From contig JACRFB010000056.1 of the NCBI GenBank assembly GCA_016218045.1, forward strand, positions 1 through 64,000: a stretch of 64,000 nt of DNA. The letters are read 5' to 3'. Under the pieces are notes generated by a model. That model did not search any database, was not told where the DNA came from, and saw only the letters and a program-made list of their open reading frames with translations. This document shows, piece after piece, positions 1-64,000 of the stretch (position 1 is the first letter of the stretch; every line of letters starts with the position of its first letter). Origin of the DNA: Ignavibacteriota bacterium (GTDB taxonomy: Bacteria; Bacteroidota; Ignavibacteria; SZUA-365). A program made the translations under genes and the position numbers.

Positions 1-130
1 CTGTGCGCTCCAGTTCCGGTTCGGATGGAAGAAACGTCAGGAGATACGGCCAGTTGTACTCTATCGCTTCGGGTGCATTCATACTGGAAATCTATGGAAT
101 GCACGGACGAATGTCAACCGCTTAAGTTAG
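1..130 (+). other. Possible 3' end of an upstream gene, unidentified
   Basis: Two plus-strand frames are open from the window edge and close at 123-125 and 128-130. Either could be the C-terminus of a gene that begins outside the window. Neither short tail resembles a family I recognise, and there is no terminator before asnB. This is only a note that the start of the window may be coding. Confidence 0.2.
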
Positions 131-140
131 CGCATATGCC

Positions 141-170
141 CCTCACTCCCCACTCTCTACTCCTTACTCC
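141..170. repeat. Heptad repeat array abutting asnB start
   Basis: About four 7-bp units (CCTCACT, CCCCACT, CTCTACT, CCTTACT) end two bases before the asnB ATG, where a ribosome-binding site would normally lie. It is the first of many 7-bp or 8-bp period arrays in this window. Confidence 0.7.
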
Positions 171-172
171 AC

Positions 173-2020
<1,848 letters not shown>

Positions 2021-2054
2021 TTCCACAACGCGAAGCGGGGAACAACGAAACTGT

Positions 2055-2081
2055 GTCACCCCGAGCTTGTCGAGGGGTGAC
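2055..2081. repeat. REP-like palindrome between asnB and glycosyltransferase
   Basis: GTCACCCC and GGGGTGAC arms flank an 11-base centre containing GAGCTTGTCGA. The same core, inverted and with the same flanking tail (ACAGTTTCG), recurs near 18950. I recognise this as a type of short near-palindromic dispersed element common in intergenic DNA of many genomes. It could form a hairpin after asnB. Confidence 0.65.
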
Positions 2082-2135
2082 GGAACGTGGAACGACAAAC
2101 AGATATAACGGCATACTGATACACCGACTCAAAGA

Positions 2136-3230
2136 ATGAAGCTTCTCGCACTGATGCCCGACTCGTACGCGGGTTTCGGCGGCATCGCGCAGTACAATCG
2201 CGATCTGCTGGACGCACTGTGCGCCGACGAGAGGGTGGAACGCGTGACGGCAGTGGTCCGCCATGCGGGCGCGGCAGCAGCGGAGTATCCGGTCCGATAC
2301 TCGGAATATGTGGCGGAGGGAAGTCCGCTGCGCTTCATCACACAGGCGCTGCGCCTGCACGCCTCGGTGCGGCCCGACGCGGTGTTGTGCGGACACCTGA
2401 ACCTTCTGCCCGTCGCGGCACGTGTGGCCCGCCTCCGATCGCTCCCGCTCTACCTCGAGCTGTACGGCATCGAGGCGTGGGAGCCGCATCCGCGTATTTC
2501 ACTTCGGCACTTCGGCGCGGTGACACGGACCATCGCCATCAGCCGATACACACGCGAACGTTTTCTTGCCTGGGCGCCGGTCGATCCGCTGCGCGTGTCG
2601 GTTCTGCCGAACACCATCGACCTTTTGCGATACACGCCGGGAGAGGCCCCTGCAGCGCTGCGCGCCCGGTACACGCTGGGTCCGGGTCCCATCCTGCTCA
2701 CCGTTGGGCGTCTTTCGTCGTCGGAGCGGTACAAGGGTCACGACCGCGTGCTGGCGGCGCTGCCAACCTTGCTCGCTGTGAATCCCACGCTGCAGTACCT
2801 CATCGGCGGCGACGGCGACGACAGGCCGCGCCTCGAAGCGTGTGCCGCCGCCGCGGGCATCACGGATCACGTGACGTTTATCGGACGCATCGACGAGCGG
2901 GAATTGGCCGATCATTACCGGCTCGCGGACGTGTTTGTCATGCCCAGCACGGGTGAAGGTTTCGGTTTTGTCTTTCTCGAGGCCGCCGCCTGCGGAACAC
3001 CCGTCGTGGGAGGGGGAAACGACGGCAGCCGCGACGCGCTGCGTGATGGCCGACTCGGATCGATGGTGGATCCCAACGACAACGACGCGCTTGTCCGTGC
3101 ATTGCGCGCCGCGCTCGACGGACGGGCGGTCTCCGATCCGCGCACCGTGTCCGTCTTTCAACAGAAACATTTCGAACTGCACCTGCGCACCCTTCTGCTC
3201 GGAACACCCGCTGCCGCGTCCCTCTCCTGA
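2136..3230 (+). CDS. Glycosyltransferase family 4
   Basis: This is a 364-residue GT-B-fold retaining glycosyltransferase of the GT4 type. The N-terminal domain opens with a glycine-rich FGGIAQYNRDLL loop, as in acceptor-binding domains of the family. The C-terminal domain has the nucleotide-sugar motif GEGFGFVFLEAAACG, giving the E-x7-E signature from Glu274. It probably adds one sugar to the lipid-linked repeat unit at the cytoplasmic face. The donor and acceptor cannot be read from sequence. The next gene starts one base after its stop, so the two are probably co-transcribed. Confidence 0.88.
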   Translation: MKLLALMPDSYAGFGGIAQYNRDLLDALCADERVERVTAVVRHAGAAAAEYPVRYSEYVAEGSPLRFITQALRLHASVRPDAVLCGHLNLLPVAARVARLRSLPLYLELYGIEAWEPHPRISLRHFGAVTRTIAISRYTRERFLAWAPVDPLRVSVLPNTIDLLRYTPGEAPAALRARYTLGPGPILLTVGRLSSSERYKGHDRVLAALPTLLAVNPTLQYLIGGDGDDRPRLEACAAAAGITDHVTFIGRIDERELADHYRLADVFVMPSTGEGFGFVFLEAAACGTPVVGGGNDGSRDALRDGRLGSMVDPNDNDALVRALRAALDGRAVSDPRTVSVFQQKHFELHLRTLLLGTPAAASLS

Positions 3231-3231
3231 C

Positions 3232-4197
3232 ATGCACCCCACGGTCAGCATCTGCATCCCCACGTACGGACGCGCGCGTCACATTGCGGCGACACTCGAC
3301 AGTGTGCTCGCGCAGACACGCGGCGATTTCGAAGTGATCGTGGTGGACGATGCCTCGCCCGACGGCACCGCCGACGTTGTTGCGCGCTTCACCGATCCGC
3401 GTGTGACGTTCCACAGAAACACTGTCAACAAGGGTGTGCCCGAAAATTACAATCACGTGTTTTCGCTTGCGCGGGGCCGGTATGTCGGACTCGTGGAAGA
3501 TCACGACATCCTCGAGCCCGGCTACATTGAAGAGACAACCGCCATTCTCGACACATTTCCAGACGTCGGATTTGTTGCCACCGGGATACAGACCATTGCC
3601 GAGACCGACGGCATGCCGTTGAAGACATATCTCTCGGATCTGCCCCGTGTGATGCGCGGCCGGGACATGCTGCGTTATCTGCTCCGCCGCACCGACTGTC
3701 CGTTTTCCCTCACCACCATGATCCGCCGCGACGTGCTCGATCGTGTCTCTCCGTGGTTCGATGCGCGGTACTGGTGGTACGCCGACGTGCATCTGTGGAT
3801 GCGCCTGCTCGCCATCACCGACTTCGGCTACGTTGCGAAACCGCTGCTGCGTTTCCGCGAGCGCGAGGCGGGCCACACCCTGGCGGATGATTACTGGCAG
3901 AGCGTCCTCTGCCTCGACGCGATACATCGCGACGATGTCCGGCTGTTACACACGCGGAGCGGCATGACGGCCTGTGTTGATGAATTCCGGTATGAAGTGT
4001 CGAAGCTGACATCGGTGCTCGGCATGCGCGCGGGCAGAATACTGCGCGACGAGCCCTGGACGGCCTACGACCGGACACAGTCGCGCGGCTACCTCCGGCT
4101 GCCGTCGCGCGCCGCTCTTGCACTCGCGGGCTGCGTCCCTTCGGCGGTGTACCGGCGCATCAGGTCAGGACGCACGGCCGCGAGGCCGCAGGCCTGA
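3232..4197 (+). CDS. Glycosyltransferase family 2
   Basis: This is a 321-residue GT-A-fold inverting glycosyltransferase. The start at 3232 (MHPTVSICIPTYGR) is one base after the preceding stop and gives the canonical GT2 N-terminus; the frame is open further upstream but that part overlaps the previous gene. VVDDASPDGT is the typical nucleotide-binding strand, and VEDHD stands where the DxD metal site is expected. No membrane anchor is evident. It probably works in repeat-unit assembly with its neighbours; the substrate is unknown. Confidence 0.88.
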   Translation: MHPTVSICIPTYGRARHIAATLDSVLAQTRGDFEVIVVDDASPDGTADVVARFTDPRVTFHRNTVNKGVPENYNHVFSLARGRYVGLVEDHDILEPGYIEETTAILDTFPDVGFVATGIQTIAETDGMPLKTYLSDLPRVMRGRDMLRYLLRRTDCPFSLTTMIRRDVLDRVSPWFDARYWWYADVHLWMRLLAITDFGYVAKPLLRFREREAGHTLADDYWQSVLCLDAIHRDDVRLLHTRSGMTACVDEFRYEVSKLTSVLGMRAGRILRDEPWTAYDRTQSRGYLRLPSRAALALAGCVPSAVYRRIRSGRTAARPQA

Positions 4198-4216
4198 TGC
4201 GGGAGACGTGTCGGCG

Positions 4217-5779
4217 GTGACGGAACATCTGGCACTGACCAGGGGCCTCACGGGCCGCCTCGTCGGCGGACTCGCCTCGACACTGGTGTACCAGGCCATT
4301 GCAGTCGCAAACACGATACTGCTTGTGCCGCTGTTCCTTCTTGCGTGGGGACCGGACGGTTATGGACACTGGATCGCGCTGACGGCCTTTGTCACATACT
4401 TCGCGCTGCTCGATCTCGGCGGACAGAATTTTATCGGCAATCTGCTGTCCAGCGCCTTCGCGGTGGGGGACAGGGAGGGCTTCAGGCGCATCCTGCAGGA
4501 GGGGCTGTCGCTCTTCACCGGCATCTCCATCACCGGGCTGCTGCTGCTCGGTGCGCTGTTGTTGCTGCCCGGCGCGGGAGTGACCGGATTCACCCTGTCG
4601 ATATCGGATCGATCGGTCCTGTTTTTTATGGGCGCGTCACTGCTGATCTCGATTCCGCTGGGTGTGCTGGCGACGGTGTTTCGCGCAACCGGACTTCTTG
4701 CGCAGGGTTCCATGCTGGGCAATCTCCTGCGGCTCGTATTCCTGCTCGTGTCGGTGCTGCTGCTCATGCGTCATGCAACACCCGCGGTCTACGCGGCATT
4801 CCAGGCCGCCACGGCGGTGATTCTGATCGCCGCGGTTTTGTGGTACGCACATCGGCGCCTTCCCTGGATCGCAGGGCTGCAACTGACGCTCTCCGCTGCC
4901 AGGGCTGGACGGAAACACCTGTCGGGATCGCTGTACTTCTGGCTGCTCTCCGTGGCGCAATCGCTCAAACAACAGGGTGTCATCCTGGTGATCGGCTGGG
5001 CGTCGCCCGCAGCAGTGGTGGCGTTGTATGCGACACATCGCACCGCCGTGGGGCTGATGGGATACATCGGCAATATCTTTCAGACGCCGCTGTGGCCGGA
5101 ATTCACCTTCATGCACGCGCGGGCCGAACGCGAACGGCTGGTGCGGCTGAGTCTCTTCACCATTCGATTCGTCACCTACGTCAGTTCCATCGCCGCGATG
5201 CTGCTGTGGCTGTTGCTGCCGCTGATCTACCCCTTGTGGACGGGTCGTTCGCTCGAATTGTCGCCGACGCTCTTCGTGGTGCTGCTCGTGCAGGCAACCA
5301 TCGGCGCTGCGTGGAACACGGCCTCCTGGCCGCTGCTTTCGTCGAACCGCCACCGCGCGGTGGCCCTCTGGTCGCTGATCAATGCAGGGGCGGCGATTGT
5401 GTTTTCACTCGCGGCGGTGCGGGAGCATGGTCTGGTGGGAGTCGCAGCGGCCGTGCTTCTTGCGGATCTGCTTTTTGCGGCCGCGACATTTCCGGTGATC
5501 GCCGCGCGCGAACTGGGTCCGTCCCCCTGGCGCTTTTTCAGCGCGATGGCCACACCGATTGTTGTTGTTGCCGCCTTCGCAGCATTGCTCCGCTGGCTTT
5601 GCGCGGGCATCACATCCGCCTCGATGTGCCTCGTTGTCGAAGTTGCCGCGGTGCTGGTTGCGCTCGTGCCGCTCGCGTGGCTGTCACTGGGCGCGGGCGG
5701 ACTGTCGATGCTACTGCGCCTCGTCCGCACCGTCGTGCGACGCGGGACGGGAGCCGACGTCGGGGAAGAGCCGGCATGA
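4217..5779 (+). CDS. Polysaccharide flippase, Wzx/MATE-like membrane protein
   Basis: This integral membrane protein of about 520 residues has roughly 12-14 hydrophobic segments starting at SLASTLVYQAIAVANTILL-like sequence and ending in a long hydrophobic C-terminal part. It fits the polysaccharide-transport (PST) branch of the MOP exporters, which flip lipid-linked repeat units across the inner membrane. GTG 4217 is chosen because GGGAG lies 11 bases upstream; an in-frame GTG at 4208 and an ATG at 4118 (overlapping the GT2 gene) are alternatives. Its last bases overlap the next ATG (ATGA). It is the only flippase candidate seen in the locus. Confidence 0.82.
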   Translation: MTEHLALTRGLTGRLVGGLASTLVYQAIAVANTILLVPLFLLAWGPDGYGHWIALTAFVTYFALLDLGGQNFIGNLLSSAFAVGDREGFRRILQEGLSLFTGISITGLLLLGALLLLPGAGVTGFTLSISDRSVLFFMGASLLISIPLGVLATVFRATGLLAQGSMLGNLLRLVFLLVSVLLLMRHATPAVYAAFQAATAVILIAAVLWYAHRRLPWIAGLQLTLSAARAGRKHLSGSLYFWLLSVAQSLKQQGVILVIGWASPAAVVALYATHRTAVGLMGYIGNIFQTPLWPEFTFMHARAERERLVRLSLFTIRFVTYVSSIAAMLLWLLLPLIYPLWTGRSLELSPTLFVVLLVQATIGAAWNTASWPLLSSNRHRAVALWSLINAGAAIVFSLAAVREHGLVGVAAAVLLADLLFAAATFPVIAARELGPSPWRFFSAMATPIVVVAAFAALLRWLCAGITSASMCLVVEVAAVLVALVPLAWLSLGAGGLSMLLRLVRTVVRRGTGADVGEEPA

Positions 5780-6891
5780 CCCGACTGCACTTTGTCGGCT
5801 ACATGTGGGATGGAAGCACCTGCGTGCCGCGGCTCGAGGGCCTGCGTGCGGCGGGAAACGAGGTGTCGCCTTTCGACGCGCAGCGCGTCTTTGATGCCCC
5901 GTCACGCATCGCCACGTCGGTCGCACACCGCGTCTACTGCACCGAGGGCGTGCGGAGCATGAACCGCCTGCTCCTGGAATCAGTTGCCGACACACATCCC
6001 GATGTTGTGTGGATCGAAAAAGGGGATTGGGTGTATCCGTCAACGCTGCGACGATTAAAGGCGCATGCCGGACATCTCGTCCACTACAACACCGATGATG
6101 TGTATGGACGCAGGACGTGGTTCTGGCTGCACCGGCGCGGTGTTCAGTTGTACGACTGCCTTCTCACAACCAACCGGCACAACGTACACGAGCTGCGCGC
6201 GCGGTATGGTGCACGTGTACTGCGCGCAGGCATGGGGTATGACGTGCTGCGCCATGTGCGCCCCGCCGGTGAATTGGAGCCCGTCTGGGATGTGGTCTTT
6301 ATCGGACATTGGGAACCACACACGGAGGAGTACGTGTCGGCGCTGATGCGGGCACAGCACCACGTCGGAGTGTGGGGACACGGTTGGCGACACGCGAGAA
6401 GCAACAAGCTGCGAGGTGTAGTACCACTCCCGGCGGAGAAGTACAACACAACCCTCGCCTCAGCAAAACTCGCTCTCTGTTCCCTGTCGAAAGGGAACAG
6501 GAACGAATCCACCGGGCGCTCCTTCGAGATCCCCGCATTGGGCGTGTGCCTCCTGGCCGAGCGGACTCCGGAACATGAATTTCTGTACGGCGACGGAGTC
6601 GGTGCCGTACTATTTCACGGTGTTGACGAACTGCTGATGAAAACGCAGGAGATGCTGCGGGACGCGAACCGTCGTAGAACAATAGCAAGTGAAGGGAACA
6701 GACTCCTGTGCTCGCGCGGACTTTCGTGGCAGGATCACATGCAGCGGGAATGGCCTTTGGTCCGGAATCTCCTCTCGGGTGTGCCACGTTCACCGGATGA
6801 TGATGCACCCTTCTGGCACGGCTTCCGCGATGGAAAAGCGTGGGAGCAGATCGGGACAACGTCCGAACCGGGAAGCGGCGCAGCATTGTGA
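5776..6891 (+). CDS. CgeB-like glycosyltransferase
   Basis: This is a protein of about 371 residues starting MTRLHFVGYMW, with the ATG overlapping the previous stop by four bases. Its C-terminal region carries STGRSFEIPALGVCLLAE followed by YGDGVGAVLF, the pattern of CgeB/YkvP-type GT-B glycosyltransferases (RSFEIPA followed by a glycine- and acid-rich strand). The N-terminal half is a Rossmann-like domain with HYNTDDVYG, also seen in the family. It probably transfers a sugar to the nascent glycan. Its end overlaps the next gene at GTGA. Confidence 0.8.
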   Translation: MTRLHFVGYMWDGSTCVPRLEGLRAAGNEVSPFDAQRVFDAPSRIATSVAHRVYCTEGVRSMNRLLLESVADTHPDVVWIEKGDWVYPSTLRRLKAHAGHLVHYNTDDVYGRRTWFWLHRRGVQLYDCLLTTNRHNVHELRARYGARVLRAGMGYDVLRHVRPAGELEPVWDVVFIGHWEPHTEEYVSALMRAQHHVGVWGHGWRHARSNKLRGVVPLPAEKYNTTLASAKLALCSLSKGNRNESTGRSFEIPALGVCLLAERTPEHEFLYGDGVGAVLFHGVDELLMKTQEMLRDANRRRTIASEGNRLLCSRGLSWQDHMQREWPLVRNLLSGVPRSPDDDAPFWHGFRDGKAWEQIGTTSEPGSGAAL

Positions 6892-7742
6892 CAGAGCGAC
6901 GGTCCCCATATTCCGATCCGAATCCCATGGGAATCGGTCTGCCGTTCGAAGGATCCACCGGGCGGACCATAAGCGGCACAGGCCTGCGCGCCGCGCTCGC
7001 GCGGCACTACGCGCGCTGGCACTATTTTTCGACCATTGAACGCGCCGTTCCGCGCGACGCGGTCATGCTCGAGTTCGGCTCGGGCGGTGGCGATGCCTGG
7101 CTTGCCCGGACGTACACTGTGGTCGGTCTGGAACTCGCCTTGGGCTCGGCCCGCGCAAGCAAACAGACGTATGGACGCGCCATCAACGCCGACGCGCGCG
7201 CGATCCCTCTCCGTGACGCGTCGGTGGATGCGGCGGTGTCGAGTTTTGTACTCGAGCACTTTGATGAAGACCTCGCACGTGCCGCGTTTGCGGAACTGCG
7301 TCGTGTACTCAAGCCCGGCGGAATATTCATCTCGCTGTGTGATCTCGAATCCGACCACCCCATGCTGTCTCATGCTCGATCCGTGTCGCCTGACGGGTAT
7401 CGCCAGGCGTTTGTCGAGGTGCCGGGACATCACGGACTTCGGCGCGAAGACGCGTGGCGCGCACTGCTCACCGAGGCGGGCTTCACCATCCAATCGTGGC
7501 AACTGCGCAGCCGCTTTCCCGTGCTCGACCACTGTCCGTGGTGTCAGCTCGATGCGAGCGCGTCTTTCCCACGCCGCCTGAGGCGCTTCGGCCGCATGGC
7601 ATACCGGATCTCTCAGATCCGCCACATGGGTCCGCTGTGGGGACTGTTGTCCACCGTTGCCGACGACATCATCGGCCCCGTGCTCCCGCGGTCCTGGGCG
7701 TACCGGCTTCTTTTCACCGCACATACACCGACAGACACGTGA
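6888..7742 (+). CDS. SAM-dependent methyltransferase (class I)
   Basis: This is a protein of about 284 residues. GTG 6888 is preferred because it overlaps the previous stop as GTGA and has a purine-rich GGAAGCGG upstream; an in-frame start at 6840 would overlap the neighbour by 52 bases. MLEFGSGGGDAWLA is SAM-binding motif I, and VDAAVSSFVLEHF followed by LRRVLKPGG matches the methyltransf_11 pattern. It may methylate a sugar in the glycan, or the chain end. The downstream epimerase gene again overlaps by four bases, so the translation of this block is probably coupled. Confidence 0.82.
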   Translation: MTERRSPYSDPNPMGIGLPFEGSTGRTISGTGLRAALARHYARWHYFSTIERAVPRDAVMLEFGSGGGDAWLARTYTVVGLELALGSARASKQTYGRAINADARAIPLRDASVDAAVSSFVLEHFDEDLARAAFAELRRVLKPGGIFISLCDLESDHPMLSHARSVSPDGYRQAFVEVPGHHGLRREDAWRALLTEAGFTIQSWQLRSRFPVLDHCPWCQLDASASFPRRLRRFGRMAYRISQIRHMGPLWGLLSTVADDIIGPVLPRSWAYRLLFTAHTPTDT

Positions 7743-8695
7743 ACACATTTATCACCGGCGGCGCCGGCTTTATCGGCAGCGCACTCGCGGATCGTTTGCT
7801 CGCGGCGGGACATTCCGTTGTTGTCTACGACAACTTCTCCACAGGGCAGGAGCGTTTTATCGAGCAGGCCCTGCAGCATCCGTCCTACCGCTGTGTGCGC
7901 GGCGATACCCTCGACACCGCGGCGCTCACGCGGGCGATGGCGGGCTGCGACATCGTGTTCCATCTCGCCGCAAATGCCGACGTGCGATTCGGCACAGAGC
8001 ACCCCTCGCTGGATCTCGAACAGAACACCATCGCCACCTTCAACGTGCTCGAGGCCATGCGCGCGAACAACATCAGCCGTATCGCCTTTTCCTCCACCGG
8101 CTCCATCTATGGCGAACCCGCGGTGTTTCCCACTCCCGAACACGCGCCGTTTCCCGTGCAGACGTCGCTGTACGGCGCATCCAAACTCGCGTGTGAGGGC
8201 CTGATACAGGCCTACTGCGAGGGTTTCGGTTTCCGCTCGTGGATATTTCGTTTTGTGTCGATCCTGGGTGAACGATACACACACGGGCACGTCTTCGACT
8301 TTGTCCGCCGCCTCGGCGAGGATCCGTCGCGCCTGTACGTTCTCGGCAACGGGCGGCAACGGAAATCGTATCTCTACGTGCACGACTGCATCGATGCGAT
8401 ACTGCTTGCTGTCGAACGCGCGGACGCATCCGTAAACATCTTCAATCTGGGCACCGCCGAATACTGCGAGGTCAACGATTCCATCGGATGGATCAGCGGG
8501 GAACTCGGCGTCGCCCCGCGCCTCGAGTACGCGGGCGGCGAGCGCGGATGGATCGGCGACAGTCCCTTCATCTTTCTCGACTGCGCAAAAATCCGCGCGC
8601 TCGGCTGGGAGGCATCGCTCTCGATACGCGACGGCGTCATCCGCACAGTGCGCTATATCCGCGACAATCCCTGGCTGTTCACAGCACGCGCGTGA
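7739..8695 (+). CDS. NAD-dependent nucleotide-sugar epimerase/dehydratase
   Basis: This is an extended SDR protein of about 318 residues. TGGAGFIGSALADRL is the NAD-binding glycine motif, FHLAANADVR the family's second signature, and YGASK (Tyr and Lys) the catalytic pair. GTG 7739 overlaps the previous stop by four bases and places the glycine motif directly at the N-terminus, as expected. The family includes UDP-glucose/UDP-glucuronate 4-epimerases and 4,6-dehydratases; the sequence alone does not decide which. It probably makes one of the activated sugars used in this locus. Confidence 0.85.
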   Translation: MNTFITGGAGFIGSALADRLLAAGHSVVVYDNFSTGQERFIEQALQHPSYRCVRGDTLDTAALTRAMAGCDIVFHLAANADVRFGTEHPSLDLEQNTIATFNVLEAMRANNISRIAFSSTGSIYGEPAVFPTPEHAPFPVQTSLYGASKLACEGLIQAYCEGFGFRSWIFRFVSILGERYTHGHVFDFVRRLGEDPSRLYVLGNGRQRKSYLYVHDCIDAILLAVERADASVNIFNLGTAEYCEVNDSIGWISGELGVAPRLEYAGGERGWIGDSPFIFLDCAKIRALGWEASLSIRDGVIRTVRYIRDNPWLFTARA

Positions 8696-8817
8696 TACGC
8701 GTATGGCGGATACACTCCGTCCGAAACACTGGATCGGGACGGACCAACAACAAACAAAGGCGGCGCGCACGGGCGCCGCGGTGAGACAACACTTTTCACG
8801 CTCACAGCAGCACACAC

Positions 8818-9693
8818 ATGAAAGCCACACTTCACGGCAGGAATGCCGTCATCACGGGCGGATCGCAAGGCCTCGGCGCCGCGATCGCGCGTGTCTTTCT
8901 CGAAAACGGCGCGCGGGTCATGATCACGGGTCGCGAAACCGACGCGCTGCAACGGACCGCGTCGGACCTCGCCCGCCATACAGACGATCCAAGTTGCATC
9001 GCCACTTTTCAGGGTGATGTCGGTGACGCGCGGCAGGCGGAGGTGCTCGCAGCAGCGGCACTCGCGTCGTTCGGATCCGTGCAGATACTTGTCAACAATG
9101 CCGGTATCTACGGGCCGATGGGCAGCATCGACAGCATCGATCCGGAGCAGTGGATCGCCGCGGTGCGCACCAACCTTTTCGGCTCGGTGTTCACCGCCCG
9201 CGCGTTTCTTCCCCACATGCGCGCACAGAAATACGGAAAGATCGTGCAGCTCTCGGGCGGGGGCGCTACAAGTCCGATGCCGCGTATCAGCGCCTATGCC
9301 GCGTCGAAGGCCGCGGTGGTGCGCTTCGCGGAATCACTCGCGCTGGACGTGGCCGGCGACGGCATCGACGTAAACGCACTCGCGCCCGGCGCGCTCAACA
9401 CACGCATGCTGGACGAACTGATCGGCGCAGGTCCCGAGACCATCGGTGCGGACGCGTACCGTCGCGCGCTCGAGCAGCAGCAGAACGGTGGCGCGTCATT
9501 CGAACGGGCGGCCGCCCTGGCGCTGTTCCTCGCATCAGCCGAGAGCGACGGCATCACGGGGCGCCTGCTCAGCGCGGTGTGGGATCCGTGGGAGGATCTC
9601 GCCTCACGCCGCGAAGCGCTCGCGGGCAGCGACATATACACACTTCGACGCATCCTTGCGCGTGATCGAGGCCTCGACTGGGGGGAACGATGA
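8818..9693 (+). CDS. Short-chain dehydrogenase/reductase
   Basis: This is a 291-residue classical SDR with TGGSQGLGAAIAR (cofactor loop), LVNNAGIYGP and the catalytic YAASK. A 122-base gap separates it from the epimerase gene and its stop overlaps the next start (ATGA), so it is likely read with the Gfo/Idh/MocA gene. Together the two could oxidise and reduce a sugar ring position during nucleotide-sugar or heptose modification (inference). There is no signal peptide, so it is cytoplasmic. Confidence 0.85.
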   Translation: MKATLHGRNAVITGGSQGLGAAIARVFLENGARVMITGRETDALQRTASDLARHTDDPSCIATFQGDVGDARQAEVLAAAALASFGSVQILVNNAGIYGPMGSIDSIDPEQWIAAVRTNLFGSVFTARAFLPHMRAQKYGKIVQLSGGGATSPMPRISAYAASKAAVVRFAESLALDVAGDGIDVNALAPGALNTRMLDELIGAGPETIGADAYRRALEQQQNGGASFERAAALALFLASAESDGITGRLLSAVWDPWEDLASRREALAGSDIYTLRRILARDRGLDWGER

Positions 9694-10694
9694 GCGGGAA
9701 CAGCACACACGGCGTCGCGATAGTCGGCTGCGGTCTCATCGGCCGCAAACGGGCGCAGGCCCTGGCGGGAGCACCACTGCGCGTGTGCGCCGATATCAAC
9801 GCCGGGCGCGCGCAGGCGCTGGCAGCGCAGCACGGAGCCGACGCGACCGACAACTGGCGCGCCGCGGTGGAGCGCGACGATGTCGACATCGTTGTTGTTG
9901 CGACAACCAACGACGCTCTCGCCGAAATCTCCGCACACGCCGCGCGGCTCGGCCGGCATGTGCTTGTGGAGAAACCCGCGGCGCGTAATCTCGAAGAACT
10001 CGAGAGAATCGCGGATGCGGCCGCGGCATCGGGGGCGCGTGTCCGCGTCGGTTTTAATCATCGGTATCATCCCGCCATACTTCAAGCCCGCGCGCTGCAC
10101 GCGGCTGGGGCGCTCGGTCCCATGATGTTCGTCCGCGGACGCTACGGACACGGCGGACGCATCGGCTACGACCGCGAATGGCGCGCCGATCCGGCGCTGT
10201 CGGGAGGCGGCGAATTGATCGACCAGGGAGTGCATCTCATCGATCTCGCGCGGTGTTTCCTGGGGGAATTCACTGAGACGCAGGGGCGCGCGCACACGTA
10301 TTTCTGGGACATGCCCGTCGACGACAATGCGTTTCTCCTTTTACGCACGGCGGAGCAACAGACAGCCTTTCTGCACGTGAGCTGCACGGAATGGAAAAAC
10401 CTGTTCTCGCTCGAGATATACGGGCGCGACGCAAAACTCCATATCGAAGGTCTCGGCGGCAGTTACGGCGTCGAACGACTCGCGTATTACCGCATGCTTC
10501 CCGAGATGGGTCCGCCCGAAACCACCATCTGGGAATACCCGCGCGGCGACTCCTCGTGGTCCATCGAGTTCACCGAATTTCTCGAGGACATCGAGAAGAA
10601 CAGGGAGCCCTCGGCCGGACTCGCGGACGCGCGTGCCGCACTGAGCATTGTTGCATCCATTTACCGGGAATCACACTATGATCATCGCGCGTAG
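9690..10694 (+). CDS. Gfo/Idh/MocA family oxidoreductase
   Basis: This is a 334-residue protein with an N-terminal Rossmann domain (VAIVGCGLIGRKRAQAL) and the family motif EKPAARN, followed by an alpha/beta substrate domain. Such enzymes oxidise or reduce sugar hydroxyls with NAD(P). It overlaps the SDR gene by four bases and the heptose-kinase gene by 17 bases, which ties it to heptose or other unusual sugar synthesis. The specific reaction cannot be told. Confidence 0.85.
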   Translation: MSGNSTHGVAIVGCGLIGRKRAQALAGAPLRVCADINAGRAQALAAQHGADATDNWRAAVERDDVDIVVVATTNDALAEISAHAARLGRHVLVEKPAARNLEELERIADAAAASGARVRVGFNHRYHPAILQARALHAAGALGPMMFVRGRYGHGGRIGYDREWRADPALSGGGELIDQGVHLIDLARCFLGEFTETQGRAHTYFWDMPVDDNAFLLLRTAEQQTAFLHVSCTEWKNLFSLEIYGRDAKLHIEGLGGSYGVERLAYYRMLPEMGPPETTIWEYPRGDSSWSIEFTEFLEDIEKNREPSAGLADARAALSIVASIYRESHYDHRA

Positions 10695-11658
10695 TCCGCT
10701 GCGTATCACACTCGGCGGCGGCGGCACCGACCTCGCGTCGTATTATCGCGACCATGGCGGTTTCCTGGTCGCGGCCGCCATCGACAAGTACGTGTATGTG
10801 ACGGCGATGCGTCCCTTCACGCCGGGTATCTACCTCAAGTACTCCAGTCTCGAGCACGTCGATGCCATCGAGGATGTGCAGCACCCCATCATCCGAGAAG
10901 CGCTGCGCCTCACCGAACAGGGCGTGCCGCAGATCGAGGTGACAGCCCTCGCCGACATTCCCGCGGGTACCGGACTCGGCTCGTCGGGCAGTTTCACCAC
11001 CGCTCTGCTCAAGGCACTGCATGCGTTTCATCACCGGCTGCTGCATCCGGGCGAACTCGCCGAACTCGCATGCCACATCGAGATCGACCGCCTCGGCGAG
11101 CCCATCGGCAAGCAGGACCAGTACATCGCGGCATACGGCGGCCTGACCTGTTTCACCTTTCACAACGACGGCACGGTCGAAGCCGAACCGCTGGCTCTCC
11201 CCGCCGACACTCTGTTCGATCTCGAGGACAATCTTCTCCTTTTCTTTACGGGATTCTCCCGCAGCGCGGGCAGCATACTGAAGGACCAGAAGGAACGCAG
11301 CGAAAAACTCGATGCCGCCATGCTCGAAAACCTTCACTACGTGAAGGACCTGGGACAGCGGTCGCGCCTCGCGCTCGAATCAGGCAACGCACACGCGTTC
11401 GGCATGCTGATGCACGAGCACTGGGAGCACAAAAAGAAACGCTCGGGCGGCATGAGCAATCCCGAGATCGACACGTGGTACGAACTCGCGCGCGCGAATG
11501 GCGCCGTGGGCGGCAAACTCGTCGGCGCGGGCGGTGGCGGCTTCCTGATGTTTTACGCCGAAGACCGCAACCGGCTGCGTAAAACCATGGCGCACGCGGG
11601 ACTTTCGGAAGTGCGCTTCCGCTTCGATTTTGAAGGAACAAAACTCGTCCTTTCGTGA
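10678..11658 (+). CDS. hddA: D-glycero-D-manno-heptose 7-phosphate kinase-like GHMP kinase
   Basis: This is a GHMP-superfamily kinase of about 326 residues. The start at 10678 gives IIARSPLRITLGGGGTDL, the typical HddA N-terminus, and the ATP loop is ADIPAGTGLGSSGSF. HddA phosphorylates D-glycero-alpha-D-manno-heptose 7-phosphate at O1 on the way to GDP-heptose. The adjoining nucleotidyltransferase, SIS and transaldolase genes fit that pathway. Related kinases of this clade act on other sugars, so the substrate is inferred from context. No GmhB-like phosphatase gene is in the window. Confidence 0.8.
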   Translation: MIIARSPLRITLGGGGTDLASYYRDHGGFLVAAAIDKYVYVTAMRPFTPGIYLKYSSLEHVDAIEDVQHPIIREALRLTEQGVPQIEVTALADIPAGTGLGSSGSFTTALLKALHAFHHRLLHPGELAELACHIEIDRLGEPIGKQDQYIAAYGGLTCFTFHNDGTVEAEPLALPADTLFDLEDNLLLFFTGFSRSAGSILKDQKERSEKLDAAMLENLHYVKDLGQRSRLALESGNAHAFGMLMHEHWEHKKKRSGGMSNPEIDTWYELARANGAVGGKLVGAGGGGFLMFYAEDRNRLRKTMAHAGLSEVRFRFDFEGTKLVLS

Positions 11659-12353
11659 GCCGGCCGGTCGCCATACTTGCGGGCGGACTCGCGACCCGGC
11701 TCGGCGATGCCGCGTCCCGCCTCCCAAAATCTCTCGTGGATGTCGCGGGCAAACCCTTTGTTGTGCATCAACTCGCACTGCTCGCCGCGGCCGGCTTCCA
11801 CGATGTGGTCTTCTGCATCGGGCATCTCGGATCGATGCTGCGCGACACGCTCGGCAACGGCGAACATCTGGGAATGTGTGTGCGATACAGCGATGAGGGC
11901 GACGTCCGCCTCGGCACGGGAGGCGCTCTGCGTCGCGCCCTGCCCATGCTCGGCGACTCGTTCCTGGTGCTGTACGGCGATTCCTACCTGCGCTGCGACT
12001 ACGCGGCAGTCGAGAACGCCTTTCACACAAGCGGCTGTGATGCCCTGATGACCGTGTACCGCAACGAGGGGGCGTACGATACAAGCAACGTCGTGTACGC
12101 GGACGGCCGTATCGTGCGGTACGACAAGACCGAGCGCACACCCGACATGCGGCACATCGATTATGGTCTCGGCGTATTCCGGTCGTCGGTCTTCACACCC
12201 TATCCCGAAGACGCGGCGTTTGATCTGGCGGAAGTCTATCACGCCTGCCTGCGCCGGGATTCACTCGCGGCCTATGAAGTCGCTGAGCGTTTCTACGAGA
12301 TCGGCTCACCCGCCGGACTCGCCGAGCTTCGGACCCTGCTGTCGCGTCCCTGA
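11655..12353 (+). CDS. hddC: Sugar nucleotidyltransferase, HddC-like
   Basis: This is a 232-residue GT-A-like nucleotidyltransferase. It opens with PVAILAGGLATRLGD followed by LPKSLVDVAGKPF, the NTP-binding signature. VLYGDSYLRCD supplies the metal-binding aspartate and LGTGGALRRAL the sugar-binding strand. Its start overlaps the kinase stop (GTGA). HddC attaches GMP to heptose 1-phosphate; size and context support that role, but a hexose-1-phosphate nucleotidyltransferase remains possible. Confidence 0.78.
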   Translation: MSRPVAILAGGLATRLGDAASRLPKSLVDVAGKPFVVHQLALLAAAGFHDVVFCIGHLGSMLRDTLGNGEHLGMCVRYSDEGDVRLGTGGALRRALPMLGDSFLVLYGDSYLRCDYAAVENAFHTSGCDALMTVYRNEGAYDTSNVVYADGRIVRYDKTERTPDMRHIDYGLGVFRSSVFTPYPEDAAFDLAEVYHACLRRDSLAAYEVAERFYEIGSPAGLAELRTLLSRP

Positions 12354-12484
12354 GCAGCATCCGTCACCGGCGGGTGCGTCCCGTTTTCACCTCGCGGCGT
12401 ATTGTCCCATATTCCACTTCTTCATCCGGTTGCGCCGCATGCGCGCGTGTCAACACCGGACTCACCGCAGATGTACTTCACACC

Positions 12485-13141
12485 ATGACATTTACCGAAC
12501 AGCATATCGCAGAATCGATTCGTATTCTGCAACTCGTCGACATCGAGGCCATCGACAGAACCGCGTCGCTGCTGGCCGACACACGTGAGCGCGGCGGGCG
12601 CCTCTTTTTTCTCGGCGTCGGCGGCAGTGCCGGAAACGCTTCCCATGCGGTGAACGATTTCCGCAAGCTGGCAGGCATCGAGACCTACACACCGACCGAC
12701 AATGTGTCGGAGTTGACCGCGCGCACGAATGATGAAGGATGGGCGACGGTGTTTGTCGAATGGTTGCGCTGCAGCCGTCTCACGCCCCGCGATCTTGTGT
12801 TTGTCCTATCGGTGGGCGGCGGCAATGCTGAGAAAAACGTCAGTCCGAACATCGTCTCCGCGTTGCAATTCGCGCGTGAGGCGGGGGCGTCGATCGCGGG
12901 GATTGTCGGGCGCGACGGCGGCTATACAGCGCAGGTCGCCGATGTGTGTATACTCGTCCCCACGGTGAATCCCGAGGCGGTGACACCACACACCGAAGCA
13001 TTCCAATCCCTCCTGCTGCATCTCCTCATTACACATCCCCTCGTCAAGCGCGCGGCAACCAAGTGGGAATCGGTTGCGGGCGCGGAATCCGCAGTACACA
13101 CTCCATCCACACATCCCAGCCCTCCGAAGCCCCATGCATGA
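12485..13141 (+). CDS. SIS-domain sugar isomerase, GmhA-like but divergent
   Basis: This is a SIS-domain protein of about 218 residues starting MTFTEQHIAES. FFLGVGGSAGNASHA and VLSVGGGNAEKN are the two phosphosugar-binding loops and the length matches phosphoheptose isomerase GmhA. Aligned by eye with E. coli GmhA, catalytic Glu65 falls on Asp and His180 on Gln. It may therefore isomerise a related ketose phosphate or use altered chemistry. The neighbours (heptose kinase, nucleotidyltransferase, transaldolase) suggest a sedoheptulose-7-phosphate substrate. The stop overlaps the transaldolase start by eight bases. Confidence 0.72.
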   Translation: MTFTEQHIAESIRILQLVDIEAIDRTASLLADTRERGGRLFFLGVGGSAGNASHAVNDFRKLAGIETYTPTDNVSELTARTNDEGWATVFVEWLRCSRLTPRDLVFVLSVGGGNAEKNVSPNIVSALQFAREAGASIAGIVGRDGGYTAQVADVCILVPTVNPEAVTPHTEAFQSLLLHLLITHPLVKRAATKWESVAGAESAVHTPSTHPSPPKPHA

Positions 13142-13856
13142 AAAATCCCTCCTCGATCTGAAAGTAAAAATCTTCGCCGACGGTGCCGACAAGGCGTCGA
13201 TGCTCGATCTTCACCGGCGTTCGTACATACGCGGTTTCACCACAAATCCCACCCTCATGCGCAAGGCGGGCGTGGTGGATTACCGTGAATTCGCGCGGGA
13301 GGTGCTCGCGGTGATCACCGACAGGCCTATCTCGTTCGAGGTGTTCACCGACACCGCCGAGGAAATGATACAGCAGGGCAGGGAGATCGCCTCGTGGGGC
13401 GAGAATGTGTACGTGAAGATTCCGGTGACAAACACACACGGCGTGTTTATGGGAGAAGTGATTCGCACGCTGGCGGCGGATCGTGTGAAGCTGAACGTGA
13501 CGGCGGTCATGACACTCGAGCAGACGCGCGAGATCGCCGCGTGCCTGTCGCACGATGTGCCGTCGATCGTGTCCATCTTTGCCGGCCGCATCGCCGACAC
13601 CGGACGTGATCCGCTTCCGATCATGCGCGAGGCCGTCGAAATACTCCGCCCGCTTCCGCATGCGGAACTGATCTGGGCGAGTCCGCGTGAACTCCTCAAC
13701 ATCTTTCACGCGGAGCAGGCCGGTTGCCACATCATCACCGTCACCGACGACATCATGAAAAAACTGCCGCTTATCGGAAAGGACCTCGACCTGTTCAGTC
13801 TGGAGACCGTGCGTATGTTCCACGGCGATGCCGAAGCCGCCGGATTCTCCCTGTGA
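13134..13856 (+). CDS. Transaldolase family protein (short, FSA/TalC-like)
   Basis: This is a 240-residue TIM-barrel protein. FTTNPTLMRKAGV is the N-terminal signature and VYVKIPVTNT carries the Schiff-base lysine. SIFAGRIADTGRDP and the strand WASPRELLN follow as in short transaldolases. The start at 13134 overlaps the SIS gene. A transaldolase embedded in a heptose cassette could produce sedoheptulose 7-phosphate for the isomerase (inference). It could instead act as a fructose-6-phosphate-type aldolase on a glycan precursor. Confidence 0.82.
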   Translation: MHEKSLLDLKVKIFADGADKASMLDLHRRSYIRGFTTNPTLMRKAGVVDYREFAREVLAVITDRPISFEVFTDTAEEMIQQGREIASWGENVYVKIPVTNTHGVFMGEVIRTLAADRVKLNVTAVMTLEQTREIAACLSHDVPSIVSIFAGRIADTGRDPLPIMREAVEILRPLPHAELIWASPRELLNIFHAEQAGCHIITVTDDIMKKLPLIGKDLDLFSLETVRMFHGDAEAAGFSL

Positions 13857-13908
13857 TTCCCGACAACGCACGGCTCGTTCTCTGAGCATCGGACAAAGGC
13901 AGATCAGC

Positions 13909-15390
13909 ATGCCAGGATCGTTCGGATCATCACCGGGAACACCGGCACCGGCCAGGCCGCTCGGGCGGTTCAGCCGGCTCTTTCTGTCGCCGCGGCGCAT
14001 GTTCTTCTTCATCGCGCAGATGACGATAACCCTGCCTGTTTTCCTCCTCTTTAAAATGCCGCACTATGCGACCGTCACATCGCTCCTCGGGTGGCTGATG
14101 CTGGAGGTTGTGGTGCTCTCGTGGTTGAGCTGGTACGGACACGACGACGTGCCGGTGCTGCCCGTGACGCTTTCGCTGTATGTGCTGTACTTCGCGCTCC
14201 CGATTTTTACTGTCGAGCATATTAAGCTCCTGTACTCGTATTTTTACGTCACCGACGCCCACTCGCAGCAGGTGCTGCTGATGGCGCTGCTCGCGGAGGT
14301 GTTCATCTGGATCGGCTGGGAGATAGGCCGGAAAAGAATGAAGCCGTTCCGTTGGGCGATACACGTGTCGGATACGGCGCTGCTGATCCTTGCCCTGGGC
14401 ATTGTCGTGTTCCAGATGGGCATGTTCGCGCTGTCGCAGACGTCCGCCGCGCCCACGCTCGGAAACTACTCACAGATCATCAACGGCGTTGCAAACCTGT
14501 ATCTGGCGCTTGGGATATTTTACTACTCCATTGAACGGCGCGGTGTAACCGTCTGGAACGTCCTGGGCATCGTCGCGATCATTGTGCTGCAGGTGGCCGT
14601 GTCGGTGAGCAGCACCATGCTGGGCGAAATGATACTGCCGTTTTTTGTCATCGGCGTGCTGAGCGTCCGTCGGAACAAAATCGTCACAATGACGGGACTC
14701 GTCGTGATGTTTGCCATCGCCGCCTTTCTCCAGCCCGTGAAACTCCAATACCGCGACGTGCTGAATCAGTTCGAGAAGACGGGAAAGACCTTCACCATCA
14801 CGGAAAAGGCGCAGTTGTATTTCACACTCGCCATGTATCACGCCTCCGGCGCGCCCCTGCCGCTCGTGTACGAGGGACATGAATCGGCGAAGCTGTCGAA
14901 CAGATTCTCGCTGCTGCCGCTGGCGTCGGTTCTCATCGACGAAACACCGTCGAGGATACCGTACCAGTATGGTTCGACGTTCGCGTATCTCTTCTATATT
15001 CCCGTTCCACGCTTTATATACAAGGATAAACCGACGGCGCAGGAGGCGAACATTTGGTTCGCGCAGTCGTATGGAATTCTCGATGAGGAACTGGCGAAAA
15101 CCACGAAGGTGGGCATCTCGCACCTCGGCGAGGTGTATGTCAATTTCGGCATCGCGGGCATCGTGCCGGTGTTCCTCATAGTCGGCTTGGTCCTTGGACG
15201 CATTTCGGTGCCCGCGTTCGCCCCCGACGCGACACAGGCGACAAAATGTATATACGTGGCGCTCATCCCGAACTTTCTTTCCATCGAAAGTACATTGACG
15301 GGATTCATCGCGAGCATCGTTTATACCCTGGTCCTGAGCACACTCATGCTGTGGGTGATGTCGAAATTCCGCTCTATCGTCCGACATTGA
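13909..15390 (+). CDS. Wzy-like O-antigen/oligosaccharide repeat-unit polymerase
   Basis: This membrane protein of about 493 residues has roughly ten hydrophobic segments and a large extracytoplasmic loop before the last few. That loop contains VPRFIYKDKPTAQEAN, resembling the PR-x-K-P region of O-antigen polymerases. The start ATG 13909 has AAGGCAG upstream. Wzy enzymes join undecaprenyl-linked repeat units in the periplasm. The assignment rests on topology, this motif and locus content, since the family is poorly conserved. Confidence 0.72.
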   Translation: MPGSFGSSPGTPAPARPLGRFSRLFLSPRRMFFFIAQMTITLPVFLLFKMPHYATVTSLLGWLMLEVVVLSWLSWYGHDDVPVLPVTLSLYVLYFALPIFTVEHIKLLYSYFYVTDAHSQQVLLMALLAEVFIWIGWEIGRKRMKPFRWAIHVSDTALLILALGIVVFQMGMFALSQTSAAPTLGNYSQIINGVANLYLALGIFYYSIERRGVTVWNVLGIVAIIVLQVAVSVSSTMLGEMILPFFVIGVLSVRRNKIVTMTGLVVMFAIAAFLQPVKLQYRDVLNQFEKTGKTFTITEKAQLYFTLAMYHASGAPLPLVYEGHESAKLSNRFSLLPLASVLIDETPSRIPYQYGSTFAYLFYIPVPRFIYKDKPTAQEANIWFAQSYGILDEELAKTTKVGISHLGEVYVNFGIAGIVPVFLIVGLVLGRISVPAFAPDATQATKCIYVALIPNFLSIESTLTGFIASIVYTLVLSTLMLWVMSKFRSIVRH

Positions 15391-15403
15391 TACACACAAC
15401 ACC

Positions 15404-16075
15404 ATGACGGAACAGGATCTCTCCTACCTCCGCTTCCTGCTGGCGCGGGGGCAAGTCATTTCAGGACCAGTCCTCGAACTCGGCGCCGGGTATGGCGGTG
15501 TGACAAGTGCGTCACTGATACTGGAAGCGGGCCTGCACTACGAAGCGACCGATCTGACGCCATCGTCGGGTGTGGCCCATGTCGCGAACTTTGAAAGCGG
15601 TGAAGGAGTCGAAACTATCCGCAGCGCGCAGCGCTACGGCACGGTGCTCGTCCTGAACGTGCTCGAACACACGTTCGATCCCATCTCCGTGGCGGACAAC
15701 GCCGTCTCACTGCTCCGCGAGGGCGGAACACTTGTCGCGATCACTCCCGTGGTGTGGCCCATTCACCACTATCCCATCGATTGCCATCGCCTGCTGCCGG
15801 ATTGGTATCGACGCTACGCGTCAACACGCGGACTGGAACTCGACGCCGATCTCTTCCACTACGTGCAATACGGTCCTGTTGGTTCATTCCTGGACGGCGA
15901 CGGACACGAACGCCTGCCCCTTCCTGCTGAGGGGCGAAAATTTCACAGGATGTGGTCACGCGGGATGCAAAAAATATTCAATACCTACGGGCGCGGCATG
16001 ACCAACGAGTCGCACATTGCGATTGGCTGCGTGTTGCGAAAAGCAGGGAACAGCGGCACGGATACACGTTCGTGA
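15404..16075 (+). CDS. Class I SAM-dependent methyltransferase
   Basis: This is a 223-residue protein. VLELGAGYGGVTSAS is SAM motif I, VLVLNVLEHTFDP the post-motif strand with the usual LEH, and LLREGGTLVAITP motif III. It starts 14 bases after the polymerase stop, so it is probably in the same transcript. It may methylate a sugar of the repeat unit; the target is unknown. Confidence 0.8.
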   Translation: MTEQDLSYLRFLLARGQVISGPVLELGAGYGGVTSASLILEAGLHYEATDLTPSSGVAHVANFESGEGVETIRSAQRYGTVLVLNVLEHTFDPISVADNAVSLLREGGTLVAITPVVWPIHHYPIDCHRLLPDWYRRYASTRGLELDADLFHYVQYGPVGSFLDGDGHERLPLPAEGRKFHRMWSRGMQKIFNTYGRGMTNESHIAIGCVLRKAGNSGTDTRS

Positions 16076-16188
16076 TGTGTATGGTCCCGTACCGGCGGCG
16101 CGCGCCAATCCATTCCGGGTAACCTCCCATCACCCGCATACTCCACATCACTCCATCGTTTTACCCGGCGGAACGGTTCGGCGGGCCG

Positions 16189-17289
16189 GTGCGTTCGCTG
16201 TTCGGGCTCTGTGCTGCGTTGACAGTCGAGGGCCTCGCCGCCGTCACGGTGTTGACGACCGACACGGCGGGACCGGCCACGGGCGATCGTCTGACAGCAC
16301 TTTCCGGGGTTGTACACGAGGAGTACGGATATCCGGTATACTATTGCAGAAAGGACGCCGGTGCCGATGTATCGACCGAGCTGCTCAGGCGTTTACCCCG
16401 TCTTGCGTCGGAGGCGGATTGTATCCATCTCACCGGTGTGTATTCTTTTCCGACCCTGCCGGTGCTGGCCTGGGCGCGGTATTATCACAAACCCGTTGTC
16501 TGGTCGCCACGCGGTTCCCTGCAGCTTTGGGATGGCAGGAGACGATCCGGAATAAAAAAAGTATATAATCACCTCGCTGCACTGACAGGGGATACGCGAC
16601 GTATTCTGTTGCATGTGACAAGCGAGGCCGAGCGCAACGATTCGCTCGCCGCGTTTCCGCGGTTGCGCTGTGCCATTGTGCCGAACGGCATCGATATCCC
16701 CGCCCAACCGACCCAGAGAACGATCCTGCCGGATCCCCGCCGTCTGCTTTTTGTGGGGCGGCTGCATCCGTCCAAGGCCCTCGAGCGCCTGATCGACGCG
16801 CTCGTGTTGCTGCCGGATCACACCGTGCACGTGTACGGCGATGGTGAACCCGGGTATGTGACGGCACTGAAGGAAAGGGCGAGGGAGGCGGGTGTGGACG
16901 GACGATGGATTTTCCATGGCGTGCTGCCCGGGGAAGAGAAGGGCGCGGTGTTTGCAGACGCCGGCATCTGCGTCGTGCCGTCGCACTCCGAGAATTTTGG
17001 TCTTGTCGTGGCGGAGGCGCTCGCGCATGGAGTCCCTGTCGTGGCCTCGACGGGCACTCCGTGGCAGGGTCTGGAAGAGCATGGCTGCGGGCGCTGGGTC
17101 GAGAACACGGCGGCATCTCTCGCTGCGGCGGTACTCGATCTGTGTCACGCGGATCTCACGGCGATTGGCGCGCGCGGGAGGGCGTGGATGCTCGACGAAT
17201 TCACCTGGAAATCGGTTGCGGAAAAAATGGCGAAAGTATATACAACACATCTCGCCGACTGCAACACGCTGGACGCCGTATCGCGATGA
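16189..17289 (+). CDS. Glycosyltransferase family 4 (start uncertain, probably further upstream)
   Basis: This is a GT4 enzyme. The C-terminal domain has PSHSENFGLVVAEALAHGVPVV (E-x7-E), preceded by VGRLHPSKALERL. The first standard start codon is GTG 16189, but the same frame upstream, after a TAA at 16120, reads RILHITPSFYPAERFGGP. That is the classic GT4 N-terminus with its glycine loop. The true protein therefore very likely begins near 16129 (ATC) or 16138 (ATA) with a rare start codon, or a base error hides an ATG. The gene ends overlapping the pssD-like ATG by four bases. Confidence 0.85.
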   Translation: MRSLFGLCAALTVEGLAAVTVLTTDTAGPATGDRLTALSGVVHEEYGYPVYYCRKDAGADVSTELLRRLPRLASEADCIHLTGVYSFPTLPVLAWARYYHKPVVWSPRGSLQLWDGRRRSGIKKVYNHLAALTGDTRRILLHVTSEAERNDSLAAFPRLRCAIVPNGIDIPAQPTQRTILPDPRRLLFVGRLHPSKALERLIDALVLLPDHTVHVYGDGEPGYVTALKERAREAGVDGRWIFHGVLPGEEKGAVFADAGICVVPSHSENFGLVVAEALAHGVPVVASTGTPWQGLEEHGCGRWVENTAASLAAAVLDLCHADLTAIGARGRAWMLDEFTWKSVAEKMAKVYTTHLADCNTLDAVSR

Positions 17290-17729
17290 AAGTGTGTGTT
17301 GTATCGTCCTGCGGGGGACATCTCACCGAGGTGCGGCAATTGCTGCAGGCCTATCGGGAATACGAACACTTCTATGTGTTGAACGACGCCGCGATACTGC
17401 CGCCCGACATGCGGAACTGCACGTATTTTATCAAACACTCGGAACGCGACCTCCTCTTTTTTGTGAACTTGTGGGAGGCCTTCACCATTCTCCGGCGCGA
17501 AAAACCACAGGCGATACTGAGCACCGGCGCTGGTCCGGCCGTGCCCTTTGCACTCGTCGGACGTTTTCTGTTCGGCATGCGCGTGATTTTCATCGAGACG
17601 TTTACACGCGCCACAGCCCCGTCGATGACCGGGAAAATCATGTATCGACTCGCCCACAGGTTTTACTACCAGTGGGAGGCGCTGGGGAAGTTCTTCCCCA
17701 AGGGAACATTCTGCGGACCCTTGGTATGA
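17286..17729 (+). CDS. Alg14/PssD-like glycosyltransferase subunit
   Basis: This is a 147-residue protein with MKVCVVSSCGGHLTEVRQL at the N-terminus and ILSTGAGPAVPFALVGR in the middle, the pattern of Alg14/PssD/EpsE-type membrane-anchored partners. It lacks the donor-binding half, which the next gene supplies. In known systems the pair forms one GT28-like enzyme, often a glucuronosyltransferase. It overlaps both neighbours by four bases, so the two subunits are probably made together. Confidence 0.85.
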   Translation: MKVCVVSSCGGHLTEVRQLLQAYREYEHFYVLNDAAILPPDMRNCTYFIKHSERDLLFFVNLWEAFTILRREKPQAILSTGAGPAVPFALVGRFLFGMRVIFIETFTRATAPSMTGKIMYRLAHRFYYQWEALGKFFPKGTFCGPLV

Positions 17730-18232
17730 GCACGTTTGTCGCCGTCGGCAATTCGAAGAATCCGTTTCCCCGCCTGCTGCAGGCCGTCGAGGAACTCGCA
17801 TCGCGCGGAGTCCTGCCGCAACCCGTTGTTGTACAGCATGGTCACACGCCGTTTCGTCCCGTCCACTGCGCCGCGCGCGATTTTCTGGACATGCAGGAAT
17901 TCGACGAGTATATAACGCACGCGGATCTTGTGATTTTGCAGGCGGGCGGAGGATCGGTGCTCACGGCGAAACAATCCGGCAAGATCCCCGTGCTGCTGCC
18001 GCGCAGGGCGGCACTCGGTGAAGTGGTGGATGATCATCAAATCGAGAATGCGCGCAATCTCGAAGCGCTCGGCGGAGTCGTGGTCGCCTGGGAAACCGAC
18101 GACCTCGCCGCATGTGTCGCCGAGGCATTGAGCAGGCAGCAGCAGGCGGTGACTCGCCGTGATGCGCCCGCGGTGGTCGCCATGGTCGCCGAGGATCTGC
18201 GCGCCATTGCCGCGCGCGCCGCCGCGCGATGA
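17726..18232 (+). CDS. Alg13/PssE-like glycosyltransferase subunit
   Basis: This is a 168-residue protein matching the C-terminal (donor-binding) domain of GT28 enzymes. ADLVILQAGGGSVLTAKQSG corresponds to the family's H/QAGxGS loop and PVLLPRRAALGEVVDDHQIE to the following conserved segment. It presumably pairs with the Alg14-like protein encoded just upstream. UDP-glucuronate from the locus's UDP-glucose dehydrogenase is a plausible donor (inference). Confidence 0.85.
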   Translation: MSTFVAVGNSKNPFPRLLQAVEELASRGVLPQPVVVQHGHTPFRPVHCAARDFLDMQEFDEYITHADLVILQAGGGSVLTAKQSGKIPVLLPRRAALGEVVDDHQIENARNLEALGGVVVAWETDDLAACVAEALSRQQQAVTRRDAPAVVAMVAEDLRAIAARAAAR

Positions 18233-18834
18233 AAAAGCCGTCGCCGCGAATCCACCTGCTTGTCCTGCTGCTCGCCTCCATCAGCGGGTACGGGATCGTC
18301 TCCTTCCCCGAATTGTTTGTGCAGTATGGCGATACACCCTGTGCCGCGGATCTGATCGTCGTTCCAGGAGGCGACAACGGCGAGCGCACCTTGAAGGCGG
18401 CGGAGTTGTACCACACCTCTCCCTCTGCCATGATACTCCTCATGGGGTATGATCACGGTCTGCTCGGAGCCGGAACATACCGGGCGGAGTGGCAGACCGA
18501 CTGGCTCAGCGAGCGCCACATACCTATCAGCGCGCTCCGCTATGATACCACTGCGCTTGGAACGTGGGATGAAGCCGAGGCGGCGCTCGAAATGGCTGAG
18601 ACGATACACGCGCGGAACGTGCTTGTTGTCACCGATCCGACACATGTGTTCCGCTGCAGAACAACCTATACACACATCTTTGACGGCAGCGGCATCGGCG
18701 TCCGTGTCATCGCCACACACCCATCCTGGTGGCGCGCGGAAAAATGGTGGTCGAATCATATCGCGGCAGCAAACGTTCTTGCCGAGCTACCGAAGCTGCT
18801 TGTCTACTTTTTCCGTGTGTTGGGTAGATGGTAG
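18229..18834 (+). CDS. YdcF/DUF218-like membrane-anchored protein
   Basis: This is a 201-residue protein with an N-terminal hydrophobic segment (about residues 9-25) followed by a DUF218 domain. LIVVPGGDNGERTLKAAELY and LVVTDPTHVFRCRTTY are the domain's typical strands. DUF218 proteins (YdcF, ElyC, SanA) are linked to envelope or lipid-carrier metabolism, but the biochemical role is unsettled. Its last codons GGT AGA TGG TAG are themselves units of a heptad array, so the repeat supplies the stop codon. The gene overlaps the preceding start by four bases. Confidence 0.75.
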   Translation: MKKPSPRIHLLVLLLASISGYGIVSFPELFVQYGDTPCAADLIVVPGGDNGERTLKAAELYHTSPSAMILLMGYDHGLLGAGTYRAEWQTDWLSERHIPISALRYDTTALGTWDEAEAALEMAETIHARNVLVVTDPTHVFRCRTTYTHIFDGSGIGVRVIATHPSWWRAEKWWSNHIAAANVLAELPKLLVYFFRVLGRW

Positions 18835-18932
18835 TTGGTAGATGGTAGATGGTAGATGGTAAATGGTAGATGGTAGGGGTGAGATGTACTGAGGGCGGTG
18901 TGAGGAGATAGGATACAGGATACAGGAGTTGG
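18824..18932. repeat. Heptad arrays (TAGATGG and GGATACA types)
   Basis: From 18824 to 18877 a 7-bp unit of the form TAGATGG (variants TAGTTGG, TAAATGG) repeats about seven times, starting inside the coding end of the DUF218 gene. A second run at 18904-18932 has GGAGATA, GGATACA, GGATACA, GGAGTTG. The two runs have different units but the same period. Confidence 0.85.
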
Positions 18933-18944
18933 TCCCGCTCCGTC

Positions 18945-19235
18945 GCCCCTCGACAAGCTCGCGGTGACACAGTTTCGCTCTCCCGCTGTCCCGTCGCGCT
19001 TCGACTCCGCTCAGCGAGACACTATTTCGTTGTTCCGCTGTCCCGCTCTCCCGCTCTCCCGCTCTCCCGCTGTCCCGTCGCGCTTCGACTCCGCTCAGCG
19101 AGACACTATTTCGTTGTTCCGCTGTCCCGCTGTCCCGTCGCGCTTCGACTCCGCTCAGCGAGACACTATTTCGTTCTCCCGCTGTCCCGCTCTCCCGCTG
19201 TCCCGCTGTCCCGCTGTCCCGTTCCCCTTTTCCCG
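18945..19235. repeat. Composite repeat: REP-like boxes and octad (CCCGCTGT) runs
   Basis: A box with CGACAAGCTCGCGGTGACAC at about 18957-18970 is followed by three copies of a box with CTTCGACTCCGCTCAGCGAG (beginning near 18993, 19077 and 19137). Between and after them run 8-bp units CCCGCTGT/CCCGCTCT. The first box is the reverse form of the element at 2055. The reading frame is open across the block, but the repeats make coding unlikely. With the arrays above, this fills the gap between the DUF218 and carbamoyltransferase genes. Confidence 0.85.
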
Positions 19236-19257
19236 TTCACAAAGCAGAATACGCAGT

Positions 19258-21012
19258 ATGTACATTCTCGGTATCAACGCATATCACGGCGACTCATCCG
19301 CCTGTATCATTCGCGACGGTCAGATGCTTGCGGGCGTCGAAGAGGAGCGTTTCTCCCGCGTCAAACATTGGGCGGGATATCCGCGACTCGCGATTGAGTA
19401 TTGTCTGCACGAAGCAGGCGTGACCATACAGGATGTCGATCACATCGCGATCAATCGCGATCCGAAGGCAAACCTCCTCGAAAAGGCGTTATATACTTTC
19501 AGACGGCGTCCGAGTTTCGAGGTGATACGCGACCGCTTGCGCAACGCGTCGAAGGTGGGGAACATACGCGCGGATATCGCGGCGCACTTCGGACTGCGCG
19601 AGGAGGATCTGCGCCCGCGCATCCATACCGTGGAACACCACGTGGCGCATATGGCCAGCGCGTTTTTTGTCTCGCCCTACGCCGACGCCGCCGTCGTTTC
19701 GACCGATGGTTTCGGCGATTTCGTCGGCGCCATGTGGGGCATCGGACACGACAGATCGATATCGATACAGGACCGCATCTATTTCCCGCATTCGCTCGGG
19801 CTCTTTTATCTCACCATGACGCAGTATCTCGGTTTCCCGTATTACGGCGACGAATACAAAGTCATGGGACTCGCATCGTACGGCACACCACGCTTCCTCG
19901 ATCAGATGCGCCGAATCGTCCATCTTCACGACAACGGTCGTTTCGAACTCGAGCTGCCGCTGTTCAACCACGCCACTTCGGGCATCGCGATGACGTGGGA
20001 GAACGGATCACCGGAAATCGGCCGCGCGTTCACACCCGCGCTCGAGGACATGCTCGGTCCGGCGCGGACAAAAGGGGAACCCGTCGAGCAGTATCACATG
20101 GACATGGCCGCCTCGATGCAGGCCATGTACGAGGAGGCCTTCTTCCACCTCATCAATCACGTGCAGGAGCGCAGCGGAACGAAAACGCTGTGCCTCGCCG
20201 GCGGGACGGCTATGAACTCGGTTGCCAACGGCAAGATCTTCGACAAATCCGCCTTCACCGACGTGTACATACAGGCGGCGGCGGGAGACGCCGGCGGCGC
20301 GCTGGGCGCGGCATATCACGTGTGGAACGACGTGCTGGGGCGCGAGCGCGGCTTTGTGATGAACGCGGCGTATTGGGGACCCGGCTACGACGACACCACT
20401 GTATCGAACGCGATAGAAGCCCGGCGGGCCGAACTCGATGCCGCCGGTGTTGCCGTCACCCGTGTGGACGAGCTTCGCGACCTCTGTGAAAAAACGGCGG
20501 CACATATCGCGGACGGGTCCGTGGTGGGTTGGTTCCAGGGCCGCGTGGAATGGGGTCCGCGCGCGCTGGGCAACAGATCCATCGTCGTCGATCCGCGACG
20601 TGCCGAGATGAAGGACATCCTGAATGCGCGCATCAAGCGGCGCGAATCGTTCCGGCCCTTCGCGCCGTCGATACTCGCGGAATACACCGGCGAGTATTTC
20701 GAGAAGGACTATCCCGATCCGTTTATGATCAAAGTCTATCCCGTACGCGAGGAGAAACGCGGCGTGATTCCGGCCGTGACACACGTCGACGGCAGCGGGC
20801 GGTTGCAGACTGTACATCGCGATGTAAATCCGCGATATTGGGAACTGATCGACTCCTTCCGCGCGCTCACAGGTGTACCCGTGGTGCTGAACACCAGCTT
20901 CAATGAAAACGAGCCGATCGTCTGCACACCCGCCGAAGCGCTCGAGACGTTTCTGCGCACAAAGATGGATGTCCTCGTCCTCAACGACTGGCTGCTCGTT
21001 CGCCCTGCCTGA
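19258..21012 (+). CDS. Carbamoyltransferase (NodU/CmcH family)
   Basis: This is a protein of about 584 residues starting MYILGINAYHGDSSACII, the typical NodU/CmcH N-terminus. The N-terminal kinase-like domain has EHHVAHMASAF and VVSTDGFGD. The C-terminal YrdC-like part has FQGRVEWGPRALGNRS and VVLNTSFNENEPIV. The family moves a carbamoyl group from carbamoyl phosphate, through an adenylate, to a sugar hydroxyl. It presumably decorates a sugar of this polysaccharide. The frame extends upstream through repeats, but ATG 19258 gives the conserved start. Confidence 0.9.
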   Translation: MYILGINAYHGDSSACIIRDGQMLAGVEEERFSRVKHWAGYPRLAIEYCLHEAGVTIQDVDHIAINRDPKANLLEKALYTFRRRPSFEVIRDRLRNASKVGNIRADIAAHFGLREEDLRPRIHTVEHHVAHMASAFFVSPYADAAVVSTDGFGDFVGAMWGIGHDRSISIQDRIYFPHSLGLFYLTMTQYLGFPYYGDEYKVMGLASYGTPRFLDQMRRIVHLHDNGRFELELPLFNHATSGIAMTWENGSPEIGRAFTPALEDMLGPARTKGEPVEQYHMDMAASMQAMYEEAFFHLINHVQERSGTKTLCLAGGTAMNSVANGKIFDKSAFTDVYIQAAAGDAGGALGAAYHVWNDVLGRERGFVMNAAYWGPGYDDTTVSNAIEARRAELDAAGVAVTRVDELRDLCEKTAAHIADGSVVGWFQGRVEWGPRALGNRSIVVDPRRAEMKDILNARIKRRESFRPFAPSILAEYTGEYFEKDYPDPFMIKVYPVREEKRGVIPAVTHVDGSGRLQTVHRDVNPRYWELIDSFRALTGVPVVLNTSFNENEPIVCTPAEALETFLRTKMDVLVLNDWLLVRPA

Positions 21013-21024
21013 TTCTTTTCCTCC

Positions 21025-22248
21025 ATGCGCATTCTTCTCCTCAACCAGTACTACTGGCCCGACATCAGCGGCAACGCCCAGTACGGCACGCAGCTCGCGG
21101 AGGATCTCGCGGCTGCGGGCATGGAGGTGCATGCCATAGCCAGCCGCGGCGACTATCTCGGAGAGCGCACGGAACCGCTGCCCGCGGAGGAGGTACGCAA
21201 CGGGGTGTTCATCCACCGCGTGCCCGTCACAAATTTCGGGAAACGCCGGCCGTGGACGCGGCTCGCCGACGCGCTGTCCTTTCACATCATGGCCTTTCTA
21301 CGCGCTATGCGTCTTGCGCGCCCGGACGTGATCATCACACAGACCGCCCCGCTGCTCATCGGCGTGCCCGCCGCGCTGCTCGCCACGCTGCGCCGCGCGC
21401 GGCTCGTGGTGTGGTGCCAGGACGTCTGGCCCGACATCGCCTTCGCGCTGAATCTGTTCCGCACAAAATCCTATTCCGGACGCCTGTTCCGTGTCGTTGC
21501 ACGCGCGGCAATGCGGCGCGCGGACCGTGTCGCGGCCATAGGACGCTGCATGCAGACCTATCTCGTGCAGCATGCCGGACTCGACGAGCGCGCGGTCGTG
21601 TATCATCCGAACTGGAGCGATTCGCGCGACCTCCGTCCCGTCGCTCCTGAACTGAATCAATTCCGCAAGGCGCACGGGCTCAACGGCGCGTTTGTCGTCC
21701 TCTACTCCGGCAACATGGGTTGGGGCCACCCCTTCGAAAGCATCATGGAGGCCGCGCGCCGGCTTCGGGACAGGCGCGACATCCGTTTCCTCTTTATCGG
21801 CGGCGGGCAGCGCAGGCAGTATATCGAGGATACAATCCGCGACGCGGCACTCGACACCGCGCTGCTGCTGCCCTATCAGCCGCTCGACGTGCTGTCGGAA
21901 TCACTCTCCGCCGGGGACCTGCATCTCGTGTCCCTTGACCCGCGACTGGACGGACTCATCGTTCCGAGCAAATTCTACGGCGCTCTTGCGGTGGGCCGGC
22001 CCGTTTTGTTCGTCGGATCGCCGAACAATGAAATTGCGCGTGTCATCGATGAGGCGGGATGCGGACAGCGTGTCGATCCCGACGACCCCGACGCGTTGAC
22101 CGAGGCGATTCGTGCAGCCGCCGATACGCCCGACCTCTGGGCCTCGATGGGCGGTCGCGCGCGTGATGCCTACACCACGCTCTATACCAGGGAATCGGGC
22201 ACTGCACGGTACGCCGAACTTCTCCGGGCCCTCTCGCCGGGGAGGTGA
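21025..22248 (+). CDS. Glycosyltransferase family 4, WbuB/WcaI-like
   Basis: This is a 407-residue GT4 enzyme. MRILLLNQYYWPDISGNAQ and VVWCQDVWPDIAFAL are hallmarks of the WbuB/WcaI clade (fucose or N-acetyl-fucosamine-type transferases in O-antigen and colanic acid). The C-terminal domain has VLYSGNMGWGHPFESI and FLFIGGGQRR. The start is 12 bases after the carbamoyltransferase stop. The donor sugar is not determined. Confidence 0.87.
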   Translation: MRILLLNQYYWPDISGNAQYGTQLAEDLAAAGMEVHAIASRGDYLGERTEPLPAEEVRNGVFIHRVPVTNFGKRRPWTRLADALSFHIMAFLRAMRLARPDVIITQTAPLLIGVPAALLATLRRARLVVWCQDVWPDIAFALNLFRTKSYSGRLFRVVARAAMRRADRVAAIGRCMQTYLVQHAGLDERAVVYHPNWSDSRDLRPVAPELNQFRKAHGLNGAFVVLYSGNMGWGHPFESIMEAARRLRDRRDIRFLFIGGGQRRQYIEDTIRDAALDTALLLPYQPLDVLSESLSAGDLHLVSLDPRLDGLIVPSKFYGALAVGRPVLFVGSPNNEIARVIDEAGCGQRVDPDDPDALTEAIRAAADTPDLWASMGGRARDAYTTLYTRESGTARYAELLRALSPGR

Positions 22249-22279
22249 AACCGCCTGATACCGGCACACTGAAATTGCT

Positions 22280-23533
22280 ATGGTTTTTGAGTCACCGTCA
22301 CTATATTTTTGCTTTGATTCGCCGTTTCCCGCACTCTGGATACCCCGCCTTTTGTACTACTTCCCTCCGATCTCGCTGTTCCTCGCTGTGTTGACGATGC
22401 CTCTGTGCATCAAGCTGGCGCATCGATGGGGCCTGTTCGATATGCCCGATCAGGATCGGAAGCTGCACGGGCGCCAGGTTCCCTTCACCGGGGGACTCAG
22501 TCTGATATTCGCCTTTCTCACGACCGCGATTATTTCCTTCCTGTTTCCGGTTGAGGAGATCTGGCGGACGCTGCATCCGGCCGATTCGCCCATATTTGTC
22601 TATGCGCTCGAAGCCGGCGCTATCATCCTCGTGCTCGGCATCGTCGATGATCTGACCGACGTCACCTTCCAGCGCAAATTCATCTTCCAGTTTCTCGCCG
22701 CGTTCTTTGTGATCCTCGGCGCGATCCGCGGTGACGTGTATCCGCATGTGTTCGGTGTCACCGAGTCCTCGGTCATCTACAACTCCATCGGCACCGTCGT
22801 CACGGTGCTGTGGATTGTCGGGCTCACAAACGCCGTCAACATGATCGACGGCATGGACGGCCTCGCCGCCGGCACGTCGCTGATCAGTGTCTCCGCCTTC
22901 GGCATTCTGGCCTTGCTGTGGGGTGATCCCGTGCTCGCGTCGCTGTGTTTTATACTGGGCGGTGCGCTTATCGGCTTCCTCCTGTTCAACTTCCATCCCG
23001 CGCGCGTCTTTATGGGCGACACGGGCAGCATGTTCCTCGGATTCACTCTCGGCGTCCTCGGATGGCTGCTGGTTGATCGTGGTCCGATGAAGCTGACCGT
23101 CTTTTTTGTGCCCATCATCATGCTGGGCCTTCCCATCTCCGATACACTGCTCGCCTTCTTCCGTCGCATCATCAAGAAACAGAATCCATTCACCGGCGAC
23201 CGTTTCCACATTCATCACATGATGAAGGCGCGTTTCGGTCTCTCGTCGCAGGCCACCGTCCTCATTCTGTACGGCATCGCGCTGATCTACGCGGGCGCGG
23301 GGCTCTGTCTCGCGCTGCTGCCCGAGTTGTACGGTTGGCTGCTGCTCGGCGTGCTTGTGATCGCGCAGGGCTGTTTCTTCCATCTGCTCGGTTATGTGCG
23401 CCTGGTATTCCAGAGCGAGCCCGATGATCTGCTGCTCGAAGCGCCGCTTGTGAAAACGAACGGCGTACACGTGAAACCGATGAACGGGAGCCAGGCGTCC
23501 AAGCCGTCGCGTTCCGCGTCGCGCGAGCATTAA
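22280..23533 (+). CDS. Undecaprenyl-phosphate glycosyl-1-phosphate transferase (WecA/MraY family)
   Basis: This is a 417-residue polytopic protein with about 11 hydrophobic segments. Conserved cytoplasmic motifs are LGIVDDLTDVTF (DD pair), NAVNMIDGMDGLAAG, FHPARVFMGDTGSMF and FHIHHMMKARFG. The family transfers a sugar-1-phosphate from a UDP-sugar to undecaprenyl phosphate and starts repeat-unit synthesis. It lies at the end of a polysaccharide locus, which fits an initiating role rather than peptidoglycan MraY. A hydrophilic tail of about 40 residues follows the last segment. Confidence 0.87.
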   Translation: MVFESPSLYFCFDSPFPALWIPRLLYYFPPISLFLAVLTMPLCIKLAHRWGLFDMPDQDRKLHGRQVPFTGGLSLIFAFLTTAIISFLFPVEEIWRTLHPADSPIFVYALEAGAIILVLGIVDDLTDVTFQRKFIFQFLAAFFVILGAIRGDVYPHVFGVTESSVIYNSIGTVVTVLWIVGLTNAVNMIDGMDGLAAGTSLISVSAFGILALLWGDPVLASLCFILGGALIGFLLFNFHPARVFMGDTGSMFLGFTLGVLGWLLVDRGPMKLTVFFVPIIMLGLPISDTLLAFFRRIIKKQNPFTGDRFHIHHMMKARFGLSSQATVLILYGIALIYAGAGLCLALLPELYGWLLLGVLVIAQGCFFHLLGYVRLVFQSEPDDLLLEAPLVKTNGVHVKPMNGSQASKPSRSASREH

Positions 23534-23597
23534 CGACACGTTTCCACACAGCACCGATCACCACCGCACCTCCATACACATTCATCCTCGGGACATT

Positions 23598-24938
23598 ATG
23601 CCGCACACAATTGCCGTGATAGGAACCGGATATGTCGGTCTGGTTTCAGGAACGTGTTTCGCCGAAAATGGGAACACCGTCATCTGCGTCGACAACGATC
23701 CGAAAAAGCTTGAGAAGCTGCGCAACGGGAAGATTCCGATTTACGAACCGGGCCTGCATCCCCTCTACGAGCGCAACGCCAAAGAGGGACGGCTCACCTT
23801 CACCGACGATCTCGAGAGCGCGGTTCTCGCGTCGGATGTCATCTTCCTCTGCCTGCCGACTCCGCCGAACGAGGATGGCTCGGCCGACCTTCAGTACGTG
23901 CTGCGCGTGGCCGACGAAATCGGCGCGATACTGCAGCGGCACGCACCGCAGCCCTTCAAGATCATCGTCGATAAAAGCACCGTGCCCATAGGCACATCCG
24001 AACGTGTCACCGAGACAATTCGCGCGAAGTACGCGGGCGATTTCACCGTCGCATCCAATCCGGAATTCCTGCGCGAAGGATTTGCGGTGGAGGACAGCCT
24101 CCGCCCCGACCGTGTCGTGATCGGCACCTCCGACGAACGCGCGCGGCAGACTCTGACAGCGCTATACGAGCCCTTTGTCCTCTCGGGCAATCCCATCATC
24201 GTGATGGACGAGCGCAGCGCCGAGATCACCAAGTACGCCGCCAACAGTTTTCTCGCGATGCGCATTTCGTTCATGAACGACCTCGCGAATCTCTGCGAGA
24301 TCCTCGACGCCGACGTCGACAACATCCGCAAGGGCATCGGCACCGACACACGCATCGGAAAAAAATTCCTCTTCTCGGGCGTCGGGTACGGCGGCTCGTG
24401 TTTCCCGAAGGATGTGAAAGCGCTCCTGAAATCCTCCAACAATGCCGGACATCCGCTGCGCATCGTGCAGGCGGTGGAAGACGTCAACGCCGATCAGCCG
24501 AAACGATTCTTCGAAAAAGTGCACACGTATTTCAAAGGGAATCTTGCCGGCAAAACCTTTGCGCTGTGGGGACTCGCCTTTAAACCGAACACCGACGACG
24601 TACGCGAGGCGCCCGCATACATCATCATCGACTCGCTACTCGCGGCCGGCGCGCGCGTTAACGCCTTTGATCCCGAGGCGGTGGAAAACACACGCGAGCG
24701 GTACGGTGACCGCATCAATTATGCCGCGTCCATGTACGACGCCATCGAGGGCGCGCACGCGCTGCTCATGGTCACCGAGTGGAATGAATTCCGCAAGCCC
24801 GACTGGAAGCGGGTGAAATCCAAACTCGCCGAGCCGGTGATTTTCGACGGACGCAACATTTACAACGCCGACGAGATGATCGCCGAAGGATTCGACTGTT
24901 TCTTCATCGGTCGCAGACCGGCGCGGGGACGGGTCTGA
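23598..24938 (+). CDS. ugd: UDP-glucose 6-dehydrogenase
   Basis: This is a 446-residue protein with all three domains of the UDP-glucose/GDP-mannose dehydrogenase family. VIGTGYVGLVSGTCFAENG binds NAD, GVGYGGSCFPKDV carries catalytic Cys268, and GLAFKPNTDDVREAP marks the C-terminal UDP-binding domain. It oxidises UDP-glucose to UDP-glucuronate in the cytoplasm. This would feed the PssD/PssE-like transferase and could provide the uronic acid for AsnB-type amidation. An intrinsic terminator follows at 25023. Confidence 0.93.
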   Translation: MPHTIAVIGTGYVGLVSGTCFAENGNTVICVDNDPKKLEKLRNGKIPIYEPGLHPLYERNAKEGRLTFTDDLESAVLASDVIFLCLPTPPNEDGSADLQYVLRVADEIGAILQRHAPQPFKIIVDKSTVPIGTSERVTETIRAKYAGDFTVASNPEFLREGFAVEDSLRPDRVVIGTSDERARQTLTALYEPFVLSGNPIIVMDERSAEITKYAANSFLAMRISFMNDLANLCEILDADVDNIRKGIGTDTRIGKKFLFSGVGYGGSCFPKDVKALLKSSNNAGHPLRIVQAVEDVNADQPKRFFEKVHTYFKGNLAGKTFALWGLAFKPNTDDVREAPAYIIIDSLLAAGARVNAFDPEAVENTRERYGDRINYAASMYDAIEGAHALLMVTEWNEFRKPDWKRVKSKLAEPVIFDGRNIYNADEMIAEGFDCFFIGRRPARGRV

Positions 24939-25022
24939 CCGATACCGGAGTAACACGGTAACGGAGTTTCCGTGCCCGGGAGTATCGGAGCATCGGGCAA
25001 GGGAAGCGGTACGTAAAATGGA

Positions 25023-25054
25023 AACGCTGCGAAGCACTCGCAGCGTTTTTTTTT
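25023..25054 (+). terminator. Intrinsic terminator after ugd
   Basis: AACGCTGCGA and TCGCAGCGTT form a perfect 10-bp stem with a 5-base loop, followed by a run of T residues. It ends the long polysaccharide transcript about 85 bases after the ugd stop. Confidence 0.92.
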
Positions 25055-25168
25055 GTCCCTCCGTATCAGTGTGGCTCCGATACTGTGTGATTGCGGAACT
25101 CCGCACGCCACACGCTTCGTTATATGGCTACGACACCGAGACTCTACACCACGACCGACACCAATACA

Positions 25169-27478
25169 ATGACACCACGACGCACCTCGATCCTGCACAC
25201 CTGCGCACTACTCCTTCTGTTCGCGGGAACCCTTATCACCCCCGTCGTGTCGTGGGCGCAGGAGGCGGCGGGATCCATCAAAGGTAGTGTCAGTGACGAG
25301 GCGACGGGCGAAGCGCTGGTCGGCGCGTCGGTGATTGTTCTCTGGACGAGCTACGGCGCTGCGGCAGACGTCGAAGGCCGTTTCGAGATCCGGAACGTGC
25401 CGCCGGGCACATACCGCGTGCAGGCCTCGGTTGTCGGATACAAGCCGGCACTGCTCACCGATGTGGTGGTGGCATCCGGACGGCAGACGCAGCTCGTGTT
25501 TCAACTTCAGGCCATGCCCATCGATCTTGATGCGGTGGTCGTGGAGGCCGATTATTTCCGCAAGGACGCCGACGAACCTGTCAGCGCACAGACCCTATCC
25601 TACGAGGAAATACGACGGGCACCCGGAGGGCAGGAGGACGTCATCCGCGCGATTTCCGTACTCCCGGGCGTCGTGCAGGTGTCGGCCGGGCGCAACGATC
25701 TCATCGTCCGCGGCGGCGCGGCTTCCGAGAACCTTTATGTGATCGACAATATCGAAGTCCCGAACATCAATCATTTCGGCACGCAGGGCGCGACGGGCGG
25801 ACCGCTGAGTTTTGTCAATCTCGATTTTGTGCGCGACGTGACCTTCTCGAGCGGTGGTTTCGGATCGCGCTATGGCGACAAACTGTCGTCGGTGCTTTCG
25901 ATACAGTTGAAAGACGGACGCGACGACCGCATCGGCGGGAAGGCCACCGTGTCGGCCTCGCAGTTCGGCCTCAACGCGGAAGGGCCGCTGGGCGGAAACG
26001 GAAACTTCCTTTTCTCGGCCCGGCGCAGCTACCTCGATTTTATCTTCAAAGCCGCTGGTTTCGGTTTTGTGCCGGAGTACTGGGACTTCCTCGCCAAGGC
26101 GCGGTATTCCATCGACTCAAAAAACGAACTCTCGTTTTTCACCATCTCCGCGCTCGACGACATACGATTCTTCAACGACACCGAGGACCAGCGCTACAGC
26201 AACTCGCGCATACTCGGCAGTTCGCAGGATCAGTACATTTCGTCCTTCTCCTGGCGGCACCTGATGGAACACGGTTTTGTGACACTGTCGTTGAATCGCA
26301 CCTTCGTCTCCTACGATTATCTGCAGACGGATTCGCTGCTCAATCCCGTCTTCACGAGCATCTCGAAGGAGGCGGAGACCGGTCTTCGCGCGGACGCGGT
26401 GTTCCTGCTGGACCGCGGCACCGAGCTGAGCTTTGGTGCGCAGGGAAAACTCCTGCGTGTGGACGGCCGCCTGAACGTGTCGCCCAATCCGTATTTCCCG
26501 CTTGCCATGACGCCGAACACGCTGTGGGACACGACCGGCACAAAGGCCTCCGCCTACGCACAGATCTCCCATCTGTTTTTCGACCGGCTTCAAGCCATCG
26601 CGGGAGCGCGTGTGGATTACTTCAGCATGATCGACAAGCCGGCCGTGTTCAGTCCGCGCCTCTCCCTCTCCTACGCCGTTACACCGCTGACATCGGTGAG
26701 TGCAAGCGCCGGTATCTTTCACCAGGCGCCGTCGCTGATCTGGCTCGTGTCCAACTCCGCCAACCGCGCGCTCGAGCATCTGCAGGTGCGGCAGTTTGTG
26801 GCGGGTATCGAACATCTGCTGCGCGCCGATACCAAGATCCGTCTCGAAGGTTACGTGAAGCAGTACACGAATTATCCCGCGAACACCTTGCGGAAATATT
26901 TTGTGCAGGCCAACACCGGCGCGGGTTTTGGCGGATCCGATGAGGGCTTTGCCGCGTTCGGCTTCGATCCGCTGGTCAGTGAGGGCAGCGGACTCGCCCG
27001 TGGTGTGGAACTTCTGTTGCAGAAGCGCCTCTCCGAAATCCCCTGTTACGGAATTCTGAGTCTGACCTACGGCGAGTCGAACTTTACGGCGCTCGACGGC
27101 GTGGAGCGGCCGGGATCCTTCGATCAGCGCATCATTGTGAATCTGAGCGGTGGATACAAATTCAACGAACGTTGGGAGACCAGTCTCAAATTCCGATTCG
27201 GGACCGGCGCGCCGTACACGCCGTTCCTGCCCGACGGCACCATCGACGCGGCACGCTACAACGGCGAGCGCCTGCCGGTGTTTCATGCGCTCGATCTGCG
27301 CCTCGACCGCCGCTGGAATTTTGCGACATGGAACCTCGTCACCTACATCGACATTCAGAACGTGTACAATCGCAAGAATGTGCAGAGTGCGCGCTTCGAC
27401 TTCCGGAACCGCCGGACCGAACTCGGCAGCGGCACCATCGGTATACTTCCGACCATCGGCGTCAGCGCGGAGTTTTGA
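25169..27478 (+). CDS. TonB-dependent outer-membrane receptor with carboxypeptidase-like domain
   Basis: This is a protein of about 769 residues. ATG 25169 gives a good signal peptide (MTPRRTSILHTCALLLLFAG, ending near SWAQE). Residues about 31-113 form a carboxypeptidase-regulatory-like beta sandwich (GSIKGSVSDEATGEALVGAS). A plug domain follows with YVIDNIEVPN, then a beta-barrel ending in GVSAEF with terminal Phe. Such proteins import ligands across the outer membrane with TonB energy. The substrate is not evident and no SusD partner is adjacent. The stop codon lies in the first heptad of the next repeat array. Confidence 0.88.
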   Translation: MTPRRTSILHTCALLLLFAGTLITPVVSWAQEAAGSIKGSVSDEATGEALVGASVIVLWTSYGAAADVEGRFEIRNVPPGTYRVQASVVGYKPALLTDVVVASGRQTQLVFQLQAMPIDLDAVVVEADYFRKDADEPVSAQTLSYEEIRRAPGGQEDVIRAISVLPGVVQVSAGRNDLIVRGGAASENLYVIDNIEVPNINHFGTQGATGGPLSFVNLDFVRDVTFSSGGFGSRYGDKLSSVLSIQLKDGRDDRIGGKATVSASQFGLNAEGPLGGNGNFLFSARRSYLDFIFKAAGFGFVPEYWDFLAKARYSIDSKNELSFFTISALDDIRFFNDTEDQRYSNSRILGSSQDQYISSFSWRHLMEHGFVTLSLNRTFVSYDYLQTDSLLNPVFTSISKEAETGLRADAVFLLDRGTELSFGAQGKLLRVDGRLNVSPNPYFPLAMTPNTLWDTTGTKASAYAQISHLFFDRLQAIAGARVDYFSMIDKPAVFSPRLSLSYAVTPLTSVSASAGIFHQAPSLIWLVSNSANRALEHLQVRQFVAGIEHLLRADTKIRLEGYVKQYTNYPANTLRKYFVQANTGAGFGGSDEGFAAFGFDPLVSEGSGLARGVELLLQKRLSEIPCYGILSLTYGESNFTALDGVERPGSFDQRIIVNLSGGYKFNERWETSLKFRFGTGAPYTPFLPDGTIDAARYNGERLPVFHALDLRLDRRWNFATWNLVTYIDIQNVYNRKNVQSARFDFRNRRTELGSGTIGILPTIGVSAEF

Positions 27479-27521
27479 GCTAGGAGCTGGGAGTTAGGAG
27501 CTGGGATCTGGAATGTAGGAG
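27477..27521. repeat. Heptad array (GGAGTTA family) overlapping stop codon
   Basis: Units GAGCTAG, GAGCTGG, GAGTTAG, GAGCTGG, GATCTGG and AATGTAG follow in a 7-bp period. The first unit overlaps the TGA of the TonB receptor gene. Similar units occur at 43461 and, in reverse, near 57815. Confidence 0.85.
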
Positions 27522-27545
27522 GCACCGGCTGATTCGTTGGATGCG

Positions 27546-27622
27546 TGTGTCCTGTCTCCATTCTCCTGTCTCCTCACACCCATTTGAGGATAGAGGAGAC
27601 AGGAGACAGGAATCAGGAACTG
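27546..27622. repeat. Inverted pair of heptad arrays (hairpin-forming)
   Basis: A run of TCCTGTC/TCCATTC/TCCTCAC units is followed by a run of GAGGATA/GAGGAGA/CAGGAGA/CAGGAAT units. The two are complementary (CCTGTCTCCTC against GAGGAGACAGG) and can pair as a long stem. It lies between the TonB receptor and dus genes and could act as a terminator or RNA-stability element. Confidence 0.8.
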
Positions 27623-27668
27623 ACAGAATCAATTTTCCGTTCCGCCGCCCGCCGATGTATCTTCTCCG

Positions 27669-28718
27669 ATGCACCCGAACGTAAAATTCATACTCGATAC
27701 AAAGGCGACACTGGCGCCGATGCTGGGCACAACCGATGCGCCATTCCGCGTCGTGTGCAGGGAGTACGGGCTCGGACACGGATACACGGAAATGGCGAGC
27801 GCAAAAGGCATCGCCGAGGGATCATCCGAGGCCTACCGCTACGCGGTGTTTGACGCGGACGAGGGTCCGGTCTCCATACAGCTTGTCGCCGCGACGCCCG
27901 ATGGCGTGTCGCTTGCGGTGCAGCGGCTTGCGCCGTTACATCCCGCGTTCTTCGACATCAACTGCGGCTGTCCGGACGACCGCATCTGCGAAGCGGGGGC
28001 AGGAGCGGACCTGCTCGAGGATCTCGCGCGGCTCGGCCGTGTCATCGACGCCGCGGTGCGCGCCTCCGACGTGCCCGTGTCGGTGAAGGTGCGCATGAGC
28101 GCGCACCGCAAGGAGAACACCATACGCAGAATCGTGCGTACCGCCGAGGACAACGGCGCGGCCCTGATCGCGGTGCACGGGCGCGCACGCTCGGCCTCGT
28201 ACTCCGAGGCGGCGCATTGGGAGAGCATTGCCGTGGCCAAGGACGAGGCGCGGGTACCCGTCCTGGGGAACGGCGACGTGTTTTCGGCCCGTGACGCGCA
28301 CGCGATGATGCAGCATACCGGCTGTGATGCCGTGATGGTTGCGCGCGGCGCGCTGGGCACGCCGTGGATATTCCGCGACATCGCCGAAGGCAGCGAGAGG
28401 GGGATACTCGACGCGGCGCCATCCGCCGACGCGATGCGCCCGGGTGTCCTGCGGCATCTCGCGGCAATCGAGAAACTGTACGGACCCGTGCTCGCCCTGC
28501 CGCGCGCGCGCAAACACCTGCTCTGGTATGCGCGGCGTTTTGCCGGATTCGAGACGCTGCGACACGAGGTGTTTCTCCGTGAGGACTGCGGCTACCTGCG
28601 CGAAACCGCCGACCGCTTCTTCTCCTCGAATCCGGAACCCCTTGGCGAGAACGATCCGGTTTTCCTCGCCATCGAGGAAACGTTCCGGCGGCGCGTGCTG
28701 TTTTGGATGACACAGTAA
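27669..28718 (+). CDS. dus: tRNA-dihydrouridine synthase
   Basis: This is a 349-residue FMN-dependent TIM-barrel enzyme. LAPMLGTTDAPFRVVCREYG is the N-terminal FMN-binding signature, FFDINCGCPD carries the catalytic cysteine (NxGCP), and AVMVARGALGTPWIFRD is the C-terminal phosphate-binding stretch. It reduces uridine to dihydrouridine in tRNA D-loops. The subclass (DusA/B/C) is not assigned. Confidence 0.9.
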   Translation: MHPNVKFILDTKATLAPMLGTTDAPFRVVCREYGLGHGYTEMASAKGIAEGSSEAYRYAVFDADEGPVSIQLVAATPDGVSLAVQRLAPLHPAFFDINCGCPDDRICEAGAGADLLEDLARLGRVIDAAVRASDVPVSVKVRMSAHRKENTIRRIVRTAEDNGAALIAVHGRARSASYSEAAHWESIAVAKDEARVPVLGNGDVFSARDAHAMMQHTGCDAVMVARGALGTPWIFRDIAEGSERGILDAAPSADAMRPGVLRHLAAIEKLYGPVLALPRARKHLLWYARRFAGFETLRHEVFLREDCGYLRETADRFFSSNPEPLGENDPVFLAIEETFRRRVLFWMTQ

Positions 28719-28777
28719 TTTCCTATTATCTGTATCCGAATAAAGAAATACTTCGTCGTTTTCAGAGAGGCAGGCCC

Positions 28778-29617
28778 ATGATCACAACCCTGAAACGCGA
28801 GCTTCGCACAATCCTGCGCAGCCGCATCGCAATGCTCGTCCTCGTCGTGTACGCCGGTGTCATCGGTGCCTGCGGTGTGAACATTTTTTCCGACAAGGAC
28901 GATGTCGAACTCGGCGCGCAGCTCGACACCGAGATCCGCGCGAATCCGAAGGAATATCCCATCCTGCAGGGCCATCCCGAAGTGAAGGCCTACGTGTCGG
29001 GTGTGATCCAGAAGGTGCTCGCATCCCCCGACGTGACAAAAAAGGCGGTGTATCCGTACAAGCTCGAAATCATCCACGACGATAAAACCATCAACGCCTT
29101 CTGCACACCGGGCGGCTACATTTACGTGTACACGGGACTGCTGAAATTTCTCGAGAACGAGGCCTCCCTTGCCGGCGTGCTCGGGCACGAGATCGCGCAC
29201 GCCGAACGGCGTCATGCGAGCAAACGTATCACGGCCGCGTACGGGGTGCAGGCCATGCTCGGCATAGTCCTGGGCAAAAATCCCAGCACCACCGCCCAGA
29301 TCGCGGCGAACCTCTTCACCAATCTCGGCTTCCTTCAGAACAGCCGCGACGACGAGATGGAATCCGACAACTTCAGCATGCTCTACTTGCGCTCCACGGA
29401 CTATTACCCCGGTGGCATCAAGTACTTCTTCGACAAGATCGGCAGCTCCGGCAAGGGCGGCGCCTCGTCGCTCGAAAAACTGTTCCTCACTCATCCCCCC
29501 TCGGACGAGCGCGGCAACAACGTGAATGCCCGCATGCGCGAATGGAATATCTCCTCACCGTCGGAGTCGCAGCTCTACGTCAAACAGTACGCCGCGTTTA
29601 AAAAACGTCTCCCGTAG
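28778..29617 (+). CDS. M48 family metallopeptidase, probable lipoprotein
   Basis: This is a protein of about 279 residues. ATG 28778 has GAGAGGCAGG upstream. The N-terminus is basic then hydrophobic and ends VIGAC, a plausible lipobox. The zinc motif HEIAH (His137-His141) sits in LAGVLGHEIAHAERRHA, and DEMESD supplies the third ligand glutamate. It resembles BepA/LoiP-type peptidases that act on envelope proteins. A shorter product than BepA, it lacks a TPR region. Confidence 0.87.
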   Translation: MITTLKRELRTILRSRIAMLVLVVYAGVIGACGVNIFSDKDDVELGAQLDTEIRANPKEYPILQGHPEVKAYVSGVIQKVLASPDVTKKAVYPYKLEIIHDDKTINAFCTPGGYIYVYTGLLKFLENEASLAGVLGHEIAHAERRHASKRITAAYGVQAMLGIVLGKNPSTTAQIAANLFTNLGFLQNSRDDEMESDNFSMLYLRSTDYYPGGIKYFFDKIGSSGKGGASSLEKLFLTHPPSDERGNNVNARMREWNISSPSESQLYVKQYAAFKKRLP

Positions 29618-29627
29618 ACGGGTACGG

Positions 29628-29765
29628 CGGGAACGTGGAAGGTGACACGTGGGACGTAGAAAGTGAAAAGTGGAAAGTAGAAAGTGACACGTGACACGTG
29701 ACAAGTAGAATGTGACAAGTGACATGTGACAAGTAGAAAGTGACACGTGACAAGGGGAAAGACGT
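29628..29765. repeat. Long heptad array (GTGACAC/GTAGAAA family)
   Basis: About 19 units of 7 bp with consensus near G-R-M-A-M-G-T, such as GACACGT, GACAAGT, AGAAAGT and GGAAAGT, run almost without interruption. It is the longest simple array in the window and starts 11 bases after the M48 peptidase stop. Reverse-strand relatives occur at 43848 and 57775. Confidence 0.9.
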
Positions 29766-29822
29766 TGGTCGACGGGAGAGTGGAGGGAACAGGCCGTTGG
29801 ATGTAGAGACACGCTGAATTCA

Positions 29823-29853
29823 GGGGCACGCCGCAACGGGTGCCCCGTTTTTT
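29823..29853 (+). terminator. Intrinsic terminator downstream of M48 peptidase gene
   Basis: GGGGCAC and GTGCCCC form a 7-bp G+C stem with a 10-base loop, followed by GTTTTTTAC. It would end transcription from the M48 peptidase gene before the fur promoter. Confidence 0.8.
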
Positions 29854-29938
29854 ACTTTGCCACTTTGCCACTTTGCCACCTTGCTACTTGTAACGTGTAA
29901 CGTGTAACGTGGAAACCTGTAACGTGTAACGTGGAAAT
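29852..29938. repeat. Octad (CTTTGCCA) then heptad (GTAACGT) array
   Basis: Three to four CTTTGCCA-type 8-bp units run directly into GTAACGT 7-bp units interrupted by GGAAACCT. Unit length changes from 8 to 7 within one array. It ends five bases before the fur promoter's TTTG element. Confidence 0.85.
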
Positions 29939-29942
29939 GTCA

Positions 29943-29974
29943 TTTGTTTCGCAGCGGCCTGTGCGGTATGTTTA
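29943..29974 (+). promoter_or_regulatory. Candidate fur-feoAB promoter (Bacteroidota type)
   Basis: TTTG at 29943-29946 and TATGTTTA at 29967-29974 are separated by 20 bases. This matches the -33 TTTG / -7 TAnnTTTG arrangement known for the Bacteroidota primary sigma factor. The -7 element touches the Fur-type palindrome, so repressor binding would block it. Confidence 0.6.
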
Positions 29975-29991
29975 TTTAGATTAATTCTAAA
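29975..29991. promoter_or_regulatory. Fur/PerR-type operator upstream of fur
   Basis: TTTAGATTAATTCTAAA is a 17-bp inverted repeat with seven of eight symmetric pairs matching. It has the A+T-rich form of Fur/PerR boxes (compare TTATAATnATTATAA). It lies directly after the candidate -7 element and ends five bases before the fur ATG. Autoregulation of the fur-feoAB operon is the natural reading. Confidence 0.7.
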
Positions 29992-29996
29992 CGCAC

Positions 29997-30455
29997 ATGC
30001 CCAAGCGCGATATCAAGACTTTATTCACCGATTACCTTCACGAGCGTGGCCTCCGTGTGACACCAGAGCGTCTAGAAGTGCTCGAAGCCGTGATGCAGAC
30101 GCCCGGACATTTTGATGTGGACCAGTTGTTTTACCGGATGAAAACCCAGGGCAGCACCGTGTCGCGCGCCACTGTGTACAACACTGTCGACAAGCTGCGC
30201 GAAGCGGGCGTGCTGGCGCAGTACCGCTTCGGCGAGAGGTCGGCGCGCTACGAGATTGCGCACAACGTGCAGCCGCATCACCATCTCATCTGCCGCAGTT
30301 GCGGGAACATCGAGGAATTCATCGACAAGCGTGTCGATCGTATGGCCCGCGATGCCGCGGCGTTTCTCGGACACGAGTTGCAGGACGCCGTGCTGCACAT
30401 CTACGGCATCTGTCCCGCCTGCCTCCGCAAACGCAGTCTCGGAGGCGCCGCATGA
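29997..30455 (+). CDS. fur: Fur family transcriptional regulator
   Basis: This is a 152-residue metalloregulator. The winged helix (residues about 15-85) contains GLRVTPERLEVLEAV and STVSRATVYNTVDKL. The dimerisation domain has HHHLICRSC and two CxxC pairs (Cys99/Cys102 and Cys139/Cys142) for structural zinc. Because it is translated with feoA and feoB, iron-responsive control is likely. PerR-like peroxide sensing cannot be excluded. No Shine-Dalgarno is visible; the start is only a few bases after the operator, so the mRNA may be nearly leaderless. Confidence 0.88.
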   Translation: MPKRDIKTLFTDYLHERGLRVTPERLEVLEAVMQTPGHFDVDQLFYRMKTQGSTVSRATVYNTVDKLREAGVLAQYRFGERSARYEIAHNVQPHHHLICRSCGNIEEFIDKRVDRMARDAAAFLGHELQDAVLHIYGICPACLRKRSLGGAA

Positions 30456-30673
30456 CACTCGGTGCAGTGCGCCGCGGCGGACGCGTGCGTGTTCTCCGGC
30501 TGCCCGACGGAAGTTTCCGCGCGCAGCTCATACGCATCGGCATCATGGAAGGCGCGGAACTCGAATGCCTGGAGCGTCTGCCCGGCGGCACGCTCGTGCT
30601 TGCACACAGCCGCCAGGAAGTGGCGCTCAGCGCGGAACTCGCGGCCTCCATCACCGTCTCTCCCGTCGAGTGA
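30452..30673 (+). CDS. feoA: FeoA ferrous-iron transport accessory protein
   Basis: This is a 73-residue SH3-like protein beginning MTLGAVRRGGRVRV and containing RLIRIGIMEGAELE-type sequence, as in FeoA. The ATG overlaps the fur stop by four bases. FeoA binds the cytoplasmic side of FeoB and supports Fe(II) uptake. Confidence 0.85.
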   Translation: MTLGAVRRGGRVRVLRLPDGSFRAQLIRIGIMEGAELECLERLPGGTLVLAHSRQEVALSAELAASITVSPVE

Positions 30674-30688
30674 CGTTCGAACATTTCC

Positions 30689-32746
30689 ATGAGCTCTCCC
30701 ATACACGATACACATAACGCGCCTCCGCGCGCGGAACATCGCGACCACCGCCATCGACGTGAAGAACGTGTGCTGCTCGACGGCTCGCCCCGCCCGCGCC
30801 TCGTGCTCGCGGGCAATCCCAACGTCGGCAAGTCGGTGGTCTTCAACTATCTCAGCGGCCTCTACGTCGACGTGTCGAACTTCCCTGGCACCACCGTCGA
30901 AGTGTCGAAGGGCAGCTACCTCGATTACGACATCTTCGACACGCCCGGTATCTATGGCGTCTCCTCCTTCAACGACGAGGAAACCGTGGCGCGCGACATC
31001 GTGCTCTACGCAGATGTTGTGATCAATGTCGTGGATGCCGTCCATCTCGAACGCGATCTGTTTCTGACACAGCAGCTCATCGACATGGGCAAACGTGTCG
31101 GTCTCGTGGTGAACATGATGGACGAGGCGCGCCACCGCCGGCTGCACATCGACCTCGAGGCACTCTCGCGTGATTTGGGGGTGCCCGTCATTGGCGCCGT
31201 CGCCACACGCAGAGAGGGACTCGACGGACTCCACGACCTCATCACCCGCGCCTGTGAAGGAAATGTGGATCGCGGACTGCACACGGATCTGCACCACATG
31301 CTTTCCGCCGTGGGGTCGCAGGCCGAAGCACTCATGGTTCTGGAAGGTGATGCGGCCGTTGCAGCGCGTCACGGCATCGCTCCCGCCGAGGCCGCGCGAC
31401 GCGAGGAAGTGTACATCGCGCGTCGCAACCGCGTGAATCAGATCGTCGCCCGCTGTGTCGCCGACGCCGGCGCGGGAAGACAGCTATCGTCCGCCCTGGG
31501 CCGGCTGACCGTGAGCCCTGTCTACGGCATTCCCGCCCTGGCCGTGATCCTGTTTCTCGTCTATCAGTTTGTGGGTGTATTTGTCGCGCAGGACGTGGTG
31601 GGTTTCACCGAGGTCACCATCGGCAACCGTATCGTCGATGTGGCGATCAAATCACTCGTCGCGCGCAACTCCTCCACGCTCCTCACCATCGAACGTGTCA
31701 ACGACAACGACGACGTGATCGCCACACGCTCCTTCGACTTTCCTGAGGGCAGCAACGCGCGGCACTCTGTGTGGGAGGAGGCACGCGACTTCGCCGGCGG
31801 ACATGACGCGAACTGGAATTTCACCTTCCGCAATCCCTGGGTTGCCGTGTTCTTCGGCGAGTTCGGCGCGGTCACGATGACGTTTACGTATCTCATCTTT
31901 CTTCTCACACCGCTCGTCATCGGATTCTACCTCGCCCTGTCCGTGCTCGAGGACAGCGGCTACCTGCCCCGGCTTGCGACGCTGGTGGACCGCCTCCTGC
32001 GCTTCATCGGCCTGAACGGACGCGCGGTCATTCCGTTAATCCTCGGTTTCGGCTGTGTGACCATGGCCACCATCACAACGCGCCTGCTCGGGACGCAGCG
32101 CGAAAAAACCATCGCCACCACCATCCTTCAGCTCGCCATCCCGTGTTCAGCGCAGCTCGGTGTCATCGCCGCCCTCCTCGCCACCGCGGGTCCCGCGGCC
32201 ACGGCAGTGTATTCCGCAGTCATATTCAGTTTCCTCGTCGCCGTGGGCACGCTGCTCAGCCGCGGAATCCCCGGCGAAACCTCGGCCCTGCTGCTCGACC
32301 TGCCGCCGCTGCGCCTTCCGCGCATCGGCAACGTGATACAGAAGACCGGCTACAAGACCTACTTCTTCCTGAAGGAGGCGAGTCTGTGGTTCTTCATCGG
32401 ATCACTTGCCGTGAGCATCCTGCAGGTGACCGGAGCCCTCGTCGCCGTGCAGGACGCGCTGCAGCCGCTGGTCGTCACCTGGCTCAAACTTCCGAAGGAG
32501 GCCGCCATGGCCTTCGTCATGGGGCTGGTGCGGCGCGATTTCGGCGCGGCCGGACTGTACGACATGCATCTATCACCCTATCAAACCGTCGCCGCGCTCG
32601 TCACCATCACGCTGTTTGTGCCCTGTATCGCGTCGCTTATGGTGATGCTCAAGGAGCGCGGCGTGCGCGAGGGGATGATCATTTGGATTGGAAGTCTGGT
32701 GCTCGCGCTGCTCATTGGGGGAATCGTGGCGCAAGCGCTGGTGTGA
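30689..32746 (+). CDS. feoB: FeoB ferrous-iron transporter
   Basis: This is a 685-residue protein. The N-terminal G domain has GNPNVGKS (from Gly42), DTPGIYG and NMMD. A helical linker precedes the membrane part, which contains LEDSGYLPR and IPCSAQLG, the two gate motifs. It imports Fe(II) across the inner membrane. Between the first and second membrane segments lies an extracytoplasmic stretch of about 90 residues (from about residue 305) rich in charged residues that I do not recognise from common FeoB proteins. The total length is shorter than the usual 750-780. Confidence 0.93.
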   Translation: MSSPIHDTHNAPPRAEHRDHRHRREERVLLDGSPRPRLVLAGNPNVGKSVVFNYLSGLYVDVSNFPGTTVEVSKGSYLDYDIFDTPGIYGVSSFNDEETVARDIVLYADVVINVVDAVHLERDLFLTQQLIDMGKRVGLVVNMMDEARHRRLHIDLEALSRDLGVPVIGAVATRREGLDGLHDLITRACEGNVDRGLHTDLHHMLSAVGSQAEALMVLEGDAAVAARHGIAPAEAARREEVYIARRNRVNQIVARCVADAGAGRQLSSALGRLTVSPVYGIPALAVILFLVYQFVGVFVAQDVVGFTEVTIGNRIVDVAIKSLVARNSSTLLTIERVNDNDDVIATRSFDFPEGSNARHSVWEEARDFAGGHDANWNFTFRNPWVAVFFGEFGAVTMTFTYLIFLLTPLVIGFYLALSVLEDSGYLPRLATLVDRLLRFIGLNGRAVIPLILGFGCVTMATITTRLLGTQREKTIATTILQLAIPCSAQLGVIAALLATAGPAATAVYSAVIFSFLVAVGTLLSRGIPGETSALLLDLPPLRLPRIGNVIQKTGYKTYFFLKEASLWFFIGSLAVSILQVTGALVAVQDALQPLVVTWLKLPKEAAMAFVMGLVRRDFGAAGLYDMHLSPYQTVAALVTITLFVPCIASLMVMLKERGVREGMIIWIGSLVLALLIGGIVAQALV

Positions 32747-32834
32747 CCCGCGCGCTGCCGCGATCGAGGAAATACAACACCGGCGGTCCGCCGCCACAGA
32801 ATAAGACCTCCGTATCCGGAATTCCGCACCGAGT

Positions 32835-33395
32835 ATGATGCCGCACTCCTTCCATCACGCGCCGTTGCATGCAGCGCGCTTTGCCGTATCCCTGTGCCTG
32901 GTGATGCTCACCGGGCTTCCGAGCCGCGCAGACTCCCAGGATTTTGATCCCATCGTGTTTACCGCCATGATGAAGATACAACAGGACTGGGCGCCTGGGA
33001 CCGTGGCGGCACCGGACGGGACGCTTCATTTTTTCCGCGACTCGCTCTACAACTACGAGCGTGTGGTGGGTTTCACACATGTGACGCGTGATACCGCCGC
33101 GGACGGGTGGAGCGTCGCTCTCGACTATGATGCCGACCGCTTCGGCTCGCTGAAGCTCTCGCGCATCCGCGGCGTTAAACGTATCGATGCGGCCGACACG
33201 TCCGCTGCATTCGGCGCGCTGCTGCATCGCATCGAGTCGGTCCTCGAAAAACGAATCATGAACCGCCGCCGAGTATCCTCAGCACACGTCGAGTGGATAT
33301 GGACGCCGCGCGCGGGCTACCTGCTTGCCGCCCGCCTTGCCACCGACGCCCGCGGCACAATCCTCCTCCTCTTCGATCTGCATCATGGAAACTGA
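32835..33395 (+). CDS. Secreted protein of unknown function
   Basis: This is a 186-residue protein with a signal peptide (hydrophobic residues about 15-30, cleavage near SRADS). The mature part contains Trp/Tyr-rich strands and no cysteine. I recognise no family. It follows feoB by 88 bases and may be an independent small gene. Periplasmic or outer-membrane location is inferred from the signal only. Confidence 0.6.
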   Translation: MMPHSFHHAPLHAARFAVSLCLVMLTGLPSRADSQDFDPIVFTAMMKIQQDWAPGTVAAPDGTLHFFRDSLYNYERVVGFTHVTRDTAADGWSVALDYDADRFGSLKLSRIRGVKRIDAADTSAAFGALLHRIESVLEKRIMNRRRVSSAHVEWIWTPRAGYLLAARLATDARGTILLLFDLHHGN

Positions 33396-33410
33396 CACGG
33401 AAGGCGGCGC

Positions 33411-34094
33411 ATGAACATTCGTGTTATCATCTTCGGCGCATCGGGCATGGTGGGGGAAGGGGTGCTGCTCACGGCCCTTGCAGCCGAACGTGTGCAATCG
33501 GTGCTGGTTGTAGGGCGGCGGACCTGCGGCGTGGCCCACCCCAAGCTGCGGGAGATATTACACGCGGATATCTCCGACCTTCGTCCACTTGAGGAACAAC
33601 TGCGTGGATACGACGCATGTTATTTCTGCTTGGGTGTGTCGTCGGTGGGCATGAAGGAGGACGCATACACGCGCGTCACCTACGATCTGACGATGTCTGT
33701 CGCCACGCTGCTCGCGCGCGTGAATCCCGGCATGACTTTCTGTTACGTGTCGGGCCAGGCGACCGATGGAACCGAACAGGGCCGTCTCATGTGGGCGCGC
33801 GTGAAAGGGCGTACCGAGAATCATCTCTCTGCATTGCCCTTCCGCGCCGTTCATCATTTCCGGCCCGGACTTATGAAGCCCGTACCGGGACAGCACAACG
33901 TAAAACTCCTGTTCCGCATCGTTGCATCGCCATACCCTCTTTTGCATGCAATATTTCCGAAGTCCGTCTGCAGACTCGCCGATCTCGGCCGCTCGATGAT
34001 CAACGTGACACTGTACGGCTCGGAGAAGCGCGTGCTCGAGAATCCCGACATCACACAACTCGCGGCTCACCCGCACACAAACGAAAGTACGTGA
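33411..34094 (+). CDS. NAD(P)-binding Rossmann-fold protein (atypical SDR/NmrA-like)
   Basis: This is a 227-residue protein with VIIFGASGMVGEGVLL as the NAD(P) loop and FCYVSGQATDG in place of the catalytic serine region. It has no YxxxK at the usual spot. It resembles short atypical SDRs such as HTATIP2/YbjT-like proteins. Substrate unknown. The next gene begins one base after its stop. Confidence 0.7.
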   Translation: MNIRVIIFGASGMVGEGVLLTALAAERVQSVLVVGRRTCGVAHPKLREILHADISDLRPLEEQLRGYDACYFCLGVSSVGMKEDAYTRVTYDLTMSVATLLARVNPGMTFCYVSGQATDGTEQGRLMWARVKGRTENHLSALPFRAVHHFRPGLMKPVPGQHNVKLLFRIVASPYPLLHAIFPKSVCRLADLGRSMINVTLYGSEKRVLENPDITQLAAHPHTNEST

Positions 34095-34095
34095 G

Positions 34096-34470
34096 ATGAA
34101 AGCTCCCGCGGATACTCCCACAACGATCGACGAATACATCGCCGGCTTTCCCCCGGAGGTGCGGCCGCTGCTCGAGAAGGTGCGCGCAATTATTCGCGCG
34201 GCCGCACCCGATGCCGTCGAGACGATCAAATACCAGATCCCGACCTATGTGCTGAACGGGAATCTTGTACACTTCGGTGGTTTCAAGAAACACATCGGTC
34301 TGTACCCCGGCGCCGAAGCCACAACCGTGTTTGCACAAGATCTCGCGGCGTATAAAACCTCTAAGGGTGCGATTCAATTCCCGATCGACGCGCCGATACC
34401 CACCACGTTGATCCGGCGCATCGTGAAACATCGCGTGAAGGAAGCGCGCGCAAAAACAGGAAAGAAATGA
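34096..34470 (+). CDS. DUF1801 (YdhG-like) domain protein
   Basis: This is a 124-residue protein. IDEYIAGFPPEVRPLLEKVR and AVETIKYQIPTYVLNGNLVHF are the typical DUF1801 pattern. Members include a proposed iron chaperone (Fra/YdhG), but the role is not firmly known. The stop overlaps the next start by four bases. Confidence 0.8.
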   Translation: MKAPADTPTTIDEYIAGFPPEVRPLLEKVRAIIRAAAPDAVETIKYQIPTYVLNGNLVHFGGFKKHIGLYPGAEATTVFAQDLAAYKTSKGAIQFPIDAPIPTTLIRRIVKHRVKEARAKTGKK

Positions 34471-34778
34471 GCTACTACTGGCGCGCGTCTGATATCCCCG
34501 GCTGGTCGCGTCTGAGCCGTGCCGAACGCAGCCACCTTCTCATGGCGGCACGAAGCGCGGCATGGACTCGTGGACGCGTGTGGGCGGGTATTCTCGTCTT
34601 TGCCGTCGGTGCGGCGCTCGCTCTGGGTAACATTGTGGATCCCGCGAGCGGCCTGTGGATCGTGATCCTTCTCGGCATCCTGATGGTGGGGAATATGGCG
34701 GCCGTGGTGCAGGCGGAACTCGTCGCGCGAATACCCGAAGACGGAAAGGCGAAGCGCGAGACCGGTCGTTCACACTGA
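34467..34778 (+). CDS. Small membrane protein, unknown function
   Basis: This is a 103-residue protein with two hydrophobic stretches (about 33-48 and 59-80) and a basic C-terminus. It starts at the overlap with the DUF1801 stop. No family recognised. It could be a membrane partner of that gene, but only position suggests this. Confidence 0.5.
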   Translation: MSYYWRASDIPGWSRLSRAERSHLLMAARSAAWTRGRVWAGILVFAVGAALALGNIVDPASGLWIVILLGILMVGNMAAVVQAELVARIPEDGKAKRETGRSH

Positions 34779-34787
34779 TCCGGCGGT

Positions 34788-35438
34788 TCAGACCACGCTG
34801 CGGTGTTTCTCGATCCACCAGGCCCAGGGAATAAAAAGCCAGAGGAGCAAGCCCGCCCAGCCGATGGCGTCGACATTGGGCGGCGGTGGACCGAACACGT
34901 TTACGACATAGATCACGGCCAGAAAAGCCAGCATGCCGTACAGCGCCGCGGTACCGGTACCGTCCTTCGCCTTTGTGGAACGCTGGTACAGGGCGGCTCC
35001 CACGACAAAGAGCAGGCACTCGACAACGATGGTCGCCGCGACGTTGTTCCACAAGCCGAGGCCGATGTGAATGTCGGAGCCGGGCGCAAGCGGCAGGTCG
35101 GGCCTGTGTGACAAGACGTCGAGCAGCCAGTGGCTGAACACGACGAGCCCCAGCACAACGGCGTCGCGCACGCGGCGGTAGGCGGTCCACACGCCCGCAC
35201 CTGCAAGCAGCGACCACATCAACGCCGCGAGAAAGCTGTGCGTGTAGGGATAGTCGTAGAAGTCCAGCGGAGTAAACGCCGTGTCGCCCGGAGCGATGCG
35301 CACATGTTCCAGACCGAGCAGCAGAAGCATGGGCCATATCAAATCCACGAGCTGCGCGGCGAGGATCAACCGCGCCAGCGAAATCCTGGGAGCCGCACCC
35401 TTCGCGGCCAGCGCCACTGCGTAGTGTCCGAGAAACAT
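34788..35438 (-). CDS. Multi-pass membrane protein, DUF457-like (YbcI/YdjM type)
   Basis: This is a protein of about 216 residues reading on the minus strand, with six or so hydrophobic segments. MFLGHYAVALAAKG and PYTHSFLAALMWSLLAG, then FSHWLLDVLSHRPDLPL, fit the DUF457 pattern of membrane proteins with conserved His/Asp, annotated as metal-dependent hydrolases. ATG 35438 has AGGAAGGA upstream on the coding strand. The enzyme activity is unproven in the family. Confidence 0.65.
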   Translation of the reverse strand: MFLGHYAVALAAKGAAPRISLARLILAAQLVDLIWPMLLLLGLEHVRIAPGDTAFTPLDFYDYPYTHSFLAALMWSLLAGAGVWTAYRRVRDAVVLGLVVFSHWLLDVLSHRPDLPLAPGSDIHIGLGLWNNVAATIVVECLLFVVGAALYQRSTKAKDGTGTAALYGMLAFLAVIYVVNVFGPPPPNVDAIGWAGLLLWLFIPWAWWIEKHRSVV

Positions 35439-35654
35439 GGGGAGTCCTTCCTGTGAGATGAATCGGAAAAATACCCCGCGACAAGAAAAATCCAATGCGT
35501 CATGTTCCACTTCAGTCAGTCGTCCTGCTGCATGCCGAGACCCGGCACGTTGATACTTCGACCCGGGCGGATGTAGTTTGCACGTGCCTTTTTTGATGCC
35601 GATGTCACCTTTCATGTACCGGTTCCGGTATCCTTCCGATCACCTCTCGCACGC

Positions 35655-36326
35655 ATGGGAGCCATGAAACTCTGTCCCAAAATCATTCTTGAAGGCACAC
35701 GACTCACGCACAAGACCGACCTGGCGTTTGCACTCAACGAACATCCGCGATGTGTCGGACCACGCCGCTACCGCTACCATTCGCCGTTGATATCCGCCGA
35801 GTGGTGCGCATTCACAAATGTGCCCTGGGGCAGGGGACTGATCAACTTTGCGCCGGAGGAGGAGGCGCAGGCGATGGAGACGTACGAGACGTGGGTGCGC
35901 CTCTTCGAACTGCAGAAATACTACTCGTGGATTGTGGACCGCTTCCACATCTCCACGCAACTCGTGCAGTGGCGCCAGTACGGACGACGTTACAACTTTG
36001 CCTGGCTCGAGGAGCGACTCAAGCCGCTGGGATTCCGGCTTGTGTTCTGCGTGCGGTCGCCCGAATCTTTCGAAGCCGCGCGCGTCGAGCGCCTGAAGGT
36101 GTCGGGCAAACCCTCGCAGTACGACGACGTGAATCAATTTATCGAAGAGCAGGAACAGCTTCGTGAACTCATCGCGGCTTCCGCGCTTCCGTCGTTCACC
36201 ATTGATGTATCCGATGGAGACATCCCGCGCGTCGCGGACGCAGTTGCGGACTGGCTCGAACGGACAGGCGGGTTGACCATGGGTCCTGAAGCGGAGCCGG
36301 CTCCAACCCCACGGCCGGCCGGCTGA
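35655..36326 (+). CDS. Kinase-like protein with degenerate P-loop, unknown function
   Basis: This is a 223-residue protein (start 35655 or 35664). Residues about 9-25 read IILEGTRLTHKTDLAFAL, which lines up with the IILEGxDGxGKTTLA P-loop of thymidylate-kinase-like proteins. His replaces the glycine before the Lys, so nucleotide binding is doubtful but the K-T pair remains. The C-terminal third has FCVRSPESFEAARVER, a lid-like element. Its partner is unknown. Confidence 0.55.
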   Translation: MGAMKLCPKIILEGTRLTHKTDLAFALNEHPRCVGPRRYRYHSPLISAEWCAFTNVPWGRGLINFAPEEEAQAMETYETWVRLFELQKYYSWIVDRFHISTQLVQWRQYGRRYNFAWLEERLKPLGFRLVFCVRSPESFEAARVERLKVSGKPSQYDDVNQFIEEQEQLRELIAASALPSFTIDVSDGDIPRVADAVADWLERTGGLTMGPEAEPAPTPRPAG

Positions 36327-36774
36327 CCGCGCTTCTGCACGTCGTCACGGTACGACGCTCCGAATCGGCCGGAGTCCTTGATGTGACGCTGTGGCGTGCC
36401 GCCATTGCGTCAGCGTGTGGAATTACGTAGCTTCGGACGACAGTATCTCCTCCAGTATCACGACGCGCCATTGTCACGTGTTCCCGCAGGGATCGCGTGT
36501 ACGTGTTCTCCAATGCACCAGAGTGTGAGACTTCACGGGATGTGTGTTCTCCGAGTACCGACGCACCCACAGCGCTGTTCCATCGCTTGACACGGAGTTG
36601 GAATGACAGATTTTCGCCAAAGCAGGGAGGCGACCACGCCTGATCGTATGGCAACGGAATGCAAAGTTTGCACGATCGATGGAAAATGTGATTGTCTCCG
36701 GGGGCCGGAGTGGGCACATTACCATGCTTTTCGGCAGAGCCTCCACCACATCCGGTTTTTCGAAGGACGATTCC
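36327..36774. other. Gap with no convincing gene
   Basis: About 450 bases between the P-loop-like gene and the GyrI-like gene. Frames are open in patches but no conserved motif, repeat array or terminator is seen. It may be decayed coding DNA, as with the PAS remnant further on. Confidence 0.4.
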
Positions 36775-37248
36775 ATGCTCATCGCCCCCAGCCGTTTCAC
36801 ACGCGGCCGAGCGATGCTGCTTGCAGGAATACGCAGGCAGCATCTGTACGCAGATTCGTACAGGACAATACCTCGTCAATGGCAGGACTTTGCATGCCGC
36901 GACGATATTCCATCGATTAATCCCGCCATCCGCTACGGGGTGGTGTGCGGCAGCAGGGCGGAGGGTTTCGAATACATGTGTGCCTCCGAAGTTGAGAGTT
37001 TCGATACACTCGCACCTGAACTCGGACGTATGCGCATTCATGAACAGCGGTACGCGGTGTTCGAGCATTTTGGTCATATGTCCGCGCTGCGGCATACATG
37101 GGAACTGATCTTCCGCGACTGGCTGCCGCATTCCGGGATTACCCCGGTGCAGGTGCCGGATTTTGAACTCTATGATGAACGATTCGACGTGGAAAGCGGC
37201 AGCGGCCTGGTTGAGCTGTGGTTCCCGGTGGCTGAATCGGGAAAGTAG
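36775..37248 (+). CDS. Stand-alone GyrI-like/effector-binding domain protein
   Basis: This is a protein of about 157 residues from ATG 36775, which has AAGGA eight bases upstream. The sequence runs from RFTRGRAMLLAGIRRQH to LRIHEQRYAVFEHFGHMS and VPDFELYDERFD, the pattern of the AraC effector-binding (GyrI-like) domain. No helix-turn-helix is encoded in frame upstream, so it is either a stand-alone ligand-binding protein or the surviving half of an AraC-type regulator. Confidence 0.7.
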   Translation: MLIAPSRFTRGRAMLLAGIRRQHLYADSYRTIPRQWQDFACRDDIPSINPAIRYGVVCGSRAEGFEYMCASEVESFDTLAPELGRMRIHEQRYAVFEHFGHMSALRHTWELIFRDWLPHSGITPVQVPDFELYDERFDVESGSGLVELWFPVAESGK

Positions 37249-37690
37249 TACCTCTCACCCGGTGGCATGCCGCGTGCGTCCGCGTTTCACGGCGGATGCA
37301 TCACATAGCGTACGCTGTATTGTCCCGGGAGACGATGCGGCGGGTGGCACTTGACATTTCGACCGTTCTTCGATAGTTTCCTGTGTAACGTTTATTGAAT
37401 GGTTCGGATAGAAAAATCCGATATCGAACCCTGACGGTGCTGCGGGCGTGGTATTTGGAAGCAGGAACCCCGCCTGCTTTCTCCGGGAATGCCCAACCTG
37501 CACCCCCACTCCGCTTTCAGCGCGGCATACGGATGTCGCACACGAAGCGGTGTCAGCCCTGGAGAGACGATGTACGCACATACCGGCGATACCACGGTAT
37601 CCCTTCTATTGCAGTACCTGCCCGCGGGTGTGGTGGTTCGCGCACCTTTCGTACAAATCCTCTCGCGCGGATAGTCACCTCCTTTCCTGA
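37249..37690. other. Non-coding or decayed region
   Basis: About 440 bases with no supported gene. A weak inverted repeat (GGTTCG ... CGAACC, 37401-37430) surrounds a purine-rich loop. Short open frames with no motif are ignored. Confidence 0.4.
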
Positions 37691-37694
37691 ATGA

Positions 37695-37811
37695 CGCGTT
37701 GTGGAGGTGAACTCCGCGTACTGTACCATGATGGGATATCAACGCGACAAACTGATCGGCCATACACCGCGCGAACTGGAATTCTGGGCGGATCCGCGCG
37801 CGAGGACGGCC
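37695..37811 (+). pseudogene. PAS domain remnant
   Basis: One frame translates to VEVNSAYCTMMGYQRDKLIG and then HTPRELEFWADPRAR. This matches the start of PAS sensor domains (VN-x-A-F-C-x-x-x-G-Y-x-x-x-x-L-I-G). It is preceded by an in-frame stop at 37692 and the similarity switches frame after the fragment. It looks like a broken piece of a sensor kinase or GGDEF protein just before the oxidoreductase gene. Confidence 0.6.
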
Positions 37812-37861
37812 GCTTCATCCGCTTCAACAACGTCACATCCTCAGGAATCCGGCGGCACGAT

Positions 37862-38839
37862 ATGCTCGAAGAAAAGATCACTACGGACGTCCTTGTCGTG
37901 GGCGCAGGCATCGCCGGACTGACGGCCGCAACACTCCTGCACGAGCGTGGACTTGCGGTGCTCATAGCGGACAAGGCAAGGGGCGTGGGCGGGCGTATGT
38001 CCACCCGGCGTCTCGGCGGCGCGATATTCGACCACGGGGCCCAGGTGCTCTCCGCCACGGGAAGCGAATTTTCCACCGCCCTGCGCGCCTGGTCGCGCCT
38101 GGGGTTGCTGGACGAATGGTTCACCGACACACGCGAGGATGTCACATGCTGGCGCGGAGTGCCGGCAATGACGGCCGTGCCGAAACATCTCGCGGAACAT
38201 CTCGACCTGCTGCTCGAAACAAAAGTGGTCGCGCTGCACAACGCAGCCGGCGGCTGGTCCGCGGAAACGGCGGACGGCCGGTCTCTGCACGCGAAGGCGG
38301 TGCTGCTCACCACCCCCGTGCCGCAGGCCCTCGAACTTCTTGCGGCAGGCACGTGCGACGTATCCGCGGCCGACCGCGCCGCGCTCGACGCGGTGCGCTA
38401 CGAGTGTTGTATCGCCGTCATGGCGGTGTTGCGCGACGTGTCGCGCATTCCCGCGCCGGGCTTTCTCGTGCCGGACAGGTGTCCCGTCTCGTGGATCGCC
38501 GACAATCAGCAGAAGGGTATTTCAGACGTGCCCGGCATCACTGTGCACGCAACCCCCGAGTTCAGCCGCGACTGTTGGGGGGAGGACCGCCGCGAAATCG
38601 GCCGCGCACTGCTCGAGCATTGCGCGCCCTGGATCGGATCCGAGAGTGAGGAGTTCCAGGTGCACGGCTGGCTCTACAGCAAACCGACACATTTCTCCGA
38701 CGGCGCTTTCCGTGTGCTGCACACGTCGCCGCCTCTGCTGATCGCGGGCGACGCCTTCGGCGGACCACACGTCGAGGGCGCGGCATTCTCCGGCCGCAGC
38801 GCCGCGGGCGCCCTTGTCCCGCTGCTGCACACACACTGA
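37862..38839 (+). CDS. FAD-dependent oxidoreductase (renalase/amine-oxidase-like)
   Basis: This is a protein of about 325 residues from ATG 37862. VLVVGAGIAGLTAATLLHERG is the FAD dinucleotide loop and GVGGRMSTRRLGGAIFDHG the second conserved FAD region. The C-terminus has LLIAGDAFGGPHVEGAA, the family's FAD-binding end. It resembles renalase-like NAD(P)H/FAD oxidoreductases. The substrate is unknown. It is 30 bases from the methyltransferase gene. Confidence 0.82.
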   Translation: MLEEKITTDVLVVGAGIAGLTAATLLHERGLAVLIADKARGVGGRMSTRRLGGAIFDHGAQVLSATGSEFSTALRAWSRLGLLDEWFTDTREDVTCWRGVPAMTAVPKHLAEHLDLLLETKVVALHNAAGGWSAETADGRSLHAKAVLLTTPVPQALELLAAGTCDVSAADRAALDAVRYECCIAVMAVLRDVSRIPAPGFLVPDRCPVSWIADNQQKGISDVPGITVHATPEFSRDCWGEDRREIGRALLEHCAPWIGSESEEFQVHGWLYSKPTHFSDGAFRVLHTSPPLLIAGDAFGGPHVEGAAFSGRSAAGALVPLLHTH

Positions 38840-38868
38840 ACACCGTCACCATTTCACAGAGAACTCCC

Positions 38869-39696
38869 ATGAACGATACACTGTCGCTGCTGCGGAAGCC
38901 CGAGTTCCCGCGATCGAACACCTACGATCCGCAATGGATGCTCGAGAATCAGATGGGGCCGAATGCCGTGTGGCTCTGCGAATGGCTCACGGAAGCCATG
39001 CACCTCGAGCCGGGCATGCGCCTGCTCGATCTGGGCTGTGGCAAGGCGCTGAGCAGCATCTTCCTCGCAAAGGAATTCGGCGTGCGTGTGTGGGCGGCGG
39101 ACCTCTGGATCGCCCCCGATCACAACTGGCGGAGAGCCACGGAAGCCGGCCTTACCGACTCCGTCTATCCCCTCCGCGCCGAGGCGCACGCGCTGCCGTT
39201 TCCTCCGGACTTCTTCAACGCCGTCGTCTCGATCGACGCCTACCAATATTTCGGAACCGATCTGTTGTACCTGCAATACCTCAGCCGTTTCGTGCGCGCG
39301 GGCGGGAGCATTGGCGTGGTTGTCCCGGGTTTCATGCGGGAGATTACGGAAGTGCCCGCACATCTCGCGACTCCCCAGTCGAACGGGAAGGTGTTTTGGG
39401 AGGACGATCTCTGGAGTTTCCGCACGGCCGCTCAGTGGCGCGCGATCTGGGAACGCAGCGCAGGCGTACATTCTGTGCGTGTCGACACACTCCCGGACGG
39501 ATGGAGGCACTGGAGCGATTTTGAACGCGCCCTCGAACGCAGTGGTAAAAGTGTGTTCCCTTCCGATGCCGAAGCACTGGAAGCGGACGCGGGGCAGACC
39601 ATCGGATTTCATCGCGCAGTGGCGATACGCGCCGACAAGGCGGGCATGAATCTCTACGACACGTCCATCGGTCTGACGGTGGGTGTGGATACGTGA
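38869..39696 (+). CDS. SAM-dependent methyltransferase (class I)
   Basis: This is a 275-residue protein. MRLLDLGCGKALSSIFLAKE is motif I and AVVSIDAYQYFG the acidic post-motif strand. It has no transmembrane segment. Similar proteins are often annotated as small-molecule or cyclopropane-type methyltransferases. The substrate is unknown. It follows the oxidoreductase gene with a purine-rich site upstream (AGAGAACTCCC). Confidence 0.78.
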   Translation: MNDTLSLLRKPEFPRSNTYDPQWMLENQMGPNAVWLCEWLTEAMHLEPGMRLLDLGCGKALSSIFLAKEFGVRVWAADLWIAPDHNWRRATEAGLTDSVYPLRAEAHALPFPPDFFNAVVSIDAYQYFGTDLLYLQYLSRFVRAGGSIGVVVPGFMREITEVPAHLATPQSNGKVFWEDDLWSFRTAAQWRAIWERSAGVHSVRVDTLPDGWRHWSDFERALERSGKSVFPSDAEALEADAGQTIGFHRAVAIRADKAGMNLYDTSIGLTVGVDT

Positions 39697-39792
39697 CCGG
39701 GTGAGCATGGCGGCGCGGGTATTTGACGTGTGACGGGTTGCGCCGTATGTTAATCGACAATCCCTCTCTCGTCACCTGATGAAAGCTGCACT

Positions 39793-40239
39793 ATGCACAC
39801 ATTAGAATTTACGGTGCTCATCGACGCGTCCCCGTCCACCGTGTGGAATACGATGCTGCAGGACAAGACGTACCGCCTGTGGACAGCCGCATTTACTGAA
39901 GGATCGCACTATGTCGGTTCGTGGGAACAGGGGGCCCGGATTCAATTTCTGGATCCGAAGGGCGGTGGCATGACGGCCGTCATCGCCGAGAACCGGCCAT
40001 ATGAATACATCTCGATCAAAATGCTCGGATATATCGAAAACGGGGTGGAGGATACGGAAAGCGAGGCCATCCGCGCCTGGGCGCCCGCCTACGAAAACTA
40101 TACATTCACTCCGCGGGGCGCATCGACCGAACTGCGTATCGACGTGCAGGTCACGCCGGATTTTGTCGATTACATGCAGGACACCTACCCGCGCGCGTTG
40201 GAAATTCTCAAATCCCTCTGTGAACAGTCCGGCTCGTGA
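39793..40239 (+). CDS. SRPBCC-family (START-like) protein
   Basis: This is a 148-residue protein with FTVLIDASPSTVWNTMLQDK at the start and a beta/helix pattern ending in a long C-terminal helix. This is typical of SRPBCC/AHA1-like ligand-binding proteins. Ligand unknown. Confidence 0.78.
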   Translation: MHTLEFTVLIDASPSTVWNTMLQDKTYRLWTAAFTEGSHYVGSWEQGARIQFLDPKGGGMTAVIAENRPYEYISIKMLGYIENGVEDTESEAIRAWAPAYENYTFTPRGASTELRIDVQVTPDFVDYMQDTYPRALEILKSLCEQSGS

Positions 40240-40267
40240 CACGCGGCCGCCGCATCCATTGTATACA

Positions 40268-41080
40268 ATGAAATCTCGGGTGTTATATATTTTTATGCTG
40301 TGTCTCGCCGCGGCTCCGGCCATGTCGCAGCGTGTCGCGACACGGGACGAGTGGAAACGGTTTTTCGCGGACGAGGGCGTGGAAGGCACCGTGGTCGTCG
40401 TCGACATGCGGGTGGATTCACAATGGGTGTACAATACCGACCGCGCGCGCGAACGATTCTCGCCGGCGTCCACCTTCAAGGTGCCGCACGCGCTGTTTGC
40501 GCTCGACGCGGGTGTGGTGAAGAATGAATTCCAGCGCTTCCGCTGGGACGGACAACGACGCGCCATCGAGGCATGGAACGCCGATCAGGATCTTCGTTCC
40601 TCGATGCGGCACTCCGTCGTGTGGCTGTATCAGCAGTGGGCGCGGGCCATAGGCGCACAGGCCGAGACCCGGTACCTCCGTGCCATCAAGTACGGAAACA
40701 TGTCGGCCCAGGGCGCGGTGGATCTGTTCTGGCTGAACGGCACGCTGCGCATTTCCGCGCTCGAGCAGGTGGATTTTCTGCGCCGGTTATATACAAACGC
40801 GCTCCCGTTCCGCGTCGAGCATCAGCGTCTGGTGAAGGATGTGATGCTCATCGAGGCGGGCCGCGACTGGCGCCTGCGCGCCAAAACCGGCTGGCAGTCG
40901 CGTCTCGATACACACGTCGGCTGGTGGGTCGGATGGGTGGAGTGGCCCGAAGGCCCCGTGTTTTTTGCGTTGAACATCGACATGCCGCGCGGCGGCGACG
41001 ACACGCCGAAACGTGAATCCATCGGCCGCGCGATACTCCGCTCCATCAAGGCGCTTCCCGACGTCGCTCCGGGAAAATAA
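40268..41080 (+). CDS. Class D (OXA-like) beta-lactamase
   Basis: This is a protein of about 270 residues with a signal peptide (hydrophobic residues 5-19, cleavage after AMS). All class D motifs are present in order: PASTFKVPHAL (Ser68, Lys71), HSVVW (Ser116-x-Val), YGN (Tyr142-Asn144) and KTGW (Lys206-Gly208). Trp and Leu near the active site (WLYQQW) are also typical. It would hydrolyse beta-lactams in the periplasm. No resistance-element context (IS, integron) is visible, so it is probably a chromosomal gene of the lineage. Confidence 0.88.
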   Translation: MKSRVLYIFMLCLAAAPAMSQRVATRDEWKRFFADEGVEGTVVVVDMRVDSQWVYNTDRARERFSPASTFKVPHALFALDAGVVKNEFQRFRWDGQRRAIEAWNADQDLRSSMRHSVVWLYQQWARAIGAQAETRYLRAIKYGNMSAQGAVDLFWLNGTLRISALEQVDFLRRLYTNALPFRVEHQRLVKDVMLIEAGRDWRLRAKTGWQSRLDTHVGWWVGWVEWPEGPVFFALNIDMPRGGDDTPKRESIGRAILRSIKALPDVAPGK

Positions 41081-41151
41081 ATCCTGTCGTCGGACCCTTC
41101 CTCCGCGCGACCATTGACCAACACGATGCACACCATAATCGGAGACATGGC

Positions 41152-41562
41152 ATGAACAGAGTTGTTCACTTCGAAATTCACGCGGCCGACCCCGGGCGCG
41201 CCGCCGCATTTTACAGCGCGGTGTTCGGCTGGGATATTCACGAGTGGGTGGTGCCCGGCGTGGAAATGCCGGAGGAAAACCGCTACTGGATACTGAACAC
41301 CGGGGCCGACGGCGTGCCGGGTATTCACGGCGGCATGGTGATACGCCGCGGCGCCGCGCCGGTCGAGGGCCAGGCCGTCAACGCGTTTGTGTGCACGATG
41401 GACGTGGAGTCGCTCGACGCCAGTCTTGAAACGGCCCTGCAGGCGGGCGCAACACTCGCGGTTCCGAAAATGCCCATTTTTGGTGTGGGCTGGCTGGCCT
41501 ACTGCAAGGACACCGAGGGTAACATCTTCGGCATGATGCAGAACGACTCGAACGCGAAGTAG
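41152..41562 (+). CDS. VOC family (glyoxalase-like) protein
   Basis: This is a 136-residue protein. VVHFEIHAADPGRAAAFYSAVFGWDI begins the first beta-alpha-beta-beta-beta module and GNIFGMMQ ends the second. Metal-ligand residues His and Glu are in place. It could be a glyoxalase, dioxygenase or resistance protein; the function is not resolved. Confidence 0.82.
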   Translation: MNRVVHFEIHAADPGRAAAFYSAVFGWDIHEWVVPGVEMPEENRYWILNTGADGVPGIHGGMVIRRGAAPVEGQAVNAFVCTMDVESLDASLETALQAGATLAVPKMPIFGVGWLAYCKDTEGNIFGMMQNDSNAK

Positions 41563-41579
41563 TCGGCGCGCGCGGTGTT

Positions 41580-43451
41580 TTATCCGCGCAGCAGCACCAT
41601 CAGTATCGACACGTCGGCGGCGCTGACACCCGAGATGCGCGACGCCTGTCCGATGGATGCGGGGCGGACGCGCATCAGCTTCGCCCTGCCTTCCGTCGAG
41701 AGCGAGTGTACGCGCCGGTAGTCGAAGTCCGCCGGTATGCGCTGCTGTTCTGCATTGAGGAATTTCTCGACATCGATGCGCTGCCGCTCGATGTAACCGG
41801 CGTATTTGGTTTCGATCTCTATCTGCGCGGCTATGGCGGGATCCGCCACGGCGGGCGCAAAATCGGGGTCGGACGAAAAACCATCGATGCGGAAAAAATC
41901 GTGGGCGCGCACCTCGTCGCGCCGCAGAATTTTTGCGGCGAAATCGCTCTGCGGCAGCGGCGTCGAGCCGATGGATTCGAGGTAGGGATTGATACGCGCG
42001 GGGGAGACGGTTCGTTTTTCCAGTATCGGCAGAATGCGCCGCACGGCCGCGTCGCGCTCGCGCATCGCCTCATACACCGCGTCGGGGATCAGTCCCAACG
42101 CGTGGCCGTAGCCCATGAGCCGCCTGTCGGCATTGTCCTGCCGCAGCAGGAGGCGGTACTCCGCGCGGGAGGTGAACATGCGGTACGGCTCCTCGGTGCC
42201 CTTGTTGACGAGGTCGTCGATCAACACGCCGATGTAGGCCTCGGCGCGTGTGAGCACGAAGGGCGCTTCGCCACGCACACGGCGCGCCGCATTGATGCCC
42301 GCGATCAGGCCCTGCGCCGCGGCCTCCTCGTAGCCCGACGTGCCGTTGATCTGCCCCGCGTGAAACAAGCCCGACACGGCCTTGGTCTCGAGTGTGAGAT
42401 GAAGCTGATGCGGCGGGAAATAGTCGTATTCGACGGCGTATCCGGGCCGCAGCATTTCCACGGTCCGCATGCCCGGCACGGTGCGTAATGCGCGGACCTG
42501 CACGTCCGCCGGCAGACTCGACGAGAAACCGTTCACGTACACCACGTCGGACTCGCGCCCCTCGGGCTCGAGAAAAAGATGATGGCTGTCGCGCTCGGAA
42601 AATCGGACGATCTTGTCCTCTATGCTGGGGCAGTAGCGCGGACCCACTCCCTGAATACGCCCGGTGAACATCGGGCTTTCATCGAACCCTTCGCGCATCA
42701 CGGCATGTGTGGATTCGTTCGTGCGTGTGATCCAGCACGGGACCTGTTCCAGCACGGGAGGGGGCGACTGGAAACTGAGCGGCAGCGGCGGCTCGTCGCC
42801 CGGGGCGAGGGTCGTTTCGTCGAGGTCGAGACTGTGCAGCGCGACACGCGGCGGTGTGCCGGTTTTGAGCCGTCCCGTCTCGAAGCCCAACGCGAGCAGG
42901 GTTTCGGTGATGCCCGTTGCGGGGCGCTCGCCGAAGCGGCCGCCCTCCGTGCGCGCGAGTCCGGTGTACATGGCCGCATTGAGGAAGGTGCCCGCGCAGA
43001 GCACGATGGCGCGGCAGGGCAGCTCGCGTCCGGAGGCGGTTGTGACGCCGGATACGGTGTTGTTCTCGAGGTGCAGCAGGCGCACGGAATCCTCGATGAC
43101 GTCGAGTCCGGGCTGCGCGGATACGCGGCGCTGCGCCTCGAGCGCGTAGAGTTCTCGATCGTTCTGCGTGCGCGGCGACCAGACGGCCGGGCCCTTCGAG
43201 CGGTTGAGCATTTTAAACTGTATCGCCGTCGCGTCGGCGATCTTCGCCATCTCTCCGCCCAGCGCGTCGATCTCGCGCACGAGATGTCCCTTTGCCGTCC
43301 CGCCAATCGCCGGATTACACGACATGCGGCCTATCGCCGCGGCCTCCATCGAAATCAGCGCCGTCCTGCAGCCCATGCGCGCCGCAGCCAGCCCGGCTTC
43401 GATGCCGGCATGGCCGCCGCCGATGACGAGGATGTCGTAAGATGAAGACAT
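41580..43451 (-). CDS. mnmG: tRNA 5-carboxymethylaminomethyluridine synthase subunit MnmG (GidA)
   Basis: This is a 623-residue protein. [19 protein letters not shown] is the FAD loop. [22 protein letters not shown] and [12 protein letters not shown]-like sequence ([12 protein letters not shown]) are signature stretches, and the C-terminus carries the helical MnmE-binding region. With MnmE it forms the C5 modification of wobble uridine in tRNA. The length is standard. The start is directly followed upstream by a heptad array that lies in its 5' leader. Confidence 0.93.
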
Positions 43452-43460
43452 GAGGAGGGA

Positions 43461-43517
43461 GGAACTGGGATCTGGGAGTTAGGAGTTAGGATATGGGAAC
43501 CGGGAGTAAGGGGCTGT
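43461..43517. repeat. Heptad array (GGAGTTA family) in mnmG leader
   Basis: Eight units such as GGAACTG, GGATCTG, GGAGTTA, GGAGTTA, GGATATG and GGAGTAA run with a 7-bp period. The array begins ten bases upstream of the mnmG start, so it would be inside the mRNA leader unless the transcript starts within it. Confidence 0.85.
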
Positions 43518-43754
43518 CTGGGATGGACCGCGTAGGTGATCGTCCATAATCTAACACCAAAGCTGCGATTTTTGATCCGAATTTCGAGACAGAGAATCTC
43601 GCGCGGCGATGCGCTGTCACGATGACCGTTGTTCCGGAATGGCGACCGATTCTTGCCCTCTTGCGATGAAACATTTCCCACCCGTGCCCCGTCTAACCCA
43701 AGACTTCAGCACCTAGGGAGGAACACCCCCTCACATTATCTCACCGTCGATCAG

Positions 43755-43788
43755 GAATGGCAGAAGCGTCAGCGGCTGCCATTTTTTT
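43755..43788 (+). terminator. Orphan plus-strand intrinsic terminator
   Basis: AATGGCAG and CTGCCATT form an 8-bp stem with a 12-base loop, followed by TTTTT. It faces plus-strand transcription although both flanking genes are on the minus strand. No plus-strand protein gene precedes it, so it may end a small RNA or antisense transcript arising between 43500 and 43750. Confidence 0.7.
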
Positions 43789-43795
43789 GTGGAAT

Positions 43796-43888
43796 GTAGC
43801 AAGGTAGCAAAGTTGAAAAGATCAAGACCTTGCTACTTTGCTACTTGTCCACTTTCAACTTTCCACCTTCCACCTTCCACCTTCCACG
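43796..43888. repeat. Inverted octads (GTAGCAAG / CTTGCTAC) and heptads (CTTCCAC)
   Basis: GTAGCAAG, GTAGCAAA units are followed, after a short centre, by CTTGCTAC, TTTGCTAC units in opposite orientation, then by a run of TTTCAAC, TTTCCAC, CTTCCAC heptads. The heptads are reverse-strand relatives of the array at 29628. The block lies just past the 3' end of the minus-strand metallo-hydrolase gene. Confidence 0.85.
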
Positions 43889-43898
43889 TGTGTACGTG

Positions 43899-45299
43899 TT
43901 ACACACTAAACCGATCCCCCGCTTCGGGTATGGTGACCGACGGGAAGCCGAGTTCGCCCACGAGGCCGTCGCGGTATTTTTCCTGCTGGTCGAGGTCGCC
44001 GTGGACGAGGAAGATGTTTGTGAGGCGTGAGCGGTCGTAGCGTGCGTGATGCGCGAGAAGCTCGGTGCGGTCGGCGTGGGCGCTGAGGGAGTTCATCACC
44101 ACCACTTCGGCGCGCAGCGAGAATTCGTCGCCGAAAATTTTCACGGAGGGGTGGCGCTCGACAATGCGCCGGCCCAGCGTGTGCTCGGCGTTGTAGCCCG
44201 TGATGAGCACGGTGTTGCGCTCGTTCTCGACGGAGTTCGCGAGATGATGCAGAATGCGTCCCGCTTCACACATGCCGGACGAGGAGATGATCATCATCGG
44301 ATCACGCGAGGCGTTTAACGCCTTCGAATCCTCGACGTGTGTGATGTAACTGAGACGGTTGAAGCCGAACGGATCCTGCCGCGTGAGCAGCGCCTCGCGC
44401 ACGTCGGGATCCATACATTCCGGATGAATGCGGAACACTTCGGTCGCGTTGCTGCTGAGCGGACTGTCCACATATATCGGGATCTCGGGAAGACGGCCCT
44501 GCAGACGCAACTGATTCAGATCGTACACCAGCTCCTGCGTGCGGCCCACGGAGAAGGCGGGCACGATGATCTTGCCGCCGCGCGCCACGGTCCGTTTGAT
44601 GACGTCCTCGAGCGTATCGAGCGCGGTGGTGTCGTCGTGATGGAAGCGGCCGCCGTAGGTGCTCTCGGTGATGAGTGTGTCCACATCCCCTGTAAAGTCG
44701 GGATCGCGGAGGATGGGGCGGTCGGGCCGGCCCAGATCGCCCGTAAAACACAGCCGCGTGGAGGATCCGTTCACGGCGATGTCGAGCACCACCTGCGCGG
44801 ATCCGAGGATGTGTCCGGCATCGTAGAACGTCACGTCCACATTCCCGGTCAGCGGTATACGGCGCCTGTATCCGACGGTCTGGAACTGCTCCATCGCCGT
44901 GATCACGTCGTCGGACGTGTACAGCGGCTCGACGGGAGGCAGGCCTTTCCGCGCGTGTTTCTTCGTGACGAACTCGGCGTCCTTCTCCTGTATGTGCGCG
45001 CTGTCGAGCAGCATGATGTTGGCAAGATCGCGCGTCGCGTGTGTCGAGACGATGGTCCCGTTGAATCCATGCCGCACCAGCATCGGAATTTTTCCGCTGT
45101 GGTCGATATGTGCGTGCGACAGCACCAGCACATCGATCTCCGCGGGATCGAAGGGAAAGGTCCGGTTCTTCTCCGCCGATTCTTCGCGGCGGCCCTGAAA
45201 GAGCCCGCAATCCAGCAGGATACGTTTCCCGTTGACCTGCACAAGGTGACAGGAACCCGTGACCGTACGCGCCGCCCCAAAAAACGAGAGATCGAACAT
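43899..45299 (-). CDS. MBL-fold metallo-hydrolase with beta-CASP domain (RNase-like)
   Basis: This is a protein of about 466 residues starting MFDLSFFGAARTVTGSCHLV. LSHAHIDHSGKIP holds the HxHxDH zinc site. The beta-CASP insertion and the C-terminal RMMBL-like part (NERNTVLITGYNAEHTLGRR) match bacterial homologues of CPSF-type RNA nucleases. It probably acts on RNA 3' or 5' ends. The upstream frame is open but lacks conservation, and the chosen ATG 45299 gives the family's N-terminus. Confidence 0.87.
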   Translation of the reverse strand: MFDLSFFGAARTVTGSCHLVQVNGKRILLDCGLFQGRREESAEKNRTFPFDPAEIDVLVLSHAHIDHSGKIPMLVRHGFNGTIVSTHATRDLANIMLLDSAHIQEKDAEFVTKKHARKGLPPVEPLYTSDDVITAMEQFQTVGYRRRIPLTGNVDVTFYDAGHILGSAQVVLDIAVNGSSTRLCFTGDLGRPDRPILRDPDFTGDVDTLITESTYGGRFHHDDTTALDTLEDVIKRTVARGGKIIVPAFSVGRTQELVYDLNQLRLQGRLPEIPIYVDSPLSSNATEVFRIHPECMDPDVREALLTRQDPFGFNRLSYITHVEDSKALNASRDPMMIISSSGMCEAGRILHHLANSVENERNTVLITGYNAEHTLGRRIVERHPSVKIFGDEFSLRAEVVVMNSLSAHADRTELLAHHARYDRSRLTNIFLVHGDLDQQEKYRDGLVGELGFPSVTIPEAGDRFSV

Positions 45300-45564
45300 G
45301 ATGCCTTCCGTGAAATGATGGACAGATTCACCAATGATACAAAAATCGGCGCACAACCCTGAAGCATACGCCGCGTTCCGCTCCGGCACAGATTGGCTTC
45401 GCCCTAAACGCACGCGCGGGGATAGATCGGCCGACGACCTGCGGCGGGAAAACGATGACGGGCCGGACAGCACTGCCGCCAGGCCCGTTTCGTGGTATTG
45501 TGCAAGAGTGAAGTGTTCGCGCCGGAGACACGGCCTGCGTGATCCGGACGCGGACGCCGCGGGA

Positions 45565-47679
45565 TCAGTACTTCGCGAGTTTTAATGCCGTGGCATACAC
45601 GTCGTCGGCATTTACGAGAACTTCCTTCTCGAGATTCTTCGCAAAACCGACCGGGATGTCCTTGGAACCCAGGCGCATGACGGGCGCGTCGAGGAAGGCG
45701 AATTGTTCCTCGGCGATCCATGCAGCGATCTCGCCGCCGAAGCCGCCCGTACGGTTGGCTTCCTGCAGGACCATCACCTTGCCCGTCTTCTGCACGGTCT
45801 TGGCGATCGCATCCTTGTCGTAGGGAATGAGCGAGCGCAGATCGAGTACCTCCACCGAAATATTCTCTTCCTTCGCCAGGCGTTCCGCCGCCTGCAGGGC
45901 GAAGTGCACCGGTGTGCCGTAGGTCACGATGCTGAGATCGGCGCCCTCGCGGCGCACACGCGCGCGTCCGATGGGCACGCAGTACGACGGGGCGGGACGC
46001 GCGGCCTTAGCCATGGCGTGATTGTACAGATGTTTCGGCTCGAGATACATGGTGATGCCGCGCGTGCGCATGGCGCAGCGGAGCAGACCCGTGGCGTCGT
46101 CGGCGAAGGAGGGGATCACGATGCGAAGGCCGGGGATGGCGGCTAGCGATCCTTCGATGCTCTGCGAATGGTAGAGTCCGCCCTGGATGTATCCGCCTGA
46201 CGCGAGGCGCACGACGATATTCGGAGCGAATTGTCCTTTTGTGCGCCAGTATTCGTGCGTGGTTTCGACAAGCTGTTCCATCGCGGGCCAGAAGTAGTCC
46301 GCAAACTCCGCTCCTTCGACCACGACCCAGATGTCGTCGCGATACCGCGCAAAACCGTTGGCCGTGCCGAGGATGAAGTCTTCCGCGATGGGCGCGTTAA
46401 AGATGCGCTCCTTGCCGAACTCGTGCAGCATGCCTTTGGTGACGTTGAAGATGCCGCCCTTGTCGCGCGAGGCCACGTCCTGTCCCCACAGGAAGGTGTT
46501 GGGATTGCGGCGGAATTCCTCGTGCAGCGTTTCGTTGATCGCTTCGCGGAAGGTGGAGACCGAGCCGCCGGCAGCGGCGCTGTCGGCGATCTTTGTCAGT
46601 TGTTCGTCGCTCAGTGGACACACGTGTGTGTCGTCGGGGAAGACAAACATGTGCGCGGATTCCTGCGACGGTTCCGGCGCTGCTTCGGCCTTTTCGGCCG
46701 CGAGTTCGAGTGTCGCCTGGTTCTCGCTTTCGATGGCCGCGATCTCGTCCTCGGTGAAGAGTTCATGCTGCAGAATGTAGGCGCGGAAGCGCTGCAATGG
46801 ATCGCGCTGGCGCGCCTCCTCGAGTTCCTCGGGCGAGCGGTACAGTTCCTGGCGGTCGGAGTTGCTGTGCGCGCCGATGCGCACACACTCGGCATGGATC
46901 ATGACGGGTCCGCCGCCGCTGCGCGCGTGCATGGCCGCGTCCTGCATGGTCCGCCACGAATCGAAGATGTTTGTGCCGTCGCAGTTGAGCACGAGCAGAT
47001 TCTTGAAGCCGCGGAAATTGTCCGCGATGTTTGTGCTCGGACTCTGTTCGTGCACCGGCACGGAGATGCCGTAGCCGTTGTTCTGAATCACGAAGAGCAC
47101 GGGGAGCTGCTCGCGGCACGCGCCGCTCACGGCCTCGTAGAAATATCCCTCCGATGTGGCGCTCTCGCCGCTGCTGTATATCGCGATTGCGTCGCCCTCG
47201 TACTTTTTGATGGCGCGCGCGACGCCCGTGGCGTGCAGACTGTGGTTGCCCGTGCACGACGAGACGTTCTGAATGCCGATGGACGGTTTCGCGAAGTGGT
47301 TGCTCATGTGGCGCCCGCCGCCGGCGACGTCGGTGTCCTTCGAGAGACCGTTGAGGATGATCTCCTCCGGTGTCAGGCCCGCGGCCAGCGAGGTCATGAG
47401 ATCGCGGTAATACGGGAAGAGGAAATCCACCCCCGGCCGGAATGTGATGCCCATGGCGAGCTGAATGCCCTCGTGGCCGGCGCAGGGCGCGTGGTACGAC
47501 CAGCCCTTCGACATTTTGAGGTACCGGGCCGCCTTCTCGTCGAGCAGGCGTCCGAGATGCATGAGCTGATACCAGTGGCGGAGCGTGGTGGGATGTACGT
47601 CCAGGGTGGTCACATCCCGGAAAAGGTTCGCATCGACTTGGGGTTCTTGTTGCACGGAGGTTGTATTGTTATGTGACAT
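45565..47679 (-). CDS. Fused E1 alpha/beta thiamine-diphosphate 2-oxoacid dehydrogenase
   Basis: This is a 704-residue protein. The N-terminal part is E1-alpha (CAGHEGIQLAMG, then the ThDP motif GESATSEGYF through QNNGYGIS). A glutamate-rich linker (about residues 325-345) joins an E1-beta part (GQDVASRDKGGIFNVTKG and HSQSIEGSLAAIPGL). It resembles branched-chain 2-oxoacid or acetoin/pyruvate E1 enzymes in which the subunits are fused, as seen in several Bacteroidota and Chlorobiota genomes. The oxoacid is not determined and no E2/E3 genes are adjacent. Confidence 0.88.
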   Translation of the reverse strand: MSHNNTTSVQQEPQVDANLFRDVTTLDVHPTTLRHWYQLMHLGRLLDEKAARYLKMSKGWSYHAPCAGHEGIQLAMGITFRPGVDFLFPYYRDLMTSLAAGLTPEEIILNGLSKDTDVAGGGRHMSNHFAKPSIGIQNVSSCTGNHSLHATGVARAIKKYEGDAIAIYSSGESATSEGYFYEAVSGACREQLPVLFVIQNNGYGISVPVHEQSPSTNIADNFRGFKNLLVLNCDGTNIFDSWRTMQDAAMHARSGGGPVMIHAECVRIGAHSNSDRQELYRSPEELEEARQRDPLQRFRAYILQHELFTEDEIAAIESENQATLELAAEKAEAAPEPSQESAHMFVFPDDTHVCPLSDEQLTKIADSAAAGGSVSTFREAINETLHEEFRRNPNTFLWGQDVASRDKGGIFNVTKGMLHEFGKERIFNAPIAEDFILGTANGFARYRDDIWVVVEGAEFADYFWPAMEQLVETTHEYWRTKGQFAPNIVVRLASGGYIQGGLYHSQSIEGSLAAIPGLRIVIPSFADDATGLLRCAMRTRGITMYLEPKHLYNHAMAKAARPAPSYCVPIGRARVRREGADLSIVTYGTPVHFALQAAERLAKEENISVEVLDLRSLIPYDKDAIAKTVQKTGKVMVLQEANRTGGFGGEIAAWIAEEQFAFLDAPVMRLGSKDIPVGFAKNLEKEVLVNADDVYATALKLAKY

Positions 47680-47689
47680 GGAATCAATT

Positions 47690-47870
47690 GCTTTCTATAT
47701 GGAAACTAAACCGGATACGCGCATAACTAATTAAGGTACGACACATCCCGCCGGAATTCAAGCTCACGGGGTGAAGCGCTTCCACCGTTATCGATATAAC
47801 ACTGCGGAAGGGAGAACGGTTCACGCGGGATTGTGCAATTACTTGAAGGGGGCAATGGGAGTGGGAACTG
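47690..47870. other. Non-coding part of the gap between the E1 fusion and HU genes
   Basis: About 180 bases with the minus-strand upstream region of the E1 gene and no supported gene. The remaining gap to HU is taken by the 86-bp repeats and the HU promoter region. Confidence 0.5.
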
Positions 47871-47879
47871 ATGTGGCTC

Positions 47880-48250
47880 GTGTGAGGACCCAGGATACAG
47901 GAGTCAGGAGACACGAATCGCGACAGGGCCTGTCTCCTGTATCCTCACACGGACATGAGGACCAAGCAGACGGGAGTCAGGAGACACGAATCGCGACAGT
48001 GCCTGTCTCCTGTCTCCTTCCTCCTGCATCCTCACACGGACATGAGGACCAAGTAGACGGGAGTCTCGAGACACGAATCGCGACAGTGCCGGCTCCTGTC
48101 TCCTTCCTCCTGTATCCTCACACGGACATGAGGACCACGCAGACGGGAGTCAAGAGCCACGAATCGACACAGTGCTGTCTCCTGTCTCCTTCCTCCTGTA
48201 TCCTCACACGGCCATGAGGACCAAGCAGACGGGAGTCAAGAGCCACGGAC
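47880..48250. repeat. Tandem repeat, about 86-bp unit, more than four copies
   Basis: The marker ATGAGG (or its variant GTGAGG) recurs at 47882, 47955, 48042, 48128 and 48214, with later spacing of 87, 86 and 86. Each unit reads in order GAGGACC..., GGGAGTCA(G/A)GAG..., a CGAATCGCGACAG centre, and CTCCTGTCTCC... with ends CCTCACAC. The parts before and after the centre are inverted heptads (GGAGACA against TGTCTCC), so each unit can fold into a hairpin. The spacers are conserved and not CRISPR-like. Confidence 0.9.
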
Positions 48251-48306
48251 TGACACAGTATCCCTATAAACATTGACTAAAAAAGAATTCGCGGGCTGTG
48301 TTTGTG

Positions 48307-48338
48307 ATTGCCTTCCCCTGAAAAAAGTAGTATGTTGC
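48307..48338 (+). promoter_or_regulatory. Candidate HU promoter
   Basis: ATTG at 48307-48310 and TATGTTG at 48331-48337 are separated by 20 bases, the same arrangement as the fur promoter. It starts about 50 bases upstream of the HU ribosome-binding site. An alternative TTGACT lies upstream at about 48274. Confidence 0.5.
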
Positions 48339-48392
48339 TCACGCCTTTTGTAAGTCACATCCCCCCTACCACATTCCATCAAGGAGGAGCTC

Positions 48393-48698
48393 ATGGCAAA
48401 AGAAGCAAAGCCCATGACCAAGAAGCAGATTGTGGACCACCTCGCTGCGAAGCTCGACCTGCCGAAGAAGACGGCGGACATGTTCCTCGCGGAACTGACG
48501 GCGCTCTCGTACAAGGAGGCCAAAAAATCCTTCACGTTCCCGGGCCTCGGCAAGCTCGTCGTCGTGAATCGCAAGGCGCGCACGGGCCGCAACCCGGCCA
48601 CCGGCGAATCGATCAAGATTCCGGCCAAGAAGACGCTGAAGTTCCGCATCGCGAAAGCGGCGAAGGACGCAGTGCTCGGAGCGGCGCCGAAGAAATAA
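48393..48698 (+). CDS. HU-family DNA-binding protein
   Basis: This is a 101-residue histone-like protein. FPGLGKLVVVNRKARTGRNP followed by ATGESIKIPAKK matches the HU/IHF beta-arm with its Gly-Arg-Asn-Pro. The N-terminus has a short basic extension (MAKEAKPM) and the C-terminus ends in a Lys-rich AAPKK tail. A strong AAGGAGG ribosome site at 48381-48387, five bases before ATG, is unusual among genes here and fits abundant expression. A terminator follows at once. Confidence 0.93.
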   Translation: MAKEAKPMTKKQIVDHLAAKLDLPKKTADMFLAELTALSYKEAKKSFTFPGLGKLVVVNRKARTGRNPATGESIKIPAKKTLKFRIAKAAKDAVLGAAPKK

Positions 48699-48720
48699 TC
48701 GACGGCGAATCGATAGTACA

Positions 48721-48750
48721 AAAGGTGTTTCGCGTAGAAACACCTTTTTT
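48721..48750 (+). terminator. Intrinsic terminator after HU gene
   Basis: AAAGGTGTTTC and GAAACACCTTT make an 11-bp stem with a 5-base GCGTA loop, followed by T residues. It makes HU a monocistronic unit. Confidence 0.93.
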
Positions 48751-48981
48751 ATTTGTCCCCACGCAACGGCGCGCGCGCCTTGTTTCATGGGCCGGAACGG
48801 AGGCGGAGTGCGCCGCGTCACTCCGCGTCGCCGCTCTTCGGGCACGTATCTGCGCGCGCGCGGCGTGGATGATTGATCGCGAGAGAATCGTCGCACGTCT
48901 TGCACCAGACCGGATAATGCATGTATTTTTCATCTTTATCTCATCCCGACAGATATCTGCACCTTTTCATGGACTGACGAC

Positions 48982-50220
48982 ATGTTGGTTGTCCTGTACG
49001 AAGATGTTCCGAACAACACGATGCTGCCTCTGACGCACTTGCAGGCGGCCTTCGATGTGCGTTGCGGCATCTTCACAGCGCGCGAGCGCGCACGGCGGGC
49101 CTTCCCCGACGCACGGTGGCTGCTTGTCGCGAGGGACGACGTGGCCGATGCGCTGCGCGAGCGGACACAGCTTCGTGTCAACGAAGACGCGGATGAGCCC
49201 GCGCTGTTTCTCAGCGGATCCGCGCTGTTCCAGCGTGACGATTTCGACACGATACGCGGCGTGATCGGAGGCGACGCGGTGTTTTTCGCGTCCGACGGCA
49301 GTGTCGCGGGGTATGCGGCTTCGACAGGCGCGCGCGCGCGTGTGCTCTGCGCCGCCCTGCGCGAAGGCGCGGCTGTGTCCGCCGGCGACACTCAAGCGTT
49401 GACACTGGCAGGCGTGTCCATGGCGCGCAGGCCCTGGGACCTGATCGCGCGGAATGCCGACATGCTGCGCGCGGATGCGGAGTACTTTCCCGTCGGCACC
49501 ATGAACGGCATGGCGCGGATTGCGGAATCGGCGCGCCTGCTTGCGCCGGGCAATGTGTACATCGCTCCGGGCGCGCGCATCGGCGAAGGAGTGGTGATCG
49601 ACGCGGGCGAGGGTCCGGTGCTGATCGATACCGACGCCGAGATCATGCATCAGGCGGTGCTGCTCGGACCCGCGTACATCGGTCCGCGCACGCGTGTAAA
49701 GATCGGCGCAAAAATTTACGGCGGCACCTCCGCGGGCGAGCAGTGCAAGCTGGGCGGCGAGATCGAGGGCAGCATCTTCCACTCGTTCGCGAACAAGCAG
49801 CACGAGGGGTTTGTCGGGCATTCGTACTTCGCGGCGTGGACAAATCTCGGCGCCGACACAAACACCAGCGATCTGAAGAACACGTACGGACCCGTGCGCA
49901 TGACTCTCGAAGGACACGAGCACGACACGGGCACCATGTTCCTCGGCACCGTGATGGCCGACCACGCGAAGTGCGGCATCAACACCATGTTCAATACGGG
50001 GACCAGCGTCGGCGTCGCGGCGAACGTGTTCGGCGGCGGCTATCCCCCGAAGTACATACCGAATTTTTCCTGGGGCGGTTCGGACGGTTTGACCGAATAC
50101 GCCTTCGACCGCTGCGCCGCCGTGGCGGCGACCGTCATGGCGCGGCGCGGCATCACGTTCACCGACACGGAGCGGGACTTGCTGCACCGCGCATTCGTAC
50201 GGACCGCGCAGCAGCGCTGA
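48982..50220 (+). CDS. Alternative GlmU-like sugar nucleotidyl/acetyl transferase
   Basis: This is a 412-residue protein. The N-terminal domain (about 1-190) starts MLVVLYEDVPNNTMLPLTHL and lacks the usual GxGTRM loop. The C-terminal part is a left-handed beta-helix of hexad repeats (YIAPGARIGEGVVID, LLGPAYIGPRTRVKIGAKIYG). This is the pattern of the 'alternative bacterial GlmU' family found in Bacteroidota-type genomes, thought to make UDP-N-acetylglucosamine. It begins with MLVVL and overlaps nothing upstream; RsmB follows after 30 bases. Confidence 0.83.
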   Translation: MLVVLYEDVPNNTMLPLTHLQAAFDVRCGIFTARERARRAFPDARWLLVARDDVADALRERTQLRVNEDADEPALFLSGSALFQRDDFDTIRGVIGGDAVFFASDGSVAGYAASTGARARVLCAALREGAAVSAGDTQALTLAGVSMARRPWDLIARNADMLRADAEYFPVGTMNGMARIAESARLLAPGNVYIAPGARIGEGVVIDAGEGPVLIDTDAEIMHQAVLLGPAYIGPRTRVKIGAKIYGGTSAGEQCKLGGEIEGSIFHSFANKQHEGFVGHSYFAAWTNLGADTNTSDLKNTYGPVRMTLEGHEHDTGTMFLGTVMADHAKCGINTMFNTGTSVGVAANVFGGGYPPKYIPNFSWGGSDGLTEYAFDRCAAVAATVMARRGITFTDTERDLLHRAFVRTAQQR

Positions 50221-50250
50221 CACATCACACTGAAGACACACACACCACAC

Positions 50251-51627
50251 ATGGCGGGCAACGCAATGGAATCCGACTTCGAAGAAATCCAGGATCTCTA
50301 CAAGGGCGTCAGGGGAACGGCGGTCAAGATCCTCACACGTGTCGAGCGCACCGACGCGTACCTGGACAAGCTGCTCGACGCGGAGATGAACGCGAACGAC
50401 TTCAATCCGCTCGACAAGCGCCTCTTGAACGAACTCGTGCACGGCGTGCTGCGCAACATGTCGAAACTCGACTGGGTGCTGACCGGCTTCTATCACGGCC
50501 AGTATTCGAAGGTTGTGCCGAACGTGCGCAACGCCCTGCGCGTCGGCCTGTACCAGATCCTCTTCCTCACGCGCATCCCGCATCACGCGGCCGTCAACGA
50601 GGCCGTGGAGTTCGTGAAGAAATACCGCGGACAGAAGCTGGCCGACACCATCAACGGCCTGCTGCGCAACATCGCCCGCAATATCGAAAACATCCGCTAC
50701 CCGCTCGCGACAAACGACGAGCTGCAGTATCTCTCGGTGGTGCATTCCCATCCCGCGTGGGTGGTGCGCCGCTGGCTCGCGCGTTTCGGTTTCGAGGGAA
50801 CCGAATCATTGCTGAAGTCCAACAACATCCGGCCTTTCCTCACGCTGCGCCACAATCCGCGGCGCATCGATTTTACGGCCTTCATCAACGAACTTGCCGA
50901 GCTGGGCATCGACTACCGCCGCTGCTTTCACATGGAGAACTATGTGACGGTGCGGAATCTGCCGAACATCCGGCAGACGAAGATGTTCATCGAGGGACAT
51001 TTCACCGTGCAGGATGAAAGCGCCGGACTAGTGGGCCGCCTGCTCGATCCCAAGCCGGGCGACACGCTGTACGATCTCTGCTCCGCCCCCGGCGGCAAGG
51101 CGCTGCACGCGTCGGAACTCATGAAGACCGAAGGCCGCATCGTTGCGATCGACAAGTACGAGACGCGCCTGAATCTGGTACGCCAGTCGGCCGAACGCCT
51201 CGGCGCCGACATCCTCGAGTACGTCGAGGGCGACGCAACCGACATCGATCTTCCGCCCGCCGACAAGGTGCTGGTGGACGCCCCGTGCAGCGGCCTGGGT
51301 GTGTTGAGCAAAAAGCCCGACATCAAATGGAAGCGCGAGTCCGACGACATCCCGCGTCTTGTGGCCATACAGCGGGCGGTGCTCGAGAACGCGGCGCGTC
51401 TTGTACGTCCGGGCGGCGTGCTGCTCTACAGCACCTGCACGATCGAGCCCGAGGAAAACGCGTGGCAGATAAAGTCGTTCCTCGAGCGGCATCCCGAGTT
51501 CGAGGTCGACGACGCGCGCAAGTATCTCTCGCCGCAGATTGTCAGCGCCGAGGGATTCATGGAGACCCTGCCGCATCGTCACCGCATGGACGGTGCCTTC
51601 GGCGCGCGTCTGATAAAAAAGGCGTAA
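50251..51627 (+). CDS. rsmB: 16S rRNA (cytosine-967-C5)-methyltransferase RsmB
   Basis: This is a 458-residue protein. The N-terminal NusB-like domain (about 15-150) is followed by the methyltransferase domain with DLCSAPGGKALHASEL (SAM), DAPCSGLGVLSKKPDIKW (catalytic Cys) and YSTCTIEPEEN (second Cys). Length is standard. It methylates C967 of 16S rRNA. It is likely transcribed with the alternative GlmU gene. Confidence 0.9.
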   Translation: MAGNAMESDFEEIQDLYKGVRGTAVKILTRVERTDAYLDKLLDAEMNANDFNPLDKRLLNELVHGVLRNMSKLDWVLTGFYHGQYSKVVPNVRNALRVGLYQILFLTRIPHHAAVNEAVEFVKKYRGQKLADTINGLLRNIARNIENIRYPLATNDELQYLSVVHSHPAWVVRRWLARFGFEGTESLLKSNNIRPFLTLRHNPRRIDFTAFINELAELGIDYRRCFHMENYVTVRNLPNIRQTKMFIEGHFTVQDESAGLVGRLLDPKPGDTLYDLCSAPGGKALHASELMKTEGRIVAIDKYETRLNLVRQSAERLGADILEYVEGDATDIDLPPADKVLVDAPCSGLGVLSKKPDIKWKRESDDIPRLVAIQRAVLENAARLVRPGGVLLYSTCTIEPEENAWQIKSFLERHPEFEVDDARKYLSPQIVSAEGFMETLPHRHRMDGAFGARLIKKA

Positions 51628-51668
51628 GCCGGGACGCGCGGGTCGGCCCGCTTCCGGTGTGTGTGTCA

Positions 51669-51698
51669 CGGCCCGCGCCCATTGTCTGGCGCGGGCCG
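51669..51698. terminator. G+C hairpin between convergent rsmB and ankyrin genes
   Basis: CGGCCCGCGCC and GGCGCGGGCCG form an 11-bp stem with an 8-base loop. It is followed only by CGTCGTTT on the plus strand, so it is a weak Rho-independent site. Its position between convergent genes suggests it serves both. Confidence 0.55.
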
Positions 51699-51704
51699 CG
51701 TCGT

Positions 51705-52184
51705 TTAATCCTTCGCTGCGTCTTCGAGCATCGACACGATTTCGCGATGTTTTTTTGCGCGCGCAAAATCGAGAGGTGTCTGGCCCTCGTGTGATCGTAT
51801 GTCGAGCGCGGCGCCCGCGGCCACAAGCACACGCACCACATCGACGTTGTTCTGCCACACGGCATCGTGCAAGGCGGTGTAGCCGTTGTACGGTCCCTGC
51901 CTGTCGATCTCGATGCCGTGTTCAACGAGCAATTGCGCGGCCGCCGCGTGTCCGGCATAGGCCGCCGCATGCAGGGCGGTGGCTTTCATGCCCGGATCGA
52001 GCGCGCCCACGTCGGCGCCCGCCTCGAGGAGCAGCGACATGATGCCGGTGTGACCGAGGTAGGCCGCCATCACGAGCGGCGCGTCGCCGTTTGTTTCGAG
52101 CGCGTTTACATCGGCGCCGCCTGCGATAAGCTTGCGTACTGTATCCGTTTCATTCGCCTTCACGGCCTTCATCAGTGCAGTCAT
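51705..52184 (-). CDS. Ankyrin-repeat protein
   Basis: This is a 159-residue protein made of about five ankyrin repeats of roughly 33 residues (for example ALHAAAYAGHAAAAQLLVEHG and ALHDAVWQNNVDVVRVLVAAG). There is no signal peptide or membrane segment. Ankyrin repeats bind proteins; no partner is evident. It lies just downstream (minus strand) of the suf operon, possibly in the same transcript. Confidence 0.88.
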   Translation of the reverse strand: MTALMKAVKANETDTVRKLIAGGADVNALETNGDAPLVMAAYLGHTGIMSLLLEAGADVGALDPGMKATALHAAAYAGHAAAAQLLVEHGIEIDRQGPYNGYTALHDAVWQNNVDVVRVLVAAGAALDIRSHEGQTPLDFARAKKHREIVSMLEDAAKD

Positions 52185-52261
52185 GACTGTGCGCTTCCTT
52201 ATCGAGTGATTTCACAGGAGGAACGGAGGAAACGGAGACTCTTCACACAATCTCTTCGCAT

Positions 52262-52317
52262 CAAATCCATCGTCTAATCGTCTAATCGTCCAATCGTCCA
52301 ATCGTCTCATCATCCAT
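52262..52317. repeat. Octad array (TCGTCTAA)
   Basis: Units TCGTCTAA, TCGTCTAA, TCGTCCAA, TCGTCCAA, TCGTCTCA show an 8-bp period. The array lies between the Rrf2 and ankyrin genes. Confidence 0.85.
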
Positions 52318-52329
52318 CCGTCAAAGTCC

Positions 52330-52788
52330 TCACGCCTGCTCGATTCGCTCGAGCGTGATGGACACAACATCACGTGACGGAAGGAGATCGGCGATCGTAA
52401 GGCCACGCAGGGCCGTGTCGATGGCCTCCTGCACGCGCCGCCAGAGAGGGCGTATCGAACAGGAGACCGTGTGCAGGCACGAGTCCTCGGTGCCGGAATA
52501 ATGCTCGCAGAAGTCGTGCTCGTACACCTTGCCGCCGAGAGCGATGAGCACGTCACTGACGAGTATGGAGTCCGCCGGACGAGAGAGCGAATAGCCGCCC
52601 TCCTGTCCGCGGACGCTGTCCACGAATCCACCCAGGCGCAGCAGCCGCATGAGTTTTGCGACATAGGCGGCGGAGAGGCCTTCCTCGCGCGATATTTCGC
52701 CGATGGTGAGGCCTGCGCCGGTGCCGCCGCGCCGAGCAAGCTGCAGGAGGCAGCGCAGTCCGTACTCTTCCTGTGACGAGAATTTCAT
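52330..52788 (-). CDS. Rrf2-family transcriptional regulator (IscR/SufR-like)
   Basis: This is a 152-residue winged-helix protein. MKFSSQEEYGLRCLLQLARR and TIGEISREEGLSAAYVAKLM are the Rrf2 hallmark. Three cysteines in a C-x9-C-x5-C arrangement (CEHYSGTEDSC followed by LHTVSC) could hold an iron-sulphur cluster. As the last gene of the suf operon it probably senses cluster status and regulates the operon; a candidate operator is at 59352. Confidence 0.87.
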   Translation of the reverse strand: MKFSSQEEYGLRCLLQLARRGGTGAGLTIGEISREEGLSAAYVAKLMRLLRLGGFVDSVRGQEGGYSLSRPADSILVSDVLIALGGKVYEHDFCEHYSGTEDSCLHTVSCSIRPLWRRVQEAIDTALRGLTIADLLPSRDVVSITLERIEQA

Positions 52789-52884
52789 GGGTGTGTGTGC
52801 TGGTATGCTGTCGATCGCGGCGCTGCCGCGGGCGCGTGTGCGCCGCGCGGCTGTCCGCTCACACTGTTGATCACGTGGCGCCGG

Positions 52885-53421
52885 TCAATTCATGCGGGGA
52901 ATGCTCGAACCACAGATGCGCGCGTGTTCGAGTTCGTCGTACTTTTCCTTCGAGATGGAGGGACCCGTGCGTGTACAATGGCGCGCGTACATGGCGCGCA
53001 GGTAGGCGTCGATCTCCTCGGCCGTGCGGCCCTCGATATCGTAGCGCTGCATCATGAACAGGACCTTGCCGTCCTTCAGCAGCGCGATGTTGGGCGACGA
53101 GGGCGCGTAGCCCGTGAAATGCGCGCGCATCGCGTCCACGGCGTCGCGTTCCATGCCTGCAAACACGGTGACGAAGCGGTCGGGAATGATGCTGTTCTGC
53201 AGCGACGCCGTGATGCCCGGACGCGCGCTTCCCGCGGCGCAGCCGCAGACGGAATTGAGCATGACGAGCAGCGTGCCCTGTGTGTCGCGCACGGCCGCGT
53301 CGACGTCGGCCGGCGTCAACAGCTCCTCGAAGCCGACGTAGGTGAGTTCGTCGCGCATCGGCTGTACGGAGGCCGAGTCGTAGAGCGGCCCGCGGGGCGT
53401 GCGGATGGGATTGTCGAACAT
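52885..53421 (-). CDS. Bacilliredoxin (BrxA/BrxB family)
   Basis: This is a 178-residue thioredoxin-fold protein. VCGCAAGSARPG carries the CGC redox motif of BrxA/B, the place where most thioredoxins have CxxC. It could reduce bacillithiol mixed disulphides, which implies bacillithiol in this organism. Found in suf operons of several FCB-group genomes; here it lies between the DUF59 and Rrf2 genes. Confidence 0.88.
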   Translation of the reverse strand: MFDNPIRTPRGPLYDSASVQPMRDELTYVGFEELLTPADVDAAVRDTQGTLLVMLNSVCGCAAGSARPGITASLQNSIIPDRFVTVFAGMERDAVDAMRAHFTGYAPSSPNIALLKDGKVLFMMQRYDIEGRTAEEIDAYLRAMYARHCTRTGPSISKEKYDELEHARICGSSIPRMN

Positions 53422-53449
53422 GTATGTTTCCTTTCTTCAGTGCGTGAGT

Positions 53450-53779
53450 TTAAAAAAATCCGAGTTCGAGGCGCGCGGATTCCGACATGCGCGCGGGTGT
53501 CCAGGGCGGATCCCAGACCACGTCGACCGTGGCGTCGGTCACACCCGGAACGAGCATTACTTTCTCGCGCACATCGTTCGGGAGCGACTGCGCCGCGGGG
53601 CAACTGGGCGATGTGAGTGTCATGCGGATCGCAACCTGGCCGTGGGCCTTGACGCGGATCTGATAGATCAGACCCAGGTCGTAGATGTTCACCGGGATCT
53701 CCGGATCGAAGCAGGTCTTGATCGCATCGACGACACGGTCGTCGAGTTCGTCGAGCGATGATTGCGTTGTGTCGTTCAT
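53450..53779 (-). CDS. DUF59 iron-sulphur assembly protein (SufT-like)
   Basis: This is a 109-residue protein. CFDPEIPVNIYDLGLIYQ and LTSPSCPAAQSLPNDV are the DUF59/MIP18 signature, including the conserved Asp-Pro-Glu and Cys. ATG 53779 has AGGAG upstream; longer frames are not conserved. It assists Fe-S assembly or delivery. Confidence 0.88.
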   Translation of the reverse strand: MNDTTQSSLDELDDRVVDAIKTCFDPEIPVNIYDLGLIYQIRVKAHGQVAIRMTLTSPSCPAAQSLPNDVREKVMLVPGVTDATVDVVWDPPWTPARMSESARLELGFF

Positions 53780-53876
53780 AGGTGGTCCGCTCCTGAGCGT
53801 GGGTCGCCCTTCTCCGTCCGCAAGCGGTCGGGGGAAGAGGGAAGAGCGAAGTGGGAAGAGGATTGGGTGGCGTGTA

Positions 53877-54353
53877 TCATCCCTGAGTCTCCGTCGAAGT
53901 CGCGGCGTCATTCCGCGCAGCCGCGTCGGCCAGCGCTTCACGCAGCGTGTGCCACGCGAGAGTCGCGCATTTGACACGCGCCGGGAATTCCGATACGCCG
54001 CCGAAGGCCGCGAGTTTGCCGAGTTCGTCGAGGTGATCAAGCGCGTCGATCTTTCCCGTGACGATGTCGTGGAAGAGCTGGAAGAGCCGCTCGACCTCGG
54101 CCTTGGACTTGCCCTTCACCTCGGCGCTCATCATCGAGGCCGAGGCCTTCGATATCGCGCAGCCGGTGCCCTCGAAACGGAGGTCGGTGACGGTGCCGTG
54201 ATCGGTCTTCAGAAAAAACGTGTAGTGGTCGCCGCAGAGGGGATTGTATCCTTCACGGCGCACCTCCGCATCGTCCATCGTGCCGAAGTTGCGCGGATTC
54301 TTGTTGTGATCGAGAATGACCTCCTGATAGAGGTCGCGCACGTCGTCGTTCAT
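53877..54353 (-). CDS. sufU: SufU-type iron-sulphur scaffold/sulphur acceptor
   Basis: This is a 158-residue protein. Conserved cysteines lie in NPLCGDHYTF, GTGCAISKASA and VKCATLAW. The stretch between the second and third cysteines is longer than in IscU, as in SufU, where zinc binds and sulphur passes from SufS. The start overlaps the sufS stop by four bases (ATGA). It supports sulphur transfer in the SUF system. Confidence 0.87.
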   Translation of the reverse strand: MNDDVRDLYQEVILDHNKNPRNFGTMDDAEVRREGYNPLCGDHYTFFLKTDHGTVTDLRFEGTGCAISKASASMMSAEVKGKSKAEVERLFQLFHDIVTGKIDALDHLDELGKLAAFGGVSEFPARVKCATLAWHTLREALADAAARNDAATSTETQG

Positions 54354-55618
54354 GCAAATACCTCGAGAACACGGTCGATGGCGCGCATGAGCGCCTCGAC
54401 ATCGTCCTTGGTGTTGTAGAAGGAAAAGGATGCGCGCGCGGTGGCGGGAATGCCGAGACGCTGCATCGTGGGCTGCGCGCAGTGGTGGCCCGCACGTACC
54501 GCGATGCCGTGCTGGTCGAGAATCGTGCCGATGTCGTGCGGGTGAATCGCGCAGAGCATGAACGAGATCACGCTCGCTTTTTCGGGGGCCGTCCCGATGA
54601 TGCGGAGTCCGGGCACCGACGACAGGCGCGCGGTGGCGTAGGCGAGCAGGTCGCGTTCGTACGTGACGAGCGCTTCGAGATCGAAGGCGCGCAGGTAGTC
54701 GATGGCGGCGCCGAGCCCGATGGCGCCCGCGATGTCGGGCGTGCCCGCCTCGAATTTGTAGGGCAGATGGTTGTAGACCGTCTTCTCGAAGGAGACCGAG
54801 AGGATCATGTCGCCGCCGCCCTGATAGGGTGGAAGACGGTCGAGCCACTCCTCCTTTCCGTACAGGACACCGATGCCCGTGGGTCCGTAGATCTTGTGCC
54901 CGCTGAACACGAAGAAGTCGCAGTCGAGGTCCTGCACGTCGATGGGGAAATGCTGCACCGACTGCGCGCCGTCCACGAGCACGGGCACGCCGCGGTCGTG
55001 CGCGACGCGTATCATCTCGCGCACCGGATTGACGGTGCCGAGCGCGTTGGAGACGTGCACGATGGTGACGAGTTTTGTGCGCGGTGTAAAGAGCTTCTCG
55101 TATTCCTCGACACGCAGCGTGCCCTCGTCCGTAATGGGAATCACGCGGAGCCGGGCGCCTTTTTCCTCGCAGAGCATCTGCCACGGCACGATGTTCGAGT
55201 GATGCTCCATCGTCGAGAGGATGATCTCGTCGCCCTCGCCCACCATGGTCCGGCCGAAGCTGTGCGCGACGAGGTTGATGCTCTCGGTGGTCCCGCGCGT
55301 GAAGACGATTTCGTGCGCGCTGCGGGCGTTGAGGAAGGAGCGGACGCGCTCGCGCGCGGCCTCGTAGTGCGCGGTGGCGACCTGGCTCAGGTGATGCACG
55401 CCGCGGTGCACGTTCGAATTGCGGTGCTCGTAGTAGTCGCTGATCGCGTCGATCACCGAGCGCGGCTTCTGCGTCGATGCCGCGTTGTCGAGATAGACGA
55501 GGGGACGGCCGTGCACCAGTTCGCCGAGTATGGGAAAGTCGCGGCGCGCCGCGTGGGGATCGAAGGCGAGCACGGGGCTCTCGGCGAGCAGGTCGGAGGA
55601 AAAGCGGGAGGGGGTCAT
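54350..55618 (-). CDS. sufS: Cysteine desulfurase SufS
   Basis: This is a 422-residue PLP enzyme of the SufS/CsdB group. The PLP lysine is in FSGHKIYGPTGIGVLYG and the active-site cysteine in RAGHHCAQP. It starts MTPSRFSSD and then has the typical DFPIL and YLDNAASTQKP. It takes sulphur from cysteine for SufU. It follows sufD by 12 bases. Confidence 0.92.
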   Translation of the reverse strand: MTPSRFSSDLLAESPVLAFDPHAARRDFPILGELVHGRPLVYLDNAASTQKPRSVIDAISDYYEHRNSNVHRGVHHLSQVATAHYEAARERVRSFLNARSAHEIVFTRGTTESINLVAHSFGRTMVGEGDEIILSTMEHHSNIVPWQMLCEEKGARLRVIPITDEGTLRVEEYEKLFTPRTKLVTIVHVSNALGTVNPVREMIRVAHDRGVPVLVDGAQSVQHFPIDVQDLDCDFFVFSGHKIYGPTGIGVLYGKEEWLDRLPPYQGGGDMILSVSFEKTVYNHLPYKFEAGTPDIAGAIGLGAAIDYLRAFDLEALVTYERDLLAYATARLSSVPGLRIIGTAPEKASVISFMLCAIHPHDIGTILDQHGIAVRAGHHCAQPTMQRLGIPATARASFSFYNTKDDVEALMRAIDRVLEVFA

Positions 55619-55630
55619 GGCGGGAGGGAA

Positions 55631-56938
55631 TCAGGCCTGGGGACGCAGGCGTTCGTGAATGGCCTCGTGCAGCCAGCCGCGCAGCGGTTCGCCGGGGATT
55701 CCCGCGAGAAGCTCATCGGCAAAGGCGAGTGTGAGGATGGCGCGCGCATGCTCCTCGCCGATGCCGCGGGAGCGCAGATAAAAGAGCGCGTCGCCGTCGA
55801 GGCGTCCGACGGTGGCGCCGTGTGTGCATTTGACGTCGTCGGCGAAGATTTCGAGCTGGGGTTTCGCGTCGACAACGGCGCCCGGGCTGAGAAGGAGCGT
55901 GTTGTTGGATTGTTTTGCGTCGGTTTTCTGGGCGTGTTCGCGCACGAGGATGCGTCCGCTGAACACGGCGCGCGCGGTGTCGTCGAGCACGTGTTTGTAG
56001 CGCTCGAGACTGTGCGACGACGGGCGCGCATGGTCGAGCCGCGTGTGATTGTCCACATGCATCGTGCCGCGCGCGACCGTGAGTCCCTCGAGCACGGCCT
56101 CGCAGTGTTCGCCGTCGAGCACGGTCGAGACGTCGTTGCGCGTCAGCGCGCCGCCGAGCGTGACGACACGTGTGGCGACGGAGCTGCCGTTGCGCTGCAC
56201 GACGAAGGTGCCGCCGATGTGGCGCGCGGCGCTGTTCTCGATCTGCAGGCGCGTGTGGCGCACGGAGGCGTCCTCGGCGGCCTCGATGTCGGTGACCGCG
56301 TTGGTGAAGGCGGGACCGTCGCCGAGTGACGCGTACACCTCGATCACGTCGATGGCGCTGCCGCGCTCGGCAATGATGGAGACACGCGGCGCGCTCATGC
56401 GCGGGGTGTCGTCGGCCGACGAGAAAAACACGGTCGTGACGGGCGTCTCGAACGCGGCGCCGGCGCGCGCGCGCAGCACGGCCGCGTCGCACACAAAGGC
56501 CTCGTTGAGTTCGGCGAACACGCCGCGCGCGCCGGCGCCGCCGGACCTCGCGGGTATCCCCGCCGCCGACTCCGCCCGCGCGCTCTCCGCGCGCACGGCG
56601 CGCGAGAGCGCGGGAGCGTGGCGACCGTCAATAAAAACGAGCAACGGATCCGATTCTCCGATAAAGGTGAATGTCGCGAGCGCCGCCGCGGCGCGCGCCT
56701 CAAGATCCGGCGTTTCACGCGCGGCCGCGGGAGCAAAGGCGGTGTCGAGTACGGCCGACAGGTTGGTGTAACGCCATTCCTCGTGCCGCTGCGTCGGGAA
56801 GCCGAGCGCCGCCGCGCGGTCCATCGCCTCACGCCGCGCGGCGCGCTGCGCGGGATCGGATCCGCCGTTGCGCGTCTCCTCGATGTCGCGGAAAGACGCG
56901 ATGTAATGTTCCAGAGTGCCTGCTGTCATGGTCTTCAT
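55631..56938 (-). CDS. sufD: SufD subunit of the SufBCD scaffold
   Basis: This is a protein of about 435 residues (start ATG 56938, or GTG 56950 overlapping the sufC stop as GTGA). The N-terminal half is variable and alanine/arginine-rich, while the C-terminal beta-helix has HGATVGRLDGDALFYLRSRG and ARAILTLAFADELL, typical of SufD. It lacks the extra cysteine cluster of SufB. It assembles Fe-S clusters with SufB and SufC. Confidence 0.88.
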   Translation of the reverse strand: MKTMTAGTLEHYIASFRDIEETRNGGSDPAQRAARREAMDRAAALGFPTQRHEEWRYTNLSAVLDTAFAPAAARETPDLEARAAAALATFTFIGESDPLLVFIDGRHAPALSRAVRAESARAESAAGIPARSGGAGARGVFAELNEAFVCDAAVLRARAGAAFETPVTTVFFSSADDTPRMSAPRVSIIAERGSAIDVIEVYASLGDGPAFTNAVTDIEAAEDASVRHTRLQIENSAARHIGGTFVVQRNGSSVATRVVTLGGALTRNDVSTVLDGEHCEAVLEGLTVARGTMHVDNHTRLDHARPSSHSLERYKHVLDDTARAVFSGRILVREHAQKTDAKQSNNTLLLSPGAVVDAKPQLEIFADDVKCTHGATVGRLDGDALFYLRSRGIGEEHARAILTLAFADELLAGIPGEPLRGWLHEAIHERLRPQA

Positions 56939-56946
56939 CCCCTGCC

Positions 56947-57714
<768 letters not shown>

Positions 57715-57730
57715 GATGTCTTTTTTGTTC

Positions 57731-57853
57731 AAGGTGTCGGTTTGTCGGTCTATCGGTGTATCGGTGTATCTGAGTTTCTACTTTCTACATTCTACATTCT
57801 ACGTTCTGCGTTCCTAGCTCCTAGTTCCTAATTCCTATCTCCTATCTCCTCGT
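57731..57853. repeat. Octad and two heptad arrays between sufB and sufC
   Basis: TCGGTTTG, TCGGTCTA, TCGGTGTA octads (about 57738-57770) lead into TTTCTAC, ATTCTAC, GTTCTGC heptads (57776-57810) and then CTAGCTC, CTAGTTC, CTAATTC, CTATCTC heptads (57812-57853). Three unit types occupy the whole gap between two genes that must be co-expressed. Confidence 0.9.
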
Positions 57854-57857
57854 CCCG

Positions 57858-59303
<1,446 letters not shown>

Positions 59304-59344
59304 CAAAGGCCGTTCGGGGATGTGGTCGCTCTATGATACATGCA

Positions 59345-59373
59345 ACGTAAAACAATCTGTACAAAAGAGTCAA
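59345..59373 (-). promoter_or_regulatory. Candidate suf operon promoter
   Basis: On the minus strand TTGACT (complement of 59368-59373) precedes TACGTTG-like sequence, with 20 bases between TTGA and TACGTTG. This matches the spacing of the fur and HU candidates. The site lies 40-70 bases upstream of sufB and within the palindrome at 59352. Confidence 0.5.
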
Positions 59374-59379
59374 GATTGT
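59352..59379. promoter_or_regulatory. Candidate Rrf2/IscR-type operator in suf promoter
   Basis: ACAATCT and AGATTGT form 7-bp arms of a 28-bp palindrome centred on the promoter, with two more matched pairs inside. It has the form of type-1 IscR sites (TTGACT with an opposing half). Binding would cover the -33 element. The Rrf2 regulator is encoded at the end of the operon. Confidence 0.55.
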
Positions 59380-59429
59380 ATCATCAAGAACCACACACGG
59401 GCGAGGAAAATTCCCGGGAGGAGCCGGAC

Positions 59430-60911
59430 TCAGTGGTTTTCGGGGGCGGGCCGGTTGAAACGGGTCCAGAGAAAATAGACGGGGACGCCGAGGAGGACGA
59501 TCAGCAGTCCGGGCCAGGTATAATCGGGCTTATACACGAGCAGATCGATGGAAATGGCGCCGGCGATGACGATATACAGGATGGGGAGCACGGGATAGCC
59601 GAAGGCGCGATAGGGACGCTCGGCATCAGGCCGCGTGCGCCGAAGGATGAAGATGCCCCCGATGGTGAGCATGTAGAACAGCAGCACGGCAAAAACGACG
59701 TAATCGAGCAGTTCACCGTACGAGCCGGAGAGGCAGAGCAGACTGGTCCACACCGCCTGCACCAACAGCGCTGCCGAGGGGACACCCCTGTCGTTGAGCC
59801 GGCTCGCGCCGCGGAAAAAGAGTCCGTCGCGCGCCATGGCGTACGACACGCGCGCTCCGGCGAGTATGAGTCCGTTATTGCAGCCGAACGTCGAGACCAT
59901 GATGAGTGCGGCCATGAGATATTCGGCGGGCGCGCCGAAGATGATGCTTGCGGCGGCGGTGCCTACACGGTCCGACAGCGCAAACTGTATGCCGCGCCCC
60001 GCCGCATCCGCGGCGTCGGGACTGCCCGCAAGCGGGAGCAGGGCGAGATAGGCGACGTTGGCGAGCAGATACAGCAGCGTCACAACGGCCGTGCCCATAG
60101 CCAAACTCAGGGGGATCGTGCGTTTGGGATTGATGACCTCGCCCGCGGTGAAGGTGATGTTGTTCCACGCATCCGACGAAAACAACGATCCCACCATCGC
60201 CACACCCATCGCGGCAATGACCGCGGCACCGCTGAGAGGCACGTGGGTCAGGCCGTCCGCGCCCACCGTCACCTGCACGCCGTCCCAGAATCCGGAGAGG
60301 TTTGCGGCCAGGGCGTCGGCATTCACGGCCACGGTCAAACCGAGCACGATGAGCACAAAAAGCGCCGCAACTTTCGCAACGGTAAAGACCACCTGCACAA
60401 GCTTGCCCTCGTGTACACCGCGCATGTTGATCCATGTGAGAACGAGCACACTCGCCACGGCGACAAGCTGCGCCGCCGTAATGCCGCGGCCCCAAAGAGT
60501 GAGGACAACAACCTTCTCGCCGAGACCCGGGAAAAAGACCGCCGTGAACTTCGCAAAGGCCACAGCCACCGCGGCGATGGTGCCGGATTGGATCACCATA
60601 AACAGCGTCCACCCGTACAGGAAACCCACAAACGGATTGTAGGCCTCGCGCAGGTACACGTACTGTCCGCCCGCGCGCGGCATCATGCCCGCCAGCTCGC
60701 CATAGCTCAGCGCGGCAATAAGCGTGACCACGCCGGTGATGATCCAGACAAGCAGCAGCAACCCCGGACTGCCGACTGTGCGGGCAATATCCGCGCTGAC
60801 AATAAAGATGCCCGATCCCACCATCGACCCGATAACAAGCATCGTCGAGGCGGTCAGGCCGAGTTCGCGCCGAAATTCATGCGCGGATGGTTCGGATGAT
60901 CGTGCGGGCAT
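59430..60911 (-). CDS. Amino-acid permease (APC superfamily)
   Basis: This is a protein of about 493 residues with 12 or more hydrophobic segments. LTASTMLVIGSMVGSGIFIV is the APC first-helix signature, and YSAVFIL-type helices and PRAGGQYVYLREAY follow. It most resembles LAT/serine-threonine-exchange-type transporters. Substrate unknown. Chosen start ATG 60911 gives MPARSSEPSAHEF; a longer N-terminus has no conservation. Confidence 0.87.
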   Translation of the reverse strand: MPARSSEPSAHEFRRELGLTASTMLVIGSMVGSGIFIVSADIARTVGSPGLLLLVWIITGVVTLIAALSYGELAGMMPRAGGQYVYLREAYNPFVGFLYGWTLFMVIQSGTIAAVAVAFAKFTAVFFPGLGEKVVVLTLWGRGITAAQLVAVASVLVLTWINMRGVHEGKLVQVVFTVAKVAALFVLIVLGLTVAVNADALAANLSGFWDGVQVTVGADGLTHVPLSGAAVIAAMGVAMVGSLFSSDAWNNITFTAGEVINPKRTIPLSLAMGTAVVTLLYLLANVAYLALLPLAGSPDAADAAGRGIQFALSDRVGTAAASIIFGAPAEYLMAALIMVSTFGCNNGLILAGARVSYAMARDGLFFRGASRLNDRGVPSAALLVQAVWTSLLCLSGSYGELLDYVVFAVLLFYMLTIGGIFILRRTRPDAERPYRAFGYPVLPILYIVIAGAISIDLLVYKPDYTWPGLLIVLLGVPVYFLWTRFNRPAPENH

Positions 60912-61199
60912 TGTGTTTCCCGTTGATGAATGGATGGGTTCTAAAATGGACAAGAACGGATTCAGAATCCAGACCCGCCTTCCGCATCGACCCTGCAAAA
61001 AGTTATGAAAAAGAATAACGATTCGCTTTTCGGGAATAATTGCTGTACATTTCAGCGCCTGATTGCGTCTTTCCGTATTGGTGCTTTCCCCGTGATACAC
61101 TCGCGAGTCGGTGCCTCGACTTTCGCCTGTGGGAAGTGCGCCCGACGCCGGGCATCAGCGCCCAATCACCCACTCGTACACATTTGAACGTATCCAGTC
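60912..61199. other. Intergenic region, no gene
   Basis: Upstream DNA of the minus-strand permease; no supported gene. Divergent promoters are expected here and toward 61506, but none is clear enough to mark. Confidence 0.4.
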
Positions 61200-61323
61200 C
61201 CGACGGCGGCTAGGGGGTCGCTTTGCTTTGCGCTCTTCCGTCCCATCGCCGTCGTTCCACTCGGAACGCTCGGCCAGCGCATTCCGCAACGCGCGGCACG
61301 GGCACTGCCGGGTCCGCCGTCGG
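61200..61323. repeat. 124-bp element bounded by 10-bp inverted repeats
   Basis: CCGACGGCGG (61200-61209) and CCGCCGTCGG (61314-61323) are exact inverted repeats 124 bases apart. Inside, CGTTCC and GGAACG (61253-61268) form a perfect hairpin with ACTC loop. It could be a MITE-like remnant or a structured RNA. Confidence 0.55.
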
Positions 61324-61505
61324 ATGGATATTTCCGTTCTGCACACTTTGAAGAAGGGAGTGCCGCGGTATGCAGTTTTTGCCGCATAGCCGCTCGTGCC
61401 GAATATTCCTGTGGTCTAAGTCTTGCATTCACAGTGCCCTGAAATGTCGGCACGTGGATTGCTACCGAAGACTCTTGCAGAAACATTCCAATGCAGGAGT
61501 TTTCG

Positions 61506-62837
61506 ATGAAGATAAAATTGGCTACCATTTTTGTGTTCACATACATACTTACCGGTTGTGTTCCGACCGCCCGTATGCACGCCCAATGCGGGACGATGTG
61601 TACGGGATGGACGGCGGGCAACTGGATCAACGCGAGCTGGGTGGGGTACCGCTATTCCGCGGGGACCTACATCCAGGACGGGTCGGACGAAAATCCAACA
61701 TCGACCGACCTTATCTTCGACGCCACCAACGCACCACCCTCCGTGCTTGTCGCCAGCGATGGAACCAACGCGTATTTCCGCATGCAGGTGGAGGGTGATC
61801 CCTCAGGGCAGCGCGGATTTGCACAGTACATGTGGATAGTGGAAGTGTACAACGCCTCCAACGTGCACATGTGCAGCGTGGGTATCAACGGTATGCCCTC
61901 GGGCGGTGCCGACGACTACGTCTTTGTCAACTCTCCCGACGGTGCGCAACATATCAACGTGTATGCGCCGCATCCCACCGGCATGCGCTACGGCGCGGTG
62001 GCCGGTACGACACACTATTATGTGGACTTCCAGGTTCCGATCTGCGTCCTCACCTACGTCACGTGTATCTACGGTGCGTCACTGAATCCGCAGCAGCCGC
62101 CGATCACGGACAACACACCCATCAAACTCAGCTACGGCACATCCACCAGCTCGCAGAGCATCAACAAGGACTTTGCAGCATGTGCCGGCAGCAATTGTAC
62201 GGTGGATTTTGCGACACTCTCCACCGCAACGTTCTCGAATATTCAGAACGGATCCCTTCCCGTCCAACTCACCGCATTTTCGGCACGCCGCAGCCGCGAG
62301 GGCACCGAACTTGCATGGACCACGGTATCGGAATCGAACTGCCTCGGCTTTGACATCGAACGATCGGGCGACCGCCGCGAGTGGATCCGCATCGGCTTCG
62401 TGTCCGGCCGCGGAAGCAGCAACACACCCGGCTCGTACGAGTTCACCGACGTCGACTCGCGCGAGGCGGCCGGTCCGTTCTACTATCGTCTCAAAGAAAT
62501 AGATCGAGATGGCCGCGCCACCATCTCCACCATCGTGGAAGTGCGCAACGAATCCTCCGCGCCGGCGAGCCCGGTGGTCGTGTCGCCGAATCCCTACATG
62601 CGCGGGACCGGTCCCATCGACATCCGCTTTCAGCTCGAGGATCCCGCACCCGTGTTTATCTCCGTGTACACACAGGCAGGGGAACTTGTGAGCCGTATCG
62701 AGCGCGGACAGCTCGGCGCGGGCGCACACATCATACAGTGGTTCGGGGCCGGGGCCTCCGCCGCGGGAAGTTACCTCGTGGTCCTGACCTCGCGTGATAT
62801 CATCCTCGGTTCGCAGATGATACACATCACACGGTAA
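61506..62837 (+). CDS. Secreted protein with type IX secretion C-terminal domain
   Basis: This is a protein of about 443 residues with CAGGAG upstream of ATG 61506. The N-terminus is a signal peptide (hydrophobic to ILTGC, then MHAQC). The mature part has a Trp/Tyr-rich N-terminal domain of unknown type, then NGSLPVQLTAFSARRSREGT, a linker common in such proteins. The C-terminal 80 residues (SPNPYMRG through SQMIHITR) fit a type A por-secretion sorting domain. The signal contains a lipobox-like LTGC and a second cleavage-like AQC, so its exact processing is unclear. Confidence 0.78.
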   Translation: MKIKLATIFVFTYILTGCVPTARMHAQCGTMCTGWTAGNWINASWVGYRYSAGTYIQDGSDENPTSTDLIFDATNAPPSVLVASDGTNAYFRMQVEGDPSGQRGFAQYMWIVEVYNASNVHMCSVGINGMPSGGADDYVFVNSPDGAQHINVYAPHPTGMRYGAVAGTTHYYVDFQVPICVLTYVTCIYGASLNPQQPPITDNTPIKLSYGTSTSSQSINKDFAACAGSNCTVDFATLSTATFSNIQNGSLPVQLTAFSARRSREGTELAWTTVSESNCLGFDIERSGDRREWIRIGFVSGRGSSNTPGSYEFTDVDSREAAGPFYYRLKEIDRDGRATISTIVEVRNESSAPASPVVVSPNPYMRGTGPIDIRFQLEDPAPVFISVYTQAGELVSRIERGQLGAGAHIIQWFGAGASAAGSYLVVLTSRDIILGSQMIHITR

Positions 62838-62860
62838 ACGTTCACATAGATCTCTGTTTC

Positions 62861-62893
62861 CGGACGACGCGCCTCACGAGGGCGCGTTGTCCG
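62861..62893. terminator. Bidirectional-type hairpin between convergent genes
   Basis: CGGACGACGCGCC and GGCGCGTTGTCCG make a 13-bp stem (one G-T pair) with a 7-base loop. It lies after the plus-strand secreted-protein stop and one base before the phosphatase stop. No long T run follows, so termination is an inference. Confidence 0.6.
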
Positions 62894-62894
62894 T

Positions 62895-64000
62895 TCAGGG
62901 GATGGAGCCCGGGGAAGTCCGCACATCTTCCACACGTTCTACGGCGTCGAGATGCACCACCACCATGGTCATGTCGTCGTGTTGCGCCGCGCGACCCACA
63001 AATTCCCGCACCTCGGAAACGAGCGCGGTGAGCAGTGTGTGCGGATCGTCGTGCGGATGCCTGCCGATGGCCTCGAGGAAGCGATCGTCGCCGAATTCCT
63101 CGCGCGCGCGAGTCATGGCCTCCGTAAAACCGTCCGTGTAAAAGACAAACGTGTCGCCCGGCGTGAAGGGGAGCACCAGGTCCTCGATCTCCATGTCGCT
63201 GCCGTGCAGGCCCAGTGCGGATCCGCGCGGGCGCAGCAGCACCGTTTCGTCGGCGCGTATATGCACCACCGGATTGTGGCCCGCGCGCGCGAGTGTCACG
63301 GTGCCATGTTCACGGTCGAACACCGCATAGACCATGCTCACAAAATGGCCGCGTTCGACATTGTGCTGGAACAGGCCGTTCATTTCGCGCAGCACATCGG
63401 CGGGCGAGGAACATCTGTGTGCGAGAGCGCGGAGGAAACCCTTTGTGAGCGTCATGTAAAAGGCGGCCTGCGTGCCCTTGCCCGACACGTCGCCGATGGC
63501 GACACCGAGGCGGCCGCGCCCAAGATCGACAAAGTCGTAATAATCGCCGCCCACTTCGTAGGCCGGGAGGCAGCGAGCGGCGATGACATACCCGGGCAGT
63601 GCCGGACCTTCCTTCGGCAGAAAACTCATCTGCACGTCGCGGGCCACGTCGAGTTCGCGTTTCAGCCGCTGCCGTTCCGTGATACGCGCGGCGAAGGATG
63701 GGGCGATGTCGTCGGGCCTCACATCGCTGTCGCGCAGCAGCAGCGCCGTGGCGGCGAGTACGCAGGCGGCGACTCCGGCGGCGGCCAGTCCCCATGCCCA
63801 CCCGAGATGTCCCGCGCTGTGCATGCCGAACAGCGCGGTTCCCGACTCGAGCACGCCGCTGCACACGAGCGCGAGCAGCACCGCAAGTACGCCGCGTCGA
63901 AGGGCGATGTACGAAAACACGGCGCCGGCGGCCGCATCGATCAGCAGTCCCGCGGCAAACGGTTCGGTGTTCTTCTGCACCGCCACTGCGTACGCGAGGG
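62895..64000 (-). CDS. PP2C-like (SpoIIE/RsbU) phosphatase, N-terminus outside window
   Basis: The catalytic domain shows YEVGGDYYDFV, IGDVSGKGTQAAFYMT and FYTDGFTEAM, ending HDDMTMVVVHLD, the RsbU/SpoIIE pattern of PPM phosphatases. Upstream it has hydrophobic segments and a linker with RELDVARDVQMSFLPKE (the common DIQ-x-x-LLP-type motif). The frame remains open to the window edge, so the protein is N-terminally truncated here. It likely acts in a partner-switching pathway; no anti-sigma partner is in view. Confidence 0.85.
   Translation of the reverse strand, partial: LAYAVAVQKNTEPFAAGLLIDAAAGAVFSYIALRRGVLAVLLALVCSGVLESGTALFGMHSAGHLGWAWGLAAAGVAACVLAATALLLRDSDVRPDDIAPSFAARITERQRLKRELDVARDVQMSFLPKEGPALPGYVIAARCLPAYEVGGDYYDFVDLGRGRLGVAIGDVSGKGTQAAFYMTLTKGFLRALAHRCSSPADVLREMNGLFQHNVERGHFVSMVYAVFDREHGTVTLARAGHNPVVHIRADETVLLRPRGSALGLHGSDMEIEDLVLPFTPGDTFVFYTDGFTEAMTRAREEFGDDRFLEAIGRHPHDDPHTLLTALVSEVREFVGRAAQHDDMTMVVVHLDAVERVEDVRTSPGSIP

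Follow-up and report, generated by a model that had tools for sequence, protein, structure and literature searches.

A dispersed family of heptad-built palindromic repeats in an Ignavibacteriota genome, with one array upstream of an HU gene

The tandem array found upstream of a gene for an HU-family DNA-binding protein, in the 64,000-nucleotide stretch of DNA analysed here (the window), is almost certainly one copy of a dispersed, intergenic, non-coding repeat family and is not specific to HU. The family as a whole is best described as lineage-specific, palindromic and built of heptads, and it is probably tolerated DNA shaped by copying in a 7-base register. The particular copying mechanism outlined below is about as likely to be wrong as right.

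Architecture of the array and of its unit

The array occupies positions 47880-48262 and consists of four units and a half unit, with centre-to-centre spacings of 73, 87, 86 and 86 bp. On reading the sequence, the unit centres start at 47914, 47987, 48074, 48160 and 48246. Tandem Repeats Finder reports a period of 86 at 47934-48247 (3.6 copies, 92% matches, score 528) and, at the left end of the array, a period of 73 at 47883-48018 (1.9 copies). The repeat is not due to chance: the next copies in the same genome are matched by BLASTN at E = 8e-60 and weaker. A sequence-only reading of this DNA had described near-identical units with spacings of 87, 86 and 86 bp. The repeat and these spacings are real, but the first, shorter unit, spaced by 73 bp, had been missed.

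This first unit (47882-47950) is a palindrome of 69 bp, shorter than the other units by 14 bases, or two heptads. In unit 2 (47956-48037) opposed runs of NNNAGGA heptads surround the centre at 47987-47999. Unit 3 (48043-48123) has its centre at 48074-48086 and unit 4 (48129-48209) at 48160-48172. Half unit 5 (48215-48262) has one arm and a degenerate centre, lacks the right arm and ends near 48262. Judged by the loop, the orientation of the array in the window is reverse, and all five features are assigned to the minus strand. The exact centre is CGAATCGCGACAG in units 1-3, the variant CGAATCGACACAG in unit 4 and CGGACTGACACAG in the half unit. Opposed heptads of the GGAGACA and TGTCTCC types are seen in the array, as had been claimed from the sequence, and the centre that they were said to surround is conserved to the extent just given. 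The window contains no match to the Rfam covariance models at gathering score, and a known RNA family was rejected on that ground as the identity of the repeat.

The plan of the unit is 5'-GTGAGGA-(NNNAGGA)n-loop-(TCCTNNN)n-TCCTCACAC-3'. Two opposed runs of the degenerate heptad NNNAGGA around a loop of about 15 nt make an imperfect hairpin, and these units are then repeated in tandem. Across loci most units are 83-87 bp long; their lengths fall mainly into the series 69, 76, 83, 90, 97 and 73, 80, 87, the size varying mainly in steps of 7. Many arrays are enclosed by heptads of a second type, GGTAGAT being repeated to the left and ATCTACC to the right, with GATCTAC-like junctions. The array upstream of HU has no GGTAGAT or ATCTACC flanks. 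At 18815-18931 (plus strand) a GGTAGAT run is followed by a half unit, forming the left side of a composite element. The possibility that the outer GTAG arms are mirror copies specific to their locus was rejected, as at the six loci with two arms their similarity is not above that to other loci.

Other heptad repeats in the window

The window holds a second, degenerate copy of the family at 27492-27632 (plus strand), which comprises one unit plus a half unit. A further degenerate relative is found at 18898-18931, and marginal matches at 57820-57850 and 43478-43517. Runs of period 7 occur ten times in intergenic parts of the window and not once in genic parts. Among periods of 4-13, the window has runs of 7 and 8 only, those of 4-6 and 9-13 being absent. 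The array had earlier been taken for a higher-order product of a heptad family of the genome, a proposal that a lack of heptad-like relatives elsewhere would have contradicted. Such relatives are abundant, both as degenerate copies in the window and as copies across the genome, and the proposal stands.

Other heptad and octad runs (GGAGTTA, TTCCACC, AAGTGAC, ACTTTGCC, CCGCTCTC and TTCTACA) are found at the ends of gaps, at 43460-43499 and 43843-43895, 29647-29708 and 29845-29933, 19022-19237 and 57767-57856. Those on the left are rich in purines and those on the right in pyrimidines, also in gaps whose ends are not complementary to each other. For the gaps of the window this pattern, which was first noticed by eye, has an exact one-sided P = 0.005; a larger set agrees with it, but the arrays themselves dominate that set. 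A different repeat family adjoins the half unit at 18976-19257, where a tandem mosaic of 60, 84 and 144 bp contains CTTCGACTCCGCTCAGCGAGACACTATTTCGT and CCGCTGTC octads.

The family in the genome

A BLASTN search of the 4.77-Mb assembly with the array as query gives 96 matches. A sequence-only model derived from 14 units gives at least 166 matches over the two strands after scoring of 150 out of 2032 candidates, so the true number of family matches is higher. The search of the genome for the unit, suggested as a check by the sequence-only reading, yields one family of at least 53 arrays. The regions fetched, which were selected for containing arrays, hold 129 units in 53 arrays. None of the 53 overlaps a predicted gene. 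All are intergenic, and their neighbours are unrelated genes. They lie between tandem (20), divergent (16) and convergent (13) genes or at a contig edge (4). All of these gene-related figures come from a simple gene finder based on codon usage, for which the window served as training set. Relative to tandem genes, the canonical orientation is antisense in 12 arrays and sense in 5, which is not significant. Units show an identity of 0.86 within arrays but 0.73 between them, and the interval from unit to unit is exactly 87 bp in 27 of 53 cases. Two arrays of the same unit type end at contig ends (C20 and C44) and are probably one array split by the assembly. As blastn finds no match in either the annotated plasmid or the annotated phage collection, an origin of the array from plasmids or phages was rejected.

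The surroundings of Y1 transposase genes in the genome were also noted. A RAYT-like gene (L116 1100-2260; C46:35664-36824) is flanked by the tandem GC-rich palindromes GCCCCGGAGGGGC and CCCACGCCGTGAGGCGTGGG, and heptad arrays enclose both. At one contig end (L118 1-120; C50:1-120) tandem repeats of GCACGTATCACGTC adjoin a Y1 transposase gene. Two neighbouring Y1_Tnp genes near an aconitase-like gene (L117/L119; C1:332229-333133) have no heptad arrays.

The HU locus and its counterparts in relatives

The HU-family gene (48393-48698, plus strand) lies in the flank of the array, outside the repeat. The divergent neighbour at 45565-47679 (minus strand), whose synteny was compared, we take from its motifs to be a 2-oxoacid dehydrogenase E1-like gene. 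In genomes of the same family an E1-like homologue adjoins HU in 9 of 11 loci; the relatives searched include no second genome of the source genus. Where both starts are readable, the gap between the two genes in relatives is 266, 266, 293, 310 and 374 bp. Here it is 713 bp, or 330 bp after subtraction of the 383-bp array. The HU promoter region (48263-48392, plus strand), with a CCTATAAACATTGACTAAAAAAG block at 48263-48285 and a -10-like TATGTT at 48331-48336, is conserved in same-family genomes: the block just 3' of the array, CCCTATAAACATTGACTAAAAAAG here, aligns with relatives (CCCTGTATTTATTGACGAAAAAAG in one), and so does the TATGTT box. Since the gap of the relatives is shorter by about the length of the array and the promoter block downstream of it can be aligned, the array looks like a lineage-specific insertion upstream of an intact HU promoter.

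Predicted folding and conservation

The predicted fold of the array has z = -4.8 on the plus strand and -4.7 on the minus strand relative to dinucleotide-preserving shuffles, none of 100 being as stable, and the fold energies per unit are about -24 to -58 kcal/mol. In the predicted folds 90-94% of AGGA positions and 56-62% of NNN positions are paired. Opposed spacer triplets of the heptads match in 12.6% of cases, compared with 21.5% after equally oriented arms have been swapped among loci (P = 0.0015), and arm-shuffled units fold slightly better than real units. Opposed spacers thus agree less often than they do after shuffling, so that compensatory covariation between the arms is lacking, and covariation was rejected as proof of a selected helix. 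The deficit may reflect one inherited asymmetry, in which a left GRA heptad stands opposite TAC or GAC; repeated selection against perfect palindromes is for this reason not claimed.

Across arrays the AGGA/TCCT columns are conserved at 95% with a pairwise mismatch of 9%, figures that are inflated in part because the units were detected by similarity. The spacers are conserved at 74% (mismatch 38%) and the loops at 68% (mismatch 45%). Neutral decay alone does not explain a contrast of this size.

Template switching between inverted arms normally homogenises the arms and inverts the spacers (PMC8604942). The loop is direct relative to the arms in 15 units and inverted in 18, which is suggestive of loop inversion, clear by eye in the C20 and C44 loops only. 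Homogenisation of arms is not seen among the units. Since shuffled arms resemble each other more than the real ones do, ongoing copying from arm to arm is not supported.

Occurrence in other genomes and in a phage contig

None of 40 relatives has the full unit; in three of them there are short heptad matches. In the class, 29 of 197 genomes have AGGANNN runs, with AGGA five times in the 7-base register. The 8-base register, taken as the control since AGGA reads the same backwards and its reversal is uninformative, occurs in 4 of 197. A few genomes (G009, G017, G083 and G074) use the 8-base register in place of the 7-base one; examples are AGGAGACA repeated four times in G017 and AGGACGTG in G009. 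Three AGGA followed by three TCCT, the inverted pattern, recur in nine other genomes, six from the sample of the class and a further three from that of the phylum. The spacer letters differ among these genomes, and the constancy of AGGA is partly by construction, because the search patterns required it. The reverse polarity, TCCT ... AGGA, gives no match outside the source genome in the class and phylum samples. The source genome itself has 60 matches to the reverse pattern, against 143 for AGGA ... TCCT, and those 60 can arise at junctions between tandem units. In G084 and G123, both of genus g13, hairpin arms are common to the same gene gap and the loops differ (L187 and L186, about 1490-1570).

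A tailed-phage contig of 28.9 kb with a tape-measure gene (IMGVR_UViG_3300036857_000377) carries four AGGAGAC/GTCTCCT hairpins (L184 2231-2306, 4319-4393 and 11404-11481; L185 8411-8487). Three of them were placed on reading frames, and these three are situated in tight gaps between genes. The phage hairpins have the same design as the bacterial family. Together with the AGGA...TCCT polarity, these gene-gap hairpins hint that something may be selected, or else that the process generating the repeats may be polar.

Origin of the family and alternative explanations

By combining these observations, it is possible to outline how the arrays might have been built. Heptads would be gained and lost through slippage in a 7-base register. 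Inverted pairs would arise by fold-back template switching or by recombination between arms, and whole units would be amplified via unequal recombination. The copies would then spread from gap to gap by some form of ectopic copying. Two features, the conservation of the core and the polarity, are left unexplained by the reading of the family as tolerated DNA.

The proximity to HU had suggested a binding cluster for HU or an IHF-like protein, in which the array would bind HU or a relative and autoregulate HU expression. Besides the position of the array, this is in keeping with the ability of the units to form imperfect hairpins, as predicted, and with the preference of HU for bent, cruciform or mismatched DNA. 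It is nevertheless very improbable: 52 or more further arrays have other genes as neighbours, relatives keep the E1-HU pair without the array, the IHF consensus WATCARNNNNTTR is absent from the array (its sole match in the window is at 30011), and no array among the matches listed adjoins either of the other HU-family genes (C52:33227 and C40:85206). As the array appears to be a lineage-specific insertion, binding by HU or IHF is unsupported, and since at least 53 arrays form one genome-wide family, it is not an HU-specific control element. Most likely the array does nothing specific there and would simply be tolerated upstream of an intact promoter. The other function proposed from the sequence, a block of mRNA hairpins, holds in so far as a very stable hairpin can form; the array is unlikely to be part of the HU message, as both the -10-like box and the conserved block of the promoter are downstream of it. 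More generally, the hairpins of the family, once transcribed, might act in both directions as terminators or as stabilisers of messages, with a purine arm at the 5' side and a pyrimidine arm at the 3' side. The predicted stability of array and units, a polarity as in bidirectional terminators and the many arrays that lie straight after stop codons are consistent with such an RNA-level element, but it is rendered unlikely by the lack of compensatory covariation, by the third of arrays with both flanks known that sit between divergent genes, by the location of this array upstream of the HU promoter and by its lack of a U-tract, genuine terminators being present elsewhere (e.g. 48720-48748).

Mobilisation of a REP/BIME-like element by a RAYT (Y1) transposase would account for palindromic units in tandem that look like BIMEs. 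The genome has five Y1_Tnp matches, and one of these genes, at C46:36065, has arrays on both sides, with four arrays within 7 kb. However, the palindromes immediately beside the RAYT are of another, GC-rich kind. The units have no unpaired GTAG/GGTG foot and are twice the length of a REP. Y1_Tnp is found in 158 of 197 genomes of the class without tracking the heptads: 36 run matches occur in G027, which lacks Y1_Tnp, and G024, G044 and G069 have 11-16 Y1_Tnp but no runs. On this distribution, dependence of the family on RAYT is not favoured, and a mobilising role for such an enzyme has little probability. Less improbable, although still doubtful, is a selected element whose AGGA cores in a 7-base register would be recognised by some protein or RNA in several lineages. 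The conservation of the AGGA/TCCT core points in this direction, as do the finding of the pattern in nine further genomes of the phylum, where the spacer letters vary and the order is always AGGA...TCCT, the same-gap hairpins of G084 and G123 with different loops, and the four phage-contig hairpins in gene gaps. On the other hand, the relation to genes is inconsistent across arrays, and AGGA stood in the search patterns, so that part of its constancy across genomes is built in. CsrA is the obvious reader of GGA; no CsrA gene was found in the genome, and a CsrA reading of the GGA motifs was rejected. With the same low probability, inverted AGGA-heptad hairpins might be a recurring functional or process-specific element of the phylum and of phages, with the purine arm always 5', either read by some factor or written by polar copying, and amplified here into nested arrays. 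A dispersed family of tolerated, heptad-built palindromes remains the preferred explanation, and the lesson of the HU locus is a negative one, namely that nearness to a nucleoid protein gene is no evidence of regulation.

Comparison with known repeats

The family is of a kind already known, that of intergenic heptamer or palindromic repeats. Direct repeats of the heptamer TAACTGA have been described in Beggiatoaceae, Cyanobacteria and five Bacteroidetes (MacGregor 2015, PMC4679880). Like the family described here, TAACTGA sets have seven-base units, are intergenic and are patchy by lineage; in some Bacteroidetes they form larger heptamer assemblages that break assemblies, or long sets missing from the shorter gaps of relatives (PMC4679880). 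They are, however, direct repeats of one exact heptamer, which in Beggiatoaceae lie mostly just 5' of starts (PMC4679880). In our family intergenic runs of period 7 are found without direct repetition of a fixed heptamer: four of seven bases (AGGA) are fixed and NNN is variable, the runs are paired as inverted arms, and these form a higher-order tandem of about 86 bp. The STRR heptamers of cyanobacteria share the heptamer period and the intergenic location, but are direct, degenerate heptamers, and we know of no inverted higher-order unit for them. Among the open papers covered, no description of inverted heptad arrays or of their palindromic higher-order form was found.

REPs are GC-rich palindromes of 20-40 bp with an unpaired GT(A/G)G or CGTC foot, mostly in convergent or unidirectional gaps (PMC2817692, PMC3733652). 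The family resembles REPs, BIMEs and GTAG-tagged palindromes in its many dispersed intergenic palindromes, often clustered with alternating orientation, and in the presence of Y1 transposase genes. In contrast to REPs, its units are heptad runs of 69-97 bp, are common in divergent gaps too, and their occurrence does not follow that of the transposase. They have no such foot: the GTGAGGA at the start of the unit pairs with TCCTCAC in most folds, and GTAG is confined to the separate outer heptad runs. With minisatellites and VNTRs the family shares near-identical tandem units of 80-90 bp that are homogeneous within an array, as the identities given above indicate; it differs from them in being one family at more than 50 loci and in the palindromic heptad structure within each unit.

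Heptamer repeats and interspersed palindromes are each known, their origin and spread being poorly understood, and the present family links both. Because simple heptad runs, inverted pairs and 86-bp tandem arrays occur in one genome, successive stages of assembly can be set side by side. Any mechanism, be it slippage, template switching, an endonuclease or selection, is subject to three testable constraints: a core of four bases that is conserved, a spacer of three bases that drifts, and a polarity that runs one way only.
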